A DNA stretch of 64,000 bases, from the NCBI RefSeq assembly GCF_030246925.1, contig NZ_CP126740.1:62001-126000 (forward strand). Reading direction: 5' to 3'. A model generated the notes under the pieces. The model had not been told where the DNA came from. It did no database searches and saw only the letters and a program-made list of their open reading frames with translations. Source of the DNA: Microbacterium sp. zg-Y625 (lineage in GTDB: Bacteria > Actinomycetota > Actinomycetes > Actinomycetales > Microbacteriaceae). The position numbers and the translations under genes were made by a program. How positions within the stretch are numbered: the stretch's first letter is position 1; each line of letters starts with the position of its first letter. Below are positions 1 to 64,000 of the stretch, piece by piece.

Positions 1-576
1 TACGGCGACGACATGGTCGACCTCGGCGCGTGGAACGAAGACGCCAAGCTCACCTTCGCGGTGAATGAGGACGCGCCGATCGACTCGATCGAGGAGCTCG
101 CCGACAACGCCGACCTCTTCGGCAGCACGATCTACGGCATCGAGTCGGGCTCGGGTCTTGCGACCGTCACCGACGAGGCCGTCATCCCCGGCTACGGCCT
201 GGAGGCCTTCGACCACGTGACGTCGTCGACCCCGGCGATGCTCACCGAGCTCGACACGGCCACGCGCGCCGGTGAGAACATCCTCGTGACGCTGTGGCGT
301 CCGCACTGGGCGTATGACGCGTTCCCGATCAAGGACCTCGAGGACCCGAAGGGGCTGCTCGGCGAAGCCGAAGGCATCCACTCGTACGCCTCGACGACGT
401 TCGAGGAGGACTTCCCCGAGGTCTTCGAGTGGCTGAGCGCCTTCGAGATGGACAGCGAGACGCTGTACTCGCTCGAGAACGCGATGTTCAACGAGAGCGA
501 CAGCGACGACTACGAGGACATCGTGGCCGAGTGGATCGCCGCGAACGAGGAGTATGTCACTTCGCTGACCTCCTGA
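1..576 (+). CDS. Glycine betaine/proline ABC transporter substrate-binding protein, 3' part
   Basis: The reading frame is open from base 1 and ends with TGA at 574-576, so only the last 191 residues are present. The sequence looks like the C-terminal lobe of the OpuAC/ProX family of extracytoplasmic compatible-solute binding proteins. It shows a segment around GIESGSGL, an internal Trp-rich stretch (LWRPHWAYDAF) of the kind that forms the aromatic cage for quaternary ammonium ligands, and an acidic surface typical of secreted actinobacterial lipoproteins. The family delivers glycine betaine, choline or proline to an ABC permease. The permease and ATPase genes would lie upstream, outside the window. 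Family assignment is by eye; the exact ligand is not determined. Confidence 0.8.
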   Translation, partial: YGDDMVDLGAWNEDAKLTFAVNEDAPIDSIEELADNADLFGSTIYGIESGSGLATVTDEAVIPGYGLEAFDHVTSSTPAMLTELDTATRAGENILVTLWRPHWAYDAFPIKDLEDPKGLLGEAEGIHSYASTTFEEDFPEVFEWLSAFEMDSETLYSLENAMFNESDSDDYEDIVAEWIAANEEYVTSLTS

Positions 577-587
577 CCGCGCGCTCG

Positions 588-641
588 CGAGTGAGTATTC
601 GCGCTCGCGAGTGAGTATTCGTCGCTTCGAGTGAGTACTCG
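588..641 (+). repeat. 20-bp tandem repeat array 1a (3 units, sense to upstream gene)
   Basis: Three copies of CGAGTGAGTATTCG start at 588, 608 and 628, exactly 20 bp apart; the third has GAGTACTC. They begin 11 bp after the stop codon of the binding-protein gene and run in its direction. The same element recurs inverted at 675-787 and at 6025 and 14535. Confidence 0.9.
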
Positions 642-646
642 TGGGA

Positions 647-664
647 CCGCGGCTTCGGCTGCGG
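647..664. terminator. UUCG-loop hairpin between the two opposed repeat arrays
   Basis: A 7-bp stem (CCGCGGC/GCTGCGG, one G-U pair) closes a TTCG tetraloop at 654-657. It lies at the centre between convergent genes and between the sense and antisense repeat arrays. It is a plausible bidirectional terminator, without a T-run. Confidence 0.5.
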
Positions 665-674
665 GCGTCTCCAT

Positions 675-787
675 GAGTACTCACTCGTCGGCGTTCACGC
701 TCACTCGGCGAACCGAGTACTCACTCGCCCTGCCGAATACTCACTCGTCGACGCGAATACTCACTCGGCGACGCGAATACTCACTCG
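675..787 (-). repeat. 20-bp tandem repeat array 1b (6 units, sense to the minus-strand gene)
   Basis: Six inverted copies (CGAATACTCACTCG on the plus strand) have cores at 675, 695 (degenerate), 715, 735, 755 and 775, with strict 20-bp spacing. Read on the minus strand they follow the gene ending at 781. The TGA stop codon of that gene (781-783) is itself part of the first unit. Confidence 0.9.
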
Positions 788-1509
788 GGGGTTCCGGAGG
801 TGATCTCCAGCGACACCTTCGTCTCGAGCACGTCGATCGCCTCGTCCGACAGCGCGATCAGGCCGTTGAGCTCCTCGCGCACCCGCTTGTACGCCAGCTG
901 CCGTTCCGAGGGCGTCGCCGCCTGATCCACCGCGACCGACAGCAGCTGCTGCGCCGTCGCCAGGCGCTTGCGCTCCACCTCGCTGAACGATGAATCCCGC
1001 ATGCGCCGCGCTTCGCGCTCGGCCAGGTCGAACGCCACCTCGAACTCCGTGACGGCCCTGCGGTACTCGTCGAGCTGCTCCGCCGACACCTTCGCATTCG
1101 CCGATTCCGGCCGCAGGTGATCGGCGTGCTTCTTCGCCCGCAGGAAGGCCGCCGTCAGGGGCTGGCGCCCGTCGCTCATGGCGGGGAAGGCGATCAGCTT
1201 CGCCACATCGAGCTCGTAGTCGAGCCAGCGCTGCGTCACACCGTCGTGCAGCGCGAACAGCTGCTCGAGCTGGCTGGGCTGCGGCGATGGGCGGGTGATC
1301 GCCGTGGGAATGGATGCCGTGGCCACCGGACGTCCCCGGGCTGCCGCCTGCGCTGCCTTCAGCTCGCTCTTGGCGCGGATGATCTCGAGGCGCCGCTTGT
1401 GCCGGCGCTTGCTCGCCCGCTGCCACCCCTCCCATGCCCCGCCGAACACCCCGGCCAGCGGGAACGCCAACCACCAGTAGCTCCCGAGAAAGGTGACCAG
1501 CTCATCCAC
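781..1509 (-). CDS. Membrane-anchored coiled-coil protein, paralogue of the next gene
   Basis: This 242-residue protein has unknown function. The N-terminus has one hydrophobic segment (about residues 8-25, YWWLAFPLAGVFGG) followed by a basic cluster, which suggests a single membrane anchor with a cytoplasmic body. Residues about 30-60 and 90-230 are charged, helical and probably coiled coil. A WLDYELDVAKLIAFPAM block followed by LTAAFLRAK is shared with the gene at 1549-2328. The start is GTG at 1509; a TAGCAT -10 hexamer lies 6 nt upstream with no Shine-Dalgarno site, suggesting a leaderless mRNA. The stop codon lies inside the 20-bp repeat. I do not recognise a known domain. Confidence 0.75.
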   Translation of the reverse strand: MDELVTFLGSYWWLAFPLAGVFGGAWEGWQRASKRRHKRRLEIIRAKSELKAAQAAARGRPVATASIPTAITRPSPQPSQLEQLFALHDGVTQRWLDYELDVAKLIAFPAMSDGRQPLTAAFLRAKKHADHLRPESANAKVSAEQLDEYRRAVTEFEVAFDLAEREARRMRDSSFSEVERKRLATAQQLLSVAVDQAATPSERQLAYKRVREELNGLIALSDEAIDVLETKVSLEITSGTPE

Positions 1510-1515
1510 TCTGTC

Positions 1516-1521
1516 ATGCTA
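1516..1521 (-). promoter_or_regulatory. -10 hexamer TAGCAT, leaderless
   Basis: TAGCAT on the minus strand ends 6 nt before the GTG at 1509. The paralogous gene has the same hexamer, spacing and start context (TAGCATGRCAGRGTGGA). Confidence 0.6.
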
Positions 1522-1548
1522 GCCCGCGGCGCCGGCGGTGACAGCGCG

Positions 1549-2328
1549 CTACTGCGCGGCGGGCGGCTTCGAATCCCGCGACGGAACCGGCCACTGCCCT
1601 CGCGGCGGAAGCCCCGGAACCCCCGGAACCCCCGGAACCCCCAGGATCCCCGGCACCCCACCCCGCGCCGCGCGCTGGGCGTCGCGCTCAGCCGCAGCGA
1701 ACGCGGTCTCGGCCGCATGCACCGCATCGCGATACGCCACGAACCGCTCCGGGGTCACCTTCTCACGTGGGGTGGCCGGGCGCAGCCACTGCGCCTCTCG
1801 CTGCGCCTTGAGGAACGCCAGGGTCAGTGGATGCTGGGACTCGAGCATCTGTGGGAACGCGAGCGCTTTCGCGGCATCCGTCTCATACTCCAGCCACCGA
1901 GCGGTGACGGCGTCGAGACGGGCGGTCAGCTGCTCGATCGGCAGCGGCGCGTCGCGGCCCGCCGTCGCGTAGCGGGCGCGCATCGCCTTCACGCGGCTGC
2001 GGCTGGCGCGCAACTGCAGCGATGCCCGCTTCTCGTCGTACTTCGCCTCCTGCAGCGCCCGCTTCGCCTCGGACATGGGGCCGGGAAGCCACGGAGTGCC
2101 CCGCCGCGCCTTCTCGCTCAGCACATCCGCCTGCGCTGCGCGCAGCTGCGCCCGGGCGGCCTGCAGCGCGCGGTAGGAGGCGAGCTCTTCGTGGCGGGCG
2201 GCGTCGAGCTCCAGGCGGCGGGCGCGGCGCCGGTTCGTCGTCAGGGCGCTGTAGCCGAGGGCACCCGCGCCGGCGGCTGCCGGAGCGACCCACCACCACG
2301 ACTCGAGAACCAGGAGGACGGCGTCCAC
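1549..2328 (-). CDS. Membrane-anchored coiled-coil protein with Gly-X-Y tail
   Basis: This 259-residue protein of unknown function is homologous along its length to the gene at 781-1509. Both have an N-terminal Trp-rich hydrophobic segment, a basic stop-transfer stretch (NRRRARR), a long Ala/Arg/Glu-rich helical body and the shared WLEYETDAAKALAFPQM...LTLAFLKAQ block. The C-terminus differs: about residues 228-245 read as six Gly-X-Y triplets (GVP GIL GVP GVP GVP GLP), followed by a Pro-rich tail. The GTG start at 2328 lies 6 nt after TAGCAT, so the transcript is probably leaderless. The two genes look like a tandem duplication that included the promoter. No known function is assigned. Confidence 0.75.
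   Translation of the reverse strand: MDAVLLVLESWWWVAPAAAGAGALGYSALTTNRRRARRLELDAARHEELASYRALQAARAQLRAAQADVLSEKARRGTPWLPGPMSEAKRALQEAKYDEKRASLQLRASRSRVKAMRARYATAGRDAPLPIEQLTARLDAVTARWLEYETDAAKALAFPQMLESQHPLTLAFLKAQREAQWLRPATPREKVTPERFVAYRDAVHAAETAFAAAERDAQRAARGGVPGILGVPGVPGVPGLPPRGQWPVPSRDSKPPAAQ
1612..1656. repeat. 9-bp tandem repeat inside the Gly-X-Y tail
   Basis: Three exact CCCCGGAAC units (1612, 1621, 1630) are followed by two degenerate ones. They encode the GVP triplets of the minus-strand gene. Unit number can probably vary by slippage without shifting the frame. Confidence 0.75.
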
Positions 2329-2334
2329 CCTGCC

Positions 2335-2340
2335 ATGCTA
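2335..2340 (-). promoter_or_regulatory. -10 hexamer TAGCAT, leaderless
   Basis: The hexamer lies 6 nt upstream of the GTG at 2328 and is identical to the one in front of the paralogue at 781-1509. Confidence 0.6.
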
Positions 2341-2381
2341 ACCGGGGCCCGCCGACGCCGCTCCGGGTGCCGTTCGAGCGT

Positions 2382-2516
2382 TCAGCCGAACAGCAGCGCG
2401 ATCACGGTCGACCCGCCGCCGACGAGGATCAGCGCGGCGATCACGACCCAGGCGACGATCTTCATGCGCCGCTGGCGTCCTTGGCCGTAGTTGCCGTACT
2501 CGTCGTCGCTGCTCAT
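2382..2516 (-). CDS. Small single-span membrane protein downstream of purL
   Basis: This 44-residue protein starts with ATG at 2516, preceded by a GAGGAG Shine-Dalgarno site. Residues 1-17 are hydrophilic (MSSDDEYGNYGQGRQRR). Residues about 19-43 form one strongly hydrophobic helix ending in LLFG. The gene begins 12 bp after the purL stop on the same strand, so it is probably co-transcribed with purL. The function is unknown. Its clean start, ribosome site and membrane profile make it a likely real gene despite its size. Confidence 0.65.
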   Translation of the reverse strand: MSSDDEYGNYGQGRQRRMKIVAWVVIAALILVGGGSTVIALLFG

Positions 2517-2528
2517 GTCATCTCCTCG

Positions 2529-4859
2529 TCAGGCGGGCTCGGCGACCGTCGCGCCGAACGCGGCGGGAAGGGTGGCCTGCGACCGCTCGCGCAGCTCGGC
2601 TGCGGACACGGTGAACACGTCCTGGATCTCGAGCGCCGGGGCGTCACCGTCGCCGGGGACGTCGGTCACGCCGATGCGCATGACCGGGTAGCCGCGGCCG
2701 TCGCACAGCCCGCGGAACTTCACGTCGTCTTCGCGGGGCACGGTCACCACGACCCGTCCGGTCGACTCCGAGAACAGCGCCGTCGCGGCATCCACGCCGT
2801 CGCGCTCCATGATCTCGCGCAGCCACACCCGGGCGCCGACGCCGAAGCGCATGACGCCCTCGGCGAGCGTCTGGGCAAGGCCTCCGCCGGAGACGTCGTG
2901 GGCGCTGGAGACCAGCGACTGCAGGGATGCCGCGTGCAGCAGGTCCGCCAGGCGCTTCTCGGCCGCGAGGTCGACCTTCGGCGGACGACCGCCCAGGTGC
3001 CCGTGGATGGTGCCCGCCCACTGCGAGCCGCTGAGCTCGGTGGCGGTGACGCCGAGTAGGTAGATGTTCTCGCCGGCATCCTGCCAGCCGCTCGGGATGC
3101 GGCGGGCCACGTCGTCGATGATGCCGAGGACTCCCACGACCGGAGTCGGGAAGATCGGGGTGTCGCCGGTCTGGTTGTAGAACGACACGTTGCCGCCGGT
3201 GACCGGGACGCCGAGCTCGAGGCAGGCATCCGACAGACCGTCGACGGTCTGCGAGAACTGCCACATGACCTCGGGGTTCTCGGGGCTGCCGAAGTTCAGG
3301 CAGTCCGTCACGGCGGTGGGAACCGCGCCGGTCACGGCGACGTTGCGGTAGGCCTCGGCGAGGGCCAGCTTCGCGCCCTCGTAGGGATCGAGCTGGCAGA
3401 ACCGGCTGTTGCAGTCGGTGGCGATGGCGAAGCCCAGGCCCGACTCTTCGTCGACGCGGATCATGCCGGCATCGTCGGGGAAGCTCAGCGCGGTGTTGCC
3501 CAGCACGTAGTAGTCGTACTGGTTGGTGACCCACGAGGTGTCGGCGAGGTTGGGGCTCGCGACGAGCTGCAGGAACTGCTCGCGCAGCGCCTCGGGGTCG
3601 TCGGTGCGCGGCAGCGCCGAGGCGGAGTCCTCGCGGAGGGCGTCGATCCAGGTCGGGTAGGCGACGGGGCGCTCGTACACGGGGCCGTCGACGGCCACGG
3701 TCGAGGGATCGACGTTGACGATCTCCTCGCCGTGCCAGAAGATCTGCAGCCGGCCGTCGCCGGTGACCTCGCCCAGCACGCTGGTCTCGACGTCCCACTT
3801 GCCGGTGACCGCGAGGAACGCGTCGAGCTTCTCGGGAGCGACGATCGCCATCATGCGCTCCTGGCTCTCGCTCATGAGGATCTCCTCCGGCGTGAGCGAG
3901 GGGTCGCGCAGCAGCACGTTCTCGAGGTCGACGCGCATGCCCGATCCGCCGTTGGCGGCCAGCTCGCTGGTGGCGCAGGAGATGCCGGCGGCGCCCAGGT
4001 CCTGGATCGCCTCCACCAGCTCGCCGCGGTAGAGCTCCAGGCAGCACTCGATGAGCACCTTCTCGGCGAACGGGTCGCCCACCTGCACCGCGGGACGCTT
4101 GGTGGGTCCGCCGTCGGCGAAGGTGTCGGATGCCAGGATCGACGCACCGCCGATGCCGTCGCCGCCGGTGCGGGCGCCGAAGAGCACGACCTTGTTGCCG
4201 GCGCCGGTGGCGTTGGCGAGCTTGAGGTCCTCGTGGCGGAGCACCCCGACCGCGAGGGCGTTGACGAGGGGGTTCCCCTGGTAGACGGCGTCGAACACCG
4301 TCTCGCCGCCGATGTTGGGAAGGCCCAGGCAGTTGCCGTAGAACGAGATTCCCGAGACCACGCCGTGCACGACGCGGGCGGTGTCGGGGTTGTCGATGGC
4401 GCCGAAGCGCAGCTGGTCCATGACGGCGACGGGGCGGGCGCCCATCGAGATGATGTCGCGGACGATGCCGCCGACGCCCGTGGCCGCGCCCTGGAAGGGC
4501 TCGATGTAGCTGGGGTGGTTGTGCGACTCGACCTTGAAGGTGACCGCCCAGCCCTCGCCGACGTCGACGACGCCGGCGTTCTGGCCCATCCCCACCATGA
4601 GGCGGGTCTTCATCTCGTCGGAGACCTTCTCGCCGAAGCGGCGCAGGTAGATCTTGCTCGACTTGTAGGAGCAGTGCTCGCTCCACATGACGGAGTACAT
4701 CGCCAGCTCGCCCGAGGTGGGGCGGCGGCCGAGGATCTCGCGGATCTTGGCGTACTCGTCGGCCTTGAGGCCCAGAGCCGCGTACGGCTGCTCCCTGTCG
4801 GGGGTGGCGACCGCGTTTTCGACGGTATCGGCGACAGAGGTCGAAGAGGGGGTGGTCAC
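2529..4859 (-). CDS. purL: Phosphoribosylformylglycinamidine synthase subunit PurL
   Basis: This 776-residue protein is the large, ATP-dependent subunit of FGAM synthase. With PurQ (glutaminase) and PurS it converts FGAR to FGAM in the cytoplasmic purine pathway. Its length fits the small PurL class that needs PurQ and PurS, both encoded at 23.5-24.5 kb. Visible signatures are [35 protein letters not shown] near the N-terminus, [18 protein letters not shown] and, late in the protein, [16 protein letters not shown]. The start is GTG at 4859 with a weak GGAG upstream. A possible -10 (TAGGAT) at 4902-4907 would give a leader of about 35 nt. The gene is divergent from the alcohol dehydrogenase gene. 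Confidence 0.97.
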
Positions 4860-5008
4860 GCGGCTCAGCTCCAGGGATTCGTCGGGGCGCCGGACGGGTC
4901 CATCCTAGTCGCGCGCGGCTTTCGCCCGGGGTCGCGGCGACACCTCTCACAGGCGCGCGGCGTAGCGTGAAATCAGCCCGAAAGGGAAGCGAACACGAAG
5001 GAGCAGCC

Positions 5009-5956
5009 ATGAAAGCCTGGCAGTTCACCGGAACCCACCAGCCGCTCGTCCTGAACGAGGTGCCCGATCCCGAACCGGGGCCCGGCGAGGTGGTGCTGAA
5101 GATGACGGCGGCAGGCCTGTGCCACTCCGACGTCGGCGTGCTCGAGGACGAGGGCTGGCTCTCGATGCTCGCGAAGCTCCCCATCACGCTGGGGCACGAG
5201 AACGCGGGTGTCGTGGCGGCCGTGGGTGAGGGCGTCACCGACTATGCGGTGGGAGACCGGGTCGCGGTGTGTCCGACGACCGCAGTCGGCGCTCCCGGCT
5301 ACGGATACGACGGCGGCTTCGCGGAGAAGATGGCCGTGGCCGCCGAGGCGCTCGTCCCCATCCCCGAGGGCGTCGACGACGTCTACGGGGCGGCGGCGAC
5401 GGATGCCGGCATGACCTCGCACGCCGCGGTCATCACCAACGGCGGCGTCAAGGCCGGCGACACGGTCGGCATCATCGGGCTGGGTGGGCTCGGCCAGATC
5501 GGCGCCCGCGTCGCCGTGCTCGCCGGCGCGACGGTCTACGTGGCCGAAGTCAACGAGTCCGTCTGGCCGCTGGCTGAGGAGATCGGCGCGGCGGGAGTCG
5601 CGGCATCCATCACCGATTTCCCGGACGTCACCTTCGACGTCATCGTCGACTTCGCCGGATTCGGCACGACCACGGCGCAGGCCGTCGACGCCATCCGTCG
5701 CGACGGCACGGTGGTCGTGGTGGGCATGGGCAAGCTCGAATCCACCATCAGCACGAAGTCGCTGATCCTCAACCAGTGCATCCTGCGGGGTTCCAATGGC
5801 GGTACGAAGGAGGACATCGTCGGCGTGTACGAGTACATGAAGACGGGGCAGCTGAAGCCCGAGACCACGACGATCCGCTTCGACGAGATCGCCGAGGGCC
5901 TCGAACGGCTGCACCGCGGCGAGGTGAAGGGCCGCCTGGTCGCGACGTTCGACTGA
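5009..5956 (+). CDS. Zinc-dependent alcohol dehydrogenase lacking the structural-zinc lobe
   Basis: This 315-residue medium-chain dehydrogenase/reductase has catalytic zinc ligands in GLCHSD (Cys38) and GHEN (His63-Glu64) and a Rossmann fold at GIIGLGGLGQIG (about 159-170). Most family members carry a four-cysteine structural zinc loop after GDRVAV. Here GDRVAV is followed directly by CPTTAVGAPGYGYDGGFAE with no cysteine cluster, which explains the short length (about 340-350 is usual). I chose ATG 5009 because AAGGAG lies 6 nt upstream; an upstream ATG at 4967 has no ribosome site. The substrate is unknown. Downstream lies a three-unit 20-bp repeat array. Confidence 0.85.
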   Translation: MKAWQFTGTHQPLVLNEVPDPEPGPGEVVLKMTAAGLCHSDVGVLEDEGWLSMLAKLPITLGHENAGVVAAVGEGVTDYAVGDRVAVCPTTAVGAPGYGYDGGFAEKMAVAAEALVPIPEGVDDVYGAAATDAGMTSHAAVITNGGVKAGDTVGIIGLGGLGQIGARVAVLAGATVYVAEVNESVWPLAEEIGAAGVAASITDFPDVTFDVIVDFAGFGTTTAQAVDAIRRDGTVVVVGMGKLESTISTKSLILNQCILRGSNGGTKEDIVGVYEYMKTGQLKPETTTIRFDEIAEGLERLHRGEVKGRLVATFD

Positions 5957-6024
5957 CGGCGGTTCGCAGCGCACGCGACGTCCGCCACCGACGTCGACCG
6001 GGCCGGCCTCGGCTGACCCGCTCC

Positions 6025-6078
6025 CGAGTGAGTATTCGCGTCGCCGAGTGAGTATTCGCGTCGCCGAGTGAGTATTCG
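6025..6078 (+). repeat. 20-bp tandem repeat array 2 (3 units)
   Basis: CGAGTGAGTATTCG occurs at 6025, 6045 and 6065. The array starts 69 bp after the alcohol dehydrogenase stop, in the same direction as that gene, and precedes the hairpin at 6095-6160. Confidence 0.9.
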
Positions 6079-6094
6079 CGATGCCGGCCCGGGT

Positions 6095-6160
6095 GAGACC
6101 ATCGTGGGCTCCGAGCTCTCGCTCGATGAGCGCTTGCTCGGAGCCCACGGGATGAGTCTC
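6095..6160. terminator. Long hairpin between convergent genes
   Basis: Arms 6103-6116 and 6136-6149 pair perfectly over 14 bp. The stem extends outward (GAGAC at 6095 with GTCTC at 6156), and the loop holds a nested CGCTC/GAGCG stem. Position between a plus-strand and a minus-strand gene suggests a bidirectional terminator. Confidence 0.7.
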
Positions 6161-6192
6161 GCCGATTGCCCCGGTGCTGACTGCGTGGGGCG

Positions 6193-7512
6193 TCAGACGG
6201 CGGCGTGGACCGCCTCGGACTGCTCCTTCGGCTTGCCATGCTCCTCGTGCTTGCCGAGGTCGAGGGAATCGGTGGTGCCTGTCTTCTTGCCGTCGTAGAC
6301 GTCACGGTCGAGCTCGTTGCTGGCGTTGGCGACGAGCATGGCCACGAACGTATCGCCGTTGACGTTCAGGAACGTGCGGAAGATGCCGGTGAACCAGTCG
6401 ACCGCGATCAGAAGGCCCACGGCCTCGAACGGCAGGCCGAGTGAGGTGGCGAGGAACGTCGCGACGACCGGGAACCCGCCGGGGACGGTGATGGTGCCCA
6501 CGTTGAGCAGGATCGCCAGGGCCATGCCGAGGACGATGGTTCCGAGGTCCAGGGTGACGGCGCCCGACTGGGCGAGGAACATGACGACGATCATGTAGTT
6601 GAGCACGGCCCCGTAGGACCCCATCGTGAGGCCGACCGAGAGGGTGAAGTTCGCCACCCGCTGGCTGACGCCGACCTTCTCGGTCGCGGTCCGCAGCACG
6701 GTCGGGAACGTGACCGCGGAACTGGTGGTCGTGATGGCGATCATCGTCTGGTCGCTGAGCTTGGCGGGGAGTTTCGCGGGGTTCAGCCCGGTGCGCATCC
6801 ACACCACGAGTACGAACAGGGCGAAGAGGATCAGCACGCCGAGGAGCGTCGAGCCGAGGTATTTGAGCGCACTGGTGACGACGGAGAACCCGACGGTTCC
6901 AGCGAGGTTCGCCAGCAAGCAGAACACGCCGATCGGAGCGATGAGCATCACGAAGCGGATCATCGTGAGCACGACCTGCTGAATCTGGTCGAAGAGGTCG
7001 AGCACGAGGCGGTTGCCGGTCTTGGCGATGTACGCGTTCAACGCGACACCGAACAGCAGCGAGAAGATGATGATCGGCACCATCGTCGCGGTGGACATGG
7101 CGGCGAAGATGTTGGTGGAGACGAAGTTGAGCAGGGTGTCCTGCCACCCGGTGGCTGCGCCTGCCGATTCCTGCAGTGCGGGGTCGACGCCGCCGGAGAA
7201 GTCGATCCCCGCGCCGGGTCGGATGACGGCGCTGATCCCCCACGCGAGCAGCGCCGCGACGACGGAGAACCCGATCATCCACTTGAACGTGCGGAAGGCC
7301 ATCTTGCCCATCCCCAACCCGGTCATCGCCCCCGTGGCGACGATCACGGACGACATCACGAGCGGCACGATCGCCATCTGGATGAGCCGGATGAACAGGT
7401 CGCCGACGAACTTCAGGTTCGCCGCCCACTCTCCGACCGCCAGGCCGAAGGCGATGCCAAGGATCGCACCGACCCCAATCTGCAGAGCTGGGTTCTTCAG
7501 AGTGTTTTTCAC
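6193..7512 (-). CDS. Dicarboxylate/amino acid:cation symporter (SDF/DAACS family)
   Basis: This 439-residue integral membrane transporter has multiple hydrophobic segments. It carries the family landmarks: an early PLVMSSVIVATGAM-type stretch, the serine-rich re-entrant loop ITTTSSAVTFPTVLR near residue 270, and GSYGAVLNYM and NVGTITVPGG in the C-terminal substrate-binding half. Relatives take up C4-dicarboxylates, glutamate, aspartate or neutral amino acids with Na+ or H+. I chose GTG 7512 because GGAGG lies 5 nt upstream; a longer frame to 7614 has no such site. The gene is divergent from the GntR regulator and the ureide operon, so it may supply a substrate for that pathway, but this is only inferred. 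Confidence 0.88.
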   Translation of the reverse strand: MKNTLKNPALQIGVGAILGIAFGLAVGEWAANLKFVGDLFIRLIQMAIVPLVMSSVIVATGAMTGLGMGKMAFRTFKWMIGFSVVAALLAWGISAVIRPGAGIDFSGGVDPALQESAGAATGWQDTLLNFVSTNIFAAMSTATMVPIIIFSLLFGVALNAYIAKTGNRLVLDLFDQIQQVVLTMIRFVMLIAPIGVFCLLANLAGTVGFSVVTSALKYLGSTLLGVLILFALFVLVVWMRTGLNPAKLPAKLSDQTMIAITTTSSAVTFPTVLRTATEKVGVSQRVANFTLSVGLTMGSYGAVLNYMIVVMFLAQSGAVTLDLGTIVLGMALAILLNVGTITVPGGFPVVATFLATSLGLPFEAVGLLIAVDWFTGIFRTFLNVNGDTFVAMLVANASNELDRDVYDGKKTGTTDSLDLGKHEEHGKPKEQSEAVHAAV

Positions 7513-7713
7513 GAGTCCTCCACTGGGATGCCGCCACTCACGGTGGCGGGCGGTCACCTCAACGTAAAAGCGAGAACTCACGACTTTGGGTGAATTGGTA
7601 GGACCGTAACGCACTGTTTACACACGACGCGGGTCACGTAACGGGCCAGAAACCCTCGGTCGTTCTGGGCGCATCCCTGGGCCTCATCCGCGCTCTCGTG
7701 AAAGACTCCCGAA

Positions 7714-7731
7714 ACGTGGGTCCCCCCACGT
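7714..7731. promoter_or_regulatory. Short palindrome in the symporter/GntR intergenic region
   Basis: ACGTGGG-TCCC-CCCACGT lies 33 bp before the GntR start in the 252-bp divergent region. It could be an operator or a leader hairpin. A second, weaker dyad (TTGGTAGGACCGTAA, 7595-7609) vaguely resembles the TGGTNNNACCA sites of FCD-type GntR proteins. Confidence 0.3.
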
Positions 7732-7764
7732 CAGTCCGCGAACAGCAAGGGATGACGCCACAAC

Positions 7765-8499
7765 GTGCCCGATAACCCAGACGCGATCATGGGTCCGCTG
7801 CAACGCACCCATGCCCTCATAGCCGACGACATCGTCGGCCATCTCGAGCGTCTCATCCTCACGGGCGCGCTCGCTCCGGGCGCGACGCTGCCGCCGGAAC
7901 GGACGCTTGCCCGCAGCCTCGGCGTCTCGCGCAATGCACTCAGGGAGGCGCTCACCCGGCTCGATGGCCTCGGGCTCGTGGAGCGCAAGCAGGGCAGCGC
8001 CAATCGCGTCAGCCGCACGATTCCCCTCGCGTCAGCACTCGCTTCAGGACTTGACGGCGTGGCGGCGGAGTTTCAGCACTCAGCTGAGTTCCGGGCCGAG
8101 ATCGAACCCCGGATCGCCCGGCTCGCCGCCCTCCGAATCGACGACCGGCAATTGACCGCCCTGCGTGACCTGTTGGATCGGTCCGCCCGCGAAACGGACT
8201 CCGAGCAGTCCGCCAGCTTGGATATCGGCTTCCACACCGCGATCGCCCACGCCACCGCGAACCCGCTGCTTGCCACCCTCGGTGAACTCACCGCCTCCTG
8301 GACGGTCAAAGCCCGGGTCTACTCCCACTTGGATGGCGAGGGGCGTCAGCTCTCTCACGCGGGCCACGCCCGCATCCTGGCTGCCCTCACCGCCCATGAC
8401 GCGGAGGCCGCGGACTACGCCATGCGCATCCACCTCTCCGAGATCCGTGACGTCATCGACCGGGTTCGATCCGCCGAGCGGTCCGACCAATTCGGTTAG
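7765..8499 (+). CDS. GntR-family (FadR/FCD-type) transcriptional regulator
   Basis: This 244-residue protein has an N-terminal winged helix-turn-helix (about residues 12-80: DDIVGHLERLILTGALAPGATLPPER, then LARSLGVSRNALREALTRL). The C-terminal all-helical FCD domain has spaced Arg/His residues (EFRAEIEP, DIGFHTAIAHATANP, HARILAALTAHDAEAA) that in this family bind a metal and carboxylate ligands. The start is taken as GTG 7765; an ATG at 7789 is also possible. It lies directly upstream of, and in line with, the ureide operon (60-bp gap), and divergent from the symporter. It probably controls both in response to a pathway intermediate. Confidence 0.88.
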   Translation: MPDNPDAIMGPLQRTHALIADDIVGHLERLILTGALAPGATLPPERTLARSLGVSRNALREALTRLDGLGLVERKQGSANRVSRTIPLASALASGLDGVAAEFQHSAEFRAEIEPRIARLAALRIDDRQLTALRDLLDRSARETDSEQSASLDIGFHTAIAHATANPLLATLGELTASWTVKARVYSHLDGEGRQLSHAGHARILAALTAHDAEAADYAMRIHLSEIRDVIDRVRSAERSDQFG

Positions 8500-8559
8500 A
8501 CTCTCGCTCACGCTGGTCGACACCTCGTCCCTATGGGTATCGACTGAGGAGGGAACCAG

Positions 8560-9273
8560 GTGCGGGTAAACAAGATGCGCTCAGCCGATGGCGTTTCGCC
8601 CGCTGATGTGTCGCTCCTTCTGATGATGGTGTTGACGTTCGTCACCGGTGTCGTCGATGCTGTCGGCTTCCTCGCGCTGGACCGGGTGTTCGTGGGGAAC
8701 ATGACGGGCAACATCGTGATCCTGGGAATGGCCGTCGCCGGAGCGGACGATCTGCCGATCCTCGGTCCGGCCATCGCTTTGGGTACCTTCACGCTGGGTG
8801 CGTTCATGGCCGGGTTTGTGCTCCGTCGCCGGAGGAAGGAGTGGGGCGGTGCCGTGACGGTGCTGCTGGCCGCGGGCGCGGCGGTCCTCGCCGGCTTGGG
8901 AGTGGCGTTCCTCGTGCCCGCATGGGCGGACTCCTGGCCCCTCGAGCTGGTGGCCTCCTCGCTGACCGCCGCCGTGATGGGGGTCCAAGCCGCCGTGGCC
9001 CGCAGCCTGGGAGTCGCCGACATGACCACCGTCGTCGTCACCTCCACCCTTACCTCGCTTGCAAGCGAATCCCTGGTGGAACGGGGGGCCAAGGGCCTGT
9101 GGAATCGACGGTTCGCCGCGATCGCCGTCATTTTCCTCGGTGCGGTCATCGGGGCACTGCTTCTGGTCTTCGGTCCCGCAGTCCCGCTTCTCCTCGCGGC
9201 ACTGCTCACCGCCACCGTCGGGGCGGTCGGCCATCAGCGTCTCTTCACACCGGCGAAGGGGGCCGGCGCGTGA
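8560..9273 (+). CDS. DUF1275 (YoaK) family membrane protein
   Basis: This 237-residue protein has about six hydrophobic helices. It contains the DUF1275 signature near the N-terminus (VTGVVDAVGFLALDRVFVGNMTGN) and a second MTTVVVTSTLT motif around residue 155. The biochemical role of the family is unknown, although transport has been suggested. The start is GTG 8560 with GAGGAGGGAA upstream. The stop overlaps the next start by GTGA, so the protein is translationally coupled to the acetamidase. As the first gene of the ureide operon it may be an uptake or export component (inference). Confidence 0.85.
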   Translation: MRVNKMRSADGVSPADVSLLLMMVLTFVTGVVDAVGFLALDRVFVGNMTGNIVILGMAVAGADDLPILGPAIALGTFTLGAFMAGFVLRRRRKEWGGAVTVLLAAGAAVLAGLGVAFLVPAWADSWPLELVASSLTAAVMGVQAAVARSLGVADMTTVVVTSTLTSLASESLVERGAKGLWNRRFAAIAVIFLGAVIGALLLVFGPAVPLLLAALLTATVGAVGHQRLFTPAKGAGA

Positions 9274-10355
9274 ACATCCTGCAGCCGGGTGAGGGCGACC
9301 TGCCGGGTGACCACTACCTCCGCTCGACGCCCGATACGGTGCTGTGGGGTCGGCTCCCGTGTGCGACGGATGCGCCGGTCCTGCGCATCGCGGCCGGCCA
9401 GACCGTGACCATCGACACGGTCAGTCATGAGGGCGTCCTGGAGGATCAGGGGAAGGACCCGCTCGCGTACTTCGGCGCGCACGGCGTGGACCCGGCATCC
9501 GTCCTCCACGACGCCATCGAGATCGCCGCCTCGTTGTCGCGCGACCTCACGGTGGACGGTCCGCACGTTGTGACCGGTCCGATCTTCGTTGCGGGCGCCG
9601 AACCGGGCGATCTGCTTGCGATCACGGTCGAGCGGCTCGTGCCGCGCGTGCCCTACGGCGTCATCTCGAACCGGCACGGCAAGGGCGCGCTGGTCGGCGT
9701 CCTGCCACGGTCGAGCGGGAACGTCAGCGTCTTCACCCCCGTCGAGGAGCGGGACGGCGTGCACGTCGGCATGCTGCCCCTCGTCGACGGCGGCGACCGG
9801 GTCGTCGAGTTCCCCCTCGCGCCGTTCCTGGGCATGATGGGCGTCGCCGTCGCGGGGTCCGAGCGACCGCACTCCGTCCCCCCTGGTCGGCACGGTGGCA
9901 ACATCGACATCAAGATGCTCGTCCAGGGGACGACCCTCTACCTTCCGGTGCAGGTTCCCGGCGCGCTCGCCTATGTCGGCGATCCGCACTTCGCGCAGGG
10001 CGACGGCGAAGTGGCGCTGACCGCGCTCGAGGCATCCCTTCGTGCGACCCTGCGATTCGACGTCCTGCCGCGCGCCGAGGCGCTGCGGGAGTTCGGCGAG
10101 GTGTCGGGCCCCCTGGTGCGGACCCCCGAGTACCTCGTGCCGACGGGACTCGACCCCGACCTGGACATCGCGATGAGCAAGTGCGTCCGCGCCGCGATCG
10201 AACTCATCTCCGCCCGCTGGGGGATGGATGAGCACCTCGCCTACGCCTACCTGAGCGCGGCGACCGATTTCGACATCTCCCAGGTCGTCGACATCGTGTG
10301 CGGCATCCATGCCCGCATCCGCGAAGCGGATTTCGAAGGAGTGCACCGTGGCTGA
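9270..10355 (+). CDS. Acetamidase/formamidase family protein
   Basis: This 361-residue protein belongs to the FmdA/AmdA metal-dependent amidohydrolase family, which releases ammonia from formamide, acetamide or related small amides. Supporting motifs are the N-terminal LPGDHYLRSTPDTV, GPIFVAGAEPGDLLAI, the RHGGNIDIKMLVQGTTLYLPV core and the C-terminal AYLSAATDFDISQVVD. The GTG start at 9270 overlaps the DUF1275 stop (GTGA). The next gene starts 8 bp before this gene's stop. The operon context (AllC, PucG, oxalurate-type amidase) suggests a substrate such as oxamate or another ureide-derived amide, but formamide is the family default. Confidence 0.85.
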   Translation: MNILQPGEGDLPGDHYLRSTPDTVLWGRLPCATDAPVLRIAAGQTVTIDTVSHEGVLEDQGKDPLAYFGAHGVDPASVLHDAIEIAASLSRDLTVDGPHVVTGPIFVAGAEPGDLLAITVERLVPRVPYGVISNRHGKGALVGVLPRSSGNVSVFTPVEERDGVHVGMLPLVDGGDRVVEFPLAPFLGMMGVAVAGSERPHSVPPGRHGGNIDIKMLVQGTTLYLPVQVPGALAYVGDPHFAQGDGEVALTALEASLRATLRFDVLPRAEALREFGEVSGPLVRTPEYLVPTGLDPDLDIAMSKCVRAAIELISARWGMDEHLAYAYLSAATDFDISQVVDIVCGIHARIREADFEGVHRG

Positions 10356-11973
10356 CCAGCGCAGGACACTCGCCGACCCCACGATTCCGGAAGACCTCCT
10401 CACCGCCTTCGGGGATTACGAGCGCGCGATCCTGTCGAACGACCTCGAAGCACTCGACGCGGCGTTCGCCCCCAGCCCGTCCACGATGCGCGGCGACGGT
10501 GCGGGGCTGCTCGTCGGACACGACGTCATCAGCGCGTTCCGCGGTGCCCGAGGAGGAGTCGCGCCGCGCACCATCGAGCGGATCGAGTACCGGGCGCTCG
10601 GGACGGATGCCGCGCTCCTCGTCTCGGTCTCGCACTACCTGTCCGGCGGCACGGGTCTGCAGACGCAGCTGTGGCAGCGGATCGACGGGCGCTGGCTCAT
10701 CACTTCCGCGCACGTGACCCCGCGCGCGCAGGCACTCGACCGGTCCGTGTGGCGGACGGTCGGCGACCCGCTCTACCAGGGGGCGTGGGACGGCCCGCTC
10801 GCCGGGCTCACGGTCGCCGTCAAGGATGTCTTCGCGATCAAGGGCTATCGGATCGGCGCGGGCAACCCTGCGTTCCTCGATGCCGCGAAGGCCGAGACGT
10901 CGACAGCGCCAGCCGTCGGCGACCTCCTGCGCGGGGGCGCGTCGCTTCGCGGCATTGCTCGTACCGACGAGTTCGCCTACAGCATCGCGGGTGACAACGC
11001 TCACTACGGGACGCCGCCCAACGGAGCCGTACCCGGAGCGCTTCCGGGTGGATCCTCCAGCGGCCCCGCCTCCGCCGTGCGCACGGGGCAGGCCGATATC
11101 GGCCTCGCGACCGACACGGCCGGGTCGGTGCGTGTCCCTGCGTCATACCAAGGGCTCTGGGGCCTGCGCACCACGCACGGGCTCGTTCCACGCCAGGGCC
11201 TGCACCCGCTCGCACAGTCGTTCGACACGGTCGGATGGCTGACGCGAGACGGCGCGACGATGCAGCGGGTGGCCGACTGGTGCCTCGGCTACGACGGGTC
11301 GGAGTCGACGCAGAGCGTCTACGGGGCCTCCGGCGCGGACCTGCCGTGGCGTCTTCTCGTGCCCGAGGAGATCCTCGCGGCGGCCGAGCCCGAGACCCGC
11401 GCGGCGTTCGACTCCCTCCTCTCGCGCATCGCGGCGTCCGACGATCCCCCCGCGCTCACGCGCGTGGGGCTGGGAAGCCTCGAGGACTTCTTCGAGCCGT
11501 TCCGCACCGTGCAAGGTGCTGAGGCCTGGCGCAACAACGGCGAATGGCTGCAGGCCAACCCCGGCGCCGTCGCGGCGGCCGTCGCGGAGCGCTTCCGAAT
11601 CGCATCCGGTGTGACGCCCGAGGCTGAGGCATCCGCGCGTTCCGCGCTCGAGCCACTGCGCCAGCACATCAACCATCTCGTGGAAAGCGCCGTGCTGCTC
11701 ATGCCCACCGTCCCGGGCCCGGCACCCCTGCGGACGTACGGCGGTGAGCGGATCGACGCCGTGCGGCAGGCGACCCTGCGGATGACGAGTCCCGCAGCCG
11801 TCGGCGGCCTCCCTGCGATCTCGGTGCCCCTCCTCACCGTCTCGTCACCGCTCGGATCCGCGCCGGTCGGCGTGTGTCTCGTTTCGCGAGCGGGGACGGA
11901 CATCGCCCTCGTCCGCCTTGCGCGTCGCCTCGCGCGCCTCGTCGCCGACCCCCTCTCCCCGGAGCAGCCATGA
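10348..11973 (+). CDS. AtzH/HpxZ-like domain fused to an amidase-signature enzyme (AtzE/HpxY type)
   Basis: This 541-residue two-domain protein has residues about 1-125 resembling the SnoaL-fold AtzH/HpxZ (DUF3225) family (FGDYERAILSNDLEALDAAF, then LWQRIDGRWLITSAHVT). Residues about 135-541 are an amidase-signature hydrolase. Its Ser-cisSer-Lys triad is visible: Lys159 in AVKDVF, Ser236 in GGSSSG and Ser260 in TDTAGSVRVPAS. In Klebsiella, HpxY and HpxZ are separate proteins of oxalurate catabolism; in Pseudomonas ADP, AtzE and AtzH act on carboxybiuret and dicarboxyurea. Start GTG 10348 follows GAAGGA by 7 nt. The stop overlaps pucG by ATGA. Oxalurate hydrolysis is the likely role from context; no HpxX/AtzG small subunit is seen. 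Confidence 0.85.
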   Translation: MADQRRTLADPTIPEDLLTAFGDYERAILSNDLEALDAAFAPSPSTMRGDGAGLLVGHDVISAFRGARGGVAPRTIERIEYRALGTDAALLVSVSHYLSGGTGLQTQLWQRIDGRWLITSAHVTPRAQALDRSVWRTVGDPLYQGAWDGPLAGLTVAVKDVFAIKGYRIGAGNPAFLDAAKAETSTAPAVGDLLRGGASLRGIARTDEFAYSIAGDNAHYGTPPNGAVPGALPGGSSSGPASAVRTGQADIGLATDTAGSVRVPASYQGLWGLRTTHGLVPRQGLHPLAQSFDTVGWLTRDGATMQRVADWCLGYDGSESTQSVYGASGADLPWRLLVPEEILAAAEPETRAAFDSLLSRIAASDDPPALTRVGLGSLEDFFEPFRTVQGAEAWRNNGEWLQANPGAVAAAVAERFRIASGVTPEAEASARSALEPLRQHINHLVESAVLLMPTVPGPAPLRTYGGERIDAVRQATLRMTSPAAVGGLPAISVPLLTVSSPLGSAPVGVCLVSRAGTDIALVRLARRLARLVADPLSPEQP

Positions 11974-13205
11974 CTGACGCGCCCATCCCCGGCCCGATCG
12001 ACCCGCCCGCCCGCCTCCTCATGGGGCCGGGACCGATTTCGGCCTATCCCAGCGTGCTGCGGGCGATGTCGGCGCCGCTCGTGGGGCAGTACGACCCCTT
12101 CATGACCACGACGATGCTCGAGACACAGCAGCTCTACCGTGGCGTGTGGGCGACCTCGAACGAGGCGACACTGCTCGTCGACGGCACGTCCCGCGCGGGG
12201 ATCGAGGCGGCGCTCGTCTCGCTCATCCGCCCCGGCGACCGTGTGCTGGTGCCGATCTTCGGACGCTTCGGCCACCTCCTCGCCGAGATCGCCGAGCGCG
12301 CGATGGCAGAGGTGCACACGATCGAGACCGAGTGGGGCCAGGTCTTCCCACCGTCGGTCATCGAAGAGGCGATCGTACGCGTGCGTCCGTCGCTCCTCGC
12401 CCTCGTGCACGGCGACACATCCACGACGATGATGCAGCCGCTCGACGAGATCGGCGCCGTCTGCGCCCGCCACGGGGTGCTGTTCTACACCGACGCGACG
12501 GCATCGCTCGGCGGCAACGAATTCGAAACCGACGCGTGGGGACTGGATGCCGCGACGGCCGGTCTGCAGAAGTGCCTCGGCGGTCCGTCCGGCTCGGCAC
12601 CGATCACGCTGTCGAGCCGGGCCGTCGAGATCCTGCAGTCGCGGAAGAAGATCGAAGCGGGCATCCGCGAGCCCGGCGACCCGTCGGCGCCCGACGCCGT
12701 CCGGTCGAACTACTTCGACCTCGGCATGATCCTCGACTACTGGGGGCCGCGCCGTCTCAATCACCACACCGAGGCGACGTCGATGCTCTACGGGGCGCGC
12801 GAGTGCGCCCGGGTCATGCTCCTCGAGGGCCGCTCCGCGGTGATAGCGCGGCACGAGCTCGCCGGCCGCGCCATGCTCGAGGGCCTGCGTGCGCTGGGGC
12901 TCGCCGTCTTCGGCGACGTCGCACACAAGATGAACAACGTCGTCGCGGTCGAGATCCCCGACGCGGTGCCGGGAGATGTCGCTCGCGCCGCCCTTCTGGA
13001 GGACTTCGGCATCGAGATCGGCACGTCGTTCGGACCGCTCCACGGCCGCGTGTGGCGAATCGGCACGATGGGCTACAACGCGCGCAAGGACGCCGTCCTC
13101 ACGACTCTCGCGGCCCTCGAGGCAGTCCTGATGCGCCATGGCGTCGCGGTGCCCGCGGGCGGCGGCGTCGAAGCCGCGACCGCCGTGTACGCGGGGGCGG
13201 TGTGA
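11970..13205 (+). CDS. pucG: PucG-like (S)-ureidoglycine/alanine-glyoxylate aminotransferase
   Basis: This 411-residue class V PLP aminotransferase starts with LLMGPGPISAYPSVLRAM, as in alanine/serine-glyoxylate transaminases. It has the PLP-aspartate stretch FYTDATASLGGNE and the Schiff-base lysine in GLQKCLGGPSG (Lys201). PucG enzymes transfer the amino group of (S)-ureidoglycine to glyoxylate, giving oxalurate and glycine. AllC, which makes ureidoglycine from allantoate, is encoded next, and an oxalurate-type amidase precedes it, so the context favours PucG over plain AGT or serine-pyruvate aminotransferase. Both ends overlap neighbours (ATGA upstream, GTGA downstream). Confidence 0.85.
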   Translation: MTDAPIPGPIDPPARLLMGPGPISAYPSVLRAMSAPLVGQYDPFMTTTMLETQQLYRGVWATSNEATLLVDGTSRAGIEAALVSLIRPGDRVLVPIFGRFGHLLAEIAERAMAEVHTIETEWGQVFPPSVIEEAIVRVRPSLLALVHGDTSTTMMQPLDEIGAVCARHGVLFYTDATASLGGNEFETDAWGLDAATAGLQKCLGGPSGSAPITLSSRAVEILQSRKKIEAGIREPGDPSAPDAVRSNYFDLGMILDYWGPRRLNHHTEATSMLYGARECARVMLLEGRSAVIARHELAGRAMLEGLRALGLAVFGDVAHKMNNVVAVEIPDAVPGDVARAALLEDFGIEIGTSFGPLHGRVWRIGTMGYNARKDAVLTTLAALEAVLMRHGVAVPAGGGVEAATAVYAGAV

Positions 13206-14512
13206 CCGTCCGGCTCGACGCGACCCCCGACCAGGTCGCGACGGCGGCCCGTCGGGTCATGGCCCGCTGTGAGGAGCTCGCGCGCGTCACCTCGGCCCCT
13301 GGGCGGATCGAGCGTGTCTACCTCTCGCCGGAGCACGCGCGGGTGAATCGGCTGGCGGCCGAATGGATGCGCGAACTCGGAATGACCACGCACCAGGATG
13401 CCGCGGGCAACCAGATCGGACGCCTCGAGGCGGCAACCGGCGCGATCCCGGACCGCGACGCACCGGCTCTCTTGATCGGCTCCCACCTCGACACCGTCCC
13501 TGACGCCGGGCGATACGACGGCATCGTCGGCGTGCTCATGGGCCTCGAAGTCGTGCGCCTGCTGCGAGTACCGGCACCTGACGACGCATGGCGCTCGCCG
13601 TTCCCGTTCGCCATCGAGGTCGCTGCGTTCTCCGACGAGGAGGGGACGCGGTTCGGGAAGGCGCTGCTCGGCTCGTCCGCCCTCGCGGGCACATGGGACG
13701 ACGACTGGTGGCGCCTGACCGATGCCGACGGCACAACCCTGCGCGAGGCCTTCCTCGACTTCGGCCTCGATCCGACGCGGTTGGGCGAGGCGGCGCGCCG
13801 CCCCGGCGACCTTGTCGGCTACCTCGAGGCCCACATCGAGCAGGGGCCGGAGCTTGATCGGCGCGGGGAGTCGCTCGCTGTCGTCTCCTCGATCGCGGGA
13901 GCCCGCCGCTTTCAGCTGCTCGTGGAGGGCGAGGCCCGTCACGCCGGCGGTACGCCTTACGACATGCGTCGCGACGCCCTGCTCGGGGCGTCCGAGGCGG
14001 CGCTCGCCATCGAAGCGATCTGTCGTGCGGAGCAGCACATCATCGGGACCGTCGGCCAACTCGAGGTCTTCCCCGGCGCCGTCAACATCGTTCCCGGGCA
14101 AGCTCGGCTCTCGGTCGACCTGCGGGGTGAGTTCGACGGTGAGCGCGACCGCACATGGGCGGCGATCTCCCGCGAGCTGGACGCGATCATGGGGCGCCGC
14201 GGGCTGAGGTGGTCGGGACATCAGGTGCACAGTGCGCCGGCCGTCTTCTGCGCGCCGATCCTGCAGGACGTCATCCGCGAGGGCATCGTCTCGACGCTGC
14301 CGCCCGGATCCGACGCGCCCGCCACGATCTTCAGTCGTGCCGGGCATGACGGCATGGCGCTCGGCGCCGTGACCGACGTCGGAATGATCTTCCTCCGCAA
14401 TCCCGACGGCATCAGCCATCATCCCGACGAGGCCGTTTCAGCAGCGGACGTCGCCCTCGGTATCCGCGCCCTCGCCGAATCCGTCCTCCACCTCGCCGCC
14501 GAACCGAGATGA
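13202..14512 (+). CDS. allC: Allantoate amidohydrolase / M20 Zn-dependent amidase
   Basis: This 436-residue M20-family hydrolase is related to AllC, ureidoglycolate hydrolase and N-carbamoyl-L-amino acid hydrolases. Metal and catalytic motifs are in order: GSHLDTVPDAGRYDG (about 100), SDEEGTRF (about 143), HIEQGPEL (about 216), GTVGQLEVFPGAVNIVPG, SRAGHDGMAL (about 380) and ISHHPDE. AllC cleaves allantoate to ureidoglycine, CO2 and ammonia. The GTG start overlaps the pucG stop (GTGA). It is the last gene of the operon and is followed after 22 bp by four 20-bp repeats. A carbamoylase function cannot be excluded from sequence alone, but the pucG neighbour favours allantoate. Confidence 0.85.
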   Translation: MTVRLDATPDQVATAARRVMARCEELARVTSAPGRIERVYLSPEHARVNRLAAEWMRELGMTTHQDAAGNQIGRLEAATGAIPDRDAPALLIGSHLDTVPDAGRYDGIVGVLMGLEVVRLLRVPAPDDAWRSPFPFAIEVAAFSDEEGTRFGKALLGSSALAGTWDDDWWRLTDADGTTLREAFLDFGLDPTRLGEAARRPGDLVGYLEAHIEQGPELDRRGESLAVVSSIAGARRFQLLVEGEARHAGGTPYDMRRDALLGASEAALAIEAICRAEQHIIGTVGQLEVFPGAVNIVPGQARLSVDLRGEFDGERDRTWAAISRELDAIMGRRGLRWSGHQVHSAPAVFCAPILQDVIREGIVSTLPPGSDAPATIFSRAGHDGMALGAVTDVGMIFLRNPDGISHHPDEAVSAADVALGIRALAESVLHLAAEPR

Positions 14513-14534
14513 GCCCGGGGGATCGAAGCGACGC

Positions 14535-14608
14535 CGAGTGAGTATTCGCGACGCCGAGTGAGTATTCGCGTCGCCGAGTGAGTATTCGCGTCGCCGAGTG
14601 AGTATTCG
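14535..14608 (+). repeat. 20-bp tandem repeat array 3 (4 units)
   Basis: CGAGTGAGTATTCG occurs at 14535, 14555, 14575 and 14595, separated by CGWCGC-type linkers. The array lies 23 bp after the allC stop, in the direction of the operon. Confidence 0.9.
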
Positions 14609-14640
14609 CGTCGCCGCGCCAGCGGGATCCGGTCCAGGTC

Positions 14641-14687
14641 TTGACGCCGCCCTCTCGCGGGTTTAACGTGCAACCAAATGGTTGTAC
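14641..14687 (+). promoter_or_regulatory. ArsR-gene promoter and autoregulatory operator
   Basis: The -35 TTGACG (14641-14646) and -10 TAACGT (14664-14669) are 17 bp apart. The palindrome CAACCAAATGGTTG (14671-14684) covers the expected +1 and the ATG at 14678. The transcript is probably leaderless and repressed by its own product. Confidence 0.75.
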
Positions 14688-15040
14688 GAATTGAGTTGAC
14701 CGATGATGAGACCGACCGCCTGTTCCACGCGCTGGCGGCGGCGACGCGGCGCGACATCCTGCGGCGGACGCTCGAACACGAGCAGTCCGTCTCGGCTCTC
14801 GCGACCGCCTACGACATGTCGTTCGCCGGTGTGCAGAAGCACGTCGCCGTGCTCGAGGCTGCCGGTCTCATCGTCAAACGCGCCGAGGGACGCGAGCGGC
14901 TCGTGCGGGCGGATCCGACCATGATCGCCCGAGCACGCGCACTCCTCGCGGCCTACGAAGACCTCTGGCGCACCCGCATCGACCAGCTCGACGAGCTGCT
15001 CGCCGAACCCACCTCTCCCTCAACGACGCAAGGAGAATGA
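14678..15040 (+). CDS. ArsR-family transcriptional regulator
   Basis: This 120-residue winged-helix protein reads FHALAAATRRDILRRTL, SVSALATAYDMSFAGVQKHVAVLEAAGLI and a beta-wing RAEGRERLVRAD. It lacks the CXC or other cysteine metal sites of metal-sensing ArsR proteins. It belongs instead to the group that is paired with SRPBCC/AHSA1 genes, as here, where the next gene follows after 1 bp. The start ATG lies inside a perfect palindrome that is likely its own operator. It probably autorepresses the two-gene operon; the ligand is unknown. Confidence 0.88.
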   Translation: MVVRIELTDDETDRLFHALAAATRRDILRRTLEHEQSVSALATAYDMSFAGVQKHVAVLEAAGLIVKRAEGRERLVRADPTMIARARALLAAYEDLWRTRIDQLDELLAEPTSPSTTQGE

Positions 15041-15041
15041 C

Positions 15042-16037
15042 ATGCCCGTCACCGAAGTCACCACCGACCCCGAAGCCCTCACGATGACCCTCATCGCCGA
15101 CTTCGCGGCCCCCGTCGAGCGCCTCTGGCAGGTGTTCACCGATCCGCGTCAGCTGGAGCGCTTCTGGGGACCTCCCGGCTGGCCGGCCACGTTCACGGCG
15201 TTCGACCTCACCGCCGGCGGTCGCGCCAGATACCACATGACGAGCCCGCGCGGCGAGCAGTCCCACGGCGTCTGGGAGTTCCTCGCGATCAACGAGCCCA
15301 CCGGGTTCGACGTGCTCGACGGCTTCGTCGATGAGAACGGCGAGCCGCAGGAGGGGATGCCACCGGCGATGCGGATGACGTTCGCGTTCGAGCCCACGCC
15401 CACCGGCTCCCGGCTGCGCAACGTCACGCACTTCACCTCCGCGGACGCGCTGGACGCCGTGGTGGCCATGGGGGCGATCGAGGGTTCGACCATGGCGATG
15501 AACCAGCTCGACCGCGTGCTGGCCGGGCTCCGCGAGTACGCGCAGGGCAGGGGCACTCAGGTGGAGCTCCTCGACGACACCCGCGTGCGCATCACCCGTC
15601 TCATCGACGGCGCCATCGATCTCGTGTGGCGCGCGCACCAGGACCCGGAGCTGCTGCGGCGCTGGATGCTCGGCCCCGACGGCTGGCGCATGAGCGTCTG
15701 CGAGGTGGACCCCGCCGTCGGCGGCCGCTACCGGTACGAGTGGGAGCCGGTGAACCCGGATGCCGGTGAGCGCTTCGGCTTCGACGGCGAAACGCTGCTG
15801 TCGGATCCGCCGCGTCGCGCCGTCACGACCGAGCACATGACCGGAACCGACTATCCCTCGACCCTCAACGACCTGAGCCTGGAGGAGGAGGACGGCGCCA
15901 CGCTCGTCACGGTGCTCATCGCGTACCCGGACCGCGAGACCCGCGACGCGGTGCTGGCGACGGGCATGGCCGACGGCATGGAGTCGAGCTACGCCCGGTT
16001 GGAGTCCGTGCTCGCCGGCGACGTAGCGACCCGCTGA
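15042..16037 (+). CDS. Tandem SRPBCC (AHSA1-type) protein
   Basis: This 331-residue protein is built from two SRPBCC/AHSA1 domains. The first spans about residues 12-165 (VERLWQVFTDPRQLERFWGPPGWPATF) and the second about 175-325 (IDLVWRAHQDPELLRRWMLGPDGWRM). Each has the helix-grip opening followed by a GGRYRY or GGRARY strand. Such domains form hydrophobic ligand pockets. Their genes are commonly partnered with an ArsR repressor, as here with a 1-bp gap and the AAGGAG ribosome site lying at the end of arsR. The fused duplication is less common than a single domain. The ligand is unknown. Confidence 0.85.
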   Translation: MPVTEVTTDPEALTMTLIADFAAPVERLWQVFTDPRQLERFWGPPGWPATFTAFDLTAGGRARYHMTSPRGEQSHGVWEFLAINEPTGFDVLDGFVDENGEPQEGMPPAMRMTFAFEPTPTGSRLRNVTHFTSADALDAVVAMGAIEGSTMAMNQLDRVLAGLREYAQGRGTQVELLDDTRVRITRLIDGAIDLVWRAHQDPELLRRWMLGPDGWRMSVCEVDPAVGGRYRYEWEPVNPDAGERFGFDGETLLSDPPRRAVTTEHMTGTDYPSTLNDLSLEEEDGATLVTVLIAYPDRETRDAVLATGMADGMESSYARLESVLAGDVATR

Positions 16038-16068
16038 CAGCCCCGCGCTCGCCGCCCTCGGTCCGCGG

Positions 16069-16533
16069 TCAGGCCCGGGGCAGCGCGTCCTCGAGGGCCA
16101 CCCACGCCAGCATCGCGCACTTCACGCGTGCGGTGAACTTCGAGACGCCCGAGAGCGCCGTGGCGTCGCCGTAGACGTCCTCGTCGAGCTCGAGCTTGCC
16201 GCGCGAGCGCAGCACCTCGCGGAATCCCCCGATGAGGTCGATCGCCTGCTGGCGGCTCATGCCGCCGTCGGCCTCGACGCGGTCGTCCACCAGCGAGGCG
16301 AGCATGGATGCCGACGCCTGCGAGATCGAGCAGCCGGAGCCGTCCCACGTGACCGAGGTGAGGGTCTCGCCGTCGTCGGAGACGCGCGCGCGCAGGGTGA
16401 TGTCGTCGCCGCAGATGGGGTTGTGCTGGTGCGACGTGGCCGTGCGGCCGTCCTCTGGGGCAAGGCCACGGGCGTGCGGGTGCTTCGAGTGATCCAGGAT
16501 CAGCTCCTGGTAGAGGGAGTCGAGGGTGCTCAT
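16069..16533 (-). CDS. sufU: SufU zinc-dependent sulfurtransferase for Fe-S assembly
   Basis: This 154-residue SufU/IscU-like protein has the conserved metal-site residues Cys41 and Asp43 (NPICGDD), Cys68 (GSGCSISQAS) and Cys139 (RVKCAML). An insertion of about 20 residues between the second and third ligands is typical of SufU rather than IscU. In Gram-positive bacteria SufU accepts the persulfide sulfur from SufS. The ATG overlaps the sufS stop by 4 bp (ATGA), so the two are coupled. The sufBCD genes are not in this window. Confidence 0.93.
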   Translation of the reverse strand: MSTLDSLYQELILDHSKHPHARGLAPEDGRTATSHQHNPICGDDITLRARVSDDGETLTSVTWDGSGCSISQASASMLASLVDDRVEADGGMSRQQAIDLIGGFREVLRSRGKLELDEDVYGDATALSGVSKFTARVKCAMLAWVALEDALPRA

Positions 16534-17840
16534 GCGGTGGCTCCTTCCACGCCGAAGTACGCCCGCACGCCGGACACGGCGTCGAGGAAGCGGTCGATGT
16601 CGTCGTCGGTGGTGAACACCGATGCCGAGGCGCGCACCGACGCGGTCAGGCCGAATCGCGCGTGCAGCGGCTTGGCGCAGTGGTGGCCGACGCGCACGGC
16701 GATGCCTCGGGCGTCGAGGAACTGTCCCACGTCGTGCGCGTGCACGCCGGCGACGTCGAAGGAGGCCAGTCCGATGCGGTCGACGTCGGCGCCGGGGTCG
16801 CCCAGCACCCGCACGCCCTCGATCGCGTCGAGCCTGCTGATCAGCCGGCGGCCGATCGCACGCTCGTGGGCGTGCACGGCATCCATGCCGATGGCGTCGA
16901 GGTAACGCGCCGCGGCGGCGAGTCCGATGGCCTGAGACACCGGCTGCGTGCCGGCTTCGAACTTCTGCGGTGCGGGCAGGAATCCCGCCTCGTCGAGGGT
17001 GACCGTGGTCACCATGGATCCGCCGGTCAGGAAGGGCGGCAGAGCCTCGAGCACCTCGGTGCGCCCGTACAGCGCCCCGACTCCGTAGGGTCCGAGCATC
17101 TTGTGCCCCGAGAACGCGGCGAGGTCAACGCCCAGCGCAGGCAGGTCGAGCGCCACGTGGGGAGCCGACTGGCAGGCATCCATCACCGTCAGAGCACCGA
17201 CCGCCTTGGCCAGCGCGACGATCTCGATGACGGGGTTGACGATCCCCAGCACGTTCGACACGTGACTGAACGCCACGACCCGCGTGCGCTCGCCGATGAC
17301 GGAGGCGGCGGCAGCCATGTCGAGCGTGCCGTCGTCCTGCACCGGGATGTGGCGCAGCACCGCCCCGGTGCGGGCGGCCAGCTCCTGCCACGGGATGAGA
17401 TTCGCGTGGTGCTCGGCCTCGGTCACGACGATCTCGTCGCCGGCGCGCAGGGCGAAGGGGGCGGATGCCGGCGCGCCGCGTCCGGCGGTGGCGTTGCCGA
17501 TCGAGTAGGCGACGAGGTTCAGCGCGAGGGTCGCGCCGCTGGTCCACACGAGGTTCTCGGGCTGCGCGCCGACGAAGCCCGAGACGGTCTCGCGGGCGTC
17601 TTCGAAGAGCTCGGTCGCCTCGGCGGCCAGAGTGTGTGCGCCGCGGTGCACCGCGGAATTGGCGCGGGTCAGGAAGTCGATCTCGGCATCCAGGACGACC
17701 TGCGGTTTCTGGCTGGTCGCGCCGGAGTCGAGGTAGACGAGGGGTTCGCCGTTCACCTGCTGTCCGAGGATCGGGAAGTCGGCGCGCAGGGCGGCGGCGT
17801 CGAGGACCCGTTCGGGGGTGGAGGGGATTGTGGCACTCAC
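16530..17840 (-). CDS. sufS: Cysteine desulfurase SufS
   Basis: This 436-residue class V PLP enzyme releases sulfur from cysteine for Fe-S cluster assembly. It shows YLDSGATSQKP near residue 35, AEHHANLIPW, the PLP lysine in FSGHKMLGPYGVGALYG and the active-site cysteine in VRVGHHCAKPLHARFG, which places it in the group II SufS family. The GTG start at 17840 has a TAGCCT -10 exactly 6 nt upstream, indicating a leaderless transcript. It is translationally coupled to sufU, its usual partner. Confidence 0.93.
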   Translation of the reverse strand: MSATIPSTPERVLDAAALRADFPILGQQVNGEPLVYLDSGATSQKPQVVLDAEIDFLTRANSAVHRGAHTLAAEATELFEDARETVSGFVGAQPENLVWTSGATLALNLVAYSIGNATAGRGAPASAPFALRAGDEIVVTEAEHHANLIPWQELAARTGAVLRHIPVQDDGTLDMAAAASVIGERTRVVAFSHVSNVLGIVNPVIEIVALAKAVGALTVMDACQSAPHVALDLPALGVDLAAFSGHKMLGPYGVGALYGRTEVLEALPPFLTGGSMVTTVTLDEAGFLPAPQKFEAGTQPVSQAIGLAAAARYLDAIGMDAVHAHERAIGRRLISRLDAIEGVRVLGDPGADVDRIGLASFDVAGVHAHDVGQFLDARGIAVRVGHHCAKPLHARFGLTASVRASASVFTTDDDIDRFLDAVSGVRAYFGVEGATA

Positions 17841-17846
17841 CCCTCC

Positions 17847-17852
17847 AGGCTA
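17847..17852 (-). promoter_or_regulatory. -10 hexamer TAGCCT of sufSU, leaderless
   Basis: The hexamer ends 6 nt before the sufS GTG. The intervening GGAGGG also resembles a Shine-Dalgarno site but is too close to the start to act as one. Confidence 0.55.
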
Positions 17853-17913
17853 CGCCGCGCGCGCGTGGCGGGGGTCGCCGGCGCGGTCAGCAGCCGACGG
17901 CGCGGAACGCGCG

Positions 17914-19134
17914 TCAGGACGCGGAGAGGAACTCCCGCGCTGCGACCACGAGGTTCTCGACGCCGCGCTCGATCGTGGGGTGCAGCACCGGCGCGAAGAA
18001 GGGGGAGTGGTTCGTCGGGATGTCCTCGTCGATCGTCCCGCCCGCGGCGGCCGCGGCGTAGACCTGGGGGTCCACGCCGCCCCAGAACCAGAACACCAGC
18101 GGTGCGCCGCCGCGGCGGGCGAACCACGAGACGTCCTCGCTGCCGGTGAACATGCCCGGGTCGATCACGGCGTCCTCGCCGAAGCTGCGCTCGAAGGCGG
18201 AGACGAGGCGGGCGGTGGCATCCACGTCGTTGATGGTGGGCGGCAGAGAGTGCTGAACGGCGATGACGGGCGGCTCCTCCGCGCCGGATGCCAGTGCCTC
18301 CGCTCGCACGACCCGTTCGACCTTCGCCATGATGCGCTCGCGTGCCGGCTCGTCGGTGTAACGCAGGCTGAGCTCGAGCTTCGCCTCGGCGGGGATGATG
18401 TTGTTCTTCAGGCCGGCGTGGATGGAGCCCACCGTCACGACCGCCATCTCGCGCGGGTCGACCTCGCGCGACACGACCGTCTGCAGCCGCATGACGGTGG
18501 CTGCCGCCATGACGACGGGGTCGATCGTGGCGTGCGGACGCGAGCCGTGGCCGCCGCGACCGAGAAGCGTCACCGTAAGCCCGTCGGATGCCGCCATCTG
18601 CGTGCCGCTGCGCACCCCGATGAGGCCGGCGGGGAGCGGGGTGAGGTGCTGGCCGAGCACGATGTCGGGGCGGGGGAAGCGGTCGAGCACGCCGTCGGCG
18701 ATCATCGCCTCGGACCCCGCGCCGTACTCCTCGGCGGGCTGGAAGACGGCCACCACGGTGCCCGACCAGGCATCCGTCGTCGCCTGCAGTCGCTCGAGGG
18801 CGCCGAGCAGGGCGGTGACGTGCATGTCATGGCCGCAGGCGTGCATGACGGGGACGTCCTGACCGGACGGGTCGATGCCCCGTGCGGTGCTGGCGTAGGG
18901 CAGGGCGGTGCGCTCTTCGACCGGAAGGCCGTCCATGTCGGCCCGCAGCCAGACGACCGGTCCCGCGCCGTTGCGGATCACCGCGGCGACGCCGGTGCGC
19001 CCGATGCCCTCTTCGAACTCGATCCCCAGCTGCTCCAGGTTCCGGGTGACGACCCCGGCCGTGCGGGTCTCCTGGAAGGAAAGCTCCGGGTGACGGTGCA
19101 GATCGATGTAGAGGGCTTCGAGGTCGATGCTCAT
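17914..19134 (-). CDS. M20 family amidohydrolase (peptidase M20D type)
   Basis: This 406-residue cytosolic metal-dependent amidohydrolase is of the IAA-amino acid/hippurate hydrolase group. It opens with LHRHPELSFQETRTA, followed by LRADMDGLPVEE, the metal-site motifs HACGHDMH (about residue 101) and FQPAEEYGAGS, and the dimerisation-domain GRGGHGSRPH. The C-terminal motif is FTGSEDVSWFA. Substrates in the family include N-acyl amino acids and N-acetyl-diaminopimelate derivatives; none can be assigned here. The start is ATG 19134, 6 nt after a TAGGCT -10 whose TAG is the stop codon of the LacI gene. Confidence 0.85.
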   Translation of the reverse strand: MSIDLEALYIDLHRHPELSFQETRTAGVVTRNLEQLGIEFEEGIGRTGVAAVIRNGAGPVVWLRADMDGLPVEERTALPYASTARGIDPSGQDVPVMHACGHDMHVTALLGALERLQATTDAWSGTVVAVFQPAEEYGAGSEAMIADGVLDRFPRPDIVLGQHLTPLPAGLIGVRSGTQMAASDGLTVTLLGRGGHGSRPHATIDPVVMAAATVMRLQTVVSREVDPREMAVVTVGSIHAGLKNNIIPAEAKLELSLRYTDEPARERIMAKVERVVRAEALASGAEEPPVIAVQHSLPPTINDVDATARLVSAFERSFGEDAVIDPGMFTGSEDVSWFARRGGAPLVFWFWGGVDPQVYAAAAAGGTIDEDIPTNHSPFFAPVLHPTIERGVENLVVAAREFLSAS

Positions 19135-19140
19135 GGCCAG

Positions 19141-19146
19141 AGCCTA
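19141..19146 (-). promoter_or_regulatory. -10 TAGGCT overlapping the LacI stop codon
   Basis: The first three bases of the hexamer (19146-19144 on the minus strand) are the TAG stop of the upstream LacI gene. The ATG of the amidohydrolase follows after 6 nt. Confidence 0.55.
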
Positions 19147-20190
19147 CGGGGCGCCGCCGGCGGCGCGACGGAACGCGGCCGCACCCGGTCTCGGAGCCCC
19201 GGTAGACGCCCGCACAACGAGCTCGAACGGCAGCGCAGCCAGCGGCGTCGGGGCCTCGAGCGCGGCGAGCACCGCCTCGGCGGCCCGCAGGCCCTGGTCA
19301 TGCGGGAACTGGTCGACCGTCGTCAGCCCGAAGAACCCGGAGAGCTCGTGGCCGTCGACGCCCACCACCGACACGTCTCCGGGCACGCTCAGCCCCAGGT
19401 CGCGGGCGGCGATCATCGCGCCGATCGCCATCTCGTCGGATGCCGCGAAGATCGCGGTCGGCCGGTCATCGCGGTCCAGCAGCCTCATGGCGGCCGCATG
19501 CCCGCCCTCGATCGTGAAGTCGGCCTGCTCCTGACGGGCGGAGGACCGGGGGATGCCGGCATCCGCAAGCGCCAGCTCGAACCCGCGCCGGCGCAGTGAC
19601 GGGATGTGCTCCCGGTCGGTGCCGTCCTCGGCGCCGTGCACGGTGCCGATGTGCGCGAGGGCACGGTGACCCAGCCCGGTGAGGTGTCCGGTGGCGAGCC
19701 GCGCGACGGCGACGTCGTCGACCGAGAGGCTCGGCAGCGGCGGCTGGGCCGCCCCGAGCGCCACGACGGGGAGCCCGAGGCCGGCCAGGCGGCTCACCTC
19801 GGATGCGTCGAGCGACATCGCGATGGCGATGACGCCATCCACGCGCCGGCGGCGCAGGAACGTCTCGAACACCGCGGCCCGCTCGACCGGATCGTCGGTC
19901 AGCGCGTAGAGGGTGATGTCGTACCCGGCGCTCTGCAGGCCCGACGCGATGCCGGCGAGCACGGTGGAGAAGAACCACCGGTCGACCACCGGCAGCAGCA
20001 CCCCGATGTTGCGCGCACGGCCCGAGGCCAGGCTCGAGGCGGGCGCGGAGACGACGTACCCGAGCGCCGCGGCGGTGTCGAGCACGCGCGAGCGGGTGCC
20101 GGCCGAGACCTGCCCCCGCCCGCTCAGCGCGCGCGACACCGTCGCGGTGGAGACCCCCGCCGCGCGTGCCACCTCATCGATGCTCACCAT
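19144..20190 (-). CDS. LacI-family transcriptional regulator
   Basis: This 348-residue protein has a typical N-terminal LacI helix-turn-helix and hinge (SIDEVARAAGVSTATVSRALSGRGQVSAGTRSRVLDTAAALGY) and a periplasmic-binding-protein-like effector domain (IGVLLPVVDRWFFSTVLAGI, then AIFAASDEMAIGAMIAARDLGLSVPGDVSVVGVDGHELS). It lies 25 bp downstream of the GH13 glucosidase gene on the same strand, so the two form an operon. The palindrome in front of the glucosidase (21911-21926) is its likely operator. The effector is probably an alpha-glucoside, inferred from the neighbour. Confidence 0.9.
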   Translation of the reverse strand: MVSIDEVARAAGVSTATVSRALSGRGQVSAGTRSRVLDTAAALGYVVSAPASSLASGRARNIGVLLPVVDRWFFSTVLAGIASGLQSAGYDITLYALTDDPVERAAVFETFLRRRRVDGVIAIAMSLDASEVSRLAGLGLPVVALGAAQPPLPSLSVDDVAVARLATGHLTGLGHRALAHIGTVHGAEDGTDREHIPSLRRRGFELALADAGIPRSSARQEQADFTIEGGHAAAMRLLDRDDRPTAIFAASDEMAIGAMIAARDLGLSVPGDVSVVGVDGHELSGFFGLTTVDQFPHDQGLRAAEAVLAALEAPTPLAALPFELVVRASTGAPRPGAAAFRRAAGGAP

Positions 20191-20215
20191 GGCGTGGGGT
20201 CTCCAGGGGTCCGCG

Positions 20216-21898
20216 TCAGATCGACCGCAGCCACACCGTGGTGTCGGCGGGGAGAATGCCGTCGGAGACCGGCTCGCTCGCGACGATGAGCTCTGCCGTC
20301 GGCAGCTCCACCGGCGTCTCGCCGATGTTGGAGATGACGGTCACGTCGCCGTTGCGGAAGGCCAGCACGTCGTCGCCGTAGCCGTCCAGCCACTCCAGCG
20401 TTCCCGCGCCGAGCCCGTGCGCGCGTCGCTCGGCGAGCAGGGTGCGGTACAGCGACAGCGTCGAGTCCGGGTCGCCCACCTGCTGGTCGCGGGCGAGGGT
20501 CGCCCACTCCGCCGGCTGCGGCAGCCAGGACTGGCCGGTGGGGCTGAAGCCGTAGGCAGGCGCGGCCGCGTCCCACGGAATCGGCACGCGGCATCCGTCG
20601 CGGCCGTAGCGCTCGCCCTCGGTGCGGAACCAGGTCGGGTCCTGACGGGCGTCGCCGGGCAGGTCGATGACCTCGGGAAGCCCGAGCTCCTCGCCCTGGA
20701 AGATGTACGCCGATCCCGGCAGGGCCAGCATCACGGTGGATGCCGCGCGGGCGCGGCGCAGGCCCAGCACCGGCTCGGGCTGGCCGGGGGAGTCCGGGCC
20801 GATGCCATGGCCCTGGGGGTTCTCGGCCGTCAGCGCCAGGCGCGAGGCGTGGCGGACGACGTCGTGGTTGGACAGCACCCAGGTGCTGGGGGCGCCCACG
20901 GCGGGGTAGGCGCGCAGCGACTCGCTGATCACGGTGCGCAGCTCCGCGGCATCCCACGGGGTCTCGAGGTAGGCGAAGTTGAACGCCTGGTGCATCTCGT
21001 CGGGGCGCACCCACTTGGCGGTGATGTCCACCGTCGGCAGCCATGCCTCGGCGCACAGGGCCCGGTCGCCGTCATACTCGGCGAGCACCTTGTGCCAGTC
21101 GCGGTAGATGTCGTGCACGCCCTCCTGGCCCCAGTAGGGCACCTCGGCGGCGTCGCCGCCCATCGAGCCGCCGTGGGGGTCGGGGGTGTAGTCGGGCAGG
21201 CCGGGGGCCTTGACCAGACCGTGGGCCACGTCGACGCGGAAGCCGTCGACGCCACGGTCGAGCCAGAAGCGCAGGATGCGACGGAACTCCTCCTGCACGA
21301 CGGGGTTGGACCAGTCGAAGTCGGGCTGCGACGAGTCGAACAGGTGCAGGTACCACTGGCCGGCGGTGCCGTCGGGCTCGGTCACGCGCGTCCATGCGGG
21401 GCCGCCGAAGACGGACTCCCAGTTGTTGGGGGGCAGCTCGCCGTTCTCGCCCTTGCCGTCGCGGAAGATGTAGCGCCCGCGCTCGGGGCTGCCGGGGGCG
21501 GCCGCCAGAGCCTCCTGGAACCAGACGTGCTGGTCGGAGGAGTGATTCGGCACGAGGTCCGCGATGATGCGGATGCCACGGGAGTGCGCGGCCTCGATGA
21601 GGTCGTCGAAGTCCGCGAGCGTACCGAAGAGCGGGTCGACGTCGCAGTAGTCGGACACGTCGTAGCCGGCATCCTTCTGCGGGGAACGCTGGAAGGGGCT
21701 CAGCCAGATCGCGTCGATACCGAGGGCCTGCAGGTCGTCGATGCGGGAGGTGACGCCGGGCAGGTCGCCCACGCCGTCGCCCGAGGCGTCGGCGAAGGAT
21801 CGGGGGTAGATCTGGTAGATGACGGCGGTGCGCCACCACTCGGATCCGGGGCGGGAGTCCGCAGCGGCGGCGCCGGGAAGGGTGTCGGAGAGTGTCAT
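20216..21898 (-). CDS. GH13 alpha-glucosidase
   Basis: This 560-residue alpha-amylase-superfamily enzyme of the oligo-alpha-glucosidase type reads WWRTAVIYQIYPRSFADASGDGVGDLPG at the N-terminus, then AIWLSPFQRSP and ADLVPNHSSDQH. The catalytic nucleophile is Asp223 in GFRVDVAHG, the acid/base Glu284 in CAEAWL and the third acid Asp346 in LSNHDVVRH. There is no signal peptide, so it cleaves imported maltose-like oligosaccharides in the cytoplasm. The ATG at 21898 lies 6 nt after a TAGCAT -10 (leaderless), and a LacI-type operator sits just upstream. No sugar transporter is adjacent. Confidence 0.93.
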   Translation of the reverse strand: MTLSDTLPGAAAADSRPGSEWWRTAVIYQIYPRSFADASGDGVGDLPGVTSRIDDLQALGIDAIWLSPFQRSPQKDAGYDVSDYCDVDPLFGTLADFDDLIEAAHSRGIRIIADLVPNHSSDQHVWFQEALAAAPGSPERGRYIFRDGKGENGELPPNNWESVFGGPAWTRVTEPDGTAGQWYLHLFDSSQPDFDWSNPVVQEEFRRILRFWLDRGVDGFRVDVAHGLVKAPGLPDYTPDPHGGSMGGDAAEVPYWGQEGVHDIYRDWHKVLAEYDGDRALCAEAWLPTVDITAKWVRPDEMHQAFNFAYLETPWDAAELRTVISESLRAYPAVGAPSTWVLSNHDVVRHASRLALTAENPQGHGIGPDSPGQPEPVLGLRRARAASTVMLALPGSAYIFQGEELGLPEVIDLPGDARQDPTWFRTEGERYGRDGCRVPIPWDAAAPAYGFSPTGQSWLPQPAEWATLARDQQVGDPDSTLSLYRTLLAERRAHGLGAGTLEWLDGYGDDVLAFRNGDVTVISNIGETPVELPTAELIVASEPVSDGILPADTTVWLRSI

Positions 21899-21904
21899 GG
21901 GGCC

Positions 21905-21926
21905 ATGCTACTGCAAGCGCTTACAG
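21905..21926 (-). promoter_or_regulatory. LacI-type operator abutting the -10 of the GH13 gene
   Basis: CTGCAAGCGCTTACAG (21911-21926) is a 16-bp palindrome with one mismatch pair and the AAGCGCTT core common to LacI sites. It directly abuts the -10 TAGCAT (21905-21910), so a bound repressor would sit in the -35/-10 spacer. Confidence 0.7.
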
Positions 21927-21974
21927 TCGGGGTTGCTGGGCGGCTGCTCCCAGGGAGGTCGGCGGCGCCGCGCG

Positions 21975-21980
21975 TAGAAT
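21975..21980 (+). promoter_or_regulatory. -10 hexamer TAGAAT of apt, leaderless
   Basis: TAGAAT ends 6 nt before the GTG at 21987. No Shine-Dalgarno sequence is present. Confidence 0.6.
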
Positions 21981-21986
21981 CGGCCG

Positions 21987-22511
21987 GTGACCCCCGAACC
22001 CGCCGCCCTTGCGCGCGCCGACTCGCTCATCCGCACGATCCCCGACTATCCCGAGCAGGGCGTGCTGTTCCGCGACGTCACTCCCCTCTTGGCGGATCCC
22101 GCCGCCCTCCGCAGCGTCGTCGACGCGATGATCGCCCCCTTCGAGGGTCGGTTCGACGTGGTGGCGGGCATCGAGGCGCGCGGCTTCCTGCTCGCCGGGG
22201 CCATGGCCACGGTGGCCGGCGTGGGCCTCGTGCCCATCCGCAAGGCGGGAAAGCTCCCGAGGCCGGCGGCGTCGGTGGCGTACTCGCTCGAGTACGGCAC
22301 GGCTGCCATCGAGGTGCATGACGACATCCCCGAGGGCACGCGCGTGCTGCTGGTCGACGACGTGCTCGCCACGGGCGGCACGCTGGTGGCCGCTCACGAG
22401 CTGATCGGTGCGATCGGCGGGGTCGTCATCGGCACGTCGGTGCTCATGGAGCTCCCGGGCCTCGGCGGTCGCGAAGCCGTGGGTGACGTCTACGCGGTCT
22501 TCACCGCCTGA
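21987..22511 (+). CDS. apt: Adenine phosphoribosyltransferase
   Basis: This 174-residue purine salvage enzyme makes AMP from adenine and PRPP. It has the family pattern IRTIPDYPEQGVLFRDVTPLL near the N-terminus, VVAGIEARGFLLAGAMA, the PRPP-binding VLLVDDVLATGGTLVAA (about residues 117-133) and the KLPRPAASVAYSLEYG loop. The length is normal for the family. The GTG start is 6 nt downstream of TAGAAT, consistent with a leaderless transcript. It is divergent from the GH13 gene, and the LacI-type operator lies between them. Confidence 0.95.
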   Translation: MTPEPAALARADSLIRTIPDYPEQGVLFRDVTPLLADPAALRSVVDAMIAPFEGRFDVVAGIEARGFLLAGAMATVAGVGLVPIRKAGKLPRPAASVAYSLEYGTAAIEVHDDIPEGTRVLLVDDVLATGGTLVAAHELIGAIGGVVIGTSVLMELPGLGGREAVGDVYAVFTA

Positions 22512-22547
22512 GGGCGACCGTCGCGCGTCGTGCGCTGCCGGCGCCGC

Positions 22548-23480
22548 TCAGGTGCGCACGACGACGTTGAGAGGCTCCTCGCCGGCGAGCATCCGTTCCA
22601 CCTGGCGCCGTACGAGGGCCGCGATCCGAGGGCGCATGGCGCTCGAGGCGCCGCCCACGTGCGGGCTGATCAGCACCCCGGGCGTACCCCACAGGGGGTG
22701 GCCCTCGGGCAGGGGCTCGGGGTCGACGACGTCCAGCGCCGCGCGCAGCCGACCCGACGAGGTCTCGGACACGAGGGCGTCGGTGTCGACGAGGGAACCG
22801 CGGCCCACGTTGACGACGAGCGCGCCATCCGGCAGCAGCGCGAGCGTCTCGGCGTCGAGGATGCCGCGGGTCTCCTCCCCACCCGGCAGCGTCAGCACGA
22901 CGATCTCGGCCTCGGGGAGCAGAGCCTCGAGCTCGTCGATGCCGTGCACCCGCACGCCGTCCTCGTCGCGGGCGGTGCGGGCCACGACCGTCAGGTCGAC
23001 CTCGAAGGGCAGCAGCCGCGCGGCGGTGGCCTTGCCCACGCCGCCGTAGCCGATCAGCAGCACGCGGCGGTCGGCCAGGCTCTGGGTGAACTGCGGCTTC
23101 CAGACCCCGTCGCGGGTGTCGACGGCGAAGTCGTCGATGTGGCGCTGGGCGGCGAGGATGAGTCCGACCGTGAGCTCGGCCGTCGAGGTCTCGTGCACAC
23201 TCGCGGCGTTGGCGAAGACGAGGCCCTCCGGCAGCTTCTCAGCGACGCCTTCGTAGCCGATGGACTGGCCCTGCACGAGCCGCGGGGTGACCGCGGCCAG
23301 CAGCTCGTACGGGGTGTCGCCGTTCATGTACGGCGGAACGACGATGTCGATGTGATCGCGGGGCGCGTCGCCCGACAGATCCCACAGGACAACCTCGGCG
23401 CCGTCGGGCGCCGGGGTGAGGTCCTCCGCGAGCTGCTCGGACGGAACGCTGACGAGAAGGGGAGGGATGCCGGTGGTCAT
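22548..23480 (-). CDS. D-isomer-specific 2-hydroxyacid dehydrogenase
   Basis: This 310-residue NAD(P)-dependent dehydrogenase has a shortened N-terminal catalytic part, a Rossmann motif GYGGVGKATAARL (about residues 142-154), the NAD-pocket and Arg region VNVGRGSLVDTDALV, and the catalytic His in ISPHVGGASS. Family members reduce or oxidise 2-oxo/2-hydroxy acids such as glyoxylate, hydroxypyruvate or phosphoglycerate. The specific substrate is unknown. The ATG lies 6 nt after TATCGT (23487-23492). It is a single gene between apt and purQ. Confidence 0.88.
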   Translation of the reverse strand: MTTGIPPLLVSVPSEQLAEDLTPAPDGAEVVLWDLSGDAPRDHIDIVVPPYMNGDTPYELLAAVTPRLVQGQSIGYEGVAEKLPEGLVFANAASVHETSTAELTVGLILAAQRHIDDFAVDTRDGVWKPQFTQSLADRRVLLIGYGGVGKATAARLLPFEVDLTVVARTARDEDGVRVHGIDELEALLPEAEIVVLTLPGGEETRGILDAETLALLPDGALVVNVGRGSLVDTDALVSETSSGRLRAALDVVDPEPLPEGHPLWGTPGVLISPHVGGASSAMRPRIAALVRRQVERMLAGEEPLNVVVRT

Positions 23481-23486
23481 GCTCCG

Positions 23487-23492
23487 ACGATA
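23487..23492 (-). promoter_or_regulatory. -10 hexamer TATCGT, leaderless
   Basis: The hexamer lies 6 nt upstream of the hydroxyacid dehydrogenase ATG (23480). Confidence 0.5.
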
Positions 23493-23522
23493 GTCACCCC
23501 TGGGGCGCGCGGGCCCGGACGA

Positions 23523-24226
<704 letters not shown>

Positions 24227-24230
<4 letters not shown>

Positions 24231-24475
24231 TCGACGACCTCGATGCCGACGACGTCCTCGATCACCGAGTTCGAGAGCACGTCGTCGGCGATGCGGCGGG
24301 CGGCGGCGAGCGTCTCGTCGGTGACGTCGCCCTCGACGGTCAGCTCGAAGCGCTTGCCGATGCGGACGTCACCGAACCCCGTGACGCCGAGGCGCGTGAG
24401 AGCGCCGGCGACGGCCTTCCCCTGCGGATCCAGCAGCTCGGCCTTGGGCATGACGTCGACGACGATGGTGGGCAT
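24227..24475 (-). CDS. purS: Phosphoribosylformylglycinamidine synthase subunit PurS
   Basis: This 82-residue small subunit bridges PurL and PurQ. It reads [22 protein letters not shown] at the start, then [15 protein letters not shown], followed by a C-terminal helix ([19 protein letters not shown]). The length and fold pattern fit PurS. I chose ATG 24475 because the homology begins there and GGAG lies upstream; the frame is open further but lacks conserved sequence. It is coupled to purQ by a 4-bp overlap. Confidence 0.94.
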
Positions 24476-24512
24476 GGTGAGGCTCCGGATGTCGCGGGAA
24501 GGGTGCCCGCCC

Positions 24513-24518
24513 AGTCTA
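24513..24518 (-). promoter_or_regulatory. -10 hexamer TAGACT of purSQ
   Basis: TAGACT on the minus strand predicts a transcript start about 31 nt before the purS ATG, leaving room for the GGAG ribosome site. This is an ordinary leadered promoter, unlike several other pur genes here. Confidence 0.45.
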
Positions 24519-24607
24519 TGGGCGCCGGCCCGCGGTGCGGTCCCCGATCGCGTGGGGGCGTGCGGCACTCCGCGCAACGGGACGTTATAGAACTGTGATC
24601 GCGCGTA

Positions 24608-24621
24608 TGGGAGCGCTCTCT
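24608..24621. promoter_or_regulatory. CebR-type operator 1
   Basis: TGGGAGCGCTCTCT is close to the published Streptomyces CebR consensus TGGGAGCGCTCCCA. It lies just upstream of and touching the -35 TTGACG. Confidence 0.8.
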
Positions 24622-24650
24622 TGACGCTCGTGGGAGCGATCCCATAGCCT
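24621..24650 (+). promoter_or_regulatory. cebEFG-bglC promoter with operator in the spacer
   Basis: The -35 TTGACG (24621-24626) and -10 TAGCCT (24645-24650) are 18 bp apart. The second CebR-type box (24631-24644) fills the spacer, so repressor and RNA polymerase would exclude each other. Confidence 0.75.
24631..24644. promoter_or_regulatory. CebR-type operator 2
   Basis: TGGGAGCGATCCCA is the CebR consensus with one central change (C to A at the centre). It lies between -35 and -10. Confidence 0.8.
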
Positions 24651-24663
24651 GACGTCCAATCGG

Positions 24664-24677
24664 TGAGAGCGCTCCCA
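24664..24677. promoter_or_regulatory. CebR-type operator 3
   Basis: TGAGAGCGCTCCCA is one base off the consensus and lies in the 5' untranslated region, 58 bp before the cebE start. Centre-to-centre spacings of the three boxes are 23 and 33 bp. Confidence 0.8.
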
Positions 24678-24734
24678 CCCGAAGGGGGCGACGGCCGCGG
24701 ACCCGCAAGACCCACCACCACAAAGGAGTGACAC

Positions 24735-26003
24735 GTGAAAACACGCGCACTGCGACGCACCGCCCTTCTGGCCGGCGTCGCGACCACAGCAATCGTCTTG
24801 GCCGGCTGTGCCGGTGGCGGCGGCGACACCGGCGACGGCGGCGACGCCGACGGCGCGCAGACGCTCACGCTCGCGACGTTCAACGACATGGGCTACTCGG
24901 ACGAGCTTCTCGCGGAGTTCACCGAGGAGACCGGCATCGAGGTCGTCCACAACAAGGCGGCCACGTCCAACGACGCGCGGGCGAACTTCTTCCAGAAGCT
25001 CGGCAAGGGTGGCCTCGCCGACGTCGAGGCCGTCGAGGTGGACTGGTTCACCGAGATGATGAAGTACTCCGACCTCGTCGTGCCCGTGCCCGACGACCTC
25101 AAGGGCCGCTGGCTCGACTGGAAGGAGGCCGCGGCCACCGACGCCAACGGCAACCTCGTCGCCTACGGCACCGACATGGGCCCGCAGAGCATCTGCTACC
25201 GCGCCGACCTGTTCGAAGCGGCCGGGCTCCCCACCGATCGCGAAGAGGTCGCCCAGCTGTTCCCGACGTGGGATGCCTTCTTCCAGGTCGGCGCCGACTA
25301 CGTCGAGAAGACCGGCACCCCCTTCATCGACTCGACGAACTCTGTGCTGCAGGGCCTCGTCAACCAGCTCGAGCTCGCCTACGAGGACCCGGACGGCACG
25401 ATCATCGCCGCCGAGAACCCCGACATCCGCGCCGCCTACGACGAGGTCGTAGACAAGGCGATCCCGATCTCTGCGTTCCCCGGTCAGTGGAGCGACGACT
25501 GGTACGCGGCCATGGCCGGTGGCGAGTTCGCCGCCATGCTGTGCCCGCCGTGGATGCACGGCATCATCGCCGGTGAAGCTCCCGACGTCGCCGGCTGGGA
25601 CATCGCGAACGCGTTCCCCGAGGGTGGCGGCAACTGGGGCGGCTCGTACCTGGTCGTCCCCGCCGACGGAAAGAACACCGAGGCTGCGCAGCAGCTCGCC
25701 GACTGGCTGACCGCCCCCGAGAACCAGATCAAGGCTTTCGAGAACGCCGGCACCTTCCCCAGCCAGATCGAGGCACAGGACAGCGAAGCGGTCACCTCGT
25801 ACACCAACGAGTACTTCAACGGCGCTCCGACCGGGCAGATCGGCATCGACCGCGCCAACGCGATCACGGTGTCCACCTACAAGGGCGCGGACTACTTCAA
25901 GTACCACGACGCCCTGCAGAACGCGATCACCCGTGTCTTCGACGGCCTCGAGGACAAGGAGACCGCCTGGGAGACGTGGCAGACCGAGATCAGCAGCTTC
26001 TGA
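24735..26003 (+). CDS. cebE: Cellobiose/cello-oligosaccharide-type ABC transporter substrate-binding lipoprotein
   Basis: This 422-residue extracytoplasmic solute-binding protein has a lipoprotein signal (RTALLAGVATTAIVLAGCAGG; lipobox LAGC at about residue 25) followed by a Gly/Asp-rich linker and a family 1 sugar-binding domain (LTLATFNDMGYSDELLAEFTEETGI). Its gene heads a binding protein-permease-permease-GH1-LacI operon controlled by CebR-like boxes, the arrangement of Streptomyces cebEFG-bglC/cebR. Cellobiose or cellotriose is therefore the likely ligand. The start is GTG 24735 after AAGGAG. A strong hairpin separates it from the permease genes. Confidence 0.88.
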   Translation: MKTRALRRTALLAGVATTAIVLAGCAGGGGDTGDGGDADGAQTLTLATFNDMGYSDELLAEFTEETGIEVVHNKAATSNDARANFFQKLGKGGLADVEAVEVDWFTEMMKYSDLVVPVPDDLKGRWLDWKEAAATDANGNLVAYGTDMGPQSICYRADLFEAAGLPTDREEVAQLFPTWDAFFQVGADYVEKTGTPFIDSTNSVLQGLVNQLELAYEDPDGTIIAAENPDIRAAYDEVVDKAIPISAFPGQWSDDWYAAMAGGEFAAMLCPPWMHGIIAGEAPDVAGWDIANAFPEGGGNWGGSYLVVPADGKNTEAAQQLADWLTAPENQIKAFENAGTFPSQIEAQDSEAVTSYTNEYFNGAPTGQIGIDRANAITVSTYKGADYFKYHDALQNAITRVFDGLEDKETAWETWQTEISSF

Positions 26004-26026
26004 TCTCGGCATCAGCCCACTGACCC

Positions 26027-26063
26027 ACGGGGTGCGGGTCGCACTGTGACCCGCACCCCGTTT
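26027..26063 (+). terminator. Intra-operon hairpin between cebE and cebF
   Basis: Perfect 14-bp arms (26027-26040 and 26048-26061) with a 7-nt loop are followed by TTT. It is probably a partial terminator or mRNA-stabilising structure that leaves binding protein in excess over the permeases. Confidence 0.75.
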
Positions 26064-26084
26064 CCCCGACGAAGAAAGGCGATC

Positions 26085-27140
26085 GTGACCGCTACCGAAT
26101 CCCGCCCGCAGGTGCGCCCCGCTGCGGCGGACCCGCCGCCGCGTCAGCCGCGGGTCATCTCCTTCTCGCACCGGCTGAGCCGGTGGGATCTGAAGGTCTC
26201 CCCGTACCTGTACATCTCGCCGTTCTTCATCATGTTCGCGATCGTGGGTCTGTTCCCCATCGCGTACACCGCCGTCATCTCGTTCATGGATTGGGACCTC
26301 GTCCGCAACTCCGGCGAGTTCGTCGGCTTCGACCAGTACGTCTGGATCCTCACGCAGCCGCACTTCTGGACCGCGCTGCGCAACACCTTCAGCATCTTCG
26401 TGCTTTCGAGCGTCCCGCAGCTGCTGCTGGCGATCTTCATCGCCTCGGTCCTGGACCGCAACATCCGCGCCAAGACGTTCTGGCGCATGAGCGTGCTGGT
26501 GCCGTACGTCGTCGCCCCCGTCGCGGTCGGCCTCATCTTCAACGCGATGTTCGCCGACAAGTCGGGCCTCATCAACAGCTGGCTGCAGCTGGTCGGCATC
26601 TCGGCCATCCCGTGGCACGTCGACCCCTTCTGGAGCCACGTCGCCATCGCCACGATGGTGAACTACCGCTGGGTCGGCTACAACACGCTCATCCTCTTGG
26701 CCGCCATGCAGGCGGTGAACCGGGACTTCTACGAAGCCGCCACCGTCGACGGCGCGGGTCCCATCCGCCAGTTCTTCAGCATCACGATGCCGTCGCTCAA
26801 GCCGACGCTCATCTTCGTGATCATCACCTCGACCATCGGTGGTCTGCAGATCTTCGACGAACCGCGCGTGTTCGACCAGTTCGGACGCGGCGGGTCCGCT
26901 CAGCAGTGGCTCACGATCACCCTCTACCTCTATGACATCGGCTGGGGGCAGTGGGACTTCGGCCGCGCCGCGGCCATGGCATGGATCCTGTTCATCATCA
27001 TCCTGGGCATCGGCCTGATCAACCTCCTCGTAACCCGCACGCTGGTGCGCGATGAGGGCATGCGGTCCGGGCTCAGCAAACGCCAGCAGAAACGGGCCGC
27101 GCGAGCGGCCAAGAAGCAGGTCAAGGAGTCCCAGCGATGA
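26085..27140 (+). CDS. cebF: Sugar ABC transporter permease CebF-like
   Basis: This 351-residue MalF-type inner-membrane permease has a cytoplasmic N-terminal tail of about 40 residues, about six transmembrane helices starting at YLYISPFFIMFAIVGLFPIAY, and the EAA coupling loop (EAATVDGAGPIRQFFSITMPSLKP) that contacts the ATPase. The C-terminus is very basic (KRQQKRAARAAKKQ). I chose GTG 26085 because GAAAGG lies 7 nt upstream. The stop overlaps cebG by ATGA. No ATPase gene is present in the operon, as expected if a shared MsiK-type ATPase is used. Confidence 0.88.
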   Translation: MTATESRPQVRPAAADPPPRQPRVISFSHRLSRWDLKVSPYLYISPFFIMFAIVGLFPIAYTAVISFMDWDLVRNSGEFVGFDQYVWILTQPHFWTALRNTFSIFVLSSVPQLLLAIFIASVLDRNIRAKTFWRMSVLVPYVVAPVAVGLIFNAMFADKSGLINSWLQLVGISAIPWHVDPFWSHVAIATMVNYRWVGYNTLILLAAMQAVNRDFYEAATVDGAGPIRQFFSITMPSLKPTLIFVIITSTIGGLQIFDEPRVFDQFGRGGSAQQWLTITLYLYDIGWGQWDFGRAAAMAWILFIIILGIGLINLLVTRTLVRDEGMRSGLSKRQQKRAARAAKKQVKESQR

Positions 27141-28051
27141 GCATCGGCACGCCTCCGCCCCTCGCGATCGTCGAAGAGGGCATTCCCAACGCGGCCAAGC
27201 GCCGCCGCGGAGCGAAGACCATCCGCATCCGCGGCTCCCGGCCGGGGTTCTGGGTCTACGGCACCCTCGGCGCCGTCTTCCTCTCGGCCGTCTTCCCGCT
27301 GTACTGGTCCTTCGTCATCGGCTCGGGAGACGCCACCACGCTGCGCGGCCCCTTCCCGTGGGTGCCGCTGGGCAACTTCATCGAGAACGCCACCGCGGTG
27401 CTGAACAACCCCGCCGTGAACTTCTGGCCGGCGCTGTGGAACTCGATCTACAGCTCCTTCCTCATCGCCGCCGCCGTCGTGATCACCTCGACCTTGGCGG
27501 GGTGGGCGTTCGCGAAGCTGCGGTTCCTCGGCGGGCCTGCGCTGCTGGTGTTCGTCGTGGCCACGATGGCCGTCCCGCAGCAGCTGGGCGTCGTGCCGCT
27601 GTACATCCTGTTCTCCGACCTCGGCTGGACCGGACAGATCGGCGCCATCATCATCCCCGCCCTCACCAGCGCCTTCGGGGTGTTCTGGATGACCCAGTAC
27701 CTGCGTCAAGCGGTGCCCGACGAGCTCATCGAAGCCGCCCGGGTCGACGGGGCGTCGATGATCCGCACCTTCTGGACGGTAGGCGTGACCGCGGCGCGTC
27801 CTGCCGCAGCCATGCTGTTCCTCTTCACCTTCGTGGGGTCGTGGAACAACTTCTTCTGGCCGTTCATCGTGCTCGACCGGCAGAACCCCACCCTCCCGGT
27901 TGCGCTGTCGCTGCTGCAGTCGAACTACTTCGTGGACTACTCCGTCGTGCTCGCCGGCGTGGTGCTGGCCACCGTCCCGCTGCTGCTGCTGTTCATCTTC
28001 GCGGGCAAGCAGCTGGTCAGCGGCATCATGGCCGGGGCGGTCAAGGGGTGA
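27137..28051 (+). CDS. cebG: Sugar ABC transporter permease CebG-like
   Basis: This 304-residue MalG-type permease has a first transmembrane segment at WVYGTLGAVFLSAVFPLYWSF and then about five more helices. The EAA loop reads LIEAARVDGASMIRTFWTVGVTAARP. It pairs with CebF to form the translocation pore for the sugar bound by CebE. The ATG overlaps the cebF stop by 4 bp, and the following GH1 gene starts 2 bp after its own stop, so the three are tightly coupled. Confidence 0.88.
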   Translation: MSIGTPPPLAIVEEGIPNAAKRRRGAKTIRIRGSRPGFWVYGTLGAVFLSAVFPLYWSFVIGSGDATTLRGPFPWVPLGNFIENATAVLNNPAVNFWPALWNSIYSSFLIAAAVVITSTLAGWAFAKLRFLGGPALLVFVVATMAVPQQLGVVPLYILFSDLGWTGQIGAIIIPALTSAFGVFWMTQYLRQAVPDELIEAARVDGASMIRTFWTVGVTAARPAAAMLFLFTFVGSWNNFFWPFIVLDRQNPTLPVALSLLQSNYFVDYSVVLAGVVLATVPLLLLFIFAGKQLVSGIMAGAVKG

Positions 28052-28053
28052 GC

Positions 28054-29541
28054 ATGAGCACGGTGACCCAGGAGCAGACTGGTCTCATGACGAGCGCTCG
28101 ACCTTTCCCCACCGACTTCCTCTTCGGCGCCGCCACCGCGGCGTACCAGATCGAGGGAGCAGCCCATGAGGACGGGCGGCGGGACTCCATCTGGGATGCC
28201 TTCTCGCGTGTTCCCGGTGCCGTCATCAACGCCGACAACGGCGACGTCGCCTGCGATCACTACCACCGCTACCGCGACGACGTCGCGCTGATGAAGCGCA
28301 TGGGCCTGCAGACCTACCGGTTCTCGACGTCCTGGTCGCGCGTGCGACCGGACGGCGGAGCGCTCAACCCGGCGGGCGTCGACTTCTACAAGCGGCTGGT
28401 GGACGAGCTGCTCGATGCCGGCATCCTCCCGTGGCTGACGCTGTACCACTGGGACCTGCCGCAGGCGCTGCAGGAGCAGGGCGGCTGGACGAACCGCGAC
28501 ACGGCGGACCGTTTCACGGAGTACGCCCTCGACATGCACGATGCCCTCGGCGACCGCGTGCAGGCCTGGACGACGCTCAACGAGCCGTGGTGCTCGTCGT
28601 TCCTCAGCTACACCGCGGGCCTTCACGCGCCCGGGCATCAGAGCGTGCGCGAGGGAGTGCTCGCCGCGCATCACCTGCTGCTCGGACACGGCCAGACCGT
28701 GCAGGAGCTGCGCCGCCGGGACCCCGCCCTGCAGCTCGGCCTCACGCTGAACCTGACGGTGGCGGATGCCGTGGACCCGGCGGATGCCGCCGACCGCGAC
28801 GCCGCGCGACGCATCGACGGCCAGTTCAACCGCTGGTTCCTCGACCCGATCTTCCGCGCCGAGTACCCGGCGGACACCGTCGAGGACATCCGCCGGGTGG
28901 ATGCCGGAGCCATCGCCGCGCTCGAAGAAGCGGTGCGCCCGGGCGACCTCGAGACCATCGCCTCGCCCATCGACACCCTCGGTGTGAACTACTATCACGG
29001 CGAGTACGTCGGCGGGCGTCCCCCGGCCGTCCCGGTCGACGGTGGCGACGCACCCACGGAGCGGCAGGGATCCTCGCCGTTCCCCTCGCACAAGGGCATC
29101 CACTGGCACGACCGTGGCCTTGCCCGCACATCGATGCACTGGGAGGTGCAGCCCGAGGGGCTGACCCGCCTGCTGCAGCGCGTGCAGGACGACTACACCG
29201 GTCGGCTGGGCATGCCGTTGTACGTCACCGAGAACGGCGCGGCCTACGACGACGTCGCGGTGGAGGAAGACGGCGAGACGCGGGTGCACGATGCCGACCG
29301 TGTCGAGTTCGTGCGCGGGCACCTCGGGGCGATCCTCGATGCGCAGGATGCGGGCGTCGATGTGCGCGGATACTTCTACTGGTCGCTGCTGGACAACTTC
29401 GAGTGGGCCTGGGGCTATGAGAAGCGGTTCGGCATCGTGCGCGTGGACTACCAGACTCAGACGCGAACCGTGAAGGACAGCGGCCGCGAGTACAGTCGGA
29501 TCATCGCGGCGCGGGCACTCGACGTCCCGCCCGCCGGATAG
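28054..29541 (+). CDS. bglC: GH1 beta-glucosidase (BglC-like)
   Basis: This 495-residue family 1 glycoside hydrolase opens with FPTDFLFGAATAAYQIEGAAHEDGR and continues with DHYHRY and FSTSWSRV. The acid/base is Glu177 in TTLNEPW and the nucleophile Glu393 in YVTENGAAYDD. The C-terminal aglycone/glycone site FYWSLLDNFEWAWGYEKRFGI is intact. It lacks a signal peptide and hydrolyses cellobiose-type sugars inside the cell after import by CebEFG. I chose ATG 28054, preceded by AAGGGG; the GTG two codons earlier overlaps the cebG stop and is an alternative. Confidence 0.93.
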   Translation: MSTVTQEQTGLMTSARPFPTDFLFGAATAAYQIEGAAHEDGRRDSIWDAFSRVPGAVINADNGDVACDHYHRYRDDVALMKRMGLQTYRFSTSWSRVRPDGGALNPAGVDFYKRLVDELLDAGILPWLTLYHWDLPQALQEQGGWTNRDTADRFTEYALDMHDALGDRVQAWTTLNEPWCSSFLSYTAGLHAPGHQSVREGVLAAHHLLLGHGQTVQELRRRDPALQLGLTLNLTVADAVDPADAADRDAARRIDGQFNRWFLDPIFRAEYPADTVEDIRRVDAGAIAALEEAVRPGDLETIASPIDTLGVNYYHGEYVGGRPPAVPVDGGDAPTERQGSSPFPSHKGIHWHDRGLARTSMHWEVQPEGLTRLLQRVQDDYTGRLGMPLYVTENGAAYDDVAVEEDGETRVHDADRVEFVRGHLGAILDAQDAGVDVRGYFYWSLLDNFEWAWGYEKRFGIVRVDYQTQTRTVKDSGREYSRIIAARALDVPPAG

Positions 29542-29563
29542 CGGCGACGTCATCGGGAGACGC

Positions 29564-30577
29564 ATGGGCACGGACGAACTGCGCGGCACGGTGACCATCG
29601 AGGAGGTCGCCGCCGCGGCGGGGGTCTCGAGGTCGACGGTCTCGCGTGTGGTGAACGGATCGACCGCGGTCAGCCCGGCTGCGCTCGACGCGGTGAACCG
29701 CGCCATCGCCGAGCTGAACTACGTGCCCAACCGGGCGGCACGGTCGCTGGCCAGCAGGCAGACGCTCGCGATCGCGCTGGTGGTCCCCGAGGACACCACC
29801 CGGTTCTTCGGCGACCCGTTCTTCGCCGCCGTCGTCTCGGGCATCAACGCCCGCATCAACAGGTCGGACTACGTGCTGAACCTGATCATCGCGAGCGACG
29901 ACCCCCGCGACAAGACGACCAGCTACCTGCGCAGCGGCGCCGTCGACGGCGCGATCATCGTGTCGCACCACACCAGCGACACCTTCATCGACCGCATCGC
30001 CGCCGCCGTTCCCGTCGTCTACGGCGGGCGGCCGGTGCGCGAGCGCGAGCGCGACTATTACGTGGACGTCGACAACGTGGCGGCCGGTCGCAGCGCGACG
30101 CAGCACCTGATCGACAGTGGCCGGCGACGTATCGCCACCATCACCGGACCGCTCACCATGCCGGCCGGCGTGGACCGGTTGCAGGGCTATCGCGACGCCC
30201 TGGCCGCGGCAGGGCTGGCGGAGGCGGGGGTCGAGGACGGCGGGTTCACCCCTGACGGCGGGGCGCGGGCGATGACGCGGATCCTGGAGTCCGGCGCGCC
30301 GGTGGACGGGGTCTTCGTCGCCAGCGACCTCATGGCCCGCGGCGCGCTCACCGTGCTCGCGCGCGCCGGCATCCGGGTGCCCGACGACATCGCCATCGTC
30401 GGCTTCGACGACTCGCCCGTCGCCACGACGGTGACGCCGGCGCTGACGACGGTTCGACAGCCGTCCTACGCGCAGGGGGAGCGGATGGCGTCGATCCTGC
30501 TCGACCTGCTCAACGGCGGCCGGCCGCAGCACGTCACGATGCTCGACACCGAGCTCGTGGTGCGCGACTCCGCCTGA
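29564..30577 (+). CDS. cebR: LacI-family repressor, CebR-like
   Basis: This 337-residue protein has a LacI helix-turn-helix (VTIEEVAAAAGVSRSTVSRVVNGSTAVSPAALDAVNRAIAELNYVPN) and a sugar-responsive effector domain (DGVFVASDLMARGALTVLARAGIRVPDDIAIVGFDDSPVA). It is the last gene of the ceb operon, 22 bp after bglC, with GGGAGA as ribosome site. Three boxes matching the Streptomyces CebR site precede cebE. By analogy, cellobiose or a cello-oligosaccharide releases it. No box is seen directly before cebR itself, so it may be autoregulated through the operon promoter. Confidence 0.85.
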   Translation: MGTDELRGTVTIEEVAAAAGVSRSTVSRVVNGSTAVSPAALDAVNRAIAELNYVPNRAARSLASRQTLAIALVVPEDTTRFFGDPFFAAVVSGINARINRSDYVLNLIIASDDPRDKTTSYLRSGAVDGAIIVSHHTSDTFIDRIAAAVPVVYGGRPVRERERDYYVDVDNVAAGRSATQHLIDSGRRRIATITGPLTMPAGVDRLQGYRDALAAAGLAEAGVEDGGFTPDGGARAMTRILESGAPVDGVFVASDLMARGALTVLARAGIRVPDDIAIVGFDDSPVATTVTPALTTVRQPSYAQGERMASILLDLLNGGRPQHVTMLDTELVVRDSA

Positions 30578-30605
30578 CCCGGGCGGTTCGCCGCCCCTCG
30601 TCGCT

Positions 30606-30670
30606 GAAACCGCAACTGGCGGCCGAGACGTGGGGAAACAACCACTGTCTCGGCCGCCAGATGCGGTCTC
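30606..30670. terminator. Long palindrome between cebR and the uracil permease gene
   Basis: Arms 30606-30629 and 30647-30670 pair over 24 positions, with the inner 14 perfect (CTGGCGGCCGAGAC). The loop contains a nested GTGG/CCAC. The location between convergent genes suggests a bidirectional terminator; the length suggests a REP-like element. Confidence 0.75.
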
Positions 30671-30701
30671 ACGGTTCGCGCCGGAGCGCGCGCGGGGCGC
30701 G

Positions 30702-32045
30702 CTACTCCTGCAGGTCGCCGCCCAGCTGGCCGACGGCGGGGAGGGGGCCGCCGTCGTCGGCGCCGGTGCGGCGCCAGCGGGCGATGGCATTGCCGCCGTG
30801 GTAGATCGCCAGCGCCGCGACCGTGCCGAGCACGATGGCGCCGAACTGCAGCGAGCCCCAGTCCATCGTGAAGCCGGCGATCGCGATGATGAACGACACC
30901 GCGACGGTGTACTGGTTCACCGGGCGGGAGAAGTCCACGCGGTTGTCGACCCAGATCTTGATGCCGATGACGCCGATGAGGCCGTACAGCGCCGTGGTCA
31001 CACCACCGAGCACGCCGGCGGGGATCGTGTTGAACAGCGCGCCGATCTTCGGGGAGAACGCCAGCAGGATCGCCACGGTGCCGGCCACCCAGTACGCCGC
31101 GGTCGAGTACACGCGGGTGGCGGCCATGACGCCGATGTTCTCGCCGTACGTGGTCGTCGCCGAACCGCCGAAGCCGCCCGCGAGCACCGTCGCGGCGCCG
31201 TCGGCGATGAGCGCGCGGCCGGTGTGCTTGTTGATCGAGGGGTCCTCGGTCATGGTGGCGACACCGCGCACGTGGCCGACGTTCTCGGCGATGAGCACGA
31301 GCACGACGGGCAGGAACATCGGCACGAGCGCCCACGCGGCGGGGTCGGTGAGACCGGCCAGGTGGAACTCCGGCAGCCCGATCCACGCGGCCTCGTTGAC
31401 CGAGGTGAAGTCGATCTGACCGGTGAAGGCTGCCACGAGGTAGCCGACGATGACGCCCAGGAAGATCGAGATGCGCCCGAGGAACCCGCGGAAGAGCACG
31501 CTGAAGAGCACGACGGCCACGAGGGTGATCGTGGCGAGCTCCGGCTGCAGCGTGAAGTTGTTCCAGGCCGCGGGCGCGAGGTTGAACCCGATCAGGGCGA
31601 CGATGGAGCCCGCCACGACCGGCGGCATGAGCTTCTCGATCCACCCGGTGCCCAGCGCCTGCACGACGAAGCCGACCGCGGCCAGCAACACGCCGGCAAC
31701 GACGACGCCCACGAGCGCCTGCGTCAGCTGCTGGGGGGTCTCCAGCGCCTGGCCGCTGTTCAGCGCCGTGATCGGCGCGATGAAGGCGAACGACGACCCC
31801 AGATAGCTGGGCAGGCGGTTCTTCGTGATCAGCAGGAACAGCAGCGTGCCGAGCCCGGAGAACAGCAGGGTCGTCGACACCGGGAAGCCGGTCAGGATCG
31901 GCACGAGGAAGGTGGCGCCGAACATCGCCACGACGTGCTGTGCGCCGATGGCGACGGTCGCGCCCCAGCTCAGACGTTCTTCGGGCTTGACGACGGCTCC
32001 GCGTTCGACGTGGCGGCCATCACCGTGCAGGCGCCAAATTGCCAT
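30702..32045 (-). CDS. uraA: NCS2-family uracil permease (UraA-like)
   Basis: This 447-residue nucleobase:cation symporter-2 protein has about 14 hydrophobic segments. The substrate-binding motif TTTYGENIGVMAATRVYS (about residue 240) matches the uracil branch of the family (TTYGENIGVMA) more than the xanthine/urate branch. It imports uracil with protons. I chose ATG 32045, preceded by GAGGAG. It lies 82 bp downstream of purC on the same strand; a GATAAT hexamer in that gap (32088-32093) may be a separate promoter. Confidence 0.88.
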   Translation of the reverse strand: MAIWRLHGDGRHVERGAVVKPEERLSWGATVAIGAQHVVAMFGATFLVPILTGFPVSTTLLFSGLGTLLFLLITKNRLPSYLGSSFAFIAPITALNSGQALETPQQLTQALVGVVVAGVLLAAVGFVVQALGTGWIEKLMPPVVAGSIVALIGFNLAPAAWNNFTLQPELATITLVAVVLFSVLFRGFLGRISIFLGVIVGYLVAAFTGQIDFTSVNEAAWIGLPEFHLAGLTDPAAWALVPMFLPVVLVLIAENVGHVRGVATMTEDPSINKHTGRALIADGAATVLAGGFGGSATTTYGENIGVMAATRVYSTAAYWVAGTVAILLAFSPKIGALFNTIPAGVLGGVTTALYGLIGVIGIKIWVDNRVDFSRPVNQYTVAVSFIIAIAGFTMDWGSLQFGAIVLGTVAALAIYHGGNAIARWRRTGADDGGPLPAVGQLGGDLQE

Positions 32046-32127
32046 GGGACTCCTCGGGTCAGAAGAACAGGGGGGAAGACGAATCCCATTATCTGGGAAA
32101 AACCTGTGAAGTCCTGCGTGTGTGACG

Positions 32128-33051
32128 TCAGATTCCCGTGAGTCGCTCCAGCAGTTCCTGATATCGCGCGGCGGTGCGCTCGATGATGTCGGCCGGCAGC
32201 GCCGGCGGAGTGCCCTGTTTGTCCCAGTGGGCCGCCAGCCAGTCGCGCACGATCTGCTTGTCGAAGCTCGCCATGCGCTCGGCGGGGGTCGTGCCGGACT
32301 GCCAGGCCGCGGCATCCCAGTAGCGCGACGAATCACTGGTCAGCACCTCGTCCGCCAGGGTCAGCACGCCCTTGGCGTCGAGGCCGAACTCGAACTTCGT
32401 GTCGGCGAGGATGAGGCCGTGCCGTTCGGCGGTGGCCGCAGCCCGGGCGTAGATCTCCAGCGACGTCGCCCGCAGCTCCTCGGCGCGCTCGCGTCCGACG
32501 AGCTCCACGGTCTGCTCGAACGAGATGTTCTCGTCGTGCTCGCCCATCGGGGCTTTGTACGCCGGGGTGAAGAGCGGCTCGGGCAGGCGGTCTCCGTCGC
32601 CGAGGCCGGCGGGCAGCGGGATGCCGCACACCGTCCCCTGCGCCTGGTACTCGCTCCACCCCGAGCCGGTGAGGTATCCGCGCACGACGCACTCCACCGG
32701 CAGCATGTCGAGCGAGCGCACCACCATGGCGCGCCCGGCGACCGCATCGGGCACGAGCGAGTGCGGTTCGTCGTCGTCGCCGAGCACGGCCGTCGCCGCC
32801 AAGTGGTTCGGGATGCCGCGGCCCCCGTCGCCGCCGGCGAGCTGATCGAACCACCAGAGGCTCAGCGTGGTCAGCAGCACCCCCTTGCCGGGGATGCCGG
32901 GCTCGAGCACGTGGTCGAACGCGCTCACGCGGTCACTGGCGACCACCAGCATCCGATCCGCCGACCCGGGGGTGGCGGCGGAGGGGACGTACAGGTCGCG
33001 CACCTTGCCGGAATAGACGTGGCGCCAGCCGGGCAGCTCGGGGGAGGTCAC
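32128..33051 (-). CDS. purC: Phosphoribosylaminoimidazole-succinocarboxamide synthase
   Basis: This 307-residue SAICAR synthase joins CAIR and aspartate with ATP in purine synthesis. It shows the ATP-site start HVYSGKVRDLY, ASDRVSAFDHVLEPGIPGKG, the signature MLPVECVVRGYLTGSGW and the metal/substrate-site ILADTKFEFG and LADEVLTSDSSRYW. The length fits the longer eukaryote-like class. The GTG at 33051 lies 6 nt after GATAAT and has no Shine-Dalgarno site; the frame is open further upstream, but the conserved sequence starts here. Confidence 0.96.
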   Translation of the reverse strand: MTSPELPGWRHVYSGKVRDLYVPSAATPGSADRMLVVASDRVSAFDHVLEPGIPGKGVLLTTLSLWWFDQLAGGDGGRGIPNHLAATAVLGDDDEPHSLVPDAVAGRAMVVRSLDMLPVECVVRGYLTGSGWSEYQAQGTVCGIPLPAGLGDGDRLPEPLFTPAYKAPMGEHDENISFEQTVELVGRERAEELRATSLEIYARAAATAERHGLILADTKFEFGLDAKGVLTLADEVLTSDSSRYWDAAAWQSGTTPAERMASFDKQIVRDWLAAHWDKQGTPPALPADIIERTAARYQELLERLTGI

Positions 33052-33057
33052 CCGCCC

Positions 33058-33063
33058 ATTATC
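33058..33063 (-). promoter_or_regulatory. -10 hexamer GATAAT of purC, leaderless
   Basis: GATAAT ends 6 nt before the purC GTG. Confidence 0.6.
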
Positions 33064-33097
33064 GACGGACGTAGGCCGCCGCTCGCACCGGGGGTCG

Positions 33098-34429
33098 TCA
33101 ACTGGCGAGGTCGTAGCGATGTCGGCCACCGAGACGCGGGGTCTGCGCCGGATCAAGCCATACCGGTGGGACGAACCACACCTTCGCCCGTGTCCCCGCC
33201 CCCTCGACCTCGATGCTCCAGCCGTCGTCGTGGATGCGATGGTGGCATCCGACGCACAGGAGGATGCCGTTGCCGAGGTCGGTCGCCCCGCCGTCTCGTG
33301 CCCACCATCGGATGTGATGCACGACGCACCGCGCTGAGGGAGCGCCGCACGAGGCGCAGCCGCCGTCGCGTTCGCCCAGTGCCAGCTTCTGCGCCACGGT
33401 GAACAGCCGCCTGGCGCGTCCCCAGTCGAGGATGTCGCTGTCGCCACCGAGGACGCAGGGGATGATCTCCGCCTCGGCGGCCAGCCGTCGCGCCGCAGCG
33501 GCGGAGAGCGGGTGATCGATGCCGTCCACGGTCGCCGTTCCCACGCCGTCCCTGAGGGCGTCCAGATCCATCCGAACGATGACGGTGGCCGTGGGAAGGG
33601 TCGGCAGCTGCGTGCACCCGAGCGCGTGACGGCACACGTCGGCCAGGGCGTCCGCCTGCATCTGACGCACGCTGCGCCGGTCCTTCTCGACGTCGTCGGC
33701 GTGCTCGGTGCGGCGGAGGACCCCGGTGACGATCCCTTCGATGGCGGCCTTCACGGGCGCCGCCGTCTCGGCGTCGAGCTTCGCCGTCAGCACGACCATC
33801 CCGTCGCGCTGCTGGATCGTGAGGCTCCGCTCGCCGCGCCGCTCCGTCTCGCGCGGCTCGACGCCGTCCGGGTCGAGGTGGGCCTCGGCGTGGGCGAGCA
33901 GCGTGCCCAGCTGATCGGGGCGCAGGCCCGGCGCCATGGCGGAGAGCCGCTGTTCCATCGCGTCGAGGATTCCGGCATCGGCGCGCAGCGACACACGGTC
34001 CAGAAGGGTGATGATCGCGGATGCCGCCCACATGCCGAGCTCACCGGATGCCACGGCGGCGGCCACGTGACGGTGCTTGGCGGGAAGGCGCTCGCCGGAG
34101 AGCGTCACGCGCGGTGCGGTGGCTTCGCCGACCTGCACCAGGCGCACCGCGTCGGCGGCCGTCGAACCCGTCGTCGCCGAGATGAGCGCGGTGGGAGACC
34201 GGTGACCCTGCTTCTTCGCGAGCGAGTCCTTGCCCAGCTCGGCACGGGATTGGCGGGCGATCTCGGCGGCCACCGGGGCGAAGGCGGCATCCACCCTGCG
34301 GCGCAGGGCTCCGAAGGCGTCGTTCACCGCGATCAGCTCGCCTGGCGTCAGCGACGCGGGTGGCCTGTCTGCACCGGCAGCGACCAGCACGTCGAGTGCT
34401 GTGGCGATGTCTCGGAGTCCGTTCTCCAT
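33098..34429 (-). CDS. DUF222 / HNH endonuclease-domain protein (13E12 repeat type)
   Basis: This 443-residue protein combines an N-terminal, mostly helical DUF222 region (about residues 25-290; LSGERLPAKHRHVAAAVASGELGMWAASAI) with a C-terminal HNH nuclease module. That module shows CASCGAPSARCVVHHIRWWARDGGATDLGNGILLCVGCHHRIHDDGW, i.e. zinc-binding CxxC pairs and the His-Asn-His core. Such proteins are abundant, often multicopy, in Actinobacteria; their cellular role is not established and they are sometimes associated with mobility. The ATG lies 7 nt after a TAGACT -10, suggesting a leaderless mRNA. Confidence 0.9.
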   Translation of the reverse strand: MENGLRDIATALDVLVAAGADRPPASLTPGELIAVNDAFGALRRRVDAAFAPVAAEIARQSRAELGKDSLAKKQGHRSPTALISATTGSTAADAVRLVQVGEATAPRVTLSGERLPAKHRHVAAAVASGELGMWAASAIITLLDRVSLRADAGILDAMEQRLSAMAPGLRPDQLGTLLAHAEAHLDPDGVEPRETERRGERSLTIQQRDGMVVLTAKLDAETAAPVKAAIEGIVTGVLRRTEHADDVEKDRRSVRQMQADALADVCRHALGCTQLPTLPTATVIVRMDLDALRDGVGTATVDGIDHPLSAAAARRLAAEAEIIPCVLGGDSDILDWGRARRLFTVAQKLALGERDGGCASCGAPSARCVVHHIRWWARDGGATDLGNGILLCVGCHHRIHDDGWSIEVEGAGTRAKVWFVPPVWLDPAQTPRLGGRHRYDLAS

Positions 34430-34436
34430 GGCGTTG

Positions 34437-34442
34437 AGTCTA
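34437..34442 (-). promoter_or_regulatory. -10 hexamer TAGACT of the HNH gene
   Basis: The hexamer lies 7 nt upstream of the ATG (34429), in a locally AT-rich patch (TACATATCTACG on the plus strand). Confidence 0.5.
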
Positions 34443-34589
34443 GTACATATCTACGACACTGGGAAGAGTCGCGCGAGACACGACACCGATGGAATATCCA
34501 CAGCCGCGGGACGGGAGCCACGCCCCGCTGTCGGTCGGCAGGCGTAGAGTCTCCCCGCACCGCGGCGACCGCGGAGAGAGGCTGACGGC

Positions 34590-36101
34590 GTGACCGAATC
34601 CGACATCCACGCTCGCCGGGACGTGGGGCGAGCTCCGACCCCGCCTGGCGCGAGCCCGTGGCCGGCGCTGTGGGCGCTGGTGATCGGCTTCTTCATGATC
34701 CTCGTCGACACGACGATCGTGTCGGTCGCCAATCCCGCGATCAAAGCGGCCCTCGATCCCGGCAGCGGCAACCTCGACAACGTCGTATGGGTGACCAGCG
34801 CCTACCTCCTCGCCTACGCCGTGCCGCTGCTGATCACGGGCCGGCTCGGCGACAGGTTCGGCCCGAAGAACATCTACCTGATCGGGCTGGCCGTCTTCAC
34901 TCTGGCCTCGCTCGGGTGCGGGCTGTCGTCCACCCTCGACGGCCTCATCGCCTCCCGCGCGCTGCAGGGCATCGGCGCCTCCCTGATGACGCCTCAGACG
35001 ATGGCCGTCATCACCCGCACCTTCCCCGCCGATCGCCGCGGGGCCGCGATGGGGCTGTGGGGCGCGACCTCGGGCGTGGCGATGCTGGTCGGCCCGCTCG
35101 CCGGTGGTGTTCTCGTGGACGGCCTGGGCTGGGAGTGGATCTTCTTCGTCAACCTCCCGGTGGGCGTCGTGGGGTTCGTGCTGGCATGGATGCTGGTGCC
35201 GAAGCTGCCGACCCATCCGCACCGGTTCGACATGCTCGGCGTGCTGCTCAGCGCCGTGGCCCTCTTCCTCATCGTCTTCGCGCTGCAAGAGGCGGAGCAC
35301 TACGACTGGGGCGCCATCTGGGGTCCGGTGACGGTGTGGATGCTGCTGGTCGCGGGCCTGGTCGTGCTGGCGCTGTTCGTGGCCCAGCAGGCACGCACCC
35401 GCAGCGAGGCGCTCGTGCCGATGTCGCTGTTCCGCGACCGCAACTTCTCGGTGGCGGGCATCGGGATCACCGCCGTCGGGTTCATGGCGGCGAGCATGTC
35501 GCTGCCGTTCATGTTCTACCTGCAGCTCGCCCGGGGCCAGACGCCCACCGAGGCGGCGCTGCTGCTCGTGCCGACGGCGGTGGCCGCCGGCATCCTCTCG
35601 CCCCTGGCGGGACGCCTGCTGGACCGCACCGACCCGCGGTTGCTCCTCGTGCCCGGCATGATCGCGGTGGCGACCGCGCTCGTCTGGTACTCGTCGCTGA
35701 TGACCCCCGACACCCCGACGTGGATGTTCCTCTTCCCCGCCGCCCTCATGGGCATCGGGCAGTCGGGGCTGTGGGGCCCGCTGGCAACGACCGCGACGCG
35801 CAACCTCGACCCGCGTCAGGCGGGAGCCGGCTCCGGTGTCTACAACACCATGCGCACGATCGGCTCGGTGCTCGGCTCCGCGGCGATCGCCGCCGTGATG
35901 CAGGGACGTCTCGAGGCCAACCTGCCGGGCATGGACGGGGCGGAGGCCGGCGCGGGCCTGGGCGCGGGGGCGCTGCCTCCGCAGGCCGTGGCGGGGTTCG
36001 CTGCGGCCATGGGCCAGGCGATCCTGCTGCCGGCGGGGGTGCTGCTCCTCGGCGTCGTCGCGGTGCTGTTCCTGCGGCGACCGGCGCCTGTGCCGCGCTA
36101 G
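34590..36101 (+). CDS. DHA2-family MFS drug:H+ antiporter (EmrB/QacA type)
   Basis: This 503-residue major facilitator has about 14 transmembrane segments. It shows the first-helix acid motif FFMILVDTTIVSVANPAI, motif A (LLITGRLGDRFGPKNIYLIGL) and the DHA2 motif C region (ATSGVAMLVGPLAGGVLVDGLGWEWIFFVNLPVG). It probably exports hydrophobic drugs or metabolites. The GTG start at 34590 follows a GAGAGAGG-type ribosome site and a possible TAGAGT -10 about 46 bp upstream. Its TAG stop shares the CTAG tetranucleotide with the stop of the convergent gene. Confidence 0.88.
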   Translation: MTESDIHARRDVGRAPTPPGASPWPALWALVIGFFMILVDTTIVSVANPAIKAALDPGSGNLDNVVWVTSAYLLAYAVPLLITGRLGDRFGPKNIYLIGLAVFTLASLGCGLSSTLDGLIASRALQGIGASLMTPQTMAVITRTFPADRRGAAMGLWGATSGVAMLVGPLAGGVLVDGLGWEWIFFVNLPVGVVGFVLAWMLVPKLPTHPHRFDMLGVLLSAVALFLIVFALQEAEHYDWGAIWGPVTVWMLLVAGLVVLALFVAQQARTRSEALVPMSLFRDRNFSVAGIGITAVGFMAASMSLPFMFYLQLARGQTPTEAALLLVPTAVAAGILSPLAGRLLDRTDPRLLLVPGMIAVATALVWYSSLMTPDTPTWMFLFPAALMGIGQSGLWGPLATTATRNLDPRQAGAGSGVYNTMRTIGSVLGSAAIAAVMQGRLEANLPGMDGAEAGAGLGAGALPPQAVAGFAAAMGQAILLPAGVLLLGVVAVLFLRRPAPVPR

Positions 36102-36613
36102 AGGCGCCCGGTGAAGGGCGACGGCGTGGCGTCGGTCGTCAGCCGGAAGAGGCGCACGGTGCGCCCGGAGTCCCGCTCGTACTGCCGGTAGCCCGGCCAC
36201 TGGGCTTCGATCAGCGCCCACGCGGCGTCGCGCTCGCCGTCGGGGATCGGTTCGGCGTGCACCCGGTACCGCCGGCCGCGGACGACCGCCTCGGCATCCG
36301 GATGCGCGCGCAGGTTCGCCGTCCAGGCGGGATGCCGCTCCCGCGCGAAGCTCGTGCCGGCGACGATCCCGCCGCCGTGGCCGTCGGGCGTGTACATCAG
36401 CTGCGTCTCGCGCGGCTGCCCGCTCTTCGCTCCCGTCGTCTGCAGGACGAGGGAGGGCACGAGGATCCCCGAGACGATCAGTCGACCGCCGGTGACGCGC
36501 TTCAGCGCCCGCTCGGCCACCGGCAGCGCCCGCGGGGCGATGCGGCGGAACGTCTTCGTGCGGGTGACCGGCGCCAGCGCGCGCCGCAACGTGGTCACAA
36601 GTCGGTTCGCCAT
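36098..36613 (-). CDS. Deazaflavin (F420)-dependent nitroreductase-family protein
   Basis: This 171-residue split-beta-barrel protein is of the DUF385/Ddn family. Visible family features are LVLQTTGAKSGQPRETQLMYTPDG (about residues 54-77), HPAWTANLRAHPDAEAVVRGRRYRVHAEPI and the aromatic GYRQYERDSGR near the C-terminus. Mycobacterial relatives use reduced coenzyme F420 to reduce quinones or nitro compounds. The basic, amphipathic N-terminus may contact the membrane. Its stop codon overlaps that of the convergent MFS gene. The natural substrate is unknown. Confidence 0.82.
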   Translation of the reverse strand: MANRLVTTLRRALAPVTRTKTFRRIAPRALPVAERALKRVTGGRLIVSGILVPSLVLQTTGAKSGQPRETQLMYTPDGHGGGIVAGTSFARERHPAWTANLRAHPDAEAVVRGRRYRVHAEPIPDGERDAAWALIEAQWPGYRQYERDSGRTVRLFRLTTDATPSPFTGRL

Positions 36614-36732
36614 GCCCCGAGCATGGCACCCGACGGGCCCGTGGGGGGCACCCCGGGCCGGTGACGATCGCGATGAGGTCGCAACTCCTCAAAAGACCCG
36701 CCGGGCCAGCTGAAACAGGCCGCCGCCGCGGG

Positions 36733-37935
36733 TTATCCCACCGGCGCCGACAGGTAGTGCTCCACCAGGTACTCGGCGATCGCGATCGAACTGGTCGCGG
36801 CGGGTGACGGCGCGTTGCGCAGCACGGTGACCGGGCCGACCTGGTCCACCGCGAAATCGTCGAGAAGCTCGCCTTTGCGCCCCCAGGCCTGCGCGCGGAC
36901 GCCGGCGGCGGTCTTGCGGGTCAGGTCGCGCATCCGCAGCTCCGGCACGAAGCGGCGGGCCTTTCGGAACCACAGCGGCTTGACCAGCGAGCTGCTGATC
37001 TCGTCGACGCCCATGCGCCAGTGCTGCTTGGCGAGGGATGCCGCCCCCGGCCACCGCAGCGACTCCCACGTGTCCTTCGGGGAGATCTGCAGCCACGTGT
37101 ATCCCTCCCGCGCGAGGGCGGGCACGGCGTTGGGGCCGACGTGGACGTTGTCGTAGACACCGCGGGTGAAGTGCACGCCCAGAAAGGGGAACCGCGGGTC
37201 CGGGACGGGGTAGATCATGCCGTTGACGAGGTCCGCGCGCTCCGGCGCGAGCTCCCAGTACTCGCCGCGGAAGGGGAGGATCTTCGGCGAGGGGTCCGCG
37301 CCGACGAGCCGGGCCACCACATCGGACTGCAGCCCGGCGCAGGCGATCACGCGGTCGAAGACGTGGTCCGACACGGGCGTGATGAGACGCACGGATCCGT
37401 TCTCGATCCGGATGCCGGTGACCTCATGCCCCAGGCGGATCTCACCGCCGGCGGCGCGGACGTCCTGCGCCATGGCTTCGGTGATGGTGGCGTAGTCGAC
37501 GGCGGCGGTGTGCGGCGAGTGGACGGCGGCGACCCCCGCCACGTGGGGCTCGATCTCCCGAAGGCGGGCCGCGTCGTCGATGCGCACGAGATCGGGCACC
37601 CCGTTCGTGACGGAGCGGCGCTCGATCTCGGCCAGCGCGGGCAGTTCCGTCTCGTCCACGGCCACGACCAGCTTGCCGACCTCGCGGTACGGCAGGCCCT
37701 TCTCCTCGCAGAACTCCCGGATCGACACCCGGCCCGCCGCGCACAGCGTCGCTTTGAGCGACCCCGGCGCGTAGTAGAGCCCGGCGTGGACGACGCCGGA
37801 GTTGCGCCCGGTCTGGTGCTCCGCGAGCCGGGCTTCCTTCTCCAGCACGGTCACCGCCGCACCCCGTTGCGCCAACAGGCGCGCGAGCGCGACCCCGACG
37901 ATTCCGCCCCCGATGATTCCTATGCGCTCTGCCAC
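36733..37935 (-). CDS. lhgO: L-2-hydroxyglutarate oxidase (LhgO)
   Basis: This 400-residue FAD-dependent oxidoreductase of the DAO family has an N-terminal FAD motif (RIGIIGGGIVGVALARLLAQRG) followed by EKEARLAEHQTGRNSGVVHAGLYYAPGSLKA, a string highly typical of L-2-hydroxyglutarate oxidases. FRGEYWEL, FPFLGVHFTRG and the C-terminal FAVDQVGPVTVLRNAPSPAATSS also fit. It oxidises L-2-hydroxyglutarate, a metabolic by-product, to 2-oxoglutarate. I prefer GTG 37935 over ATG 37953 because a GGGGGG ribosome site lies 6 nt upstream of the GTG. Confidence 0.88.
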   Translation of the reverse strand: MAERIGIIGGGIVGVALARLLAQRGAAVTVLEKEARLAEHQTGRNSGVVHAGLYYAPGSLKATLCAAGRVSIREFCEEKGLPYREVGKLVVAVDETELPALAEIERRSVTNGVPDLVRIDDAARLREIEPHVAGVAAVHSPHTAAVDYATITEAMAQDVRAAGGEIRLGHEVTGIRIENGSVRLITPVSDHVFDRVIACAGLQSDVVARLVGADPSPKILPFRGEYWELAPERADLVNGMIYPVPDPRFPFLGVHFTRGVYDNVHVGPNAVPALAREGYTWLQISPKDTWESLRWPGAASLAKQHWRMGVDEISSSLVKPLWFRKARRFVPELRMRDLTRKTAAGVRAQAWGRKGELLDDFAVDQVGPVTVLRNAPSPAATSSIAIAEYLVEHYLSAPVG

Positions 37936-38022
37936 CCGATGCCCCCCGGCCATTCGACGATTCGCGCAACGATAACGCGAACCGCGCTCGACAGACGCGG
38001 GGGCGGGCGCTGATCCGAGGCG

Positions 38023-39294
38023 TCAGCCCTCGACGGCGCGCAGGGCGATGTCGGTGCGGTGGTGCGAACCCTCCAGCCCGATGCGCCCGAGCGCCTCGTA
38101 CGCGCGCTCGCGGGCCTGGAAGAAGGTGTTGCCGAGGGCGACGACGTTGAGCACACGTCCGCCGGTGGCGATGAGCTCGCCGTCGCGTTCTGCGGTGGCG
38201 GCATGGGCCAGGTGCACGCCCTCGACGGATGCCGCGGCATCCAGCCCGGTGATCGCACGCCCGGTCACGGGCTCTGCCGGATAGCCCTCGCTGGCGAGCA
38301 CCACGGTGACCGCCGCCGCCTCGGCGAAGGCCGGAGCGGGCTCGTCTTCGAGGTGGCCCGAGGCCGCGGCCATGAGCAGCGACGACAGCGGGGTCGCCAG
38401 CCGTGCCAGCACGACCTGCGTCTCGGGGTCGCCGAAGCGCGCGTTGAACTCGATCACCTTCACGCCTTCCTCGGTGAGGATGAGGCCGGCGTAGAGCAGG
38501 CCGATGAAGGGAGTGCCCTCGGCGTCGAGCTGGCGGATGACGGGCTGGGCGACGGTGCGCGTCACCTCGGCGACGAACTCCTCCTCGCCCCCGAAGGCGC
38601 CGGCGAGCCAGGGGAGCGGCGAGTACGCCCCCATGCCGCCGGTGTTGGGCCCGGCGTCGTCGTCGTGGGCGCGCTTGTAGTCCTGCGCGGGGGACAGCGG
38701 CACGACGCGGTCGCCGTCGGAGACGAAGAAGAGCGAGACCTCCGGCCCCGACAGGAACTCCTCCACGAGCACCGCTCCGCCCGGCAGGTAGGCCGCGGCG
38801 TGCTCGAGGGCGGCCGTGCGGTCCTCGGTGACGATGACGCCCTTGCCCGCGGCCAGGCCGTCGGCCTTCACCACGTGCGGTGACCCCAGCTCGTCGAGGG
38901 CCGCTTCCACCTCGGCGAGGGTGCGGGCCCGCACGGCGCGGCCGGTCGGCACGCCCGCGGCATCCATGATGCGCTTGGCGAACGTCTTGGAGCCCTCGAG
39001 CTGAGCCGCCGCCTTGCCCGGGCCGAAGGCCGGGATGCCGCGCTCGCGCAGCGCGTCGGCGACGCCCGCGACCAACGGCGCTTCGGGGCCGATGACCACG
39101 AGGTCGATGGCGTTCTCGTTGGCGTAGACCGTGACCGCACCGGAATCGGCCGGGTCGAGGTCGACGAGGGTGGCGTCGGCGCCGATGCCGGCGTTGCCGG
39201 GGGCGGCGAACAGCTCGTGCCCGGCCTCTTCGGCGCGCAGGGCGAGGATGATGGCGTGCTCGCGCGCGCCCGAACCGAGGACGAGGATCTTCAC
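38023..39294 (-). CDS. purD: Phosphoribosylamine-glycine ligase
   Basis: This 423-residue ATP-grasp enzyme makes GAR from phosphoribosylamine and glycine. It shows the N-terminal [29 protein letters not shown], the ATP-binding [15 protein letters not shown] (about residue 140), [16 protein letters not shown] (the PurD signature) and [12 protein letters not shown]. It is complete and of normal length. The GTG start is 6 nt after TAGGCT, so the transcript is probably leaderless. It is divergent from the SCP-like gene, whose own leaderless promoter lies within the same 51 bp. Confidence 0.96.
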
Positions 39295-39300
39295 CGGGCC

Positions 39301-39306
39301 AGCCTA
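39301..39306 (-). promoter_or_regulatory. -10 hexamer TAGGCT of purD, leaderless
   Basis: TAGGCT ends 6 nt before the purD GTG (39294). Confidence 0.6.
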
Positions 39307-39333
39307 GCGAGAGGGGCTCGTCCGCCGCGGGAG

Positions 39334-39339
39334 TACCGT
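39334..39339 (+). promoter_or_regulatory. -10 hexamer TACCGT of the SCP-like gene, leaderless
   Basis: TACCGT ends 6 nt before the ATG at 39346. It faces away from the purD promoter only 28 bp away. Confidence 0.55.
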
Positions 39340-39345
39340 GGCCGC

Positions 39346-39702
39346 ATGCCGCGAAAGATCAGCACCGACGCCGGACGCGCCGCGCTCGCCGCGCTCGCCG
39401 CAGCGCAGTCCCCGTCTCGCACCGACCGCGCGACGGCGGTGCGCTACCTGCTGCAGCTGCTGGCGGAGAAGGCACCGGGCAACTCCGTCGAGGTGCGGGT
39501 ACCGCCCTTCGGGGCCGTGCAGGTGCTGGAGGGCCCGCGCCACACGCGCGGCACGCCGCCGAACGTCGTCGAGACCGACGCCGACACCTGGGTGGCCCTC
39601 GCCACGGGCGCCGAGAAATGGGCGGATGCCGCGGCGGCCGGCCGTATCCACGCCTCGGGGACGCGTGCCGACCTGTCGGCGCTGCTGCCGCTGCGCCCCT
39701 GA
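39346..39702 (+). CDS. Sterol carrier family protein (SCP_3-like)
   Basis: This 118-residue small cytosolic protein resembles the actinobacterial bacterial-SCP-orthologue family that sits next to pur genes. It has an N-terminal helix (DAGRAALAALAAAQ), ATAVRYLLQLLAEKAPGNSVEVRVPPFGAVQVLEGPRHTRGTPPNVVETDADTWVALATG and a final AGRIHASGTRADLSALLPL that matches the SCP2/MDMPI C-terminal pattern. The biochemical role is unknown, though a lipid- or metal-binding fold is likely. The start is set by a leaderless -10. An association with purine genes (purD, purM, purF) is suggested by position only. Confidence 0.75.
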   Translation: MPRKISTDAGRAALAALAAAQSPSRTDRATAVRYLLQLLAEKAPGNSVEVRVPPFGAVQVLEGPRHTRGTPPNVVETDADTWVALATGAEKWADAAAAGRIHASGTRADLSALLPLRP

Positions 39703-39745
39703 GCACCGGCCATCGCATCGCGGTCGCCCCGGCGGCCCGAGGCTC

Positions 39746-39776
39746 GTCCCGATCCCGATCCCGATCCCGATCCCGC
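39746..39776. repeat. 6-bp tandem repeat (CCCGAT)
   Basis: Four to five consecutive GATCCC hexamers lie in the 102-bp gap between two small genes, upstream of the -10 of the second. This is a potential slippage site with unknown effect. Confidence 0.75.
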
Positions 39777-39792
39777 TCCGGCCCTGCGGTGC

Positions 39793-39798
39793 GACAAT
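39793..39798 (+). promoter_or_regulatory. -10-like GACAAT, leaderless
   Basis: GACAAT ends 6 nt before the ATG at 39805. The same hexamer and spacing precede the VanY-like gene at 58984. Confidence 0.5.
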
Positions 39799-39804
39799 GG
39801 AACC

Positions 39805-40107
39805 ATGACCGAGACCGCACGCGTGCGCCGCACCCCCAAGTTCGCGGTGTTCATCGGGCTCGGTGCCGCCCTGGGTCTGCTGACGGCGCTGATCCTGACG
39901 TTCGCGTTCGACGGGGGGACCACCGAGCAGAGCGCCGCCACGGGCGTCGTCTACACCCCCACTCAGGTGTTCGGCTTCCTCGCCCTCTTCGGCGTGCCGA
40001 TCGGCATCGCCGTCGGCGGCATCGTGGCGGTCATCCTCGACCGGGTGCTCGCGAAGCGCACCCGCGAGGTGCGGATCGAGCACGAGCACATCCGCACCCA
40101 GGACTGA
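39805..40107 (+). CDS. Small two-span membrane protein
   Basis: This 100-residue protein has two hydrophobic helices (about residues 13-35, FAVFIGLGAALGLLTALILTFAF, and 54-79, FGFLALFGVPIGIAVGGIVAVIL) joined by a short polar loop. The N-terminus is basic and the C-terminal tail is charged (RVLAKRTREVRIEHEHIRTQD). I do not recognise a function. The gene lies between the SCP-like gene and a convergent unknown gene, 9 bp from the latter's stop. The start is supported by a GACAAT hexamer 6 nt upstream. Confidence 0.7.
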   Translation: MTETARVRRTPKFAVFIGLGAALGLLTALILTFAFDGGTTEQSAATGVVYTPTQVFGFLALFGVPIGIAVGGIVAVILDRVLAKRTREVRIEHEHIRTQD

Positions 40108-40117
40108 CGAACCGGGT

Positions 40118-40726
40118 TCAGGCCAGCTCGGCGATGATCGGGTGGATCGCCGCGTCGAAGGCGACGACGTCACCCCGCAGCCCGTCGGTGACGGCGATCG
40201 TGAGTGAGCCGATCCACCACACGCCGCGCTGGGCGAGGGGCAGCACCTGCACGTTCAGCTCGAACGAGTGGGCGCGGCGCCCGACCCGGCGCTCATGCTC
40301 GGCGATCGCCCCCGCGTAGGCCCGATACGACACGCGCGCACCGGCGGTGGCGTCGGCCCGATAGCGGCTGTGGGCGGAGTCGGCGTAGGCGACGGCGGCG
40401 CCGGCGTGCGGCATCATCGCGTCGCGCAGTTCGTCGAACCCCTCCGTCGGAAGGGCGGCCAGCAGGCCGAAGCCGTCCACGAGGTCAAGCGGAACGGGGG
40501 ACGGGTGGGCGAGGGGCTCCACCGTCAGCGCCCAGAACTCCCGCCACTGCCGCTCGAGCGCGGCCTGGGACAGGTCGCTGCGCGCGACGGATGCCGCAGG
40601 CAGGTTCCGCAGCGGCGGAAGCTCGTCGGGCGAACGGATGCCGAGCAGCTGGCGCACGGCGAGGGCGACGAGAACCGTCGGGCTCGCGTCTTCGCGCACC
40701 ACCCACTCCGGAGCCCCCGCGACCAT
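40118..40726 (-). CDS. Hypothetical protein divergent from purM
   Basis: This 202-residue soluble protein of unknown function is Ala/Leu/Arg-rich with no membrane segment. Recognisable blocks are WVVREDASPTVLVALAVRQLLG near the N-terminus, WREFWALTVEPLAHPSPVP in the middle and VLPLAQRGVWWIGSLTIAVTDGLRGD near the C-terminus. I chose ATG 40726 because a TACAAT hexamer lies exactly 6 nt upstream; an in-frame ATG at 40786 is an alternative. Its leaderless promoter and that of purM are divergent within about 100 bp. It is likely a conserved actinobacterial protein, but I cannot name the family. Confidence 0.6.
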   Translation of the reverse strand: MVAGAPEWVVREDASPTVLVALAVRQLLGIRSPDELPPLRNLPAASVARSDLSQAALERQWREFWALTVEPLAHPSPVPLDLVDGFGLLAALPTEGFDELRDAMMPHAGAAVAYADSAHSRYRADATAGARVSYRAYAGAIAEHERRVGRRAHSFELNVQVLPLAQRGVWWIGSLTIAVTDGLRGDVVAFDAAIHPIIAELA

Positions 40727-40732
40727 GCGGCC

Positions 40733-40738
40733 ATTGTA
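40733..40738 (-). promoter_or_regulatory. -10 hexamer TACAAT, leaderless
   Basis: TACAAT ends 6 nt before the ATG at 40726. Confidence 0.6.
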
Positions 40739-40813
40739 GGTGGCGGCCCGCCCGAGGGGCGGTTGGATCTCTGCAGGCAGCGTCATGCGCGCTGCCACCC
40801 CGCCGCGCGCCGG

Positions 40814-40819
40814 TAGGGT
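40814..40819 (+). promoter_or_regulatory. -10 hexamer TAGGGT of purM, leaderless
   Basis: TAGGGT ends 6 nt before the purM GTG (40826). Confidence 0.6.
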
Positions 40820-40825
40820 GGACGC

Positions 40826-41944
40826 GTGGCCTCTCCCTCCCACAATCCCTACGCCGCCGCCGGTGTCGACACCGCCGCGGGCGACCTCGCCGTCGAGCTG
40901 ATGAAGGCGGCCGTGAAGCGCACGCACGGCCCGGAAGTGCTGGGCGGGGTGGGTGGTTTCGCCGGCCTGTTCGACGCCAGCGCGCTCACCGGGTACACCA
41001 AGCCCCTGCTGGCCACCAGCACCGACGGGGTCGGCACGAAGGTCGCCATCGCGCAGGCCATCGACAAGCACGACACCATCGGACTGGACCTCGTCGGCAT
41101 GGTGGTCGACGACATCGTCGTGGTCGGCGCGAAGCCGCTGTTCATGACCGATTACATCGCCTGCGGAAAGGTCGTCCCCGACCGCATCGCCGACATCGTC
41201 AAGGGCATCGCGCTCGGCTGCGCGCAGACCGGCACGGCGCTCGTGGGTGGCGAGACGGCGGAGCACCCGGGGCTCCTGGGCATCAACGACTACGACGTCG
41301 CGGGCGCGGCAACCGGTGTCGTCGAAGCCGACCGCGTGCTGGGCGCCGAGCGGGTGCGCGCAGGCGACGTCGTGCTGGCCCTCGCCTCGAGCGGCCTGCA
41401 CTCCAACGGCTACTCGCTCGTGCGCCACATCGTCGCCGGCGCCGGCATCGGATACGGCGACAACGCCGCCGACTTCGGCACCACGTGGGGCGAGGTGCTG
41501 CTGGAGCCCACGCGCCTGTACACGACGCCGCTGCTGCAGCTCGCCGCCGACTTCGGCGACGCGGTGCACTCCCTCAGCCACGTGACCGGCGGCGGCATCG
41601 CCGCGAACCTGGCACGGGTGCTGCCGGTGGGCACCTGGGTCGACGTCGATCGGGCCACGTGGAGCCCCCCGCCGGTCTTCCGCGTGCTGGCCGACCTCGG
41701 CGACCTCGACCTGACCGCCACCGAGGGCACCTGGAACCTCGGCGTCGGCTTCCTCGCCGTCGTGGCGGCAGAGCGAGCGGATGCCGCGGCATCCGCTCTC
41801 ACCGCAGCGGGCATCCCCACCTGGCAGGTCGGCGTCGTGCACGACACCGCGCTCCCGGAGGGCGACTACGAACAGGGCGCCAAGGGCGTCGAAGGCGGCG
41901 CGGTGCGCCTGGTCGGCTCGTACCGCGAGCAGGGAGCGGAATAA
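40826..41944 (+). CDS. purM: Phosphoribosylformylglycinamidine cyclo-ligase
   Basis: This 372-residue AIR synthetase closes the imidazole ring of FGAM using ATP. It shows YAAAGVDTAAGDLAVELMK, LLATSTDGVGTKVAIAQAI, DLVGMVVDDIVVVGAKPLFMTDYIACGK, LVGGETAEHPG and LASSGLHSNGYSLVRHI, with the C-terminal HVTGGGIAANLARVLP. It is complete. The GTG start is leaderless-type. It is followed by purF after 6 bp, the common actinobacterial purM-purF pair in reversed order (purF first is more usual). Confidence 0.96.
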   Translation: MASPSHNPYAAAGVDTAAGDLAVELMKAAVKRTHGPEVLGGVGGFAGLFDASALTGYTKPLLATSTDGVGTKVAIAQAIDKHDTIGLDLVGMVVDDIVVVGAKPLFMTDYIACGKVVPDRIADIVKGIALGCAQTGTALVGGETAEHPGLLGINDYDVAGAATGVVEADRVLGAERVRAGDVVLALASSGLHSNGYSLVRHIVAGAGIGYGDNAADFGTTWGEVLLEPTRLYTTPLLQLAADFGDAVHSLSHVTGGGIAANLARVLPVGTWVDVDRATWSPPPVFRVLADLGDLDLTATEGTWNLGVGFLAVVAAERADAAASALTAAGIPTWQVGVVHDTALPEGDYEQGAKGVEGGAVRLVGSYREQGAE

Positions 41945-41950
41945 CACCCC

Positions 41951-43411
41951 ATGTGCGGAATCGTCGGCATCGTCGGCCACGCCCTGGTCAATCAGGACAT
42001 CTACGACTCCCTGCTGCTGCTGCAGCACCGCGGTCAGGACTCCACCGGCATCGCGACGGCGGAGCCCAGCGGCGTCGTGCACATGAACAAGCAGCGCGGC
42101 ATGGTGCGCGAGGCCTTCCGCACCCGCGACATGCGCACCCTCCTCGGCACCATCGGCCTCGGCCACGTGCGCTACGCCACGAGGGGCACCGCCTCCAGCG
42201 AGGAAGAGGCGCAGCCGTTCTACGTCAACGCCCCCTACGGCATCGTGCTCGTGCACAACGGCAACCTCACCAACACCCGTGAGCTGAGCGAGGAGCTGTT
42301 CCGCACCGATCGGCGCCACCTCAACACCAGTTCCGACACCGAGCTGCTGGTGAACGTGCTCGCCAACGAGCTGCAGCAGACGATCCACGGCGACCGGCTG
42401 AGTCCCGACGACGTGTTCACCGCCGTCACCCGGTTGCACGAGCGCGTCGAGGGCTCGTATGCCGCCATCGCCCTCATCGCGGGCTACGGCCTGCTGGCCT
42501 TCCGCGACCCCTTCGGCATCCGCCCCCTCATCCTCGGGCGCCGGCGCACCGCAGCCGGGCAGGACGAGTGGATCGTCTCGAGCGAGTCGCTCGTGCTCGA
42601 GAACGGGGACTACGAGGTCGTGAGAGACGTGCTCCCCGGCGAGGCCGTCTTCATCGACCTCGACGGCGTGCTCCACTCCCGGGAGTGCGCAGCCGAGACG
42701 AAGCTCGCGCCCTGCTCGTTCGAGTACGTCTATCTCGCCCGCCCCGACTCGATCATGAACGGCATCGCCGTATACGAGTCCCGGCTGCGCATGGGCGAGC
42801 GCCTTGCCGACACGATCGCCAAGCACACCCCGGAGGGTTCGATCGACGTCGTCATGCCGATCCCGGACTCCGCCCGCCCTGCCGCCATGCAGGTCGCGCG
42901 CAAGCTGGGGCTCGAGTACCGCGAGGGGTTCTACAAGAACCGCTACGTCGGCCGCACGTTCATCATGCCCGGGCAGGCGGTGCGCAAGAAGAGCGTGCGC
43001 CAGAAGCTCAACGCCATGTCGAGCGAGTTCAAGGGCAAGAACGTGCTGCTCATCGACGACTCGATCGTGCGGGGGACGACCTCGAAGGAGATCATCCAGA
43101 TGGCGCGGGATGCCGGCGCCAAGACGGTGACCTTCGCCTCGGCCGCCCCTCCGGTGCGCTATCCGCACGTCTACGGCATCAACATGCCGTCCCGTCACGA
43201 GCTGGTCGCGCACGGCCGCACGATCCCCGAGATCGCCGCGGAGCTGGGGTGCGACCGCCTCGTCTACCAGGAGGTGGAGGACCTCAAGGCCGCCATCCTG
43301 GAGGGGTCCGACCTCGACGATCTCGACATGAGCTGCTTCGACGGCCGCTATGTCACCGGGACGGTCTCGGACGAGTACCTCGCCTGGGTCGAGGGCACGC
43401 AGGTCTCTTGA
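41951..43411 (+). CDS. purF: Amidophosphoribosyltransferase
   Basis: This 486-residue enzyme catalyses the first committed step of purine synthesis. The N-terminal glutaminase nucleophile is Cys2 (MCGIVGIVGH), with no long propeptide. LLLQHRGQDSTGIAT and LGHVRYATRGTA follow. The C-terminal PRPP site is intact (VLLIDDSIVRGTTSKEII). Bacillus-type enzymes carry four Fe-S cysteines; here the first may be present (APCSFEYVYLARPDS), but the later positions read YPHVYG and DMSCF, so the cluster is probably incomplete. The stop overlaps the TTG start of the next gene. Confidence 0.95.
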   Translation: MCGIVGIVGHALVNQDIYDSLLLLQHRGQDSTGIATAEPSGVVHMNKQRGMVREAFRTRDMRTLLGTIGLGHVRYATRGTASSEEEAQPFYVNAPYGIVLVHNGNLTNTRELSEELFRTDRRHLNTSSDTELLVNVLANELQQTIHGDRLSPDDVFTAVTRLHERVEGSYAAIALIAGYGLLAFRDPFGIRPLILGRRRTAAGQDEWIVSSESLVLENGDYEVVRDVLPGEAVFIDLDGVLHSRECAAETKLAPCSFEYVYLARPDSIMNGIAVYESRLRMGERLADTIAKHTPEGSIDVVMPIPDSARPAAMQVARKLGLEYREGFYKNRYVGRTFIMPGQAVRKKSVRQKLNAMSSEFKGKNVLLIDDSIVRGTTSKEIIQMARDAGAKTVTFASAAPPVRYPHVYGINMPSRHELVAHGRTIPEIAAELGCDRLVYQEVEDLKAAILEGSDLDDLDMSCFDGRYVTGTVSDEYLAWVEGTQVS

Positions 43412-44661
43412 CGCGCTCCGCGGCGGAGGAGTCGTCGTTCCACCCGCTGCGGCCGGGCGGGGCGCTGGCTCTCGTGGGGATCGTGCTCTTCGCATTCTCG
43501 CTGCGCAGCGCCGTGGCCTCGCTGTCGCCGCTGGTCTCGCTCATCTCGCGCGATTTCACGCTGCCCGCGCCCCTGCTGGGGCTCATCGGCACCGCGCCGC
43601 CGGTGTGCTTCGCCGTCTTCGGGCTGCTCGCCCCGCGATTCGAGCGTCGGTTCGGGCTCGAGCGCGTGGCCGTGGCCGCGATCGTGGTGGTCGCCGTGGG
43701 TCTCGTGGCGCGAGGCTTCGCGGTCGATTCGCTCACGCTCCTCGCCGCCACCGCGCTGGTATTCGCGGGGGTGGGCGTCGGGAACATCCTGGTGCCGCCG
43801 CTGGTGAAGAAGTACTTCCCCCACCGGGTGGGGCTTCTCACCGCCGTCTACACCACGACGATGGCGGTCGCGACGTTCACCCCGCCGCTGGTCGCCGTTC
43901 CGTTCGCCGAACTCGCCGGCTGGCGCGTGTCGCTGGGAGCGTGGGCGGTGTTCGCCGTCGTGGCGACCGTGCCCTGGGTGCTCATGCTGGCGCGCGGCGC
44001 GCGGGTGCCACCGGGTGCCGACGGCGACGACGTGCCGGTGCCCACCGCCGGCCTGTTCGCCCGGCTGTGGCGACTGCCGCTCGCGTGGGCGCTGGCCGTC
44101 GCTTTCGCGGTGTCGTCCACGCTGGCCTACACGTCGTTCGGGTGGCTGCCGACCATCCTCATCGACGTTGCGGGCGTCACTCCGCAGGCGGCCGGGGCGC
44201 TGCTGTCGCTGTTCGCGCTGATGGGCCTGCCGGCGTCGATGGTCGTCCCGCTGCTGGTCGCGCGGCTGCGGGCGGAGCGCGTGCTGATCGCCGTGGCCGT
44301 GGGTGCAGGAGTCACGGGGCTGCTGGGCCTGCTGTTCGCGCCCGCCGCCGCCCCGGTGGTCTGGGTGGCGCTGCTCGGAGCGGCGCCGCTGCTGTTCCCG
44401 ATGATCCTGGTGCTGCTCGGGCTGCGCACCCGCAGTCACGAGACGGCGGTCGCGCTCAGCGGGTTCGTGCAGAGCATCGGCTACGCGATCGCCGCGGTGT
44501 TCCCGTTCGCGATCGGACTGCTCCACGACGTCACGGGGGCCTGGACGGCGCCCCTGTGGGTTCTCGTGGGCGTGATCGTGGCCGCGATCCCCGCCGGCTA
44601 CGTGATCACGCGCGCGCGCACGATCGAAGAGCACTGGGAAAGGCGGCACGGCCCCTGGTGA
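43408..44661 (+). CDS. MFS transporter (CynX/NimT type)
   Basis: This 417-residue 12-helix major facilitator resembles the CynX/YeaN cyanate/nitroimidazole group (FSLRSAVASLSPLVSLI in helix 1, VGVGNILVPPLVKKYFPHRVGLLTAVYTTTMAV, and GFVQSIGYAIAAVFPFAIGLLHDVTGAW near the end). I infer a TTG start at 43408 overlapping the purF stop by TTGA, because conserved sequence begins a few residues later. It would be translationally coupled to purF. The coupling to purine synthesis suggests export or import of a nucleobase-like compound, but that is speculation. Confidence 0.8.
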   Translation: MTRSAAEESSFHPLRPGGALALVGIVLFAFSLRSAVASLSPLVSLISRDFTLPAPLLGLIGTAPPVCFAVFGLLAPRFERRFGLERVAVAAIVVVAVGLVARGFAVDSLTLLAATALVFAGVGVGNILVPPLVKKYFPHRVGLLTAVYTTTMAVATFTPPLVAVPFAELAGWRVSLGAWAVFAVVATVPWVLMLARGARVPPGADGDDVPVPTAGLFARLWRLPLAWALAVAFAVSSTLAYTSFGWLPTILIDVAGVTPQAAGALLSLFALMGLPASMVVPLLVARLRAERVLIAVAVGAGVTGLLGLLFAPAAAPVVWVALLGAAPLLFPMILVLLGLRTRSHETAVALSGFVQSIGYAIAAVFPFAIGLLHDVTGAWTAPLWVLVGVIVAAIPAGYVITRARTIEEHWERRHGPW

Positions 44662-44667
44662 GGGGGC

Positions 44668-44850
44668 CTATGCCTTCTCGCCCTCGTACTCGTCGGTGTA
44701 CTGGTCCGCCCACTTGTCGACGTATTCGTTCTGGTCATCGCCCGGGTGCCCCAGTTCACGCTCGAGCGCGGCGTAGTTCACGCTCGGGCTGAACGACTTG
44801 AGTTCCCTGGCGATCTTGGTGTGCTTCGCCTTTTGACGGCCACGCCCCAT
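44668..44850 (-). CDS. DUF3073 protein
   Basis: This 60-residue, highly conserved actinobacterial protein reads MGRGRQKAKHTKIARELKSF then SPSVNYAALERELGHP, with an acidic, Tyr-rich C-terminus (NEYVDKWADQYTDEYEGEKA). The basic N-terminal half suggests nucleic-acid or ribosome binding, but its function is not known. I chose ATG 44850, where the family begins, rather than an ATG five codons upstream. It is convergent with the MFS gene with a 6-bp gap. Position next to purF is common in Actinobacteria. Confidence 0.9.
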   Translation of the reverse strand: MGRGRQKAKHTKIARELKSFSPSVNYAALERELGHPGDDQNEYVDKWADQYTDEYEGEKA

Positions 44851-44991
44851 GCGAGACCCCCTCATTTGTCTGAGCCGCGGGCTGTGCGACTGAGCCCGAC
44901 GTAATCACGATCCGGCGATCGCCGGGAAGAGTAGCATTCAGGGTACCACGGAGCCCCGTGCCCGGCCTGTGGGGGAAGGGGCGATGACGCC

Positions 44992-45510
44992 ATGGCCGAT
45001 GAGTCCGCGGATGCGACACCCGAACGCGCCGTCCTGGTGGGCGCGATTCCCGGGCAGCCGTCCCGCGTCCTGAAGGAGGCGGCCCGCTATGCCGGGCTGC
45101 TCGGGGCGCCACTCGTGGTCGTGCACGTGGACGTGACGCGGTTCGTGACCTATGAGGATCCGGACGGCTACGTCCACTCCGCCCCACTGGACCTCAACAT
45201 CGCCACCGGCGAGGGCGACCTCGCTGCGGTGACCGCGGCTGCGACGGCCGCCCTGGCGGGCAGCGGGGTCGACTGGTGCGTGCGCCAGTTGGTCGGCGAC
45301 CCGGCGCTGGCCATGAAGCACCTGGCCGACCGCACCGACGCGCGCCTCATCGTCGTGGGCACGCGCCGCCGCGGCATCGGCGAGTCGATCCGTGAGTTCT
45401 TCACCGGATCGGTCGCCGCGCGGCTGGCGCACCGGCAGCATCGCCCGATCCTCGTCGTTCCGCTGGACGAACCGGTTCGCGACGACGAGGAGCTCTGGCC
45501 CGAGGCCTGA
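44992..45510 (+). CDS. Universal stress protein (UspA family)
   Basis: This 172-residue single-domain UspA fold protein reads AVLVGAIPGQPSRVLKEAARYAGLLGAPLVVVHVDV at the start. The ATP-binding C-terminal motif is LIVVGTRRRGIGESIREFFTGSVAARLAHRQHRPILVVP (G-2x-G-9x-G-S pattern nearly kept), which suggests nucleotide binding. It probably acts in stress or dormancy responses, as known for the family. The ribosome site GGGGAAGGGG lies 8-10 nt upstream. Its stop directly abuts that of the convergent PadR gene. Confidence 0.87.
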   Translation: MADESADATPERAVLVGAIPGQPSRVLKEAARYAGLLGAPLVVVHVDVTRFVTYEDPDGYVHSAPLDLNIATGEGDLAAVTAAATAALAGSGVDWCVRQLVGDPALAMKHLADRTDARLIVVGTRRRGIGESIREFFTGSVAARLAHRQHRPILVVPLDEPVRDDEELWPEA

Positions 45511-46116
45511 TCACTCACCCAGCGCGCGGGTGACGTCGCGGGCCACGGCGTCGAGCGAGGCGGTGAGGTCCTCGACGAGGTCCGGCGGCACCGCGCCGCC
45601 GCGGGCGACGTGCATGCGCAAGCTGCTGCGCACGCGTGAGCGGAAGTCGGTCAATGCGGCATCGGCACGATGCAGCTGCGCCCTGCTCTCCGCGCGGGAG
45701 TCGTCGACCGGCTCATGCGTCGCCGAGGCGCGGTCGGTCCGGGCGGCGGCGGCGAGGTCGGCGCGCAGGCTCCGCATGGCCTCGCGCACGTTGCCCCGCA
45801 CCTCATCGGCGATGAGGCGCACGCTGTCGGCCAACCCCTCCTCGATCCCCTCGAGGTCTCCGGCGCGTGCGGTCACCTCGGCCCGGCCGGCGTCGGTGAT
45901 CTCGTACACCGTCTTGCGACCGTCCGCGTACTTCGTGACCAGACCTTCCTCCTCGAGCTTCGCGAGTCGCGGATACACCGTGCCGGCGCTGGGGGTGTAG
46001 GTGCCCCCGGTGCGGTCGGAGAGCGCCTGAATGAGGTCGTAGCCGTGGCGCGGCCCCTCCGCGAGCAGATTCAGCAGGTACAGGCGCAGGTCGCCGTGCG
46101 AGAAGACGGGAGGCAT
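45511..46116 (-). CDS. PadR-family transcriptional regulator
   Basis: This 201-residue protein has an N-terminal winged helix (DLRLYLLNLLAEGPRHGYDLIQALSDRTGGTYTPSAGTVYPRLAKLEEEGLVT, then DGRKTVYEIT), as in PadR. The C-terminal helical part (about residues 85-200) probably mediates dimerisation. I chose ATG 46116, which overlaps the stop of the upstream DUF4097 gene by one base (TGATG) and has GGAG 8 nt upstream. It probably represses this two-gene operon through the CGATATATCG sites at 47001-47044. PadR-DUF4097 pairs usually respond to envelope or antibiotic stress. Confidence 0.88.
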   Translation of the reverse strand: MPPVFSHGDLRLYLLNLLAEGPRHGYDLIQALSDRTGGTYTPSAGTVYPRLAKLEEEGLVTKYADGRKTVYEITDAGRAEVTARAGDLEGIEEGLADSVRLIADEVRGNVREAMRSLRADLAAAARTDRASATHEPVDDSRAESRAQLHRADAALTDFRSRVRSSLRMHVARGGAVPPDLVEDLTASLDAVARDVTRALGE

Positions 46117-46979
46117 CACCACTGCTCCGCGTCCGGAGCGGAGGACACCTCGTCGGCCGGGGCGGCCGTCGGGCGTCGCAGCACCGTGACGTCGCCCGAG
46201 ACGGTGCGGGCGCGCACGTCGGCGAACGAACCGCTGAGTTCGCCGGTCGACCCGGTGAAGTTGACACCGACCCCGCCGCCGCCGGAGCGGGTGACGCCGT
46301 CGACGAGCACCGTGCCGCTCACGCTGCGCACCGCGTAGTTGGCGGCGACCTCGGGGTCGAGCCGCACCGTGGCGTTGCCGGCGACGGTGTTGATGGTGAC
46401 GGCTTCGGTGGGACCGGTGGAGTCGATCATCATCGCCCCCGACACCGTGTCGACGGTGGCGGTGCGCAGCGACCCGGATGCCGCGATGTCACCGGATACG
46501 CTGTTGGCGCTGAGCGCGCCCACGAGGCCGCGGATCTGCGTGTCGCCCGACACCGCGTTGACGGAGAGGTCACCCTCGAAGCCGTCGACGATGATGTCGC
46601 CCGACACGGTGTTGAGTCGGGCGTCGGTCCGCAGCCCGCTGACCAGGGCGCTGGCGCTGACGACACCCAGGGTGAGGGCCACGGTCCGGGGGACGGCGAC
46701 GCTGACCTCGGCCTTGGGGCCCCCGGCGCCGAAGTTGCGGAAGACCTGCACGAAGTTGTCCCACCGCAGCTGCGGGTGGTCGATCTCGAGCGCGCCGTCC
46801 GTCGCCTCGATGCGCAGATCCTTCACGGTGACGCCATGCACCTCGATGCGCACACCCGGCTCGTCGTGGGCCACGATGTCGACCTGCCCGCCGACCAGGC
46901 CCACCTTGAGCTGCCGTACGTCGGCGACATCGATCACGCGCGTCTCGCCGGGGTGGATGATCCACTTCTCGATGGCCAT
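46116..46979 (-). CDS. DUF4097 beta-solenoid (adhesin-like) protein
   Basis: This 287-residue protein, after an N-terminal globular part (MAIEKWIIHPGETRVIDVADV), is made of repeated short strands with the DUF4097 signature VSGDIxVxG (RLNTVSGDIIVDGFEGDLSVNAVSGDTQIRG, NSVSGDIAASG, VDTVSGAMMID, VRSVSGTVLVDG, RTVSGDVTVLR). These form a right-handed beta-helix-like stack. No signal peptide or membrane segment is present, so it is probably cytoplasmic. Function of the family is unknown. It precedes and overlaps the PadR gene, so both respond to the same control. Confidence 0.87.
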   Translation of the reverse strand: MAIEKWIIHPGETRVIDVADVRQLKVGLVGGQVDIVAHDEPGVRIEVHGVTVKDLRIEATDGALEIDHPQLRWDNFVQVFRNFGAGGPKAEVSVAVPRTVALTLGVVSASALVSGLRTDARLNTVSGDIIVDGFEGDLSVNAVSGDTQIRGLVGALSANSVSGDIAASGSLRTATVDTVSGAMMIDSTGPTEAVTINTVAGNATVRLDPEVAANYAVRSVSGTVLVDGVTRSGGGGVGVNFTGSTGELSGSFADVRARTVSGDVTVLRRPTAAPADEVSSAPDAEQW

Positions 46980-47000
46980 GTCTGCTCCTGGGTTCGGGGG

Positions 47001-47044
47001 CGCGATATATCGCGTTCGCGGCGAGGCTAACACGATATATCTCG
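47001..47044 (-). promoter_or_regulatory. Two CGATATATCG-type boxes before the DUF4097-padR operon
   Basis: A perfect palindrome CGCGATATATCGCG (47001-47014) and an imperfect copy CACGATATATCTCG (47031-47044) are centred 30 bp apart, about three helical turns. The first starts 22 bp before the DUF4097 ATG. These are likely PadR operators overlapping the promoter. Confidence 0.65.
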
Positions 47045-47090
47045 ATCCCGCCAGAGGTCCGCTCGTGCAGAATCCCCGGTTGCGGCGGGC

Positions 47091-47121
47091 TTGACCTTGA
47101 CGCAGCGTCAACCCTTACCGT
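47091..47121 (+). promoter_or_regulatory. MerR-type promoter with 19-bp spacer and internal dyad
   Basis: The -35 TTGACC (47091-47096) and -10 TACCGT (47116-47121) are 19 bp apart. The perfect dyad TTGACGC-A-GCGTCAA (47097-47111) fills the spacer. This is the classical MerR-activated architecture, in which the over-long spacer is corrected by the bound activator. Confidence 0.8.
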
Positions 47122-47145
47122 CGATGTGGAAGGGAGGAGCAGGTC

Positions 47146-47898
47146 ATGGAGTGGTCCATTCAGGAGGTCGCCCGGCTCGCCGGCACCACCAGTCGCACGC
47201 TGCGGCACTACGACGACATCGGCCTCCTCGCCCCGTCGAGCGTCGGCTCGAACGGCTACCGCCGCTACGACGAGGCGGCACTGGTGCGACTGCAGCGCAT
47301 CCTGCTGCTGCGGCAGTTGGGGCTCGGGCTCTCGGACATCGCCGACGTGCTGGCCCGCCAGGCGGACGAGCAGGAAGCGCTCGAGACGCACCTGGCGCTG
47401 CTGCGGCAGGAGCAGGGGAGGCTGACGCGGCAGATCGCGGCGGTCGCATCGACCATCGAGGTACTGAGAGGAGGTGAACAGCTCATGGCACAGGACATGT
47501 TCGACGGGTTCGACCACACGCAGTACGAATCCGAAGTGGTGGAGCGCTGGGGATCCGACGCGTATGCGCAGAGCGACACGTGGTGGCGGGGCCTCGACGC
47601 GGACGAGCGGGCGCAGTGGCAGCGCGAGACGTCACGTCTGGGTGCGGATTGGACGGATGCCGCGACGCGCGGCATCCCACCGGAATCCGACGAGGCGCAG
47701 CAGCTGGCGGCCCGTCACATCGCTTGGCTGACCGGCGTTCCCGGCGCGCCGACGGCGCCAGACCAGCTGAAGGGGTACGTGACCGGCCTCGGAGAGATGT
47801 ACGTCGCGGACGCGCGGTTCGCGGCGAACTACGGCGGTCAGCCCGGCGCGGAGCTCGTGCGCGACGCGCTGCGCGTGTACGCGCAGCGCACGCTCTGA
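47146..47898 (+). CDS. TipA-like MerR-family regulator
   Basis: This 250-residue protein has an N-terminal MerR DNA-binding domain (SIQEVARLAGTTSRTLRHYDDIGLLAPSSVGSNGYRRYDEAAL), a long dimerisation helix (about residues 75-112) and a C-terminal TipAS-like antibiotic-sensing domain (about 114-250; FDGFDHTQYESEVVERWGSDAYAQSDTWW). The C-terminal part contains no cysteine, unlike the Streptomyces TipA site that binds thiopeptides covalently. An internal ATG at 47485 has its own strong ribosome site. The promoter has a 19-bp spacer with dyad, so the gene is probably autoactivated. Confidence 0.9.
   Translation: MEWSIQEVARLAGTTSRTLRHYDDIGLLAPSSVGSNGYRRYDEAALVRLQRILLLRQLGLGLSDIADVLARQADEQEALETHLALLRQEQGRLTRQIAAVASTIEVLRGGEQLMAQDMFDGFDHTQYESEVVERWGSDAYAQSDTWWRGLDADERAQWQRETSRLGADWTDAATRGIPPESDEAQQLAARHIAWLTGVPGAPTAPDQLKGYVTGLGEMYVADARFAANYGGQPGAELVRDALRVYAQRTL
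47469..47898 (+). other. Internal translation start producing a TipAS-like short form
   Basis: AGGAGGTGA (47469-47477) is a near-perfect Shine-Dalgarno site, 7 nt before the in-frame ATG at 47485 (Met114). Translation from there yields a 137-residue protein consisting of the antibiotic-binding domain alone. In Streptomyces, tipAL and tipAS arise in this manner, with the short form sequestering the drug. The same arrangement here is strong positional evidence for two products. Confidence 0.75.
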
Positions 47899-47910
47899 CC
47901 CCGGAACGCC

Positions 47911-47945
47911 ACGAGGGCCCGGCGCGATACGCGCCGGGCCCTCGT
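47911..47945. terminator. 16-bp perfect hairpin downstream of the tipA-like gene
   Basis: Arms 47911-47926 and 47930-47945 pair without mismatch around an ATA loop. It lies 12 bp after the regulator stop and 13 bp before the stop of the convergent small membrane gene, so it can serve both. Confidence 0.85.
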
Positions 47946-47958
47946 CTGGGGTGCTGCC

Positions 47959-48123
47959 TCAGACCTTCTTGTTGCCGCTGATCACGCGGAACAGGAATGC
48001 GATCAGTGCGATCACACCGACGATCAGGGCGACCCAGAGCAGCCAGCTGAGCGCTTCGGTGAGTCCACCGACGATGGCCAGCACAATGGCGACGACGATG
48101 ATGATGAGAAGTGCGATGTTCAT
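47959..48123 (-). CDS. Small two-span membrane protein
   Basis: This 54-residue, almost wholly hydrophobic protein is MNIALLIIIVVAIVLAIVGG (helix 1), a short LTEALSW turn and a second helix to about residue 45, with a basic tail (FRVISGNKKV). An AAGGAG ribosome site lies 6 nt before the ATG at 48123. It resembles short stress-associated hydrophobic proteins of Actinobacteria, but I cannot assign a family or function. It is convergent with the tipA-like gene. Confidence 0.7.
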   Translation of the reverse strand: MNIALLIIIVVAIVLAIVGGLTEALSWLLWVALIVGVIALIAFLFRVISGNKKV

Positions 48124-48339
48124 GGGGGCTCCTTGCTATGTCTCCCACCACCCACCGGGGAGCGGGTGTTGAGGCGCGGGTCAGCGCTCGACTTTACGCT
48201 AGCCACCCTGTGTGTTCGCCGACGAAGTCTTGACGAGCGCTTCGCGGGACTGCTAGAACGTGCGCGCGCCCGCTGTCAACCCCCTGCAGGCCGATCCGCC
48301 AGCCCCTACCGTCGAGGGACCCGCTGACGAGGAGGCGAC

Positions 48340-48609
48340 ATGCCGCAGGGCCGAGGAGCGAACAGTCTCAAGGATACCGAGCTGTACGAAGAGCTGCGCG
48401 AGGACGGAGCGTCGAAGCAGAAGGCCGCGCGCATCTCCAACGCCGCCGCCCGCGACGGTCGGGCGAGCGTCGGCAAGCGGGGTGGGTCGTCGGGCGATTA
48501 CGACGACTGGACGGTCGCTGACCTCCGGGGCAGGGCGAAGGAGCTCGGGCTCTCGGGCTACTCCGGCAAGCGCAAGGCGGAGCTGATCGACATGCTCCGC
48601 AACCACTGA
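48340..48609 (+). CDS. Rho-N/SAP-like small DNA- or RNA-binding protein
   Basis: This 89-residue protein is in two parts. Residues 1-48 are basic (MPQGRGANSLKDTELYEELREDGASKQKAARISNAAARDGRASVGKRGG), of the type seen in short actinobacterial DUF7218-like proteins. Residues about 55-89 form a helix-extended-loop-helix (WTVADLRGRAKELGLSGYSGKRKAELIDMLRNH) like the Rho termination factor N-terminal or SAP domain. Such domains bind nucleic acid. The gene lies 2 bp before the topoisomerase IB gene on the same strand, with GAGGAGG as ribosome site, so the two proteins probably work together on DNA. Confidence 0.82.
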   Translation: MPQGRGANSLKDTELYEELREDGASKQKAARISNAAARDGRASVGKRGGSSGDYDDWTVADLRGRAKELGLSGYSGKRKAELIDMLRNH

Positions 48610-48611
48610 CG

Positions 48612-49583
48612 GTGCCGCGCCTACGGCGCGTTCGGCCCGGGGTCGATCCCGGCATTCGGCGCGTGCGCTCGGGCAGGGGGTTCCGCTACGTGGATCACCA
48701 GGGCGAACCGTGCAGCGCGGAGGACCGGGAGCGCATCCTCGCGCTCGTGATCCCGCCGGCCTGGCGCGACGTGTGGATCAGTGCCGCCCCGAACGGGCAC
48801 ATCCAGGCGGTGGGTGTCGACGAGGCCGGGCGGAGCCAGTATCTGTACCACGCGGACTGGGCGCCCAAGCGAGACAAGGGCAAGTACGCCCGCGCCCTGC
48901 TGCTGGCCGAGGCGCTGCCGCGGGCACGCGGACGTGTCACCGCCGCGCTGCGCGGGGAGGGTCTCAGTCGTGAGCGTGTGCTGGCGGCGGCGTTCCGCCT
49001 CTTGGACCAGGCGGCGGTGCGCATCGGGTCGGAGAGGCATCTCGCGCGCACGGGCAACCGCGGGCTGACGACTCTGCAGCGCCGTCATGCGACCGTGGAC
49101 GGATCCACTGTCACGCTGAGCTTTCCCGGCAAGAGCGGAAAGCGTCAGCTCATCGAGTTCGACGATGCAGACCTGGCTGCCGTGCTGACACTGCTGACCG
49201 CCGGGAGGGCCGGGTCGCCGCTGCTGTCCTGGGATCGCGGCCGACGACGCCAGCCGCTGACGCCGAAGGAGGTCAACGCCTACGTGCGCTCGCTCACCGG
49301 CGGCGACTTCACCGCCAAGGACTTCCGCACTCTGCGCGGCACGGTCATCGCGGCCGACACGCTCGCCCGCATCGGCACGGTGGACAAGAAGGGCGACCGC
49401 AAGCGCGCCGAAGTCCTCGCGGTGAAACGCGCCTCGAATGCGCTGGGGAACACCCCGACGGTGGCACGCGGCTCCTACATCGACCCGCGGGTCTTCCGTC
49501 GCTACCGGGCCGGAAAGCTGCTGGACACCTCCGTCTCGCCGGAGTCGGCGATCCGCGCGCTGATCCTGCAGAGCGTTCCCTAG
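48612..49583 (+). CDS. DNA topoisomerase IB (poxvirus-like)
   Basis: This 323-residue type IB enzyme relaxes supercoils by a 3'-phosphotyrosyl intermediate. It has the N-terminal domain PPAWRDVWISAAPNGHIQAVGVDEAGRSQYLYH, the catalytic region ALLLAEAL, RIGSERHLARTGNRGLTTLQRRH (first catalytic Arg and Lys area), FTAKDFRTLRGTV and the active-site tyrosine in ARGSYIDPRVF (Tyr289). Length matches the short bacterial/viral class. The GTG start lies 2 bp after the Rho-N/SAP-like gene. The TAG stop is also the first half of the -10 of crcB1. Confidence 0.92.
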   Translation: MPRLRRVRPGVDPGIRRVRSGRGFRYVDHQGEPCSAEDRERILALVIPPAWRDVWISAAPNGHIQAVGVDEAGRSQYLYHADWAPKRDKGKYARALLLAEALPRARGRVTAALRGEGLSRERVLAAAFRLLDQAAVRIGSERHLARTGNRGLTTLQRRHATVDGSTVTLSFPGKSGKRQLIEFDDADLAAVLTLLTAGRAGSPLLSWDRGRRRQPLTPKEVNAYVRSLTGGDFTAKDFRTLRGTVIAADTLARIGTVDKKGDRKRAEVLAVKRASNALGNTPTVARGSYIDPRVFRRYRAGKLLDTSVSPESAIRALILQSVP

Positions 49584-49586
49584 CCT
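49581..49586 (+). promoter_or_regulatory. -10 TAGCCT overlapping the topoisomerase stop codon
   Basis: TAG (49581-49583) ends the topoisomerase gene and starts the hexamer. The crcB1 GTG follows 6 nt later. Confidence 0.55.
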
Positions 49587-49592
49587 GAGCGC

Positions 49593-50006
49593 GTGGCACG
49601 GTTCTCGTGGGTGACGCTTGCACTGGTGATGCTCGGCGGCGCCCTGGGCGTCGCGGCCCGCGCGGCGCTCGTCGTGCCGTGGGGCCCCGATGTGCACCCG
49701 CTGGTGGTGCCGTGCGTGACGATGCTCGTCAACGTCAGCGGCTCTCTCGCGCTGGGCTGGCTCGTCGGCCGGCTCGGAGAGCGCCGGCCGCGGCTGCGGG
49801 CCTTCGCGGGCACGGGCGTGCTGGGCGGGTTCACCACCTACAGCGCCTTCGCGGTGCAGACGGTGGAGGTGTTCGGGGCGGCGCCCGTCACCGGAATGCT
49901 GCTGGCTGCCGTGACGATCGCCGGCGGTGCGGCGGCGGCCGCGTGGGGCCTGGTGATCGGGCGCAGGCAGGTGGCCGCGCGGCACGGGGTGGAGGCCACG
50001 GCATGA
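49593..50006 (+). CDS. crcB: Fluoride channel subunit CrcB/Fluc (1)
   Basis: This 137-residue four-helix membrane protein is of the Fluc fluoride exporter family. It shows GGALGVAARAALV, the Asn in VNVSGSLALGWLVG and the GVLGGFTTYSAFAVQT motif, which line the two fluoride pores in the antiparallel dimer. A second crcB gene overlaps its end by ATGA, so the pair probably forms a heterodimer as in many Gram-positive bacteria. The GTG start lies 6 nt after TAGCCT. No fluoride riboswitch is evident upstream. Confidence 0.9.
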   Translation: MARFSWVTLALVMLGGALGVAARAALVVPWGPDVHPLVVPCVTMLVNVSGSLALGWLVGRLGERRPRLRAFAGTGVLGGFTTYSAFAVQTVEVFGAAPVTGMLLAAVTIAGGAAAAAWGLVIGRRQVAARHGVEATA

Positions 50007-50380
50007 GCATGTGGGACCTGATCGCTCTCGTCACCGCCGGTGGGGTGGGCGCAGGAGCGCGCTATGCGGTGGATGCCGCGGTCATGCGTGGGCGCACCGA
50101 CGCGTTTCCGCTCGGCATCCTGCTCGTCAACGTCTCGGGCTCCCTGGCGCTCGGGTTCGTGCTCGGGCTCGGCGCGCTCGTCTCGCCGGAGTGGGGGGCG
50201 ATCATCGGGGTGGGTCTCCTGGGCGGTTTCACCACCTTCAGTGCCGTCAGCGTCGATGCGGTGCTGCTCGCCCAGCGCGGCAGAAGGGACTGGGCGCTGA
50301 TCAACCTGGTCGCCACCGCCGCGCTCGCCGTGGTCGGCGCGGCGACCGGCATGGTCGTCGGGGGCCTCCTCCCGCAGTGA
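50003..50380 (+). CDS. crcB: Fluoride channel subunit CrcB/Fluc (2)
   Basis: This 125-residue second Fluc subunit is closely similar to the first: GGVGAGARYAVDAAV, VNVSGSLALGFVLG and GLLGGFTTFSAVSVDAV are all conserved. Four hydrophobic helices are predicted. The ATG at 50003 overlaps the first crcB stop (ATGA), giving coupled equal production. Together they export fluoride passively. Confidence 0.9.
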   Translation: MSMWDLIALVTAGGVGAGARYAVDAAVMRGRTDAFPLGILLVNVSGSLALGFVLGLGALVSPEWGAIIGVGLLGGFTTFSAVSVDAVLLAQRGRRDWALINLVATAALAVVGAATGMVVGGLLPQ

Positions 50381-50483
50381 CCGGCCCCGGATGCGCGTGG
50401 GATACTGAGACTCGATACATCCGCGTATCGGCCGCGCTCGCGGCATCCTGTAGCCCCGCACCCCACGCTCGCAAAGGCAGCCC

Positions 50484-53400
50484 GTGTCCAACCTCGCCGT
50501 CCTGAGCCTCAAGAACCGCGCGCTCATCGCCCTCGTGACCATTGTCGCGGCTGTCTTCGGTGGCCTCGCGCTGACGAACCTCAAGCAGGAACTGATCCCC
50601 TCGATCGAGTTCCCCGCGCTGTCGGTCGTCGCGACCTACCCGGGCGCCTCGCCCGAGGTCGTCTCCAACGACGTCTCCACCCCCATCGAGACGGCGATCC
50701 AGGGCGTGCCCGGCCTCGAGTCCACGACGGCGACGAGCACCACCAACGCGTCCATCATCCAGGCCTCGTTCGCCTACGGCACCGACCTCGCCACCGCCGA
50801 GCAGAAGATCGTGCAGGCGATCAACCGCATCGAGGGGCAGCTGCCCGAATCGGTCGATCCGCAGGTGTTCAGCCTCTCGATCGACGACCTCCCGGTGATC
50901 CAGCTCGCGGTGACCGGCTACGACGACGAGGCGGCGATCCAGGAGCTTCTGGAGTCGACGGTGATCCCCGACCTCGAGGATGTCGCCGGCGTGAACGCGG
51001 CCGAGGTCGTGGGTGGGGTCGGCCAGCGCATCACCATCACGCCCGACCAGGCGGCTCTCGCGCAGGCGGGCTTCAGCGAGCAGGCGATCCGCGACGCGCT
51101 CGACCAGAACGGCGTGCTGTTCCCCGGCGGCGGCATCACCGAAGCCGACAAGACCCTCACCGTGCAGACAGGGGCGAAGATCTCCTCCGTCGAGGAGATC
51201 GGGCAGCTGCCCCTCGTGCCCACCGAGGCCGACCAGTTCGGCGCCGACACCGTGACGATCGCGGACGTCGCCACCGTCGCCGAAGAGACCGACCCGCAGA
51301 CCTCGATCTCGCGCGTGGACGGCGAGCCGGCACTGACCATCGCGGTCACGAAGCTCCCCGCCGCCAACACCGTCGACGTGTCCACGGGCGTGCTGGCTGC
51401 GCTCCCCGCCCTCGAAGAGGCGCTGGACGGCGCGGCGGAGTTCACCATCGTCTTCGACCAGGCCCCCTACATCCAGGAGTCCATCGCGGCGCTCGCGCAG
51501 GAGGGCCTGCTCGGCCTCGTCTTCGCCGTGCTCGTGATCCTGGTGTTCCTGCTGTCGGTGCGCTCCACTCTCGTGACCGCGATCTCGATCCCGACGAGCG
51601 TGCTCATCACGTTCATCGGCATCCAGGCGTTCGGCTACTCCCTGAACATCCTGACGCTCGGCGCGCTGACCATCGCCATCGGACGCGTCGTCGACGACTC
51701 GATCGTCGTGATCGAGAACATCAAGCGGCACTACGTCGGCACCGCGGACAAGATGCGCTCCATCGTGCTGGCGGTGCGCGAGGTGGCGGCGGCCATCACG
51801 GCATCCACCATCACGACCGTCGCGGTGTTCCTGCCGATCGCCTTCGTCGGCGACATGACGGGGGAGCTGTTCCGGCCCTTCGCCCTCACCGTGACGATCG
51901 CGATGACCGCCTCGCTCCTGGTCTCGCTGACGATCGTGCCGGTGCTGGCCTACTGGTTCCTGCGGCCGGGAAAGCAGCTGGTCGATGCCGAGGGGCGCGC
52001 GATCGACCCCGAGGACCCCGCCGCCCCGCCGTCGCGCCTGCAGAAGGCGTACCTGCCGGTGCTGCGGTGGACCCTGAAGCACTCCGCAGTCACCCTCCTG
52101 CTCGCCGTGCTGGTGCTCGCCGGCACGGTCGCGGCGGCGCCCTTCATGAAGACCAACTTCCTGGGCGACACCGGTCAGAACACCTTCACCATGACGCAGG
52201 ATCTCGGTCCGGCCGCCTCGCTCGAGGCGAAGGACACCGCCGCGGCCACGGTCGAGCAGGCACTGCTCGAGGTCGACGGCGTGGAGACCGTGCAGGTGTC
52301 GATCGGCTCCAGCGGGTCGGCCCTCGCCGACGCGTTCTCGGGCGGCTCCAGCGGAGCGACCTACTCGATCACCACCGACCCCGACGCCGATCAGCTCGCC
52401 GTGCGCGAAGACGTGCTGGACGCGGTGGCAGGACTCGAAGGCGTCGGTGACGTCTCGGTGTCGGCCGCGGGCGGCTTCGGCTCCAGCGACATCGCCATCG
52501 ACGTCACCGCGCCGGATCAGTCCACGCTGCAGGAGGCGACGGATGCCGTCGCTGCGGCGATCGAGGGGCGCGACGGTGTGCAGCAGGTCACGACGAACCT
52601 CGCGGCGTCGCTCCCCTACATCGCCGTGGTCGTCGACCGCGATGCCGCGGCCGCGCTGGGCCTGTCGGAAGTCTCGGTCGGCGCGCTGGTGTCGGGCACG
52701 ATGCAGCCGCAGCAGCTGGGAACCGTCGAGATCGACGACAGCACGCTGACGGTCTACCTCGCGGCGTCCCAGACCCCGGCGACCCTCGACGAGCTGCGCG
52801 AGCTGCAGGTGCCCTCGGCCATCGGGCCGGTCGCGCTGTCGGAGATCGCGACCGTCGAAGAGAGCCAGGGTCCGACCTCCATCACGACGGAGGGCGGACA
52901 GCGCACCGCGACCGTCAACGTCACACCCTCCGGCGATGACCTCACCGCCGCGTCGGCGGTCGTCACCGAAGCCCTCGCCGACGCCGAACTCCCCGCATCG
53001 GCCGACGCCACGGTGGGAGGCGTGCTCAGCCAGCAGCAGGACGCGTTCTCGCAGCTGGGCCTCGCCCTGCTGGCGGCGATCCTCATCGTCTACATCGTGA
53101 TGGTCGCGACCTTCAAGTCGCTGCGCCAGCCGCTGCTGCTGCTGGTGTCCGTGCCGTTCGCGGCGACCGGGGCCATCCTGCTGCAGATCGCGACCGGCGT
53201 GCCGCTGGGCGTGGCATCCCTCATCGGTGTGCTCATGCTCATCGGCATCGTGGTGACGAACGCGATCGTGCTCGTCGACCTCGTGAACCAGTACCGGATC
53301 AAGGGGCTGTCCGCACACGATGCGACCATTGCCGGCGGTGCACGACGCCTGCGCCCCATCCTGATGACGGCGCTGGCCACGATCTTCGCGCTCACCCCGA

Positions 53401-54131
53401 TGGCGCTCGGTATCACCGGTCACGGCGGCTTCATCTCGCAGCCGCTCGCGATCGTGGTCATCGGCGGCCTCATCTCGTCGACCGTGCTGACGCTGCTGGT
53501 GCTGCCCACCCTGTACAACCTGGTCGAGGGCGCCGCCGAGCGCCGCAGGTCACGCCAGTCGGGCGGGCTCGTGCCCGCGACCGCTGCTGCCGGAGTCGCG
53601 GCTCAGCCGACGAGCCGGCGCGACCGTCGCGCGCGCGCCGCGGCGGACTCGCTTCCGGTGGTCATCCCCGACGCCACGGGCCCACTCGCATCCGCGCCGG
53701 CGGCCGTGCCCGCCGTGGCGGAGGTTCCTGACTCCGCCGAGACGGAGACTGCTGAGACGGCTGATCCCGCCGACCCAGCCGAGGCCGCCGCCGCCGAGCC
53801 CGCGCCTGCCCGCCCGGACGAGGCCCAGACGGCCCTGTCGGGCGACGGCGACGCTGTCGCCGCCGACGCTGTCGCCGCCGACGCTGTCGCCGCCGACGCT
53901 GTCGCCGCCGACGCGGTGACGGCGCCCTCGAACCCCGGTGACGCGCGCGGCGAGACAGCCGCCGCCGAGACCGCCCGGGACGCCGACGGCCTTCGGCTCT
54001 CAGCGCTCACGAAGGCCGTGCAGCCGGCCCGCGTGGGCGAGAAGGCCCCCGCGGATGCGGACGCGGGTGCGGAAGCCGAAGCCGAAGCCGAAGCAACGCC
54101 GGCGGACCAGCCGGAGGATGACCGCCGCTGA
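50484..54131 (+). CDS. RND efflux transporter (AcrB/MMPL-like) with long acidic C-tail
   Basis: This 1215-residue RND-superfamily protein has about 12 transmembrane helices in two halves with large extracytoplasmic loops. It starts ALIALVTIVAAVFGGLALTNLKQELIPSIEFPALSVVATYPGASPEVVSNDV, as in AcrB-type HAE transporters. The proton-relay region GRVVDDSIVVIENIKRH (about residues 405-420) is intact. The C-terminal about 190 residues after the last helix are disordered, Ala/Asp/Glu-rich and repetitive. No membrane-fusion protein gene is adjacent, which is usual for single-membrane Gram-positive RND exporters. The start is GTG 50484 with AAAGGCAG upstream. Confidence 0.88.
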   Translation: MSNLAVLSLKNRALIALVTIVAAVFGGLALTNLKQELIPSIEFPALSVVATYPGASPEVVSNDVSTPIETAIQGVPGLESTTATSTTNASIIQASFAYGTDLATAEQKIVQAINRIEGQLPESVDPQVFSLSIDDLPVIQLAVTGYDDEAAIQELLESTVIPDLEDVAGVNAAEVVGGVGQRITITPDQAALAQAGFSEQAIRDALDQNGVLFPGGGITEADKTLTVQTGAKISSVEEIGQLPLVPTEADQFGADTVTIADVATVAEETDPQTSISRVDGEPALTIAVTKLPAANTVDVSTGVLAALPALEEALDGAAEFTIVFDQAPYIQESIAALAQEGLLGLVFAVLVILVFLLSVRSTLVTAISIPTSVLITFIGIQAFGYSLNILTLGALTIAIGRVVDDSIVVIENIKRHYVGTADKMRSIVLAVREVAAAITASTITTVAVFLPIAFVGDMTGELFRPFALTVTIAMTASLLVSLTIVPVLAYWFLRPGKQLVDAEGRAIDPEDPAAPPSRLQKAYLPVLRWTLKHSAVTLLLAVLVLAGTVAAAPFMKTNFLGDTGQNTFTMTQDLGPAASLEAKDTAAATVEQALLEVDGVETVQVSIGSSGSALADAFSGGSSGATYSITTDPDADQLAVREDVLDAVAGLEGVGDVSVSAAGGFGSSDIAIDVTAPDQSTLQEATDAVAAAIEGRDGVQQVTTNLAASLPYIAVVVDRDAAAALGLSEVSVGALVSGTMQPQQLGTVEIDDSTLTVYLAASQTPATLDELRELQVPSAIGPVALSEIATVEESQGPTSITTEGGQRTATVNVTPSGDDLTAASAVVTEALADAELPASADATVGGVLSQQQDAFSQLGLALLAAILIVYIVMVATFKSLRQPLLLLVSVPFAATGAILLQIATGVPLGVASLIGVLMLIGIVVTNAIVLVDLVNQYRIKGLSAHDATIAGGARRLRPILMTALATIFALTPMALGITGHGGFISQPLAIVVIGGLISSTVLTLLVLPTLYNLVEGAAERRRSRQSGGLVPATAAAGVAAQPTSRRDRRARAAADSLPVVIPDATGPLASAPAAVPAVAEVPDSAETETAETADPADPAEAAAAEPAPARPDEAQTALSGDGDAVAADAVAADAVAADAVAADAVTAPSNPGDARGETAAAETARDADGLRLSALTKAVQPARVGEKAPADADAGAEAEAEAEATPADQPEDDRR
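53850..53909 (+). repeat. 15-bp coding repeat (4 exact units)
   Basis: GACGCTGTCGCCGCC is repeated at 53850, 53865, 53880 and 53895, encoding DAVAA repeats in the RND C-tail. A GAAGCC repeat (EAEAEA) follows at about 54070-54093. Both are in-frame length-variable candidates. Confidence 0.85.
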
Positions 54132-54133
54132 CC

Positions 54134-55054
54134 TCAGGGGGTGCGGGCGACGACCCCCCAGTGCAGCAGCCACTCCTCACCGGGCTCGAGCAGCCGAATC
54201 CCGGTGCCCGAGTTGAAGGCGTCGGGCGGGGCGGTCATCGGCTCGATGGCGATCGCCACGTGCTGCCCGGGGAAGCGGTCGGTCGTGAAGACCTGCAGAT
54301 AATCGAAGCCCGGACCCGCCCACAGGTCGACGCTGCGGCCATCGGCCGCGGTCAGGATCGCGTGCGCGGTGTCCGCGCCGTCGCGGCCGACGGTGCCGTA
54401 GGCGGTGTCGAGGTCGAGTTCGCCCACGGTGCGCGGCGTCCGAAGGTCGGTCGCGTCGTCCACGGGCACCTCGTCCACCGGAAGCTGCCGGTCGTCGAGC
54501 AGGAAGCGGGTCGCGGCATCCAGCTGCACCGTCAGCTCGCCCGTCGGGACACCGCCGATGCAGAAGTAGGGGTGGGCGCCCAGCGCCACCGGCGCGGTCA
54601 CGTCGCCGAGATTCAGGATGCGGTGCGTCACGGCCAGTGCGCCGTCGGTCACGGCATACGTCACCTCCGTGGCCAGGTAGAACGGGTAGCCGGTCTGCGG
54701 GTACACGTCGGCCGACAGCGTGACGGTGTGCTCGCTGTACACCGCCGGCTGGTAGCCGACGAAGCGCAGCAGCCCGTGCGAGGCGTTGCCGGTCTTCGGT
54801 TCGGTGATCGCCAGCTGCCGCGTCACCCCCTCGTGCGTCCACGCGCCGTCGCGCACGCGGTTGGGCCAGGGCACCAGAACGATGCCCGCCGCCGCGGGAG
54901 TCGGCGAATGGTCGGGGTATCGAGGCACGTAGTCGACGCCGTCGACGGTGAAGGCCCGCAAAGCGCCGCCGACCTGCGAGATCTCCGCCGTCGTGGTGCC
55001 GTGCTGCACCGTGAACCGCCGGCCGGTCGGGTCGTAGGGGAAGTGCGTCGTCAT
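54134..55054 (-). CDS. Aldose 1-epimerase (mutarotase)
   Basis: This 306-residue galactose mutarotase-fold protein interconverts alpha and beta anomers of sugars. It has VLVPWPNRVRDGAWTHEG, HGLLRFVGYQPAV (catalytic His area), VALGAHPYFCIGG (second His) and, near the C-terminus, VAIAIEPMTAPPDAFNSG with the catalytic Glu. It is cytosolic, without a signal peptide. The ATG lies 6 nt after TACCAT. The gene is convergent with the RND gene (2-bp gap) and divergent from the DEAD helicase. Confidence 0.92.
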   Translation of the reverse strand: MTTHFPYDPTGRRFTVQHGTTTAEISQVGGALRAFTVDGVDYVPRYPDHSPTPAAAGIVLVPWPNRVRDGAWTHEGVTRQLAITEPKTGNASHGLLRFVGYQPAVYSEHTVTLSADVYPQTGYPFYLATEVTYAVTDGALAVTHRILNLGDVTAPVALGAHPYFCIGGVPTGELTVQLDAATRFLLDDRQLPVDEVPVDDATDLRTPRTVGELDLDTAYGTVGRDGADTAHAILTAADGRSVDLWAGPGFDYLQVFTTDRFPGQHVAIAIEPMTAPPDAFNSGTGIRLLEPGEEWLLHWGVVARTP

Positions 55055-55060
55055 GCCGCC

Positions 55061-55066
55061 ATGGTA
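55061..55066 (-). promoter_or_regulatory. -10 hexamer TACCAT of the mutarotase gene, leaderless
   Basis: The hexamer ends 6 nt before the ATG at 55054. Confidence 0.55.
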
Positions 55067-55097
55067 GGCCGCTGGGTACTTTCACAGGTGGCGCACA

Positions 55098-55295
55098 TAT
55101 ACTCATTCGGTCGGCTTCGGACACTGCGCGTGGTGCGCGTGGATGGGTTTGTGAGTCCAAGGGGCCGATGGTGGGCGTCGATCGACGTGCATGACCACTA
55201 TCGATAATGGCCCCGGCCGATGGATGTCCGGGTTATACCTGCGTGCCAGCGGGTGCTGTTCTCGTGTGAAAGAGAACCCAGAAGGACATTTCCCC
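55098..55295 (+). promoter_or_regulatory. TATACT -10 and long structured leader of the DEAD-helicase gene
   Basis: TATACT (55098-55103) is the best -10 in the region and would give an untranslated leader of about 185 nt. The leader holds short inverted segments (for example GTCGATCGAC at 55176) and several ATGs. One at 55191 is in frame with the helicase but has no ribosome site. Long leaders are common for cold-shock DEAD helicases and allow RNA-level autoregulation; no known riboswitch is recognised. Confidence 0.45.
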
Positions 55296-57485
55296 ATGCC
55301 CAAGAGCAAGAAGCCCGCAGGCGGCCGTCCGGCCAAGAACTTCGAGCCCCGCTACGGCGCGAAGACCAGCTTCCAGGACCGCAAGCGCCGTCCCGGCGAG
55401 GCATCCACCGGCACCGCCGGTTCCAAGAGCCCCAGCCACCGCGGCTACCGCGCCCCCGAGCAGACCGCGGATGCCGCCCCCAAGCGCCGCTGGACCGCGC
55501 AGGAGAAGGTCGGCCGCGACGAGGCCCGCACGATCCGCACCCACGCACAGGGTGACGACCGCGGCGCCCGCCGGTTCGACGACCGTCCCCGCCGCGATGC
55601 CGCTGACCGTCCCGCGCGTTCCTTCGACGACCGCCCGGCGCGTTCGTTCGACGACCGTCCCCGCCGCGATGCCAGTGACCGTCCCGCGCGTTCGCACGAC
55701 GACCGCCCGGCGCGTTCGTACGGTGACCGCCCGCAGCGTGATGACCGCCCGGCCCGTTCGTTCGGCGACCGTCCGGCGCGTTCGTTCGACGACCGTCCCC
55801 GCCGCGATGCCGGTGACCGTCCCGCCCGTTCGTTCGGTGACCGCCCGCAGCGCGATGACCGTCCGGCGCGTTCGTTCGGTGACCGCCCGGCTCGTGACGA
55901 CCGTCCCGCCCGTTCGTTCAGCGACCGTCCGGCGCGTTCGTACGACGACCGTCCCCGCCGCGATGCCGGTGACCGTCCCGCCCGTTCGTTCGGTGACCGC
56001 CCGCAGCGCGATGACCGTCCGGCCCGTTCGTTCGGCGACCGTCCGGCTCGCTCGTACGACGACCGTCCCCGCCGCGACGCGAGTGACCGCCCGGCGCGTT
56101 CGTTCAGTGACCGTCCGGCCCGCTCGTTCAGCGACCGCCCTGCGCGTTCGTTCGACGACCGTCCCCGCCGCGACGACCGTGCCGAGCGCCCCGCGCGCTC
56201 GGACTGGAACGCCGAGTCCAAGACCAAGGCTCAGCAGGACCACGTCGACGTCGTGCACGAGCGCCTGCAGGCCGAGGCCGTGCAGGCCGTCGAGGTTGCA
56301 GATGTGAGCTTCTCGAGCCTGGGCTTGGGCGACAACATCGTCCGCGTGCTCAAGGACCTGGGCGCGCCGAGCCCCTTCCCGATCCAGGCGGCCACGATCG
56401 CTCCGATCCTCGAGGGCAAGGACGTGCTGGCCCGCGGCCGCACCGGCTCCGGCAAGACCATCGCCTTCGGCGCTCCCCTCGTGGAGTCGCTGCTGCGCTC
56501 GCAGGACGGCAAGCGTCGCGAGTTCGGCCGCAAGCCGAAGGCGCTCGTCCTCGCTCCGACGCGCGAGCTCGCGCTGCAGATCGACCGCACCATCCAGCCG
56601 ATCGCGCGCAGCGTCGGCATCTTCACCACGCAGATCTACGGCGGTGTGCCCCAGGCGCGCCAGGTGGGTGCGCTGAAGAAGGGCGTCGACATCATCATCG
56701 GCACCCCGGGTCGCATCGAGGACCTCATCGCACAGGGCAAGCTCGACCTCTCCGAGGTGCAGATCGTCGTGCTCGACGAGGCCGACCACATGTCGGAGCT
56801 CGGGTTCCTCGAGCCCATGCAGCGGATCCTCCGCCTCGTGGCCGACGGTGCGCAGAAGCTGCTGTTCTCGGCCACGCTCGACCGCGAGGTCGCGGCACTG
56901 GTCGACGAGTTCCTCGTCGAGCCGGCCGTCTACGAGGTCGCCGGCGAGGACCAGGACTCCAGCACGATCAACCACCGCGTGCTCGTGATCGATCACCGCG
57001 ACAAGGCTGAGATCCTGACGTCGCTCGTGGACCGCGAGGGCAAGACGCTCGTCTTCGCCCGCACCCGCGCCTACGCCGAGATGCTCGCCGAGCAGTTCGA
57101 CGATCTCGGCATCCCCGCTGTCGCCCTGCACGGTGACCTGAATCAGGCCAAGCGCACGCGCAACCTGCAGCGTCTCACCGACGGACGCGTGAGCGTGCTC
57201 GTCGCGACCGACGTCGCTGCGCGCGGCATCCACGTGGACGACATCGACCTGGTGATCCAGGCCGACGCGCCCGACGAGTACAAGACGTACCTGCACCGCT
57301 CCGGCCGCACCGGCCGCGCGGGCCGTGCGGGCACCGTCGTCACCCTCATCCCGCGTCAGCGCCGTCGGCGCATGACCGAGATGCTGGACCGTGCCGAGAT
57401 CGAGGCTCCCTTCGACGAGGTGCGCGTGGGCGACGACCTGCTCGAAGAGCTGTCCGGCCGCCAGCTGGCGGACGTCGTCGCGTAA
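55296..57485 (+). CDS. DEAD-box RNA helicase with Arg-rich repeat N-terminus
   Basis: This 729-residue protein has residues about 1-325 disordered and basic, with about 16 copies of DRPARS in units such as FDDRPARS, FGDRPARS and DRPRRDA, reminiscent of eukaryotic RGG-type tails. The helicase core starts about residue 334 with VADVSFSSLGLGDNIVRVLKDLG. It has the Q motif, Walker A ARGRTGSGKT, PTRELALQ, DEAD in VLDEADHMSE, SAT in LFSATLD and motif VI HRSGRTGRAGRAG. It probably unwinds structured RNA in cold adaptation or ribosome assembly. ATG 55296 follows GAAGGA by 9 nt. Confidence 0.93.
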   Translation: MPKSKKPAGGRPAKNFEPRYGAKTSFQDRKRRPGEASTGTAGSKSPSHRGYRAPEQTADAAPKRRWTAQEKVGRDEARTIRTHAQGDDRGARRFDDRPRRDAADRPARSFDDRPARSFDDRPRRDASDRPARSHDDRPARSYGDRPQRDDRPARSFGDRPARSFDDRPRRDAGDRPARSFGDRPQRDDRPARSFGDRPARDDRPARSFSDRPARSYDDRPRRDAGDRPARSFGDRPQRDDRPARSFGDRPARSYDDRPRRDASDRPARSFSDRPARSFSDRPARSFDDRPRRDDRAERPARSDWNAESKTKAQQDHVDVVHERLQAEAVQAVEVADVSFSSLGLGDNIVRVLKDLGAPSPFPIQAATIAPILEGKDVLARGRTGSGKTIAFGAPLVESLLRSQDGKRREFGRKPKALVLAPTRELALQIDRTIQPIARSVGIFTTQIYGGVPQARQVGALKKGVDIIIGTPGRIEDLIAQGKLDLSEVQIVVLDEADHMSELGFLEPMQRILRLVADGAQKLLFSATLDREVAALVDEFLVEPAVYEVAGEDQDSSTINHRVLVIDHRDKAEILTSLVDREGKTLVFARTRAYAEMLAEQFDDLGIPAVALHGDLNQAKRTRNLQRLTDGRVSVLVATDVAARGIHVDDIDLVIQADAPDEYKTYLHRSGRTGRAGRAGTVVTLIPRQRRRRMTEMLDRAEIEAPFDEVRVGDDLLEELSGRQLADVVA
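55565..56200 (+). repeat. Degenerate coding repeat in the helicase N-terminus
   Basis: Repeats built from CGTTCGTTCGACGACCGTCC-like units of 24-33 bp encode the DRPARS motifs. The near-identity of the DNA, not only the protein, suggests recent expansion or ongoing recombination. Confidence 0.85.
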
Positions 57486-57495
57486 TCGACTGCAG

Positions 57496-57531
57496 GCGCC
57501 CCGGGACTTCCGTGTTCCGGGGCGCTTCGTC
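57496..57531 (+). terminator. Terminator of the DEAD-helicase gene
   Basis: Perfect 9-bp arms GCGCCCCGG/CCGGGGCGC (57496-57504, 57517-57525) are followed by TTCGTCGTTT. They begin 10 bp after the stop codon. Confidence 0.75.
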
Positions 57532-57550
57532 GTTTCCGGCGGTCTCTGGT

Positions 57551-57631
57551 CCCCGGCACAGGTGATCTCCCAGGGACAGGTCGTTTCGGCGGCTTGCGTC
57601 CTGTTGTGGTGATTCCTCCTGTTTCCGGGAG
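57551..57631. repeat. 80-bp REP-like element, copy A
   Basis: Begins CCCCGGCACAGGTGATCTCC and ends TTTCCGGGAG. It matches copy B (57730-57809) along its full length with scattered mismatches. The 329-bp interval between the helicase and the radical SAM gene has no supported gene; it holds the terminator, both copies and a shorter GC-rich duplication between them (about 57674-57732). Confidence 0.8.
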
Positions 57632-57729
57632 GGGGTGGATGCCGGCGGCCGACTGCGCCCGCGGCGGTGCGCGCCGGCACCCGCCCCGCACGCCACCTGC
57701 CCGGCACGCACCCGCCCCGCTCGCCACCT

Positions 57730-57809
57730 CCCCGGCACAGGAGATCTCCCGGGGACAGGCCGTTTCGGCGGCATTCGTCCTGCTGCGGGGATATGTCCTG
57801 TTCCGGGAG
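57730..57809. repeat. 80-bp REP-like element, copy B
   Basis: CCCCGGCACAGGAGATCTCC is followed by GACAGGCCGTTTCGGCGG, and it ends TTCCGGGAG. It contains the perfect palindrome GGAGATCTCC and several CAGG/CCTG pairs able to fold. It abuts the stop codon of the minus-strand radical SAM gene (57815). Confidence 0.8.
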
Positions 57810-57814
57810 CGGCG

Positions 57815-58867
57815 TCAGAACAGCATCGGCGCCGCCGCAGCGGTGGCGCGACCGCGCGAGGTGGTCACCACCGGACCCGGCCGCGGTGTCAGGCGAGGCT
57901 CGTCGTCCTCCTCCGCGCCGTTCAGCCGGTGCAGCCGCAGCAGGGGGCGCACGCGCCGCGCGAGCCACGTGCGATACGCCTTCGGTGCCATGACCGATGC
58001 CCCCGGGTAGAGGCCGTGGTACGACGACACCAGCTCGGGGTGCTCGCGGGCGAGCCACTGCAGGAACCAGGGCTTCACGCCCGGCCGCAGGTGCATCGCG
58101 CCCCACACCACGCGGCCGGCGCCCGCCTGTGCGATGCGCCGCAGCGCGTCGTCGAGCACGGCGACCGAGTCGGTCAGGTGCGGCACGATCGGCATGAGGA
58201 ACACCGTCACCCGGAAGCCCGCCGCGCGCGCCGCGCGCACCGTCTCCAGTCGCGCCTGGAACGAGGGCGCACCCGGCTCGATCGCTGCGCGCAGCGACTC
58301 GTCGGCCACCGCGATCGACATCGCCAGAGACACCGGAACGTGCTCTGCCGCCTCGCGAAGCAGCGGGAGGTCGCGGCGGATCAGCGTTCCCTTGGTCAGC
58401 ACCGAGAAGGGGGTGCCCGACTCGGTCAGGGCGCCGATGATGCCGGGCATGAGCCCGTATCGGCCCTCGGCCCGCTGGTAGGGGTCGGTGTTGGTGCCGA
58501 GCGCCACGGTCTCCCGTCCCCACGATCCGCGCCGCACCTCGCGCGCGAGCACGTCGGCGACGTTGATCTTGACGACGATCTGCGAGTCGAAGTCGTTGCC
58601 GGCATCCAGGTCGAGGTACTCGTGCGTGCCGCGGGCGAAGCAGTACACGCACGCATGGCTGCAGCCCCGATACGGGTTGACGGTCCAGTCGAAGGGCATC
58701 GCGGAGACTGCGGGCACGCGGTTCAGCGCGCTCTTGCACTGCACTTCGTGAAAGGTCATCCCGGCGAACTCGGGGGTCGTCACCGACCGCACCAGGCCGT
58801 CGATGCGCTCCATCCCCGGGAGCGCGTCGGCATCCACGACTCCGAGTTCCTGCCCCTGCCACCGCAT
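57815..58867 (-). CDS. Rv2578c-family radical SAM protein
   Basis: This 350-residue protein has the radical SAM [4Fe-4S] motif CSHACVYC (Cys at about residues 53, 57 and 60) in the context NPYRGCSHACVYCFARGTHEYLDLDAGNDFDSQIVVK. GSWGRETVALGTNTDPYQRAEG and FSVLTKGTLIRRDLPLL follow. This is the signature of the Rv2578c/spore-photoproduct-lyase-like group, found across Actinobacteria. The substrate is unknown. I chose ATG 58867 by the start of conserved sequence (MRWQGQELG); the frame is open further. A TTGACA sits about 30 bp upstream on the same strand. Confidence 0.88.
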   Translation of the reverse strand: MRWQGQELGVVDADALPGMERIDGLVRSVTTPEFAGMTFHEVQCKSALNRVPAVSAMPFDWTVNPYRGCSHACVYCFARGTHEYLDLDAGNDFDSQIVVKINVADVLAREVRRGSWGRETVALGTNTDPYQRAEGRYGLMPGIIGALTESGTPFSVLTKGTLIRRDLPLLREAAEHVPVSLAMSIAVADESLRAAIEPGAPSFQARLETVRAARAAGFRVTVFLMPIVPHLTDSVAVLDDALRRIAQAGAGRVVWGAMHLRPGVKPWFLQWLAREHPELVSSYHGLYPGASVMAPKAYRTWLARRVRPLLRLHRLNGAEEDDEPRLTPRPGPVVTTSRGRATAAAAPMLF

Positions 58868-58971
58868 CGTTCCATGGGAACAGAACTTCGACACTATGTC
58901 AATGCGGGGGCGTTCTGGGATCGAACGCCGGCGCGCTGGCCGAGGTGCTCCCGCGCCGTGCCGCCGCGGGG

Positions 58972-58977
58972 GACAAT
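58972..58977 (+). promoter_or_regulatory. -10-like GACAAT of the VanY-like gene, leaderless
   Basis: GACAAT ends 6 nt before the GTG at 58984. Confidence 0.5.
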
Positions 58978-58983
58978 GGACAC

Positions 58984-60033
58984 GTGACGGATCCCGAACC
59001 GCCTGCATCCCGCCGCGCGCTGCGCACGGCGGGAGTCGGCGTGCCGTCGACGCGGCGAGGTGCCCGGCGTGCCGCGCGCCGGCGCAGAGCGCTCGTGCTC
59101 GGCGGGGCGGGCGCGTTGGTGCTGTGGGGCGGGATCGCCCTGACGTCTGCACTGACCGGCGCGGCCGGCGAAGCGGGCGGCGCCGCCGACGGGCCGCCCG
59201 TTCGAAGCGCCGCACCGGCCCCGTGGGCCACGGCTCTTCCGGTGCCGACGATGCTCGGCGCCGAGACGGCCACGCCCTCGGCCGACCCGCAGCCGCAGCC
59301 GGCGCCGGCCGACGGCATCTGCGCCGACGCTGCCGTGACGGGCGCCCTCGCATCGGGCGACGACGTCGCGGTGATCGCGGCCGCCGGGGGCGCGGTCGCC
59401 TTCCGGGAGGCGGTGGCGCGCGGAGCGGCGCCCTGCATCGACCTCGCCGACCCGGCGCGGATCTGGGTCCTCGTCAACAAGCTCCGCCCCTATGCCGTGC
59501 TCGACTATGCGCCGTCGTCCCTGGTGGCTGCCGGTTCCGTCCCCGGTGGCAACCAGGCGATCCTGCGGGCGGATGCCGCGGCGGCGCTGCAGAGCATGGC
59601 CGAGGCCGCTCGCGCCGCCGGGGCGGAGTTCGGTGTGCAGAGCGGCTACCGCTCCTTCGGCATGCAGCAGTCGATCTACGACGCGCACGTGGACCAGCGC
59701 GGCGTGGCGGCGACCGAGCTCGTCAGTGCCAGGCCCGGCCACAGTGAGCACCAGTCCGGGCTCGCCGCGGACGTCGTGTCGTGCGCCGACGGCTGCGGCG
59801 ACCTCGACGATCTCGCCGGCACGGCCGCCGATCAGTGGATCCGCGCGCACGCCTGGGAGCACGGCTGGATCATCCGGTATGAGGAGGGGTACACCCACAT
59901 CACCGGCTACGCCTACGAGCCGTGGCATCTGCGCTACGTGGGTGTCGACCTGGCGCGGGCGTACCACGACGGTGGGTTCCACTCGCTCGAGGAGTTCTTC
60001 GAGCTCGGCCCCGCCCCGGACTACGCCGACTAG
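58984..60033 (+). CDS. VanY-like D,D-carboxypeptidase (peptidase M15B)
   Basis: This 349-residue membrane-anchored peptidoglycan hydrolase has a basic N-terminus and one hydrophobic segment (about residues 36-58, ALVLGGAGALVLWGGIALTSALTG), a Pro/Ala-rich linker and a C-terminal M15 zinc peptidase domain (about 170-345). That domain shows VQSGYRSFGMQQSIYD, the zinc-binding PGHSEHQSGLAADVV, YTHITGYAYEPWHLRYVG and the C-terminal His. It trims D-alanine from cell-wall precursors outside the membrane. I chose GTG 58984 because of the -10 6 nt upstream; an in-frame ATG at 58945 lacks any signal. Confidence 0.88.
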   Translation: MTDPEPPASRRALRTAGVGVPSTRRGARRAARRRRALVLGGAGALVLWGGIALTSALTGAAGEAGGAADGPPVRSAAPAPWATALPVPTMLGAETATPSADPQPQPAPADGICADAAVTGALASGDDVAVIAAAGGAVAFREAVARGAAPCIDLADPARIWVLVNKLRPYAVLDYAPSSLVAAGSVPGGNQAILRADAAAALQSMAEAARAAGAEFGVQSGYRSFGMQQSIYDAHVDQRGVAATELVSARPGHSEHQSGLAADVVSCADGCGDLDDLAGTAADQWIRAHAWEHGWIIRYEEGYTHITGYAYEPWHLRYVGVDLARAYHDGGFHSLEEFFELGPAPDYAD

Positions 60034-60051
60034 GTCCGGCGGGCGATGACA

Positions 60052-60087
60052 CACAGAGGGCCGCTTGCGAAGAAGCGGCCCTCTGTG
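60052..60087. terminator. 15-bp perfect hairpin between convergent genes
   Basis: Arms 60052-60066 and 60073-60087 (CACAGAGGGCCGCTT and its complement) have a 6-nt loop. The hairpin lies 18 bp after the VanY-like stop and 33 bp before the convergent stop, and is likely bidirectional. Confidence 0.85.
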
Positions 60088-60120
60088 CCGGCCCTCGGGC
60101 GGGGCCAGGTCGTCTGTTGG

Positions 60121-60396
60121 TCAGCGACGGTTGTTGCGGTCGTCGTCGTCGTAGAACTCGCGGCTGCCGGACTTGGCCAGGCCGCGGCTGATCATGTATC
60201 CGATGGTGAGCAGGGTGGCGTAGAGCCAGACCTGCTCGGCGCCGAATCCCTGGCCGTCTTCGTTGTTGTCCACGAGGGCAGAGGCGATGAACATGCCGAC
60301 GAGGATCACGACGTAGGCGATGAACTCGGTCGTCTTGAAGGCGGCCTTCGTCTCGGTGGACAGGCGCGAAGTGCGGTTCTGGGTGGTGGTGCTCAT
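60121..60396 (-). CDS. Small two-span membrane protein
   Basis: This 91-residue protein has a hydrophilic N-terminus (MSTTTQNRTSRLSTETKAAF) and two hydrophobic helices (about residues 25-42, FIAYVVILVGMFIASALV, and 54-72, VWLYATLLTIGYMISRGLA). The acidic tail carries Asp repeats (SREFYDDDDRNNRR). AAGGA lies 6 nt before the ATG at 60396. The pattern resembles short conserved actinobacterial membrane proteins, but I cannot name a family. Confidence 0.75.
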   Translation of the reverse strand: MSTTTQNRTSRLSTETKAAFKTTEFIAYVVILVGMFIASALVDNNEDGQGFGAEQVWLYATLLTIGYMISRGLAKSGSREFYDDDDRNNRR

Positions 60397-60563
60397 GTAG
60401 TTCCTTGCTGTGACGTGAAAGTGGCGCTGTCTGCGCCAAGGAGCCACCCAAACAGAGCTTGCGAATCCCCCAACCCCCCTTGCCATTCGCCCATGCGTGA
60501 GCTAAACGCACGAGCGCCTTGGAGAGACCGGGGCGGGCCGGGTGTGGCCCGACCGATGGCGGC

Positions 60564-61718
60564 TCAGGCGCCGCTGGGGGTCAGCTCCGCCGCGGCCCGC
60601 TGCTCCTCCCACGTGGGGTAGTCGGTGTAGCCCTCTTCGCCGCCGCCGTAGCCGCGTCGCAGGTCGGTCTCGTTGATGGGCCAGTCGTGCTGCATCCGCT
60701 CGACCAGGTCGGGGTTGGACATGTAGGCGCGACCGAAGACGAACAGATCCGCCTTGCCGGCGTCGAGCGCGTTCTGGGCGAGCTCCTTCGTCAGGTCGCC
60801 GGAGGCGATCACCGTGCCGTTGTAGCGCTCCCGGATGAACTCGTAAGGGAAGCGGTGCCAGATCTCGCCGTCGACGATCTCGTCGTTCGGCTGGTTCGCG
60901 AGTGTCCGCAGGCTCTCGGGGGTCTGGAACGCGACGTAGGCGAGGTCGAGGTCGTTGAGTCGCTCCAGCAGGATCGAGTACGTCTCTTCGACCTCGTTCT
61001 CGGCGATGCCGTTGTACCGGATGTTCGGCGAGATCTTCACGCCGATGCGGTGGCTGGTGCCCCACGCGTCGATCAGGCGGCGAAGCACCTGGATCATGAA
61101 CTCGGTGCGCTTCTCGGGGGTGCCGCCGAACTCGTCGGTGCGCTGGTTGCTCTCGTCCGAGAGGAACTGGTGAGGCAGGTAGCCGGAGGCGCCGTGCAGT
61201 TCGATGCCGTCGAAGCCGGCGGCCTTGGTGCGCACCGCCGCCTTGTAGTAGTCCGCGATGAGCTCCCAGGTCTCCGCCGTGGTCAGTGCGTGCAGGTCCG
61301 TCGTCATCTGGGAGTACCCGCTCTGGCGGGTGAAGATCATCGCGTCGGCAGGCACGGCGCTCGGCGCGACCATCTGCAGCCCGCCGTTGTTCACTTCGTG
61401 TCCGACGCGGCCGGTGTGCTCGGACTGGAGGAAGATCCGGCCGCCCTTCGCGTGCACTGCATCGGTCACGACGCGCCAGGCGTCCTCCTGCTCCTGCGTC
61501 GCGATGCCGGGGATGTCGAAGTATCCCTGCCCGCGTCGCTCCGGCCAGGTGCCCTCCGAGATGATGAGCCCCGCCGAGGCGCGCTGCGCGTAGTGCAGTG
61601 CCATCAGAGGGGTGGGAACGCCTTCGGGTGTCGCCTTGGCGCGGGTCATCGGACCCATGACGATTCGGTTGGGGAGCGTGAGGTCCTTGAGCTGGAACTC
61701 CTCGAACAGGGAGGACAT
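60564..61718 (-). CDS. Old Yellow Enzyme family alkene reductase
   Basis: This 384-residue FMN-dependent ene-reductase of the NemA type has the N-terminal FMN-site stretch LTLPNRIVMGPMTRAKA, IFLQSEHTGRVGH, the catalytic region AAGFDGIELHGASGYLPHQFLSDESNQRTDEFGG and the phosphate-binding VFGRAYMSNPDLVERM near the C-terminus. Family members reduce activated C=C bonds and nitro-esters using NADPH and are commonly induced by electrophiles. A perfect 17-bp palindrome sits just upstream (61734-61750) and is a likely repressor site; no regulator gene is next to it. Confidence 0.92.
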   Translation of the reverse strand: MSSLFEEFQLKDLTLPNRIVMGPMTRAKATPEGVPTPLMALHYAQRASAGLIISEGTWPERRGQGYFDIPGIATQEQEDAWRVVTDAVHAKGGRIFLQSEHTGRVGHEVNNGGLQMVAPSAVPADAMIFTRQSGYSQMTTDLHALTTAETWELIADYYKAAVRTKAAGFDGIELHGASGYLPHQFLSDESNQRTDEFGGTPEKRTEFMIQVLRRLIDAWGTSHRIGVKISPNIRYNGIAENEVEETYSILLERLNDLDLAYVAFQTPESLRTLANQPNDEIVDGEIWHRFPYEFIRERYNGTVIASGDLTKELAQNALDAGKADLFVFGRAYMSNPDLVERMQHDWPINETDLRRGYGGGEEGYTDYPTWEEQRAAAELTPSGA

Positions 61719-61733
61719 GATTGCCTTTCGGTT

Positions 61734-61754
61734 GTGTGGTCAGACCACACGCTA
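61734..61754 (-). promoter_or_regulatory. Palindromic operator over the ene-reductase promoter
   Basis: GTGTGGTC-A-GACCACAC (61734-61750) is a perfect dyad. It overlaps a -10 TAGCGT (61749-61754, minus strand) and the expected +1, 16 bp before the ATG. The core TGGTCNGACCA resembles sites of GntR/FCD or TetR repressors. Confidence 0.7.
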
Positions 61755-61981
61755 GCAGGCGGGAGACGTCCGCGCACCAGTTCTTCTGGAATCGGACGCG
61801 CCCCGCCGCATGGCGGTACTCAGTGCCACTCGCAGCGGGATCCGATCTCACGAACGGCTACGCACAGGGCCCCCGACGGCCTAGACTCGGCTCGGCGGCG
61901 CCGCCATCCGAGCGCGCGGCCGCACCGAGACGGTGAGCAGCACGGCGGCCCTGCCGCCCACAAACCGAAGGGGGTTTGCGC

Positions 61982-63145
61982 ATGGAGCGTGACATCTACG
62001 ACGAGGACCACGAGGCTTTCCGCGAGGTCGTCCGCGAGTTCGTCAAGCGGTACGCGACGAACGAGAAGCGCGAGAAGTGGGATGCCGACGGCGAGATCGA
62101 CCGCGAGACCATGCTCGCCGCGGGCGAGTCGGGCCTGATCGGTCTTTCGGTGCCGGAGGAGTTCGGCGGCGCCGGCATGCTGCGGGACTACCGCTTCCGC
62201 ACGATCGTCAACGAAGAGGTCATCGGCGCCGGTGCCGGGTCGCTCGCGGGGGCCTTCGGCATCCAGGACGACCTCGCGGTCCCGTACATCGTGCACATGG
62301 GCACGCAGGCGCAGAAGGAGAAGTGGCTTCCCCGCATGGCCACGGGCGAGGTCCTCGGCGCGCTCGCGATGACCGAACCCGGCGCCGGCAGCGACCTGCG
62401 TGGCATCAAGACCACCGCCAAGAAGGTCGACGGCGGCTACATCGTCAACGGCGCGAAGACGTTCATCTCGTCGGGCAAGACCGCAGACATCGTCGTGACC
62501 TTCGTGAAGACCGGTGAGGGCACGCGCCCCGACGCCTTCAGCCTGCTGATCATCGAGAACGGCATGGCGGGCTTCGACCACGGCAAGAAGCTGAACAAGA
62601 TGGGCTCGCACGGTCACGACACCGCCGAGCTGTCGTTCAGCGACGTGTTCGTGCCGGAGGAGAACCTCATCAGCGGCACCGAGGGCCAGGGCTTCGTCCA
62701 GCTGATGATGAACCTGCCGCTGGAGCGTCTCTCGATCGGCATCGCCGCGGCATCCGCCTCGCAGGCGGCGCTGGCGTGGACGGTGGAGTACACCAAGAGC
62801 CGCGAGGCGTTCGGTGAGCGCATCATCGACTTCCAGAACACCCGCTTCAAGCTCGCCGACGTCGCCACGACCGTCGACGTGATGTGGGCGTACCTCGACA
62901 AGGCGCTCATGGCCTACAAAGAGGGCAAGCTCACGGGCGAAGAGGCCGCGAAGGTGAAGTTCTGGACCACCGACCGCGAGTGGGAGATCCTCGACACCTG
63001 CGTGCAGCTGCACGGCGGGTACGGGTACATCACCGAGTACCCCATCGCCCGGGCCTTCCTCGACGCGCGCGTGCACCGCATCTACGGCGGCACGAACGAG
63101 ATCATGCGCGACATCGTCAGCCGCAAGATCGCCGGCAAGCGCTGA
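61982..63145 (+). CDS. Acyl-CoA dehydrogenase
   Basis: This 387-residue FAD enzyme catalyses the first step of acyl-CoA oxidation. It shows VPEEFGGAGM, the FAD-site LGALAMTEPGAGSDLRGIKTTA (about residue 120), MGSHGHDTAELSFSDVFVPEENLI, and the end motif HRIYGGTNEIMRDIVSRKIAGK. The usual C-terminal catalytic Glu position is Gly here (YGG). The base is therefore more likely Glu248 in LPLERLSIG, the arrangement known from isovaleryl-CoA and long-chain acyl-CoA dehydrogenases. ATG 61982 follows AAGGGGG. A possible -10 TAGACT lies at 61882-61887. Confidence 0.92.
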   Translation: MERDIYDEDHEAFREVVREFVKRYATNEKREKWDADGEIDRETMLAAGESGLIGLSVPEEFGGAGMLRDYRFRTIVNEEVIGAGAGSLAGAFGIQDDLAVPYIVHMGTQAQKEKWLPRMATGEVLGALAMTEPGAGSDLRGIKTTAKKVDGGYIVNGAKTFISSGKTADIVVTFVKTGEGTRPDAFSLLIIENGMAGFDHGKKLNKMGSHGHDTAELSFSDVFVPEENLISGTEGQGFVQLMMNLPLERLSIGIAAASASQAALAWTVEYTKSREAFGERIIDFQNTRFKLADVATTVDVMWAYLDKALMAYKEGKLTGEEAAKVKFWTTDREWEILDTCVQLHGGYGYITEYPIARAFLDARVHRIYGGTNEIMRDIVSRKIAGKR

Positions 63146-63266
63146 GCTGACCGACCCGGATGCCGCGGTCCCGCTGGGGGTCGCGGCATCCGTCGTTCCC
63201 GGCGTCGCGCGCCCGCCCGCCCGCGCCGGCCCGGCCACGCCCGGCTCGCCGCCGCATCCGCCCGTC

Positions 63267-63331
63267 GAGACACCACGTTTCGGATGAGACACCACGCATT
63301 GCGTGGTTTCGCATCCGAGAAGTGGTTTCTC
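63267..63331. terminator. 32-bp imperfect palindrome between convergent genes
   Basis: Arms 63267-63298 and 63300-63331 match at 26 of 32 positions; the centre CCACGCA-T-TGCGTGG is perfect. The right arm ends inside the stop codon of the minus-strand EcfT gene (63330-63332). It is likely a bidirectional terminator. Confidence 0.75.
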
Positions 63332-64000
63332 AGGCGCTCCAGGGCGCCAAGGCGACGAACAGCGCGGCCGTGAGGGCCCAGAACGCGACGACGAAGACGG
63401 TGTCGCGAGTGCGCCAGGGCACGAGGTGGCGTTCGGTGCGGTCGGGGTAGGCCCCGAAGGCGCGGGAGTCCATCGCCAGCGCCACCCGCTCGGCGTGGCG
63501 GATCGCCCCGGCCAACAGCGGCACCAGATACCCGGCCCCGCGGGCGATCGCGGCGAACGGTCCCCGCCCGCCGTGGGACCCGCGGACCCGGTGCGCCTGC
63601 CGGATGACGTCGAGCTCATACCGGAATCGCGGGACGAACCGGAAGGCGGCCAGTGCCGTGTACCCCACGCGGTAGGGCACCCGCAGCTGCTGCACGAGCG
63701 CGCGCACCAGGTCGGGACCGGTGGTGGTCATGCCCGCCATGAGCGCCAGTGCGACGATCGCGCCGAGGCGCAGCGCCGTGGCCATGCCGATCTGCAGGGC
63801 GCCCGAATAGAGCGTCCACCCGCCCACCCGCAGCACCGGGGCGGTTCCGGTGACCTGCGCGGCATCCACCCACACGCTCATCCCGAACCCCACCAGCAGC
63901 ACGCCCAGCGGCACGGCGACCAGCAGCACCGCCGCGAGGCGCCCCGTCCAGCGCGAGCCGAGGATCACGACGACGTATGCCAGCGCGAGGAACACCAGCG
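63330..64000 (-). CDS. Energy-coupling factor transporter transmembrane protein EcfT, 3' part
   Basis: The frame stays open to the window edge, so the N-terminus is missing; 222 residues are seen. It is hydrophobic with several helices, and the family pattern is clear: LRVPYRVGYTALAAFRFVPRFRYELDVIRQAHRVRGS (about the middle) and RHAERVALAMDSRAFGAYPDRTERH, which corresponds to the coupling helices of CbiQ/EcfT that contact the ATPases. ECF transporters import vitamins or metals. The ATPase and substrate-binding genes would lie upstream, beyond base 64000. Confidence 0.85.
   Translation of the reverse strand, partial: LVFLALAYVVVILGSRWTGRLAAVLLVAVPLGVLLVGFGMSVWVDAAQVTGTAPVLRVGGWTLYSGALQIGMATALRLGAIVALALMAGMTTTGPDLVRALVQQLRVPYRVGYTALAAFRFVPRFRYELDVIRQAHRVRGSHGGRGPFAAIARGAGYLVPLLAGAIRHAERVALAMDSRAFGAYPDRTERHLVPWRTRDTVFVVAFWALTAALFVALAPWSA

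Follow-up and report, generated by a model that had tools for sequence, protein, structure and literature searches.

Arrays of a short repeat, in which 14-nt units follow each other with an exact period of 20 nt, are found throughout the genome of Microbacterium sp. zg-Y625 (G000), mostly at the 3′ ends of genes, and among the genomes searched real arrays of this core occur only in one clade of five Microbacterium species. In sense RNA the units are predicted to be self-complementary by means of G·U pairs, meaning that plain direct repeats would fold into long hairpins mainly in the sense transcript, a property that is newly described here. A role as RNA hairpins at 3′ ends, combined with a trans-acting factor that has been lost in one of the five species (G364), is the reading we favor, and to our minds it stands about an even chance of being right.

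The window, meaning the whole stretch of 64,000 nucleotides analyzed here, corresponds to C1:62001-126000 of G000, which consists of one contig of 3,259,775 bases. Genes of the window and of the other G000 stretches analyzed were called with an own codon-usage script. The preliminary description had placed a 20-bp repeat at three sites, and core matches at 20-bp steps were confirmed in the regions around 588, 6025, and 14535. At the first site, the 3′ part of a plus-strand gene (1..576, with an ORF at 13-576 and the stop codon at 574-576) is followed by a plus-strand array of three units (588, 608, and 628; 588..641), whose head, that is the CGAG end, lies 11 nt past the stop at 576. It is faced by a minus-strand array at 674..787, for which sequence and core matches give units at 774, 754, 734, 714, and 674 plus one at 694 that is degenerate. 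Within its first unit (774-787) lies the TGA stop codon (781-783) of a minus-strand gene encoding 242 aa (781..1509). The facing arrays meet, as had been described, at a GC-rich stem with a TTCG loop (CCGCGGC-TTCG-GCTGCGG, 647..664). From the earlier count of three plus and six inverted units, the three plus and five minus units stand, whereas the sixth (694-707) is badly degenerate and without a match at ≤3 mismatches.

The second array of the plus strand consists of three units (6025, 6045, and 6065; 6025..6078) and begins 68 nt past the stop at 5956 of a plus-strand gene (5009..5956, with a longer ORF start at 4967), which we take from its sequence to encode a zinc-type alcohol dehydrogenase. 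About 25 nt past this array, a strong stem-loop is located at 6102-6145 (GTGGGCTCCGAGC...GCTCGGAGCCCAC); an ordinary hairpin and an array are thus found together. The third array comprises four units (14535, 14555, 14575, and 14595; 14535..14608, plus strand) and lies 22 nt past the stop at 14512 of the plus-strand gene 13202..14512, flanked by two co-directional genes. Every array of the window is therefore in sense orientation and follows a stop codon, as originally stated, at the distances given or, for the minus array, with the TGA inside it. The plus-strand cores show 0-1 mismatch to CGAGTGAGTATTCG with a spacing of always 20 bp; on the minus strand, the cores at 714, 734, 754, and 774 also show 0-1 mismatch and the core at 674 shows two. 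In total, 18 matches with ≤3 mismatches are found in the window compared with 4.5 expected, a number reached in none of 100 shuffles. Two further repeats of the window are of another kind. A perfect 15-bp tandem repeat at 53849-53914 (plus strand, 4.4 copies) codes for DAVAA in the C-terminal tail of the ORF 50484-54131 (1215 aa), presumably transporter-like, and the large plus-strand ORF 55191-57485, which we assume to be a DEAD-box RNA helicase from the way it reads, carries RSFxDRPAR-type repeats over a long N-terminal region (at the DNA level, 55574-56165).

Across the 3.26 Mb of G000, 292 exact copies of CGAGTGAGTAYTCG are present (152 forward and 140 reverse), against 0 copies of the reversed-pattern control in the whole genome; the repeat is real and far beyond chance. 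The stretches of G000 that were analyzed hold 277 of the 292 exact copies and were selected for arrays, so that absolute occupancy rates are inflated. Herein, 338 units group into 90 arrays of 2-9 units each, three being the commonest number, and the spacers between the units are exactly 6 nt long in 242 of 248 cases. The same length is found for 109 of 112 spacers in the stretches of G067 (39 arrays) and 42 of 45 in those of G031 (40 arrays). Core positions 1-8 are almost invariant. The spacers vary in sequence, with 99 different 6-mers among the 242 (CGTCGC in 25), and are more alike within an array than between arrays of G000 (0.68 versus 0.46). In G000 arrays of at least three units, the head is the better conserved end (mean mismatches 0.17, versus 0.40 for tails). 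Over all 90 arrays of G000, C11 is mainly a feature of the tail, being present in 21 of 90 last units versus 1 of 90 first units. In G025, several arrays on C11, C16, and C17 carry a variant core, CGAGTGAGCATTCG (T9>C), throughout. CRISPR arrays are composed of repeats of ~21-48 bp, alternating with unique spacers about as long, and lie next to cas genes; a layout of 14-bp cores and 6-bp spacers at ~90 loci does not belong to this class.

A looser double-unit pattern matches 12 of 366 Microbacterium genomes. True arrays of the core are present in five of them, with double-unit matches of 113+109 in G000, 94+73 in G067, 27+26 in G031, 18+17 in G025 (Microbacterium pullorum Sa4CUA7), and 3 in G364. 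The one or two matches each in G203, G204, G130, G143, and G015 are chance-like, and single matches turned up in four genomes with reversed double-unit controls as well. Two matches in G133 and one in G222 are of related cores (GAGTGCGTATTC, GAGTGCGGATTC). Both genomes lie outside the clade and have one short array each: in G133 (L216 ~8505-8575) with the related core CGAGTGCGTATTCG at period 20, which is fully self-complementary as RNA with G·U pairs, and in G222 (L227 ~5850-5960) with the related core CGAGTGCGGATTCG at period 21. Among 398 genomes of the family that were scanned, which include 389 from other genera, G000 is the only one to match, and in a collection of 84,980 species, which may lack records close to the genome of the window, the exact double unit is found only in Microbacterium pullorum. 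Viral contigs, phages, and plasmids gave 0 matches in exact or blastn-level searches, and a phage, plasmid, or viral origin was rejected. Identity of PurL to that of G000 is 98% for G031, 97% for G364, 96% for G025, and 95% for G067, and ≤93% among the others listed. In a DNA tree of this one gene (29 sequences), the five species form one clade (support 0.997), in which G364 is sister to G000 and G031 (0.993) and the grouping of G025 with G067 is weak (0.764).

The placement of the arrays follows the genes. Convergent intergenic regions are most often occupied (29 of 70, compared with 23 of 215 for co-directional and 12 of 92 for divergent regions, in the array-selected stretches of G000), and 52 of the 64 array-bearing regions are convergent or co-directional. 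The preliminary description held that arrays are oriented in sense to the gene they follow, and named random orientation of most copies as one result that would speak against this; the answer is mixed. The rule, which holds in the window, is strong genome-wide, with the head directed toward a gene 3′ end in 61 of the 88 G000 arrays for which both neighbors are known, but it is not universal: 27 of 88 face a 5′ end, divergent regions are occupied as well, and in 3 of the 23 array-bearing co-directional regions only an antisense array is present. Among the 61 arrays with the head toward a 3′ end, 55 begin ≤22 nt past the stop, and the TGA stop is contained in unit 1 (C GAG TGA) in 24 and in unit 2 in two. 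Fourteen of the 24 genes with the stop in the unit have an ortholog in G364, and eight of these 14 end at the same residue, which argues that the stop is often old, with the unit arising on it. Wherever a region has two arrays (24 cases), these are arranged head-out and tail-to-tail (> <), the gap being exactly 3 nt in 13 of them. A tally by nearest gene edge in G000 gives 57 arrays in sense at a 3′ end, 11 in antisense at a 3′ end, 19 in antisense at a 5′ end, and one in sense at a 5′ end; for nearest 3′ ends the ratio of sense to antisense is 28:6 in G067, 28:6 in G031, and 12:4 in G025, although orthologous sites cannot be counted as independent. Where an array stands alone, its head is the end closer to a gene in 33 of 40 cases, and in 10 of the 11 divergent cases among them. 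From the nearest-edge tallies, the rule is better restated: heads point at the nearest gene, usually at its 3′ end.

Conservation was assessed in intergenic regions with both neighbors orthologous and adjacent. Array regions of G000 are also array-bearing in G067 (22 of 24) and in G031 (18 of 22), and in 39 of these 40 regions at least one array lies on the same strand as in G000, with unit numbers that usually differ. Core-column identity to G000 amounts to 0.835 in G031 (22 sites), 0.867 in G067 (24), 0.844 in G025 (14), and 0.556 in G364 (20), and spacer identity to 0.659, 0.525, 0.643, and 0.522, respectively; at least one unit with ≤1 mismatch is kept at 19 of 22, 22 of 24, 11 of 14, and 1 of 20 sites in the same order. 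These values bear on the proposal that the arrays are a functionless, quasi-palindromic repeat whose spread or expansion is due to replication slippage and template switching and which is tolerated chiefly in places that lack a promoter. Such a repeat would account for the changing unit numbers, for the greater likeness of spacers within arrays, as predicted by local duplication, and for the 3-nt gap in 13 of 24 facing pairs, a distance that fold-back copying could produce; the enrichment of arrays in convergent regions may likewise be a matter of tolerance. It accords poorly with core columns that stay alike between species while spacers diverge, with a strand that is kept at nearly all array-bearing orthologous sites, and with stop codons that fall in unit 1 far more often than in unit 2 and in uneven frames. 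A Y1/RAYT transposase that could mobilize it as a REP is also absent: the profile Y1_Tnp (PF01797) matches 0 of seven genomes and 5 of 14 control genomes. We consider a functionless repeat unlikely.

The direction of the unit is mirrored in its predicted RNA folding. In the motif GAGT-GAGT-AYTC, AYTC can pair with either GAGT. A duplex of two units is predicted at -14.2 kcal/mol in sense, in a register with G8·U11 and U5·G14, and at -2.7 kcal/mol in antisense. Over the 90 G000 arrays the predicted fold has a median of -25.0 kcal/mol, and it is stronger in sense than in antisense for every array of G000 (90 of 90), G031 (29 of 29), and G025 (17 of 17) and for 36 of 38 in G067, largely because the core is shared. 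For the window, predicted sense and antisense folds are -22.5 (z -2.4) and -12.5 kcal/mol (z -0.8) for the array at 588..641, -22.4 (z -4.5) and -10.4 kcal/mol (z -1.4) for 6025..6078, and -34.0 (z -4.9) and -17.1 kcal/mol (z -1.1) for 14535..14608; the minus array 674..787 reaches -49.3 kcal/mol in sense (z -3.5) and is also well folded in antisense (-38.5 kcal/mol, z -3.4). Among 628 units of four species, the commonest variants are T11>C (91, of which 84 keep pairing), a count inflated by an array detection that tolerates C at position 11 by design, and G14>A (63). Both turn a G·U of the favored register into a Watson–Crick pair. The variants C13>G (27), T9>C (26), G14>C (20), and T12>C (12) break this register, with T9>C strengthening the other one. 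Overall, 158 variant cells keep pairing in the favored, shifted register and 113 break it, compared with 132 and 154 for a simple hairpin within each unit (positions 1-14, 2-13, and so on), which was set aside as having the weaker support.

The action at the RNA level that the preliminary description had suggested is partly supported, by this sense-only self-complementarity, as far as it is predicted, and by a placement at gene ends that is conserved between species; the 27 arrays that face a 5′ end do not conform to it. Of the features of a canonical intrinsic terminator, a stable hairpin in the transcript is predicted, whereas a U-tract directly after the hairpin is absent. None of the 90 G000 arrays is followed within 30 nt by a T-rich stretch (5 T in 6), and the arrays are hence not canonical intrinsic terminators. 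In hairpin strength they match the array-less sites of G364 where genes converge. Across 11 convergent array sites, the best 50-nt fold has a median of -27.6 in G000, -15.3 with the arrays masked, and -28.0 in G364; at seven co-directional array sites, the values are -30.2, -20.1, and -23.4, respectively. Masking shortens the sequence and biases the masked folds toward weak ones, a bias also carried by the paired test over the 18 sites (p = 0.007). Sites without arrays give -23.3 in G000 and -24.3 in G364 when convergent (23 sites) and -27.1 and -26.0 when co-directional (60 sites). Several G364 sites show plain stem-loops right after the stop. The sense-only fold, the placement at 3′ ends, and the matched hairpin strength together favor an RNA element of the 3′ end.

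In G364, 10 of 19 array sites exceed all 200 resamples in a score for two core-like words 20 bp apart, whereas in 123 control regions the same score reaches p ≤ 0.01 in none and p ≤ 0.05 in five. With the single intact array (L170:18760) left out, phased relics are present at 9 of 18 sites. These relics indicate that G364, which is nested in the clade, once had arrays and then lost them. A different repeat dialect in their place was rejected, since a 14-nt repeat of period 20 is found in 5 of 668 intergenic regions of G364, which is the background level, versus 66 of 407 in G000. The 10-mer GGATGCCGCG occurs in 49 of the 668 G364 regions. The intact array, L170:18760-18833, corresponds to L092:2180-2252 of G000; the adjoining gene is 96% identical to its G000 ortholog and the intergenic DNA is very similar, and the array is perhaps a recent import or a specially kept site. 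The gene order of G000 and G364 suggests a large inversion symmetric about the origin.

A purely cis-acting hairpin fails to explain a genome-wide decay in one species. This decay, like the constant spacer length and the presence of arrays at 5′ ends, favors something that acts in trans and that may read DNA. The arrays could accordingly be read as directional DNA-binding sites: a protein would bind at each of the 14-bp cores, which are spaced by two helical turns, and RNA polymerase arriving from the head side would be halted at the array, as at a stoperator, until the protein was lost in G364. Spacers that vary in sequence and hardly ever in length, almost invariant positions 1-8, occupied divergent regions, and heads that face the nearest gene whichever end it presents all fit such a roadblock, as does the precedent of the mycobacteriophage stoperators (PMC9283540). 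The exact spacer length, in particular, is unnecessary for a hairpin and counts against the RNA reading. A roadblock would, however, reduce the G·U self-complementarity and its orientation to coincidence, and tandem duplication alone keeps the period. A binding protein was also not found in the parts of the genomes compared: seven G000 genes are missing from the syntenic stretches of G364, none of them being a convincing binder or present in all three other carriers, in a comparison that spanned 1.195 Mb in G364 and 0.69 Mb in G000 and in which a factor is easily missed. We regard DNA binding of this kind as doubtful. The 5′-facing arrays, whose heads still tend toward the gene, argue against a pure 3′-end role in turn, and most of the evidence is accommodated by a hairpin array that works with a partner factor.

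No described family was found to match, in line with the earlier statement and within the searches made: the exact 13-mer occurs in no paper, word searches returned no description of this family, and Rfam 15 gave 0 matches in the window at the gathering score. REP/BIME elements are described in PMC3733652 as high-copy short intergenic repeats that lie mostly downstream of genes in convergent or co-directional regions, are often paired oppositely, and are thought to act as RNA. Therein, a REP is a 20-40 bp DNA palindrome with a GTAG or CGTC tag at one end; the GTAG type is associated with a Y1 (RAYT) transposase, which CGTC REPs are said to lack. The arrays share the high copy number, the short and intergenic nature, the mostly gene-downstream placement, and the frequent opposed pairs. 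Unlike REP/BIME, they are direct tandem units at exactly 20 bp that are palindromic in RNA only, via G·U, and the core has no constant GTAG or CGTC tag. Mycobacteriophage stoperators, according to PMC9283540, comprise >20 asymmetric 13-bp sites whose orientation is matched to transcription and whose reversal abolishes the effect. Short asymmetric sites in many intergenic copies are common to both; orientation follows transcription there, as compared with the 61 to 27 division between 3′ and 5′ ends here. The arrays differ in being chromosomal, with 2-9 units at fixed spacing, in their self-complementary RNA, in their sequence, and in having no known repressor. Hairpin-cluster intrinsic terminators are reported in PMC8355165 as hairpins close after stop codons and often without a U-trail. 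The arrays agree with this in their predicted hairpins, but they form one repeated sequence family in dozens of genes of one clade and are built from direct repeats. The TAACTGA repeats of Beggiatoaceae (PMC4679880) are genome-wide sets of short intergenic direct repeats as well, with a proposed post-transcriptional role; these are 7-mers that lie mostly just upstream of start codons in distant phyla, in contrast to 14-nt units mostly at 3′ ends in one clade. The arrays meet the defining features of none of these four systems in full.

In the favored reading, the arrays would be a clade-specific family of 3′-end elements working as RNA. Two units of the sense transcript would pair by Watson–Crick and G·U pairs, and a run of direct repeats would thereby form a long hairpin; in antisense RNA, A·C clashes would leave a weak fold, and this strand asymmetry would give the repeat its direction. 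A hairpin of this type may replace a conventional terminator or a 3′-protecting hairpin for transcription leaving the gene head-first, with facing pairs serving both strands. The trans-acting factor, which could be an RNA-binding or DNA-binding protein or a driver of unit duplication, would keep the units alike, and its loss in G364 would have let nearly all arrays decay. The outcome could be termination, protection of the 3′ end, or processing. A more specific form is put forward only tentatively: orientation-specific insulation of transcription units, in which sense-only hairpins, read by a dedicated trans factor, would have replaced ordinary terminator hairpins at dozens of gene ends of one clade, and in which the factor would have been lost in one species, its sites decaying to ordinary hairpins.

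If this is true, the lineage makes use of G·U pairs to turn plain direct repeats into strand-specific RNA hairpins, and terminator hairpins have been replaced genome-wide in one lineage. The five species form a ready natural experiment with four carriers and one loser, by which the cis element and the possible trans factor can be tested in a comparison of sister species, and the worn-away arrays of G364 make a role in ending or protecting transcripts testable.
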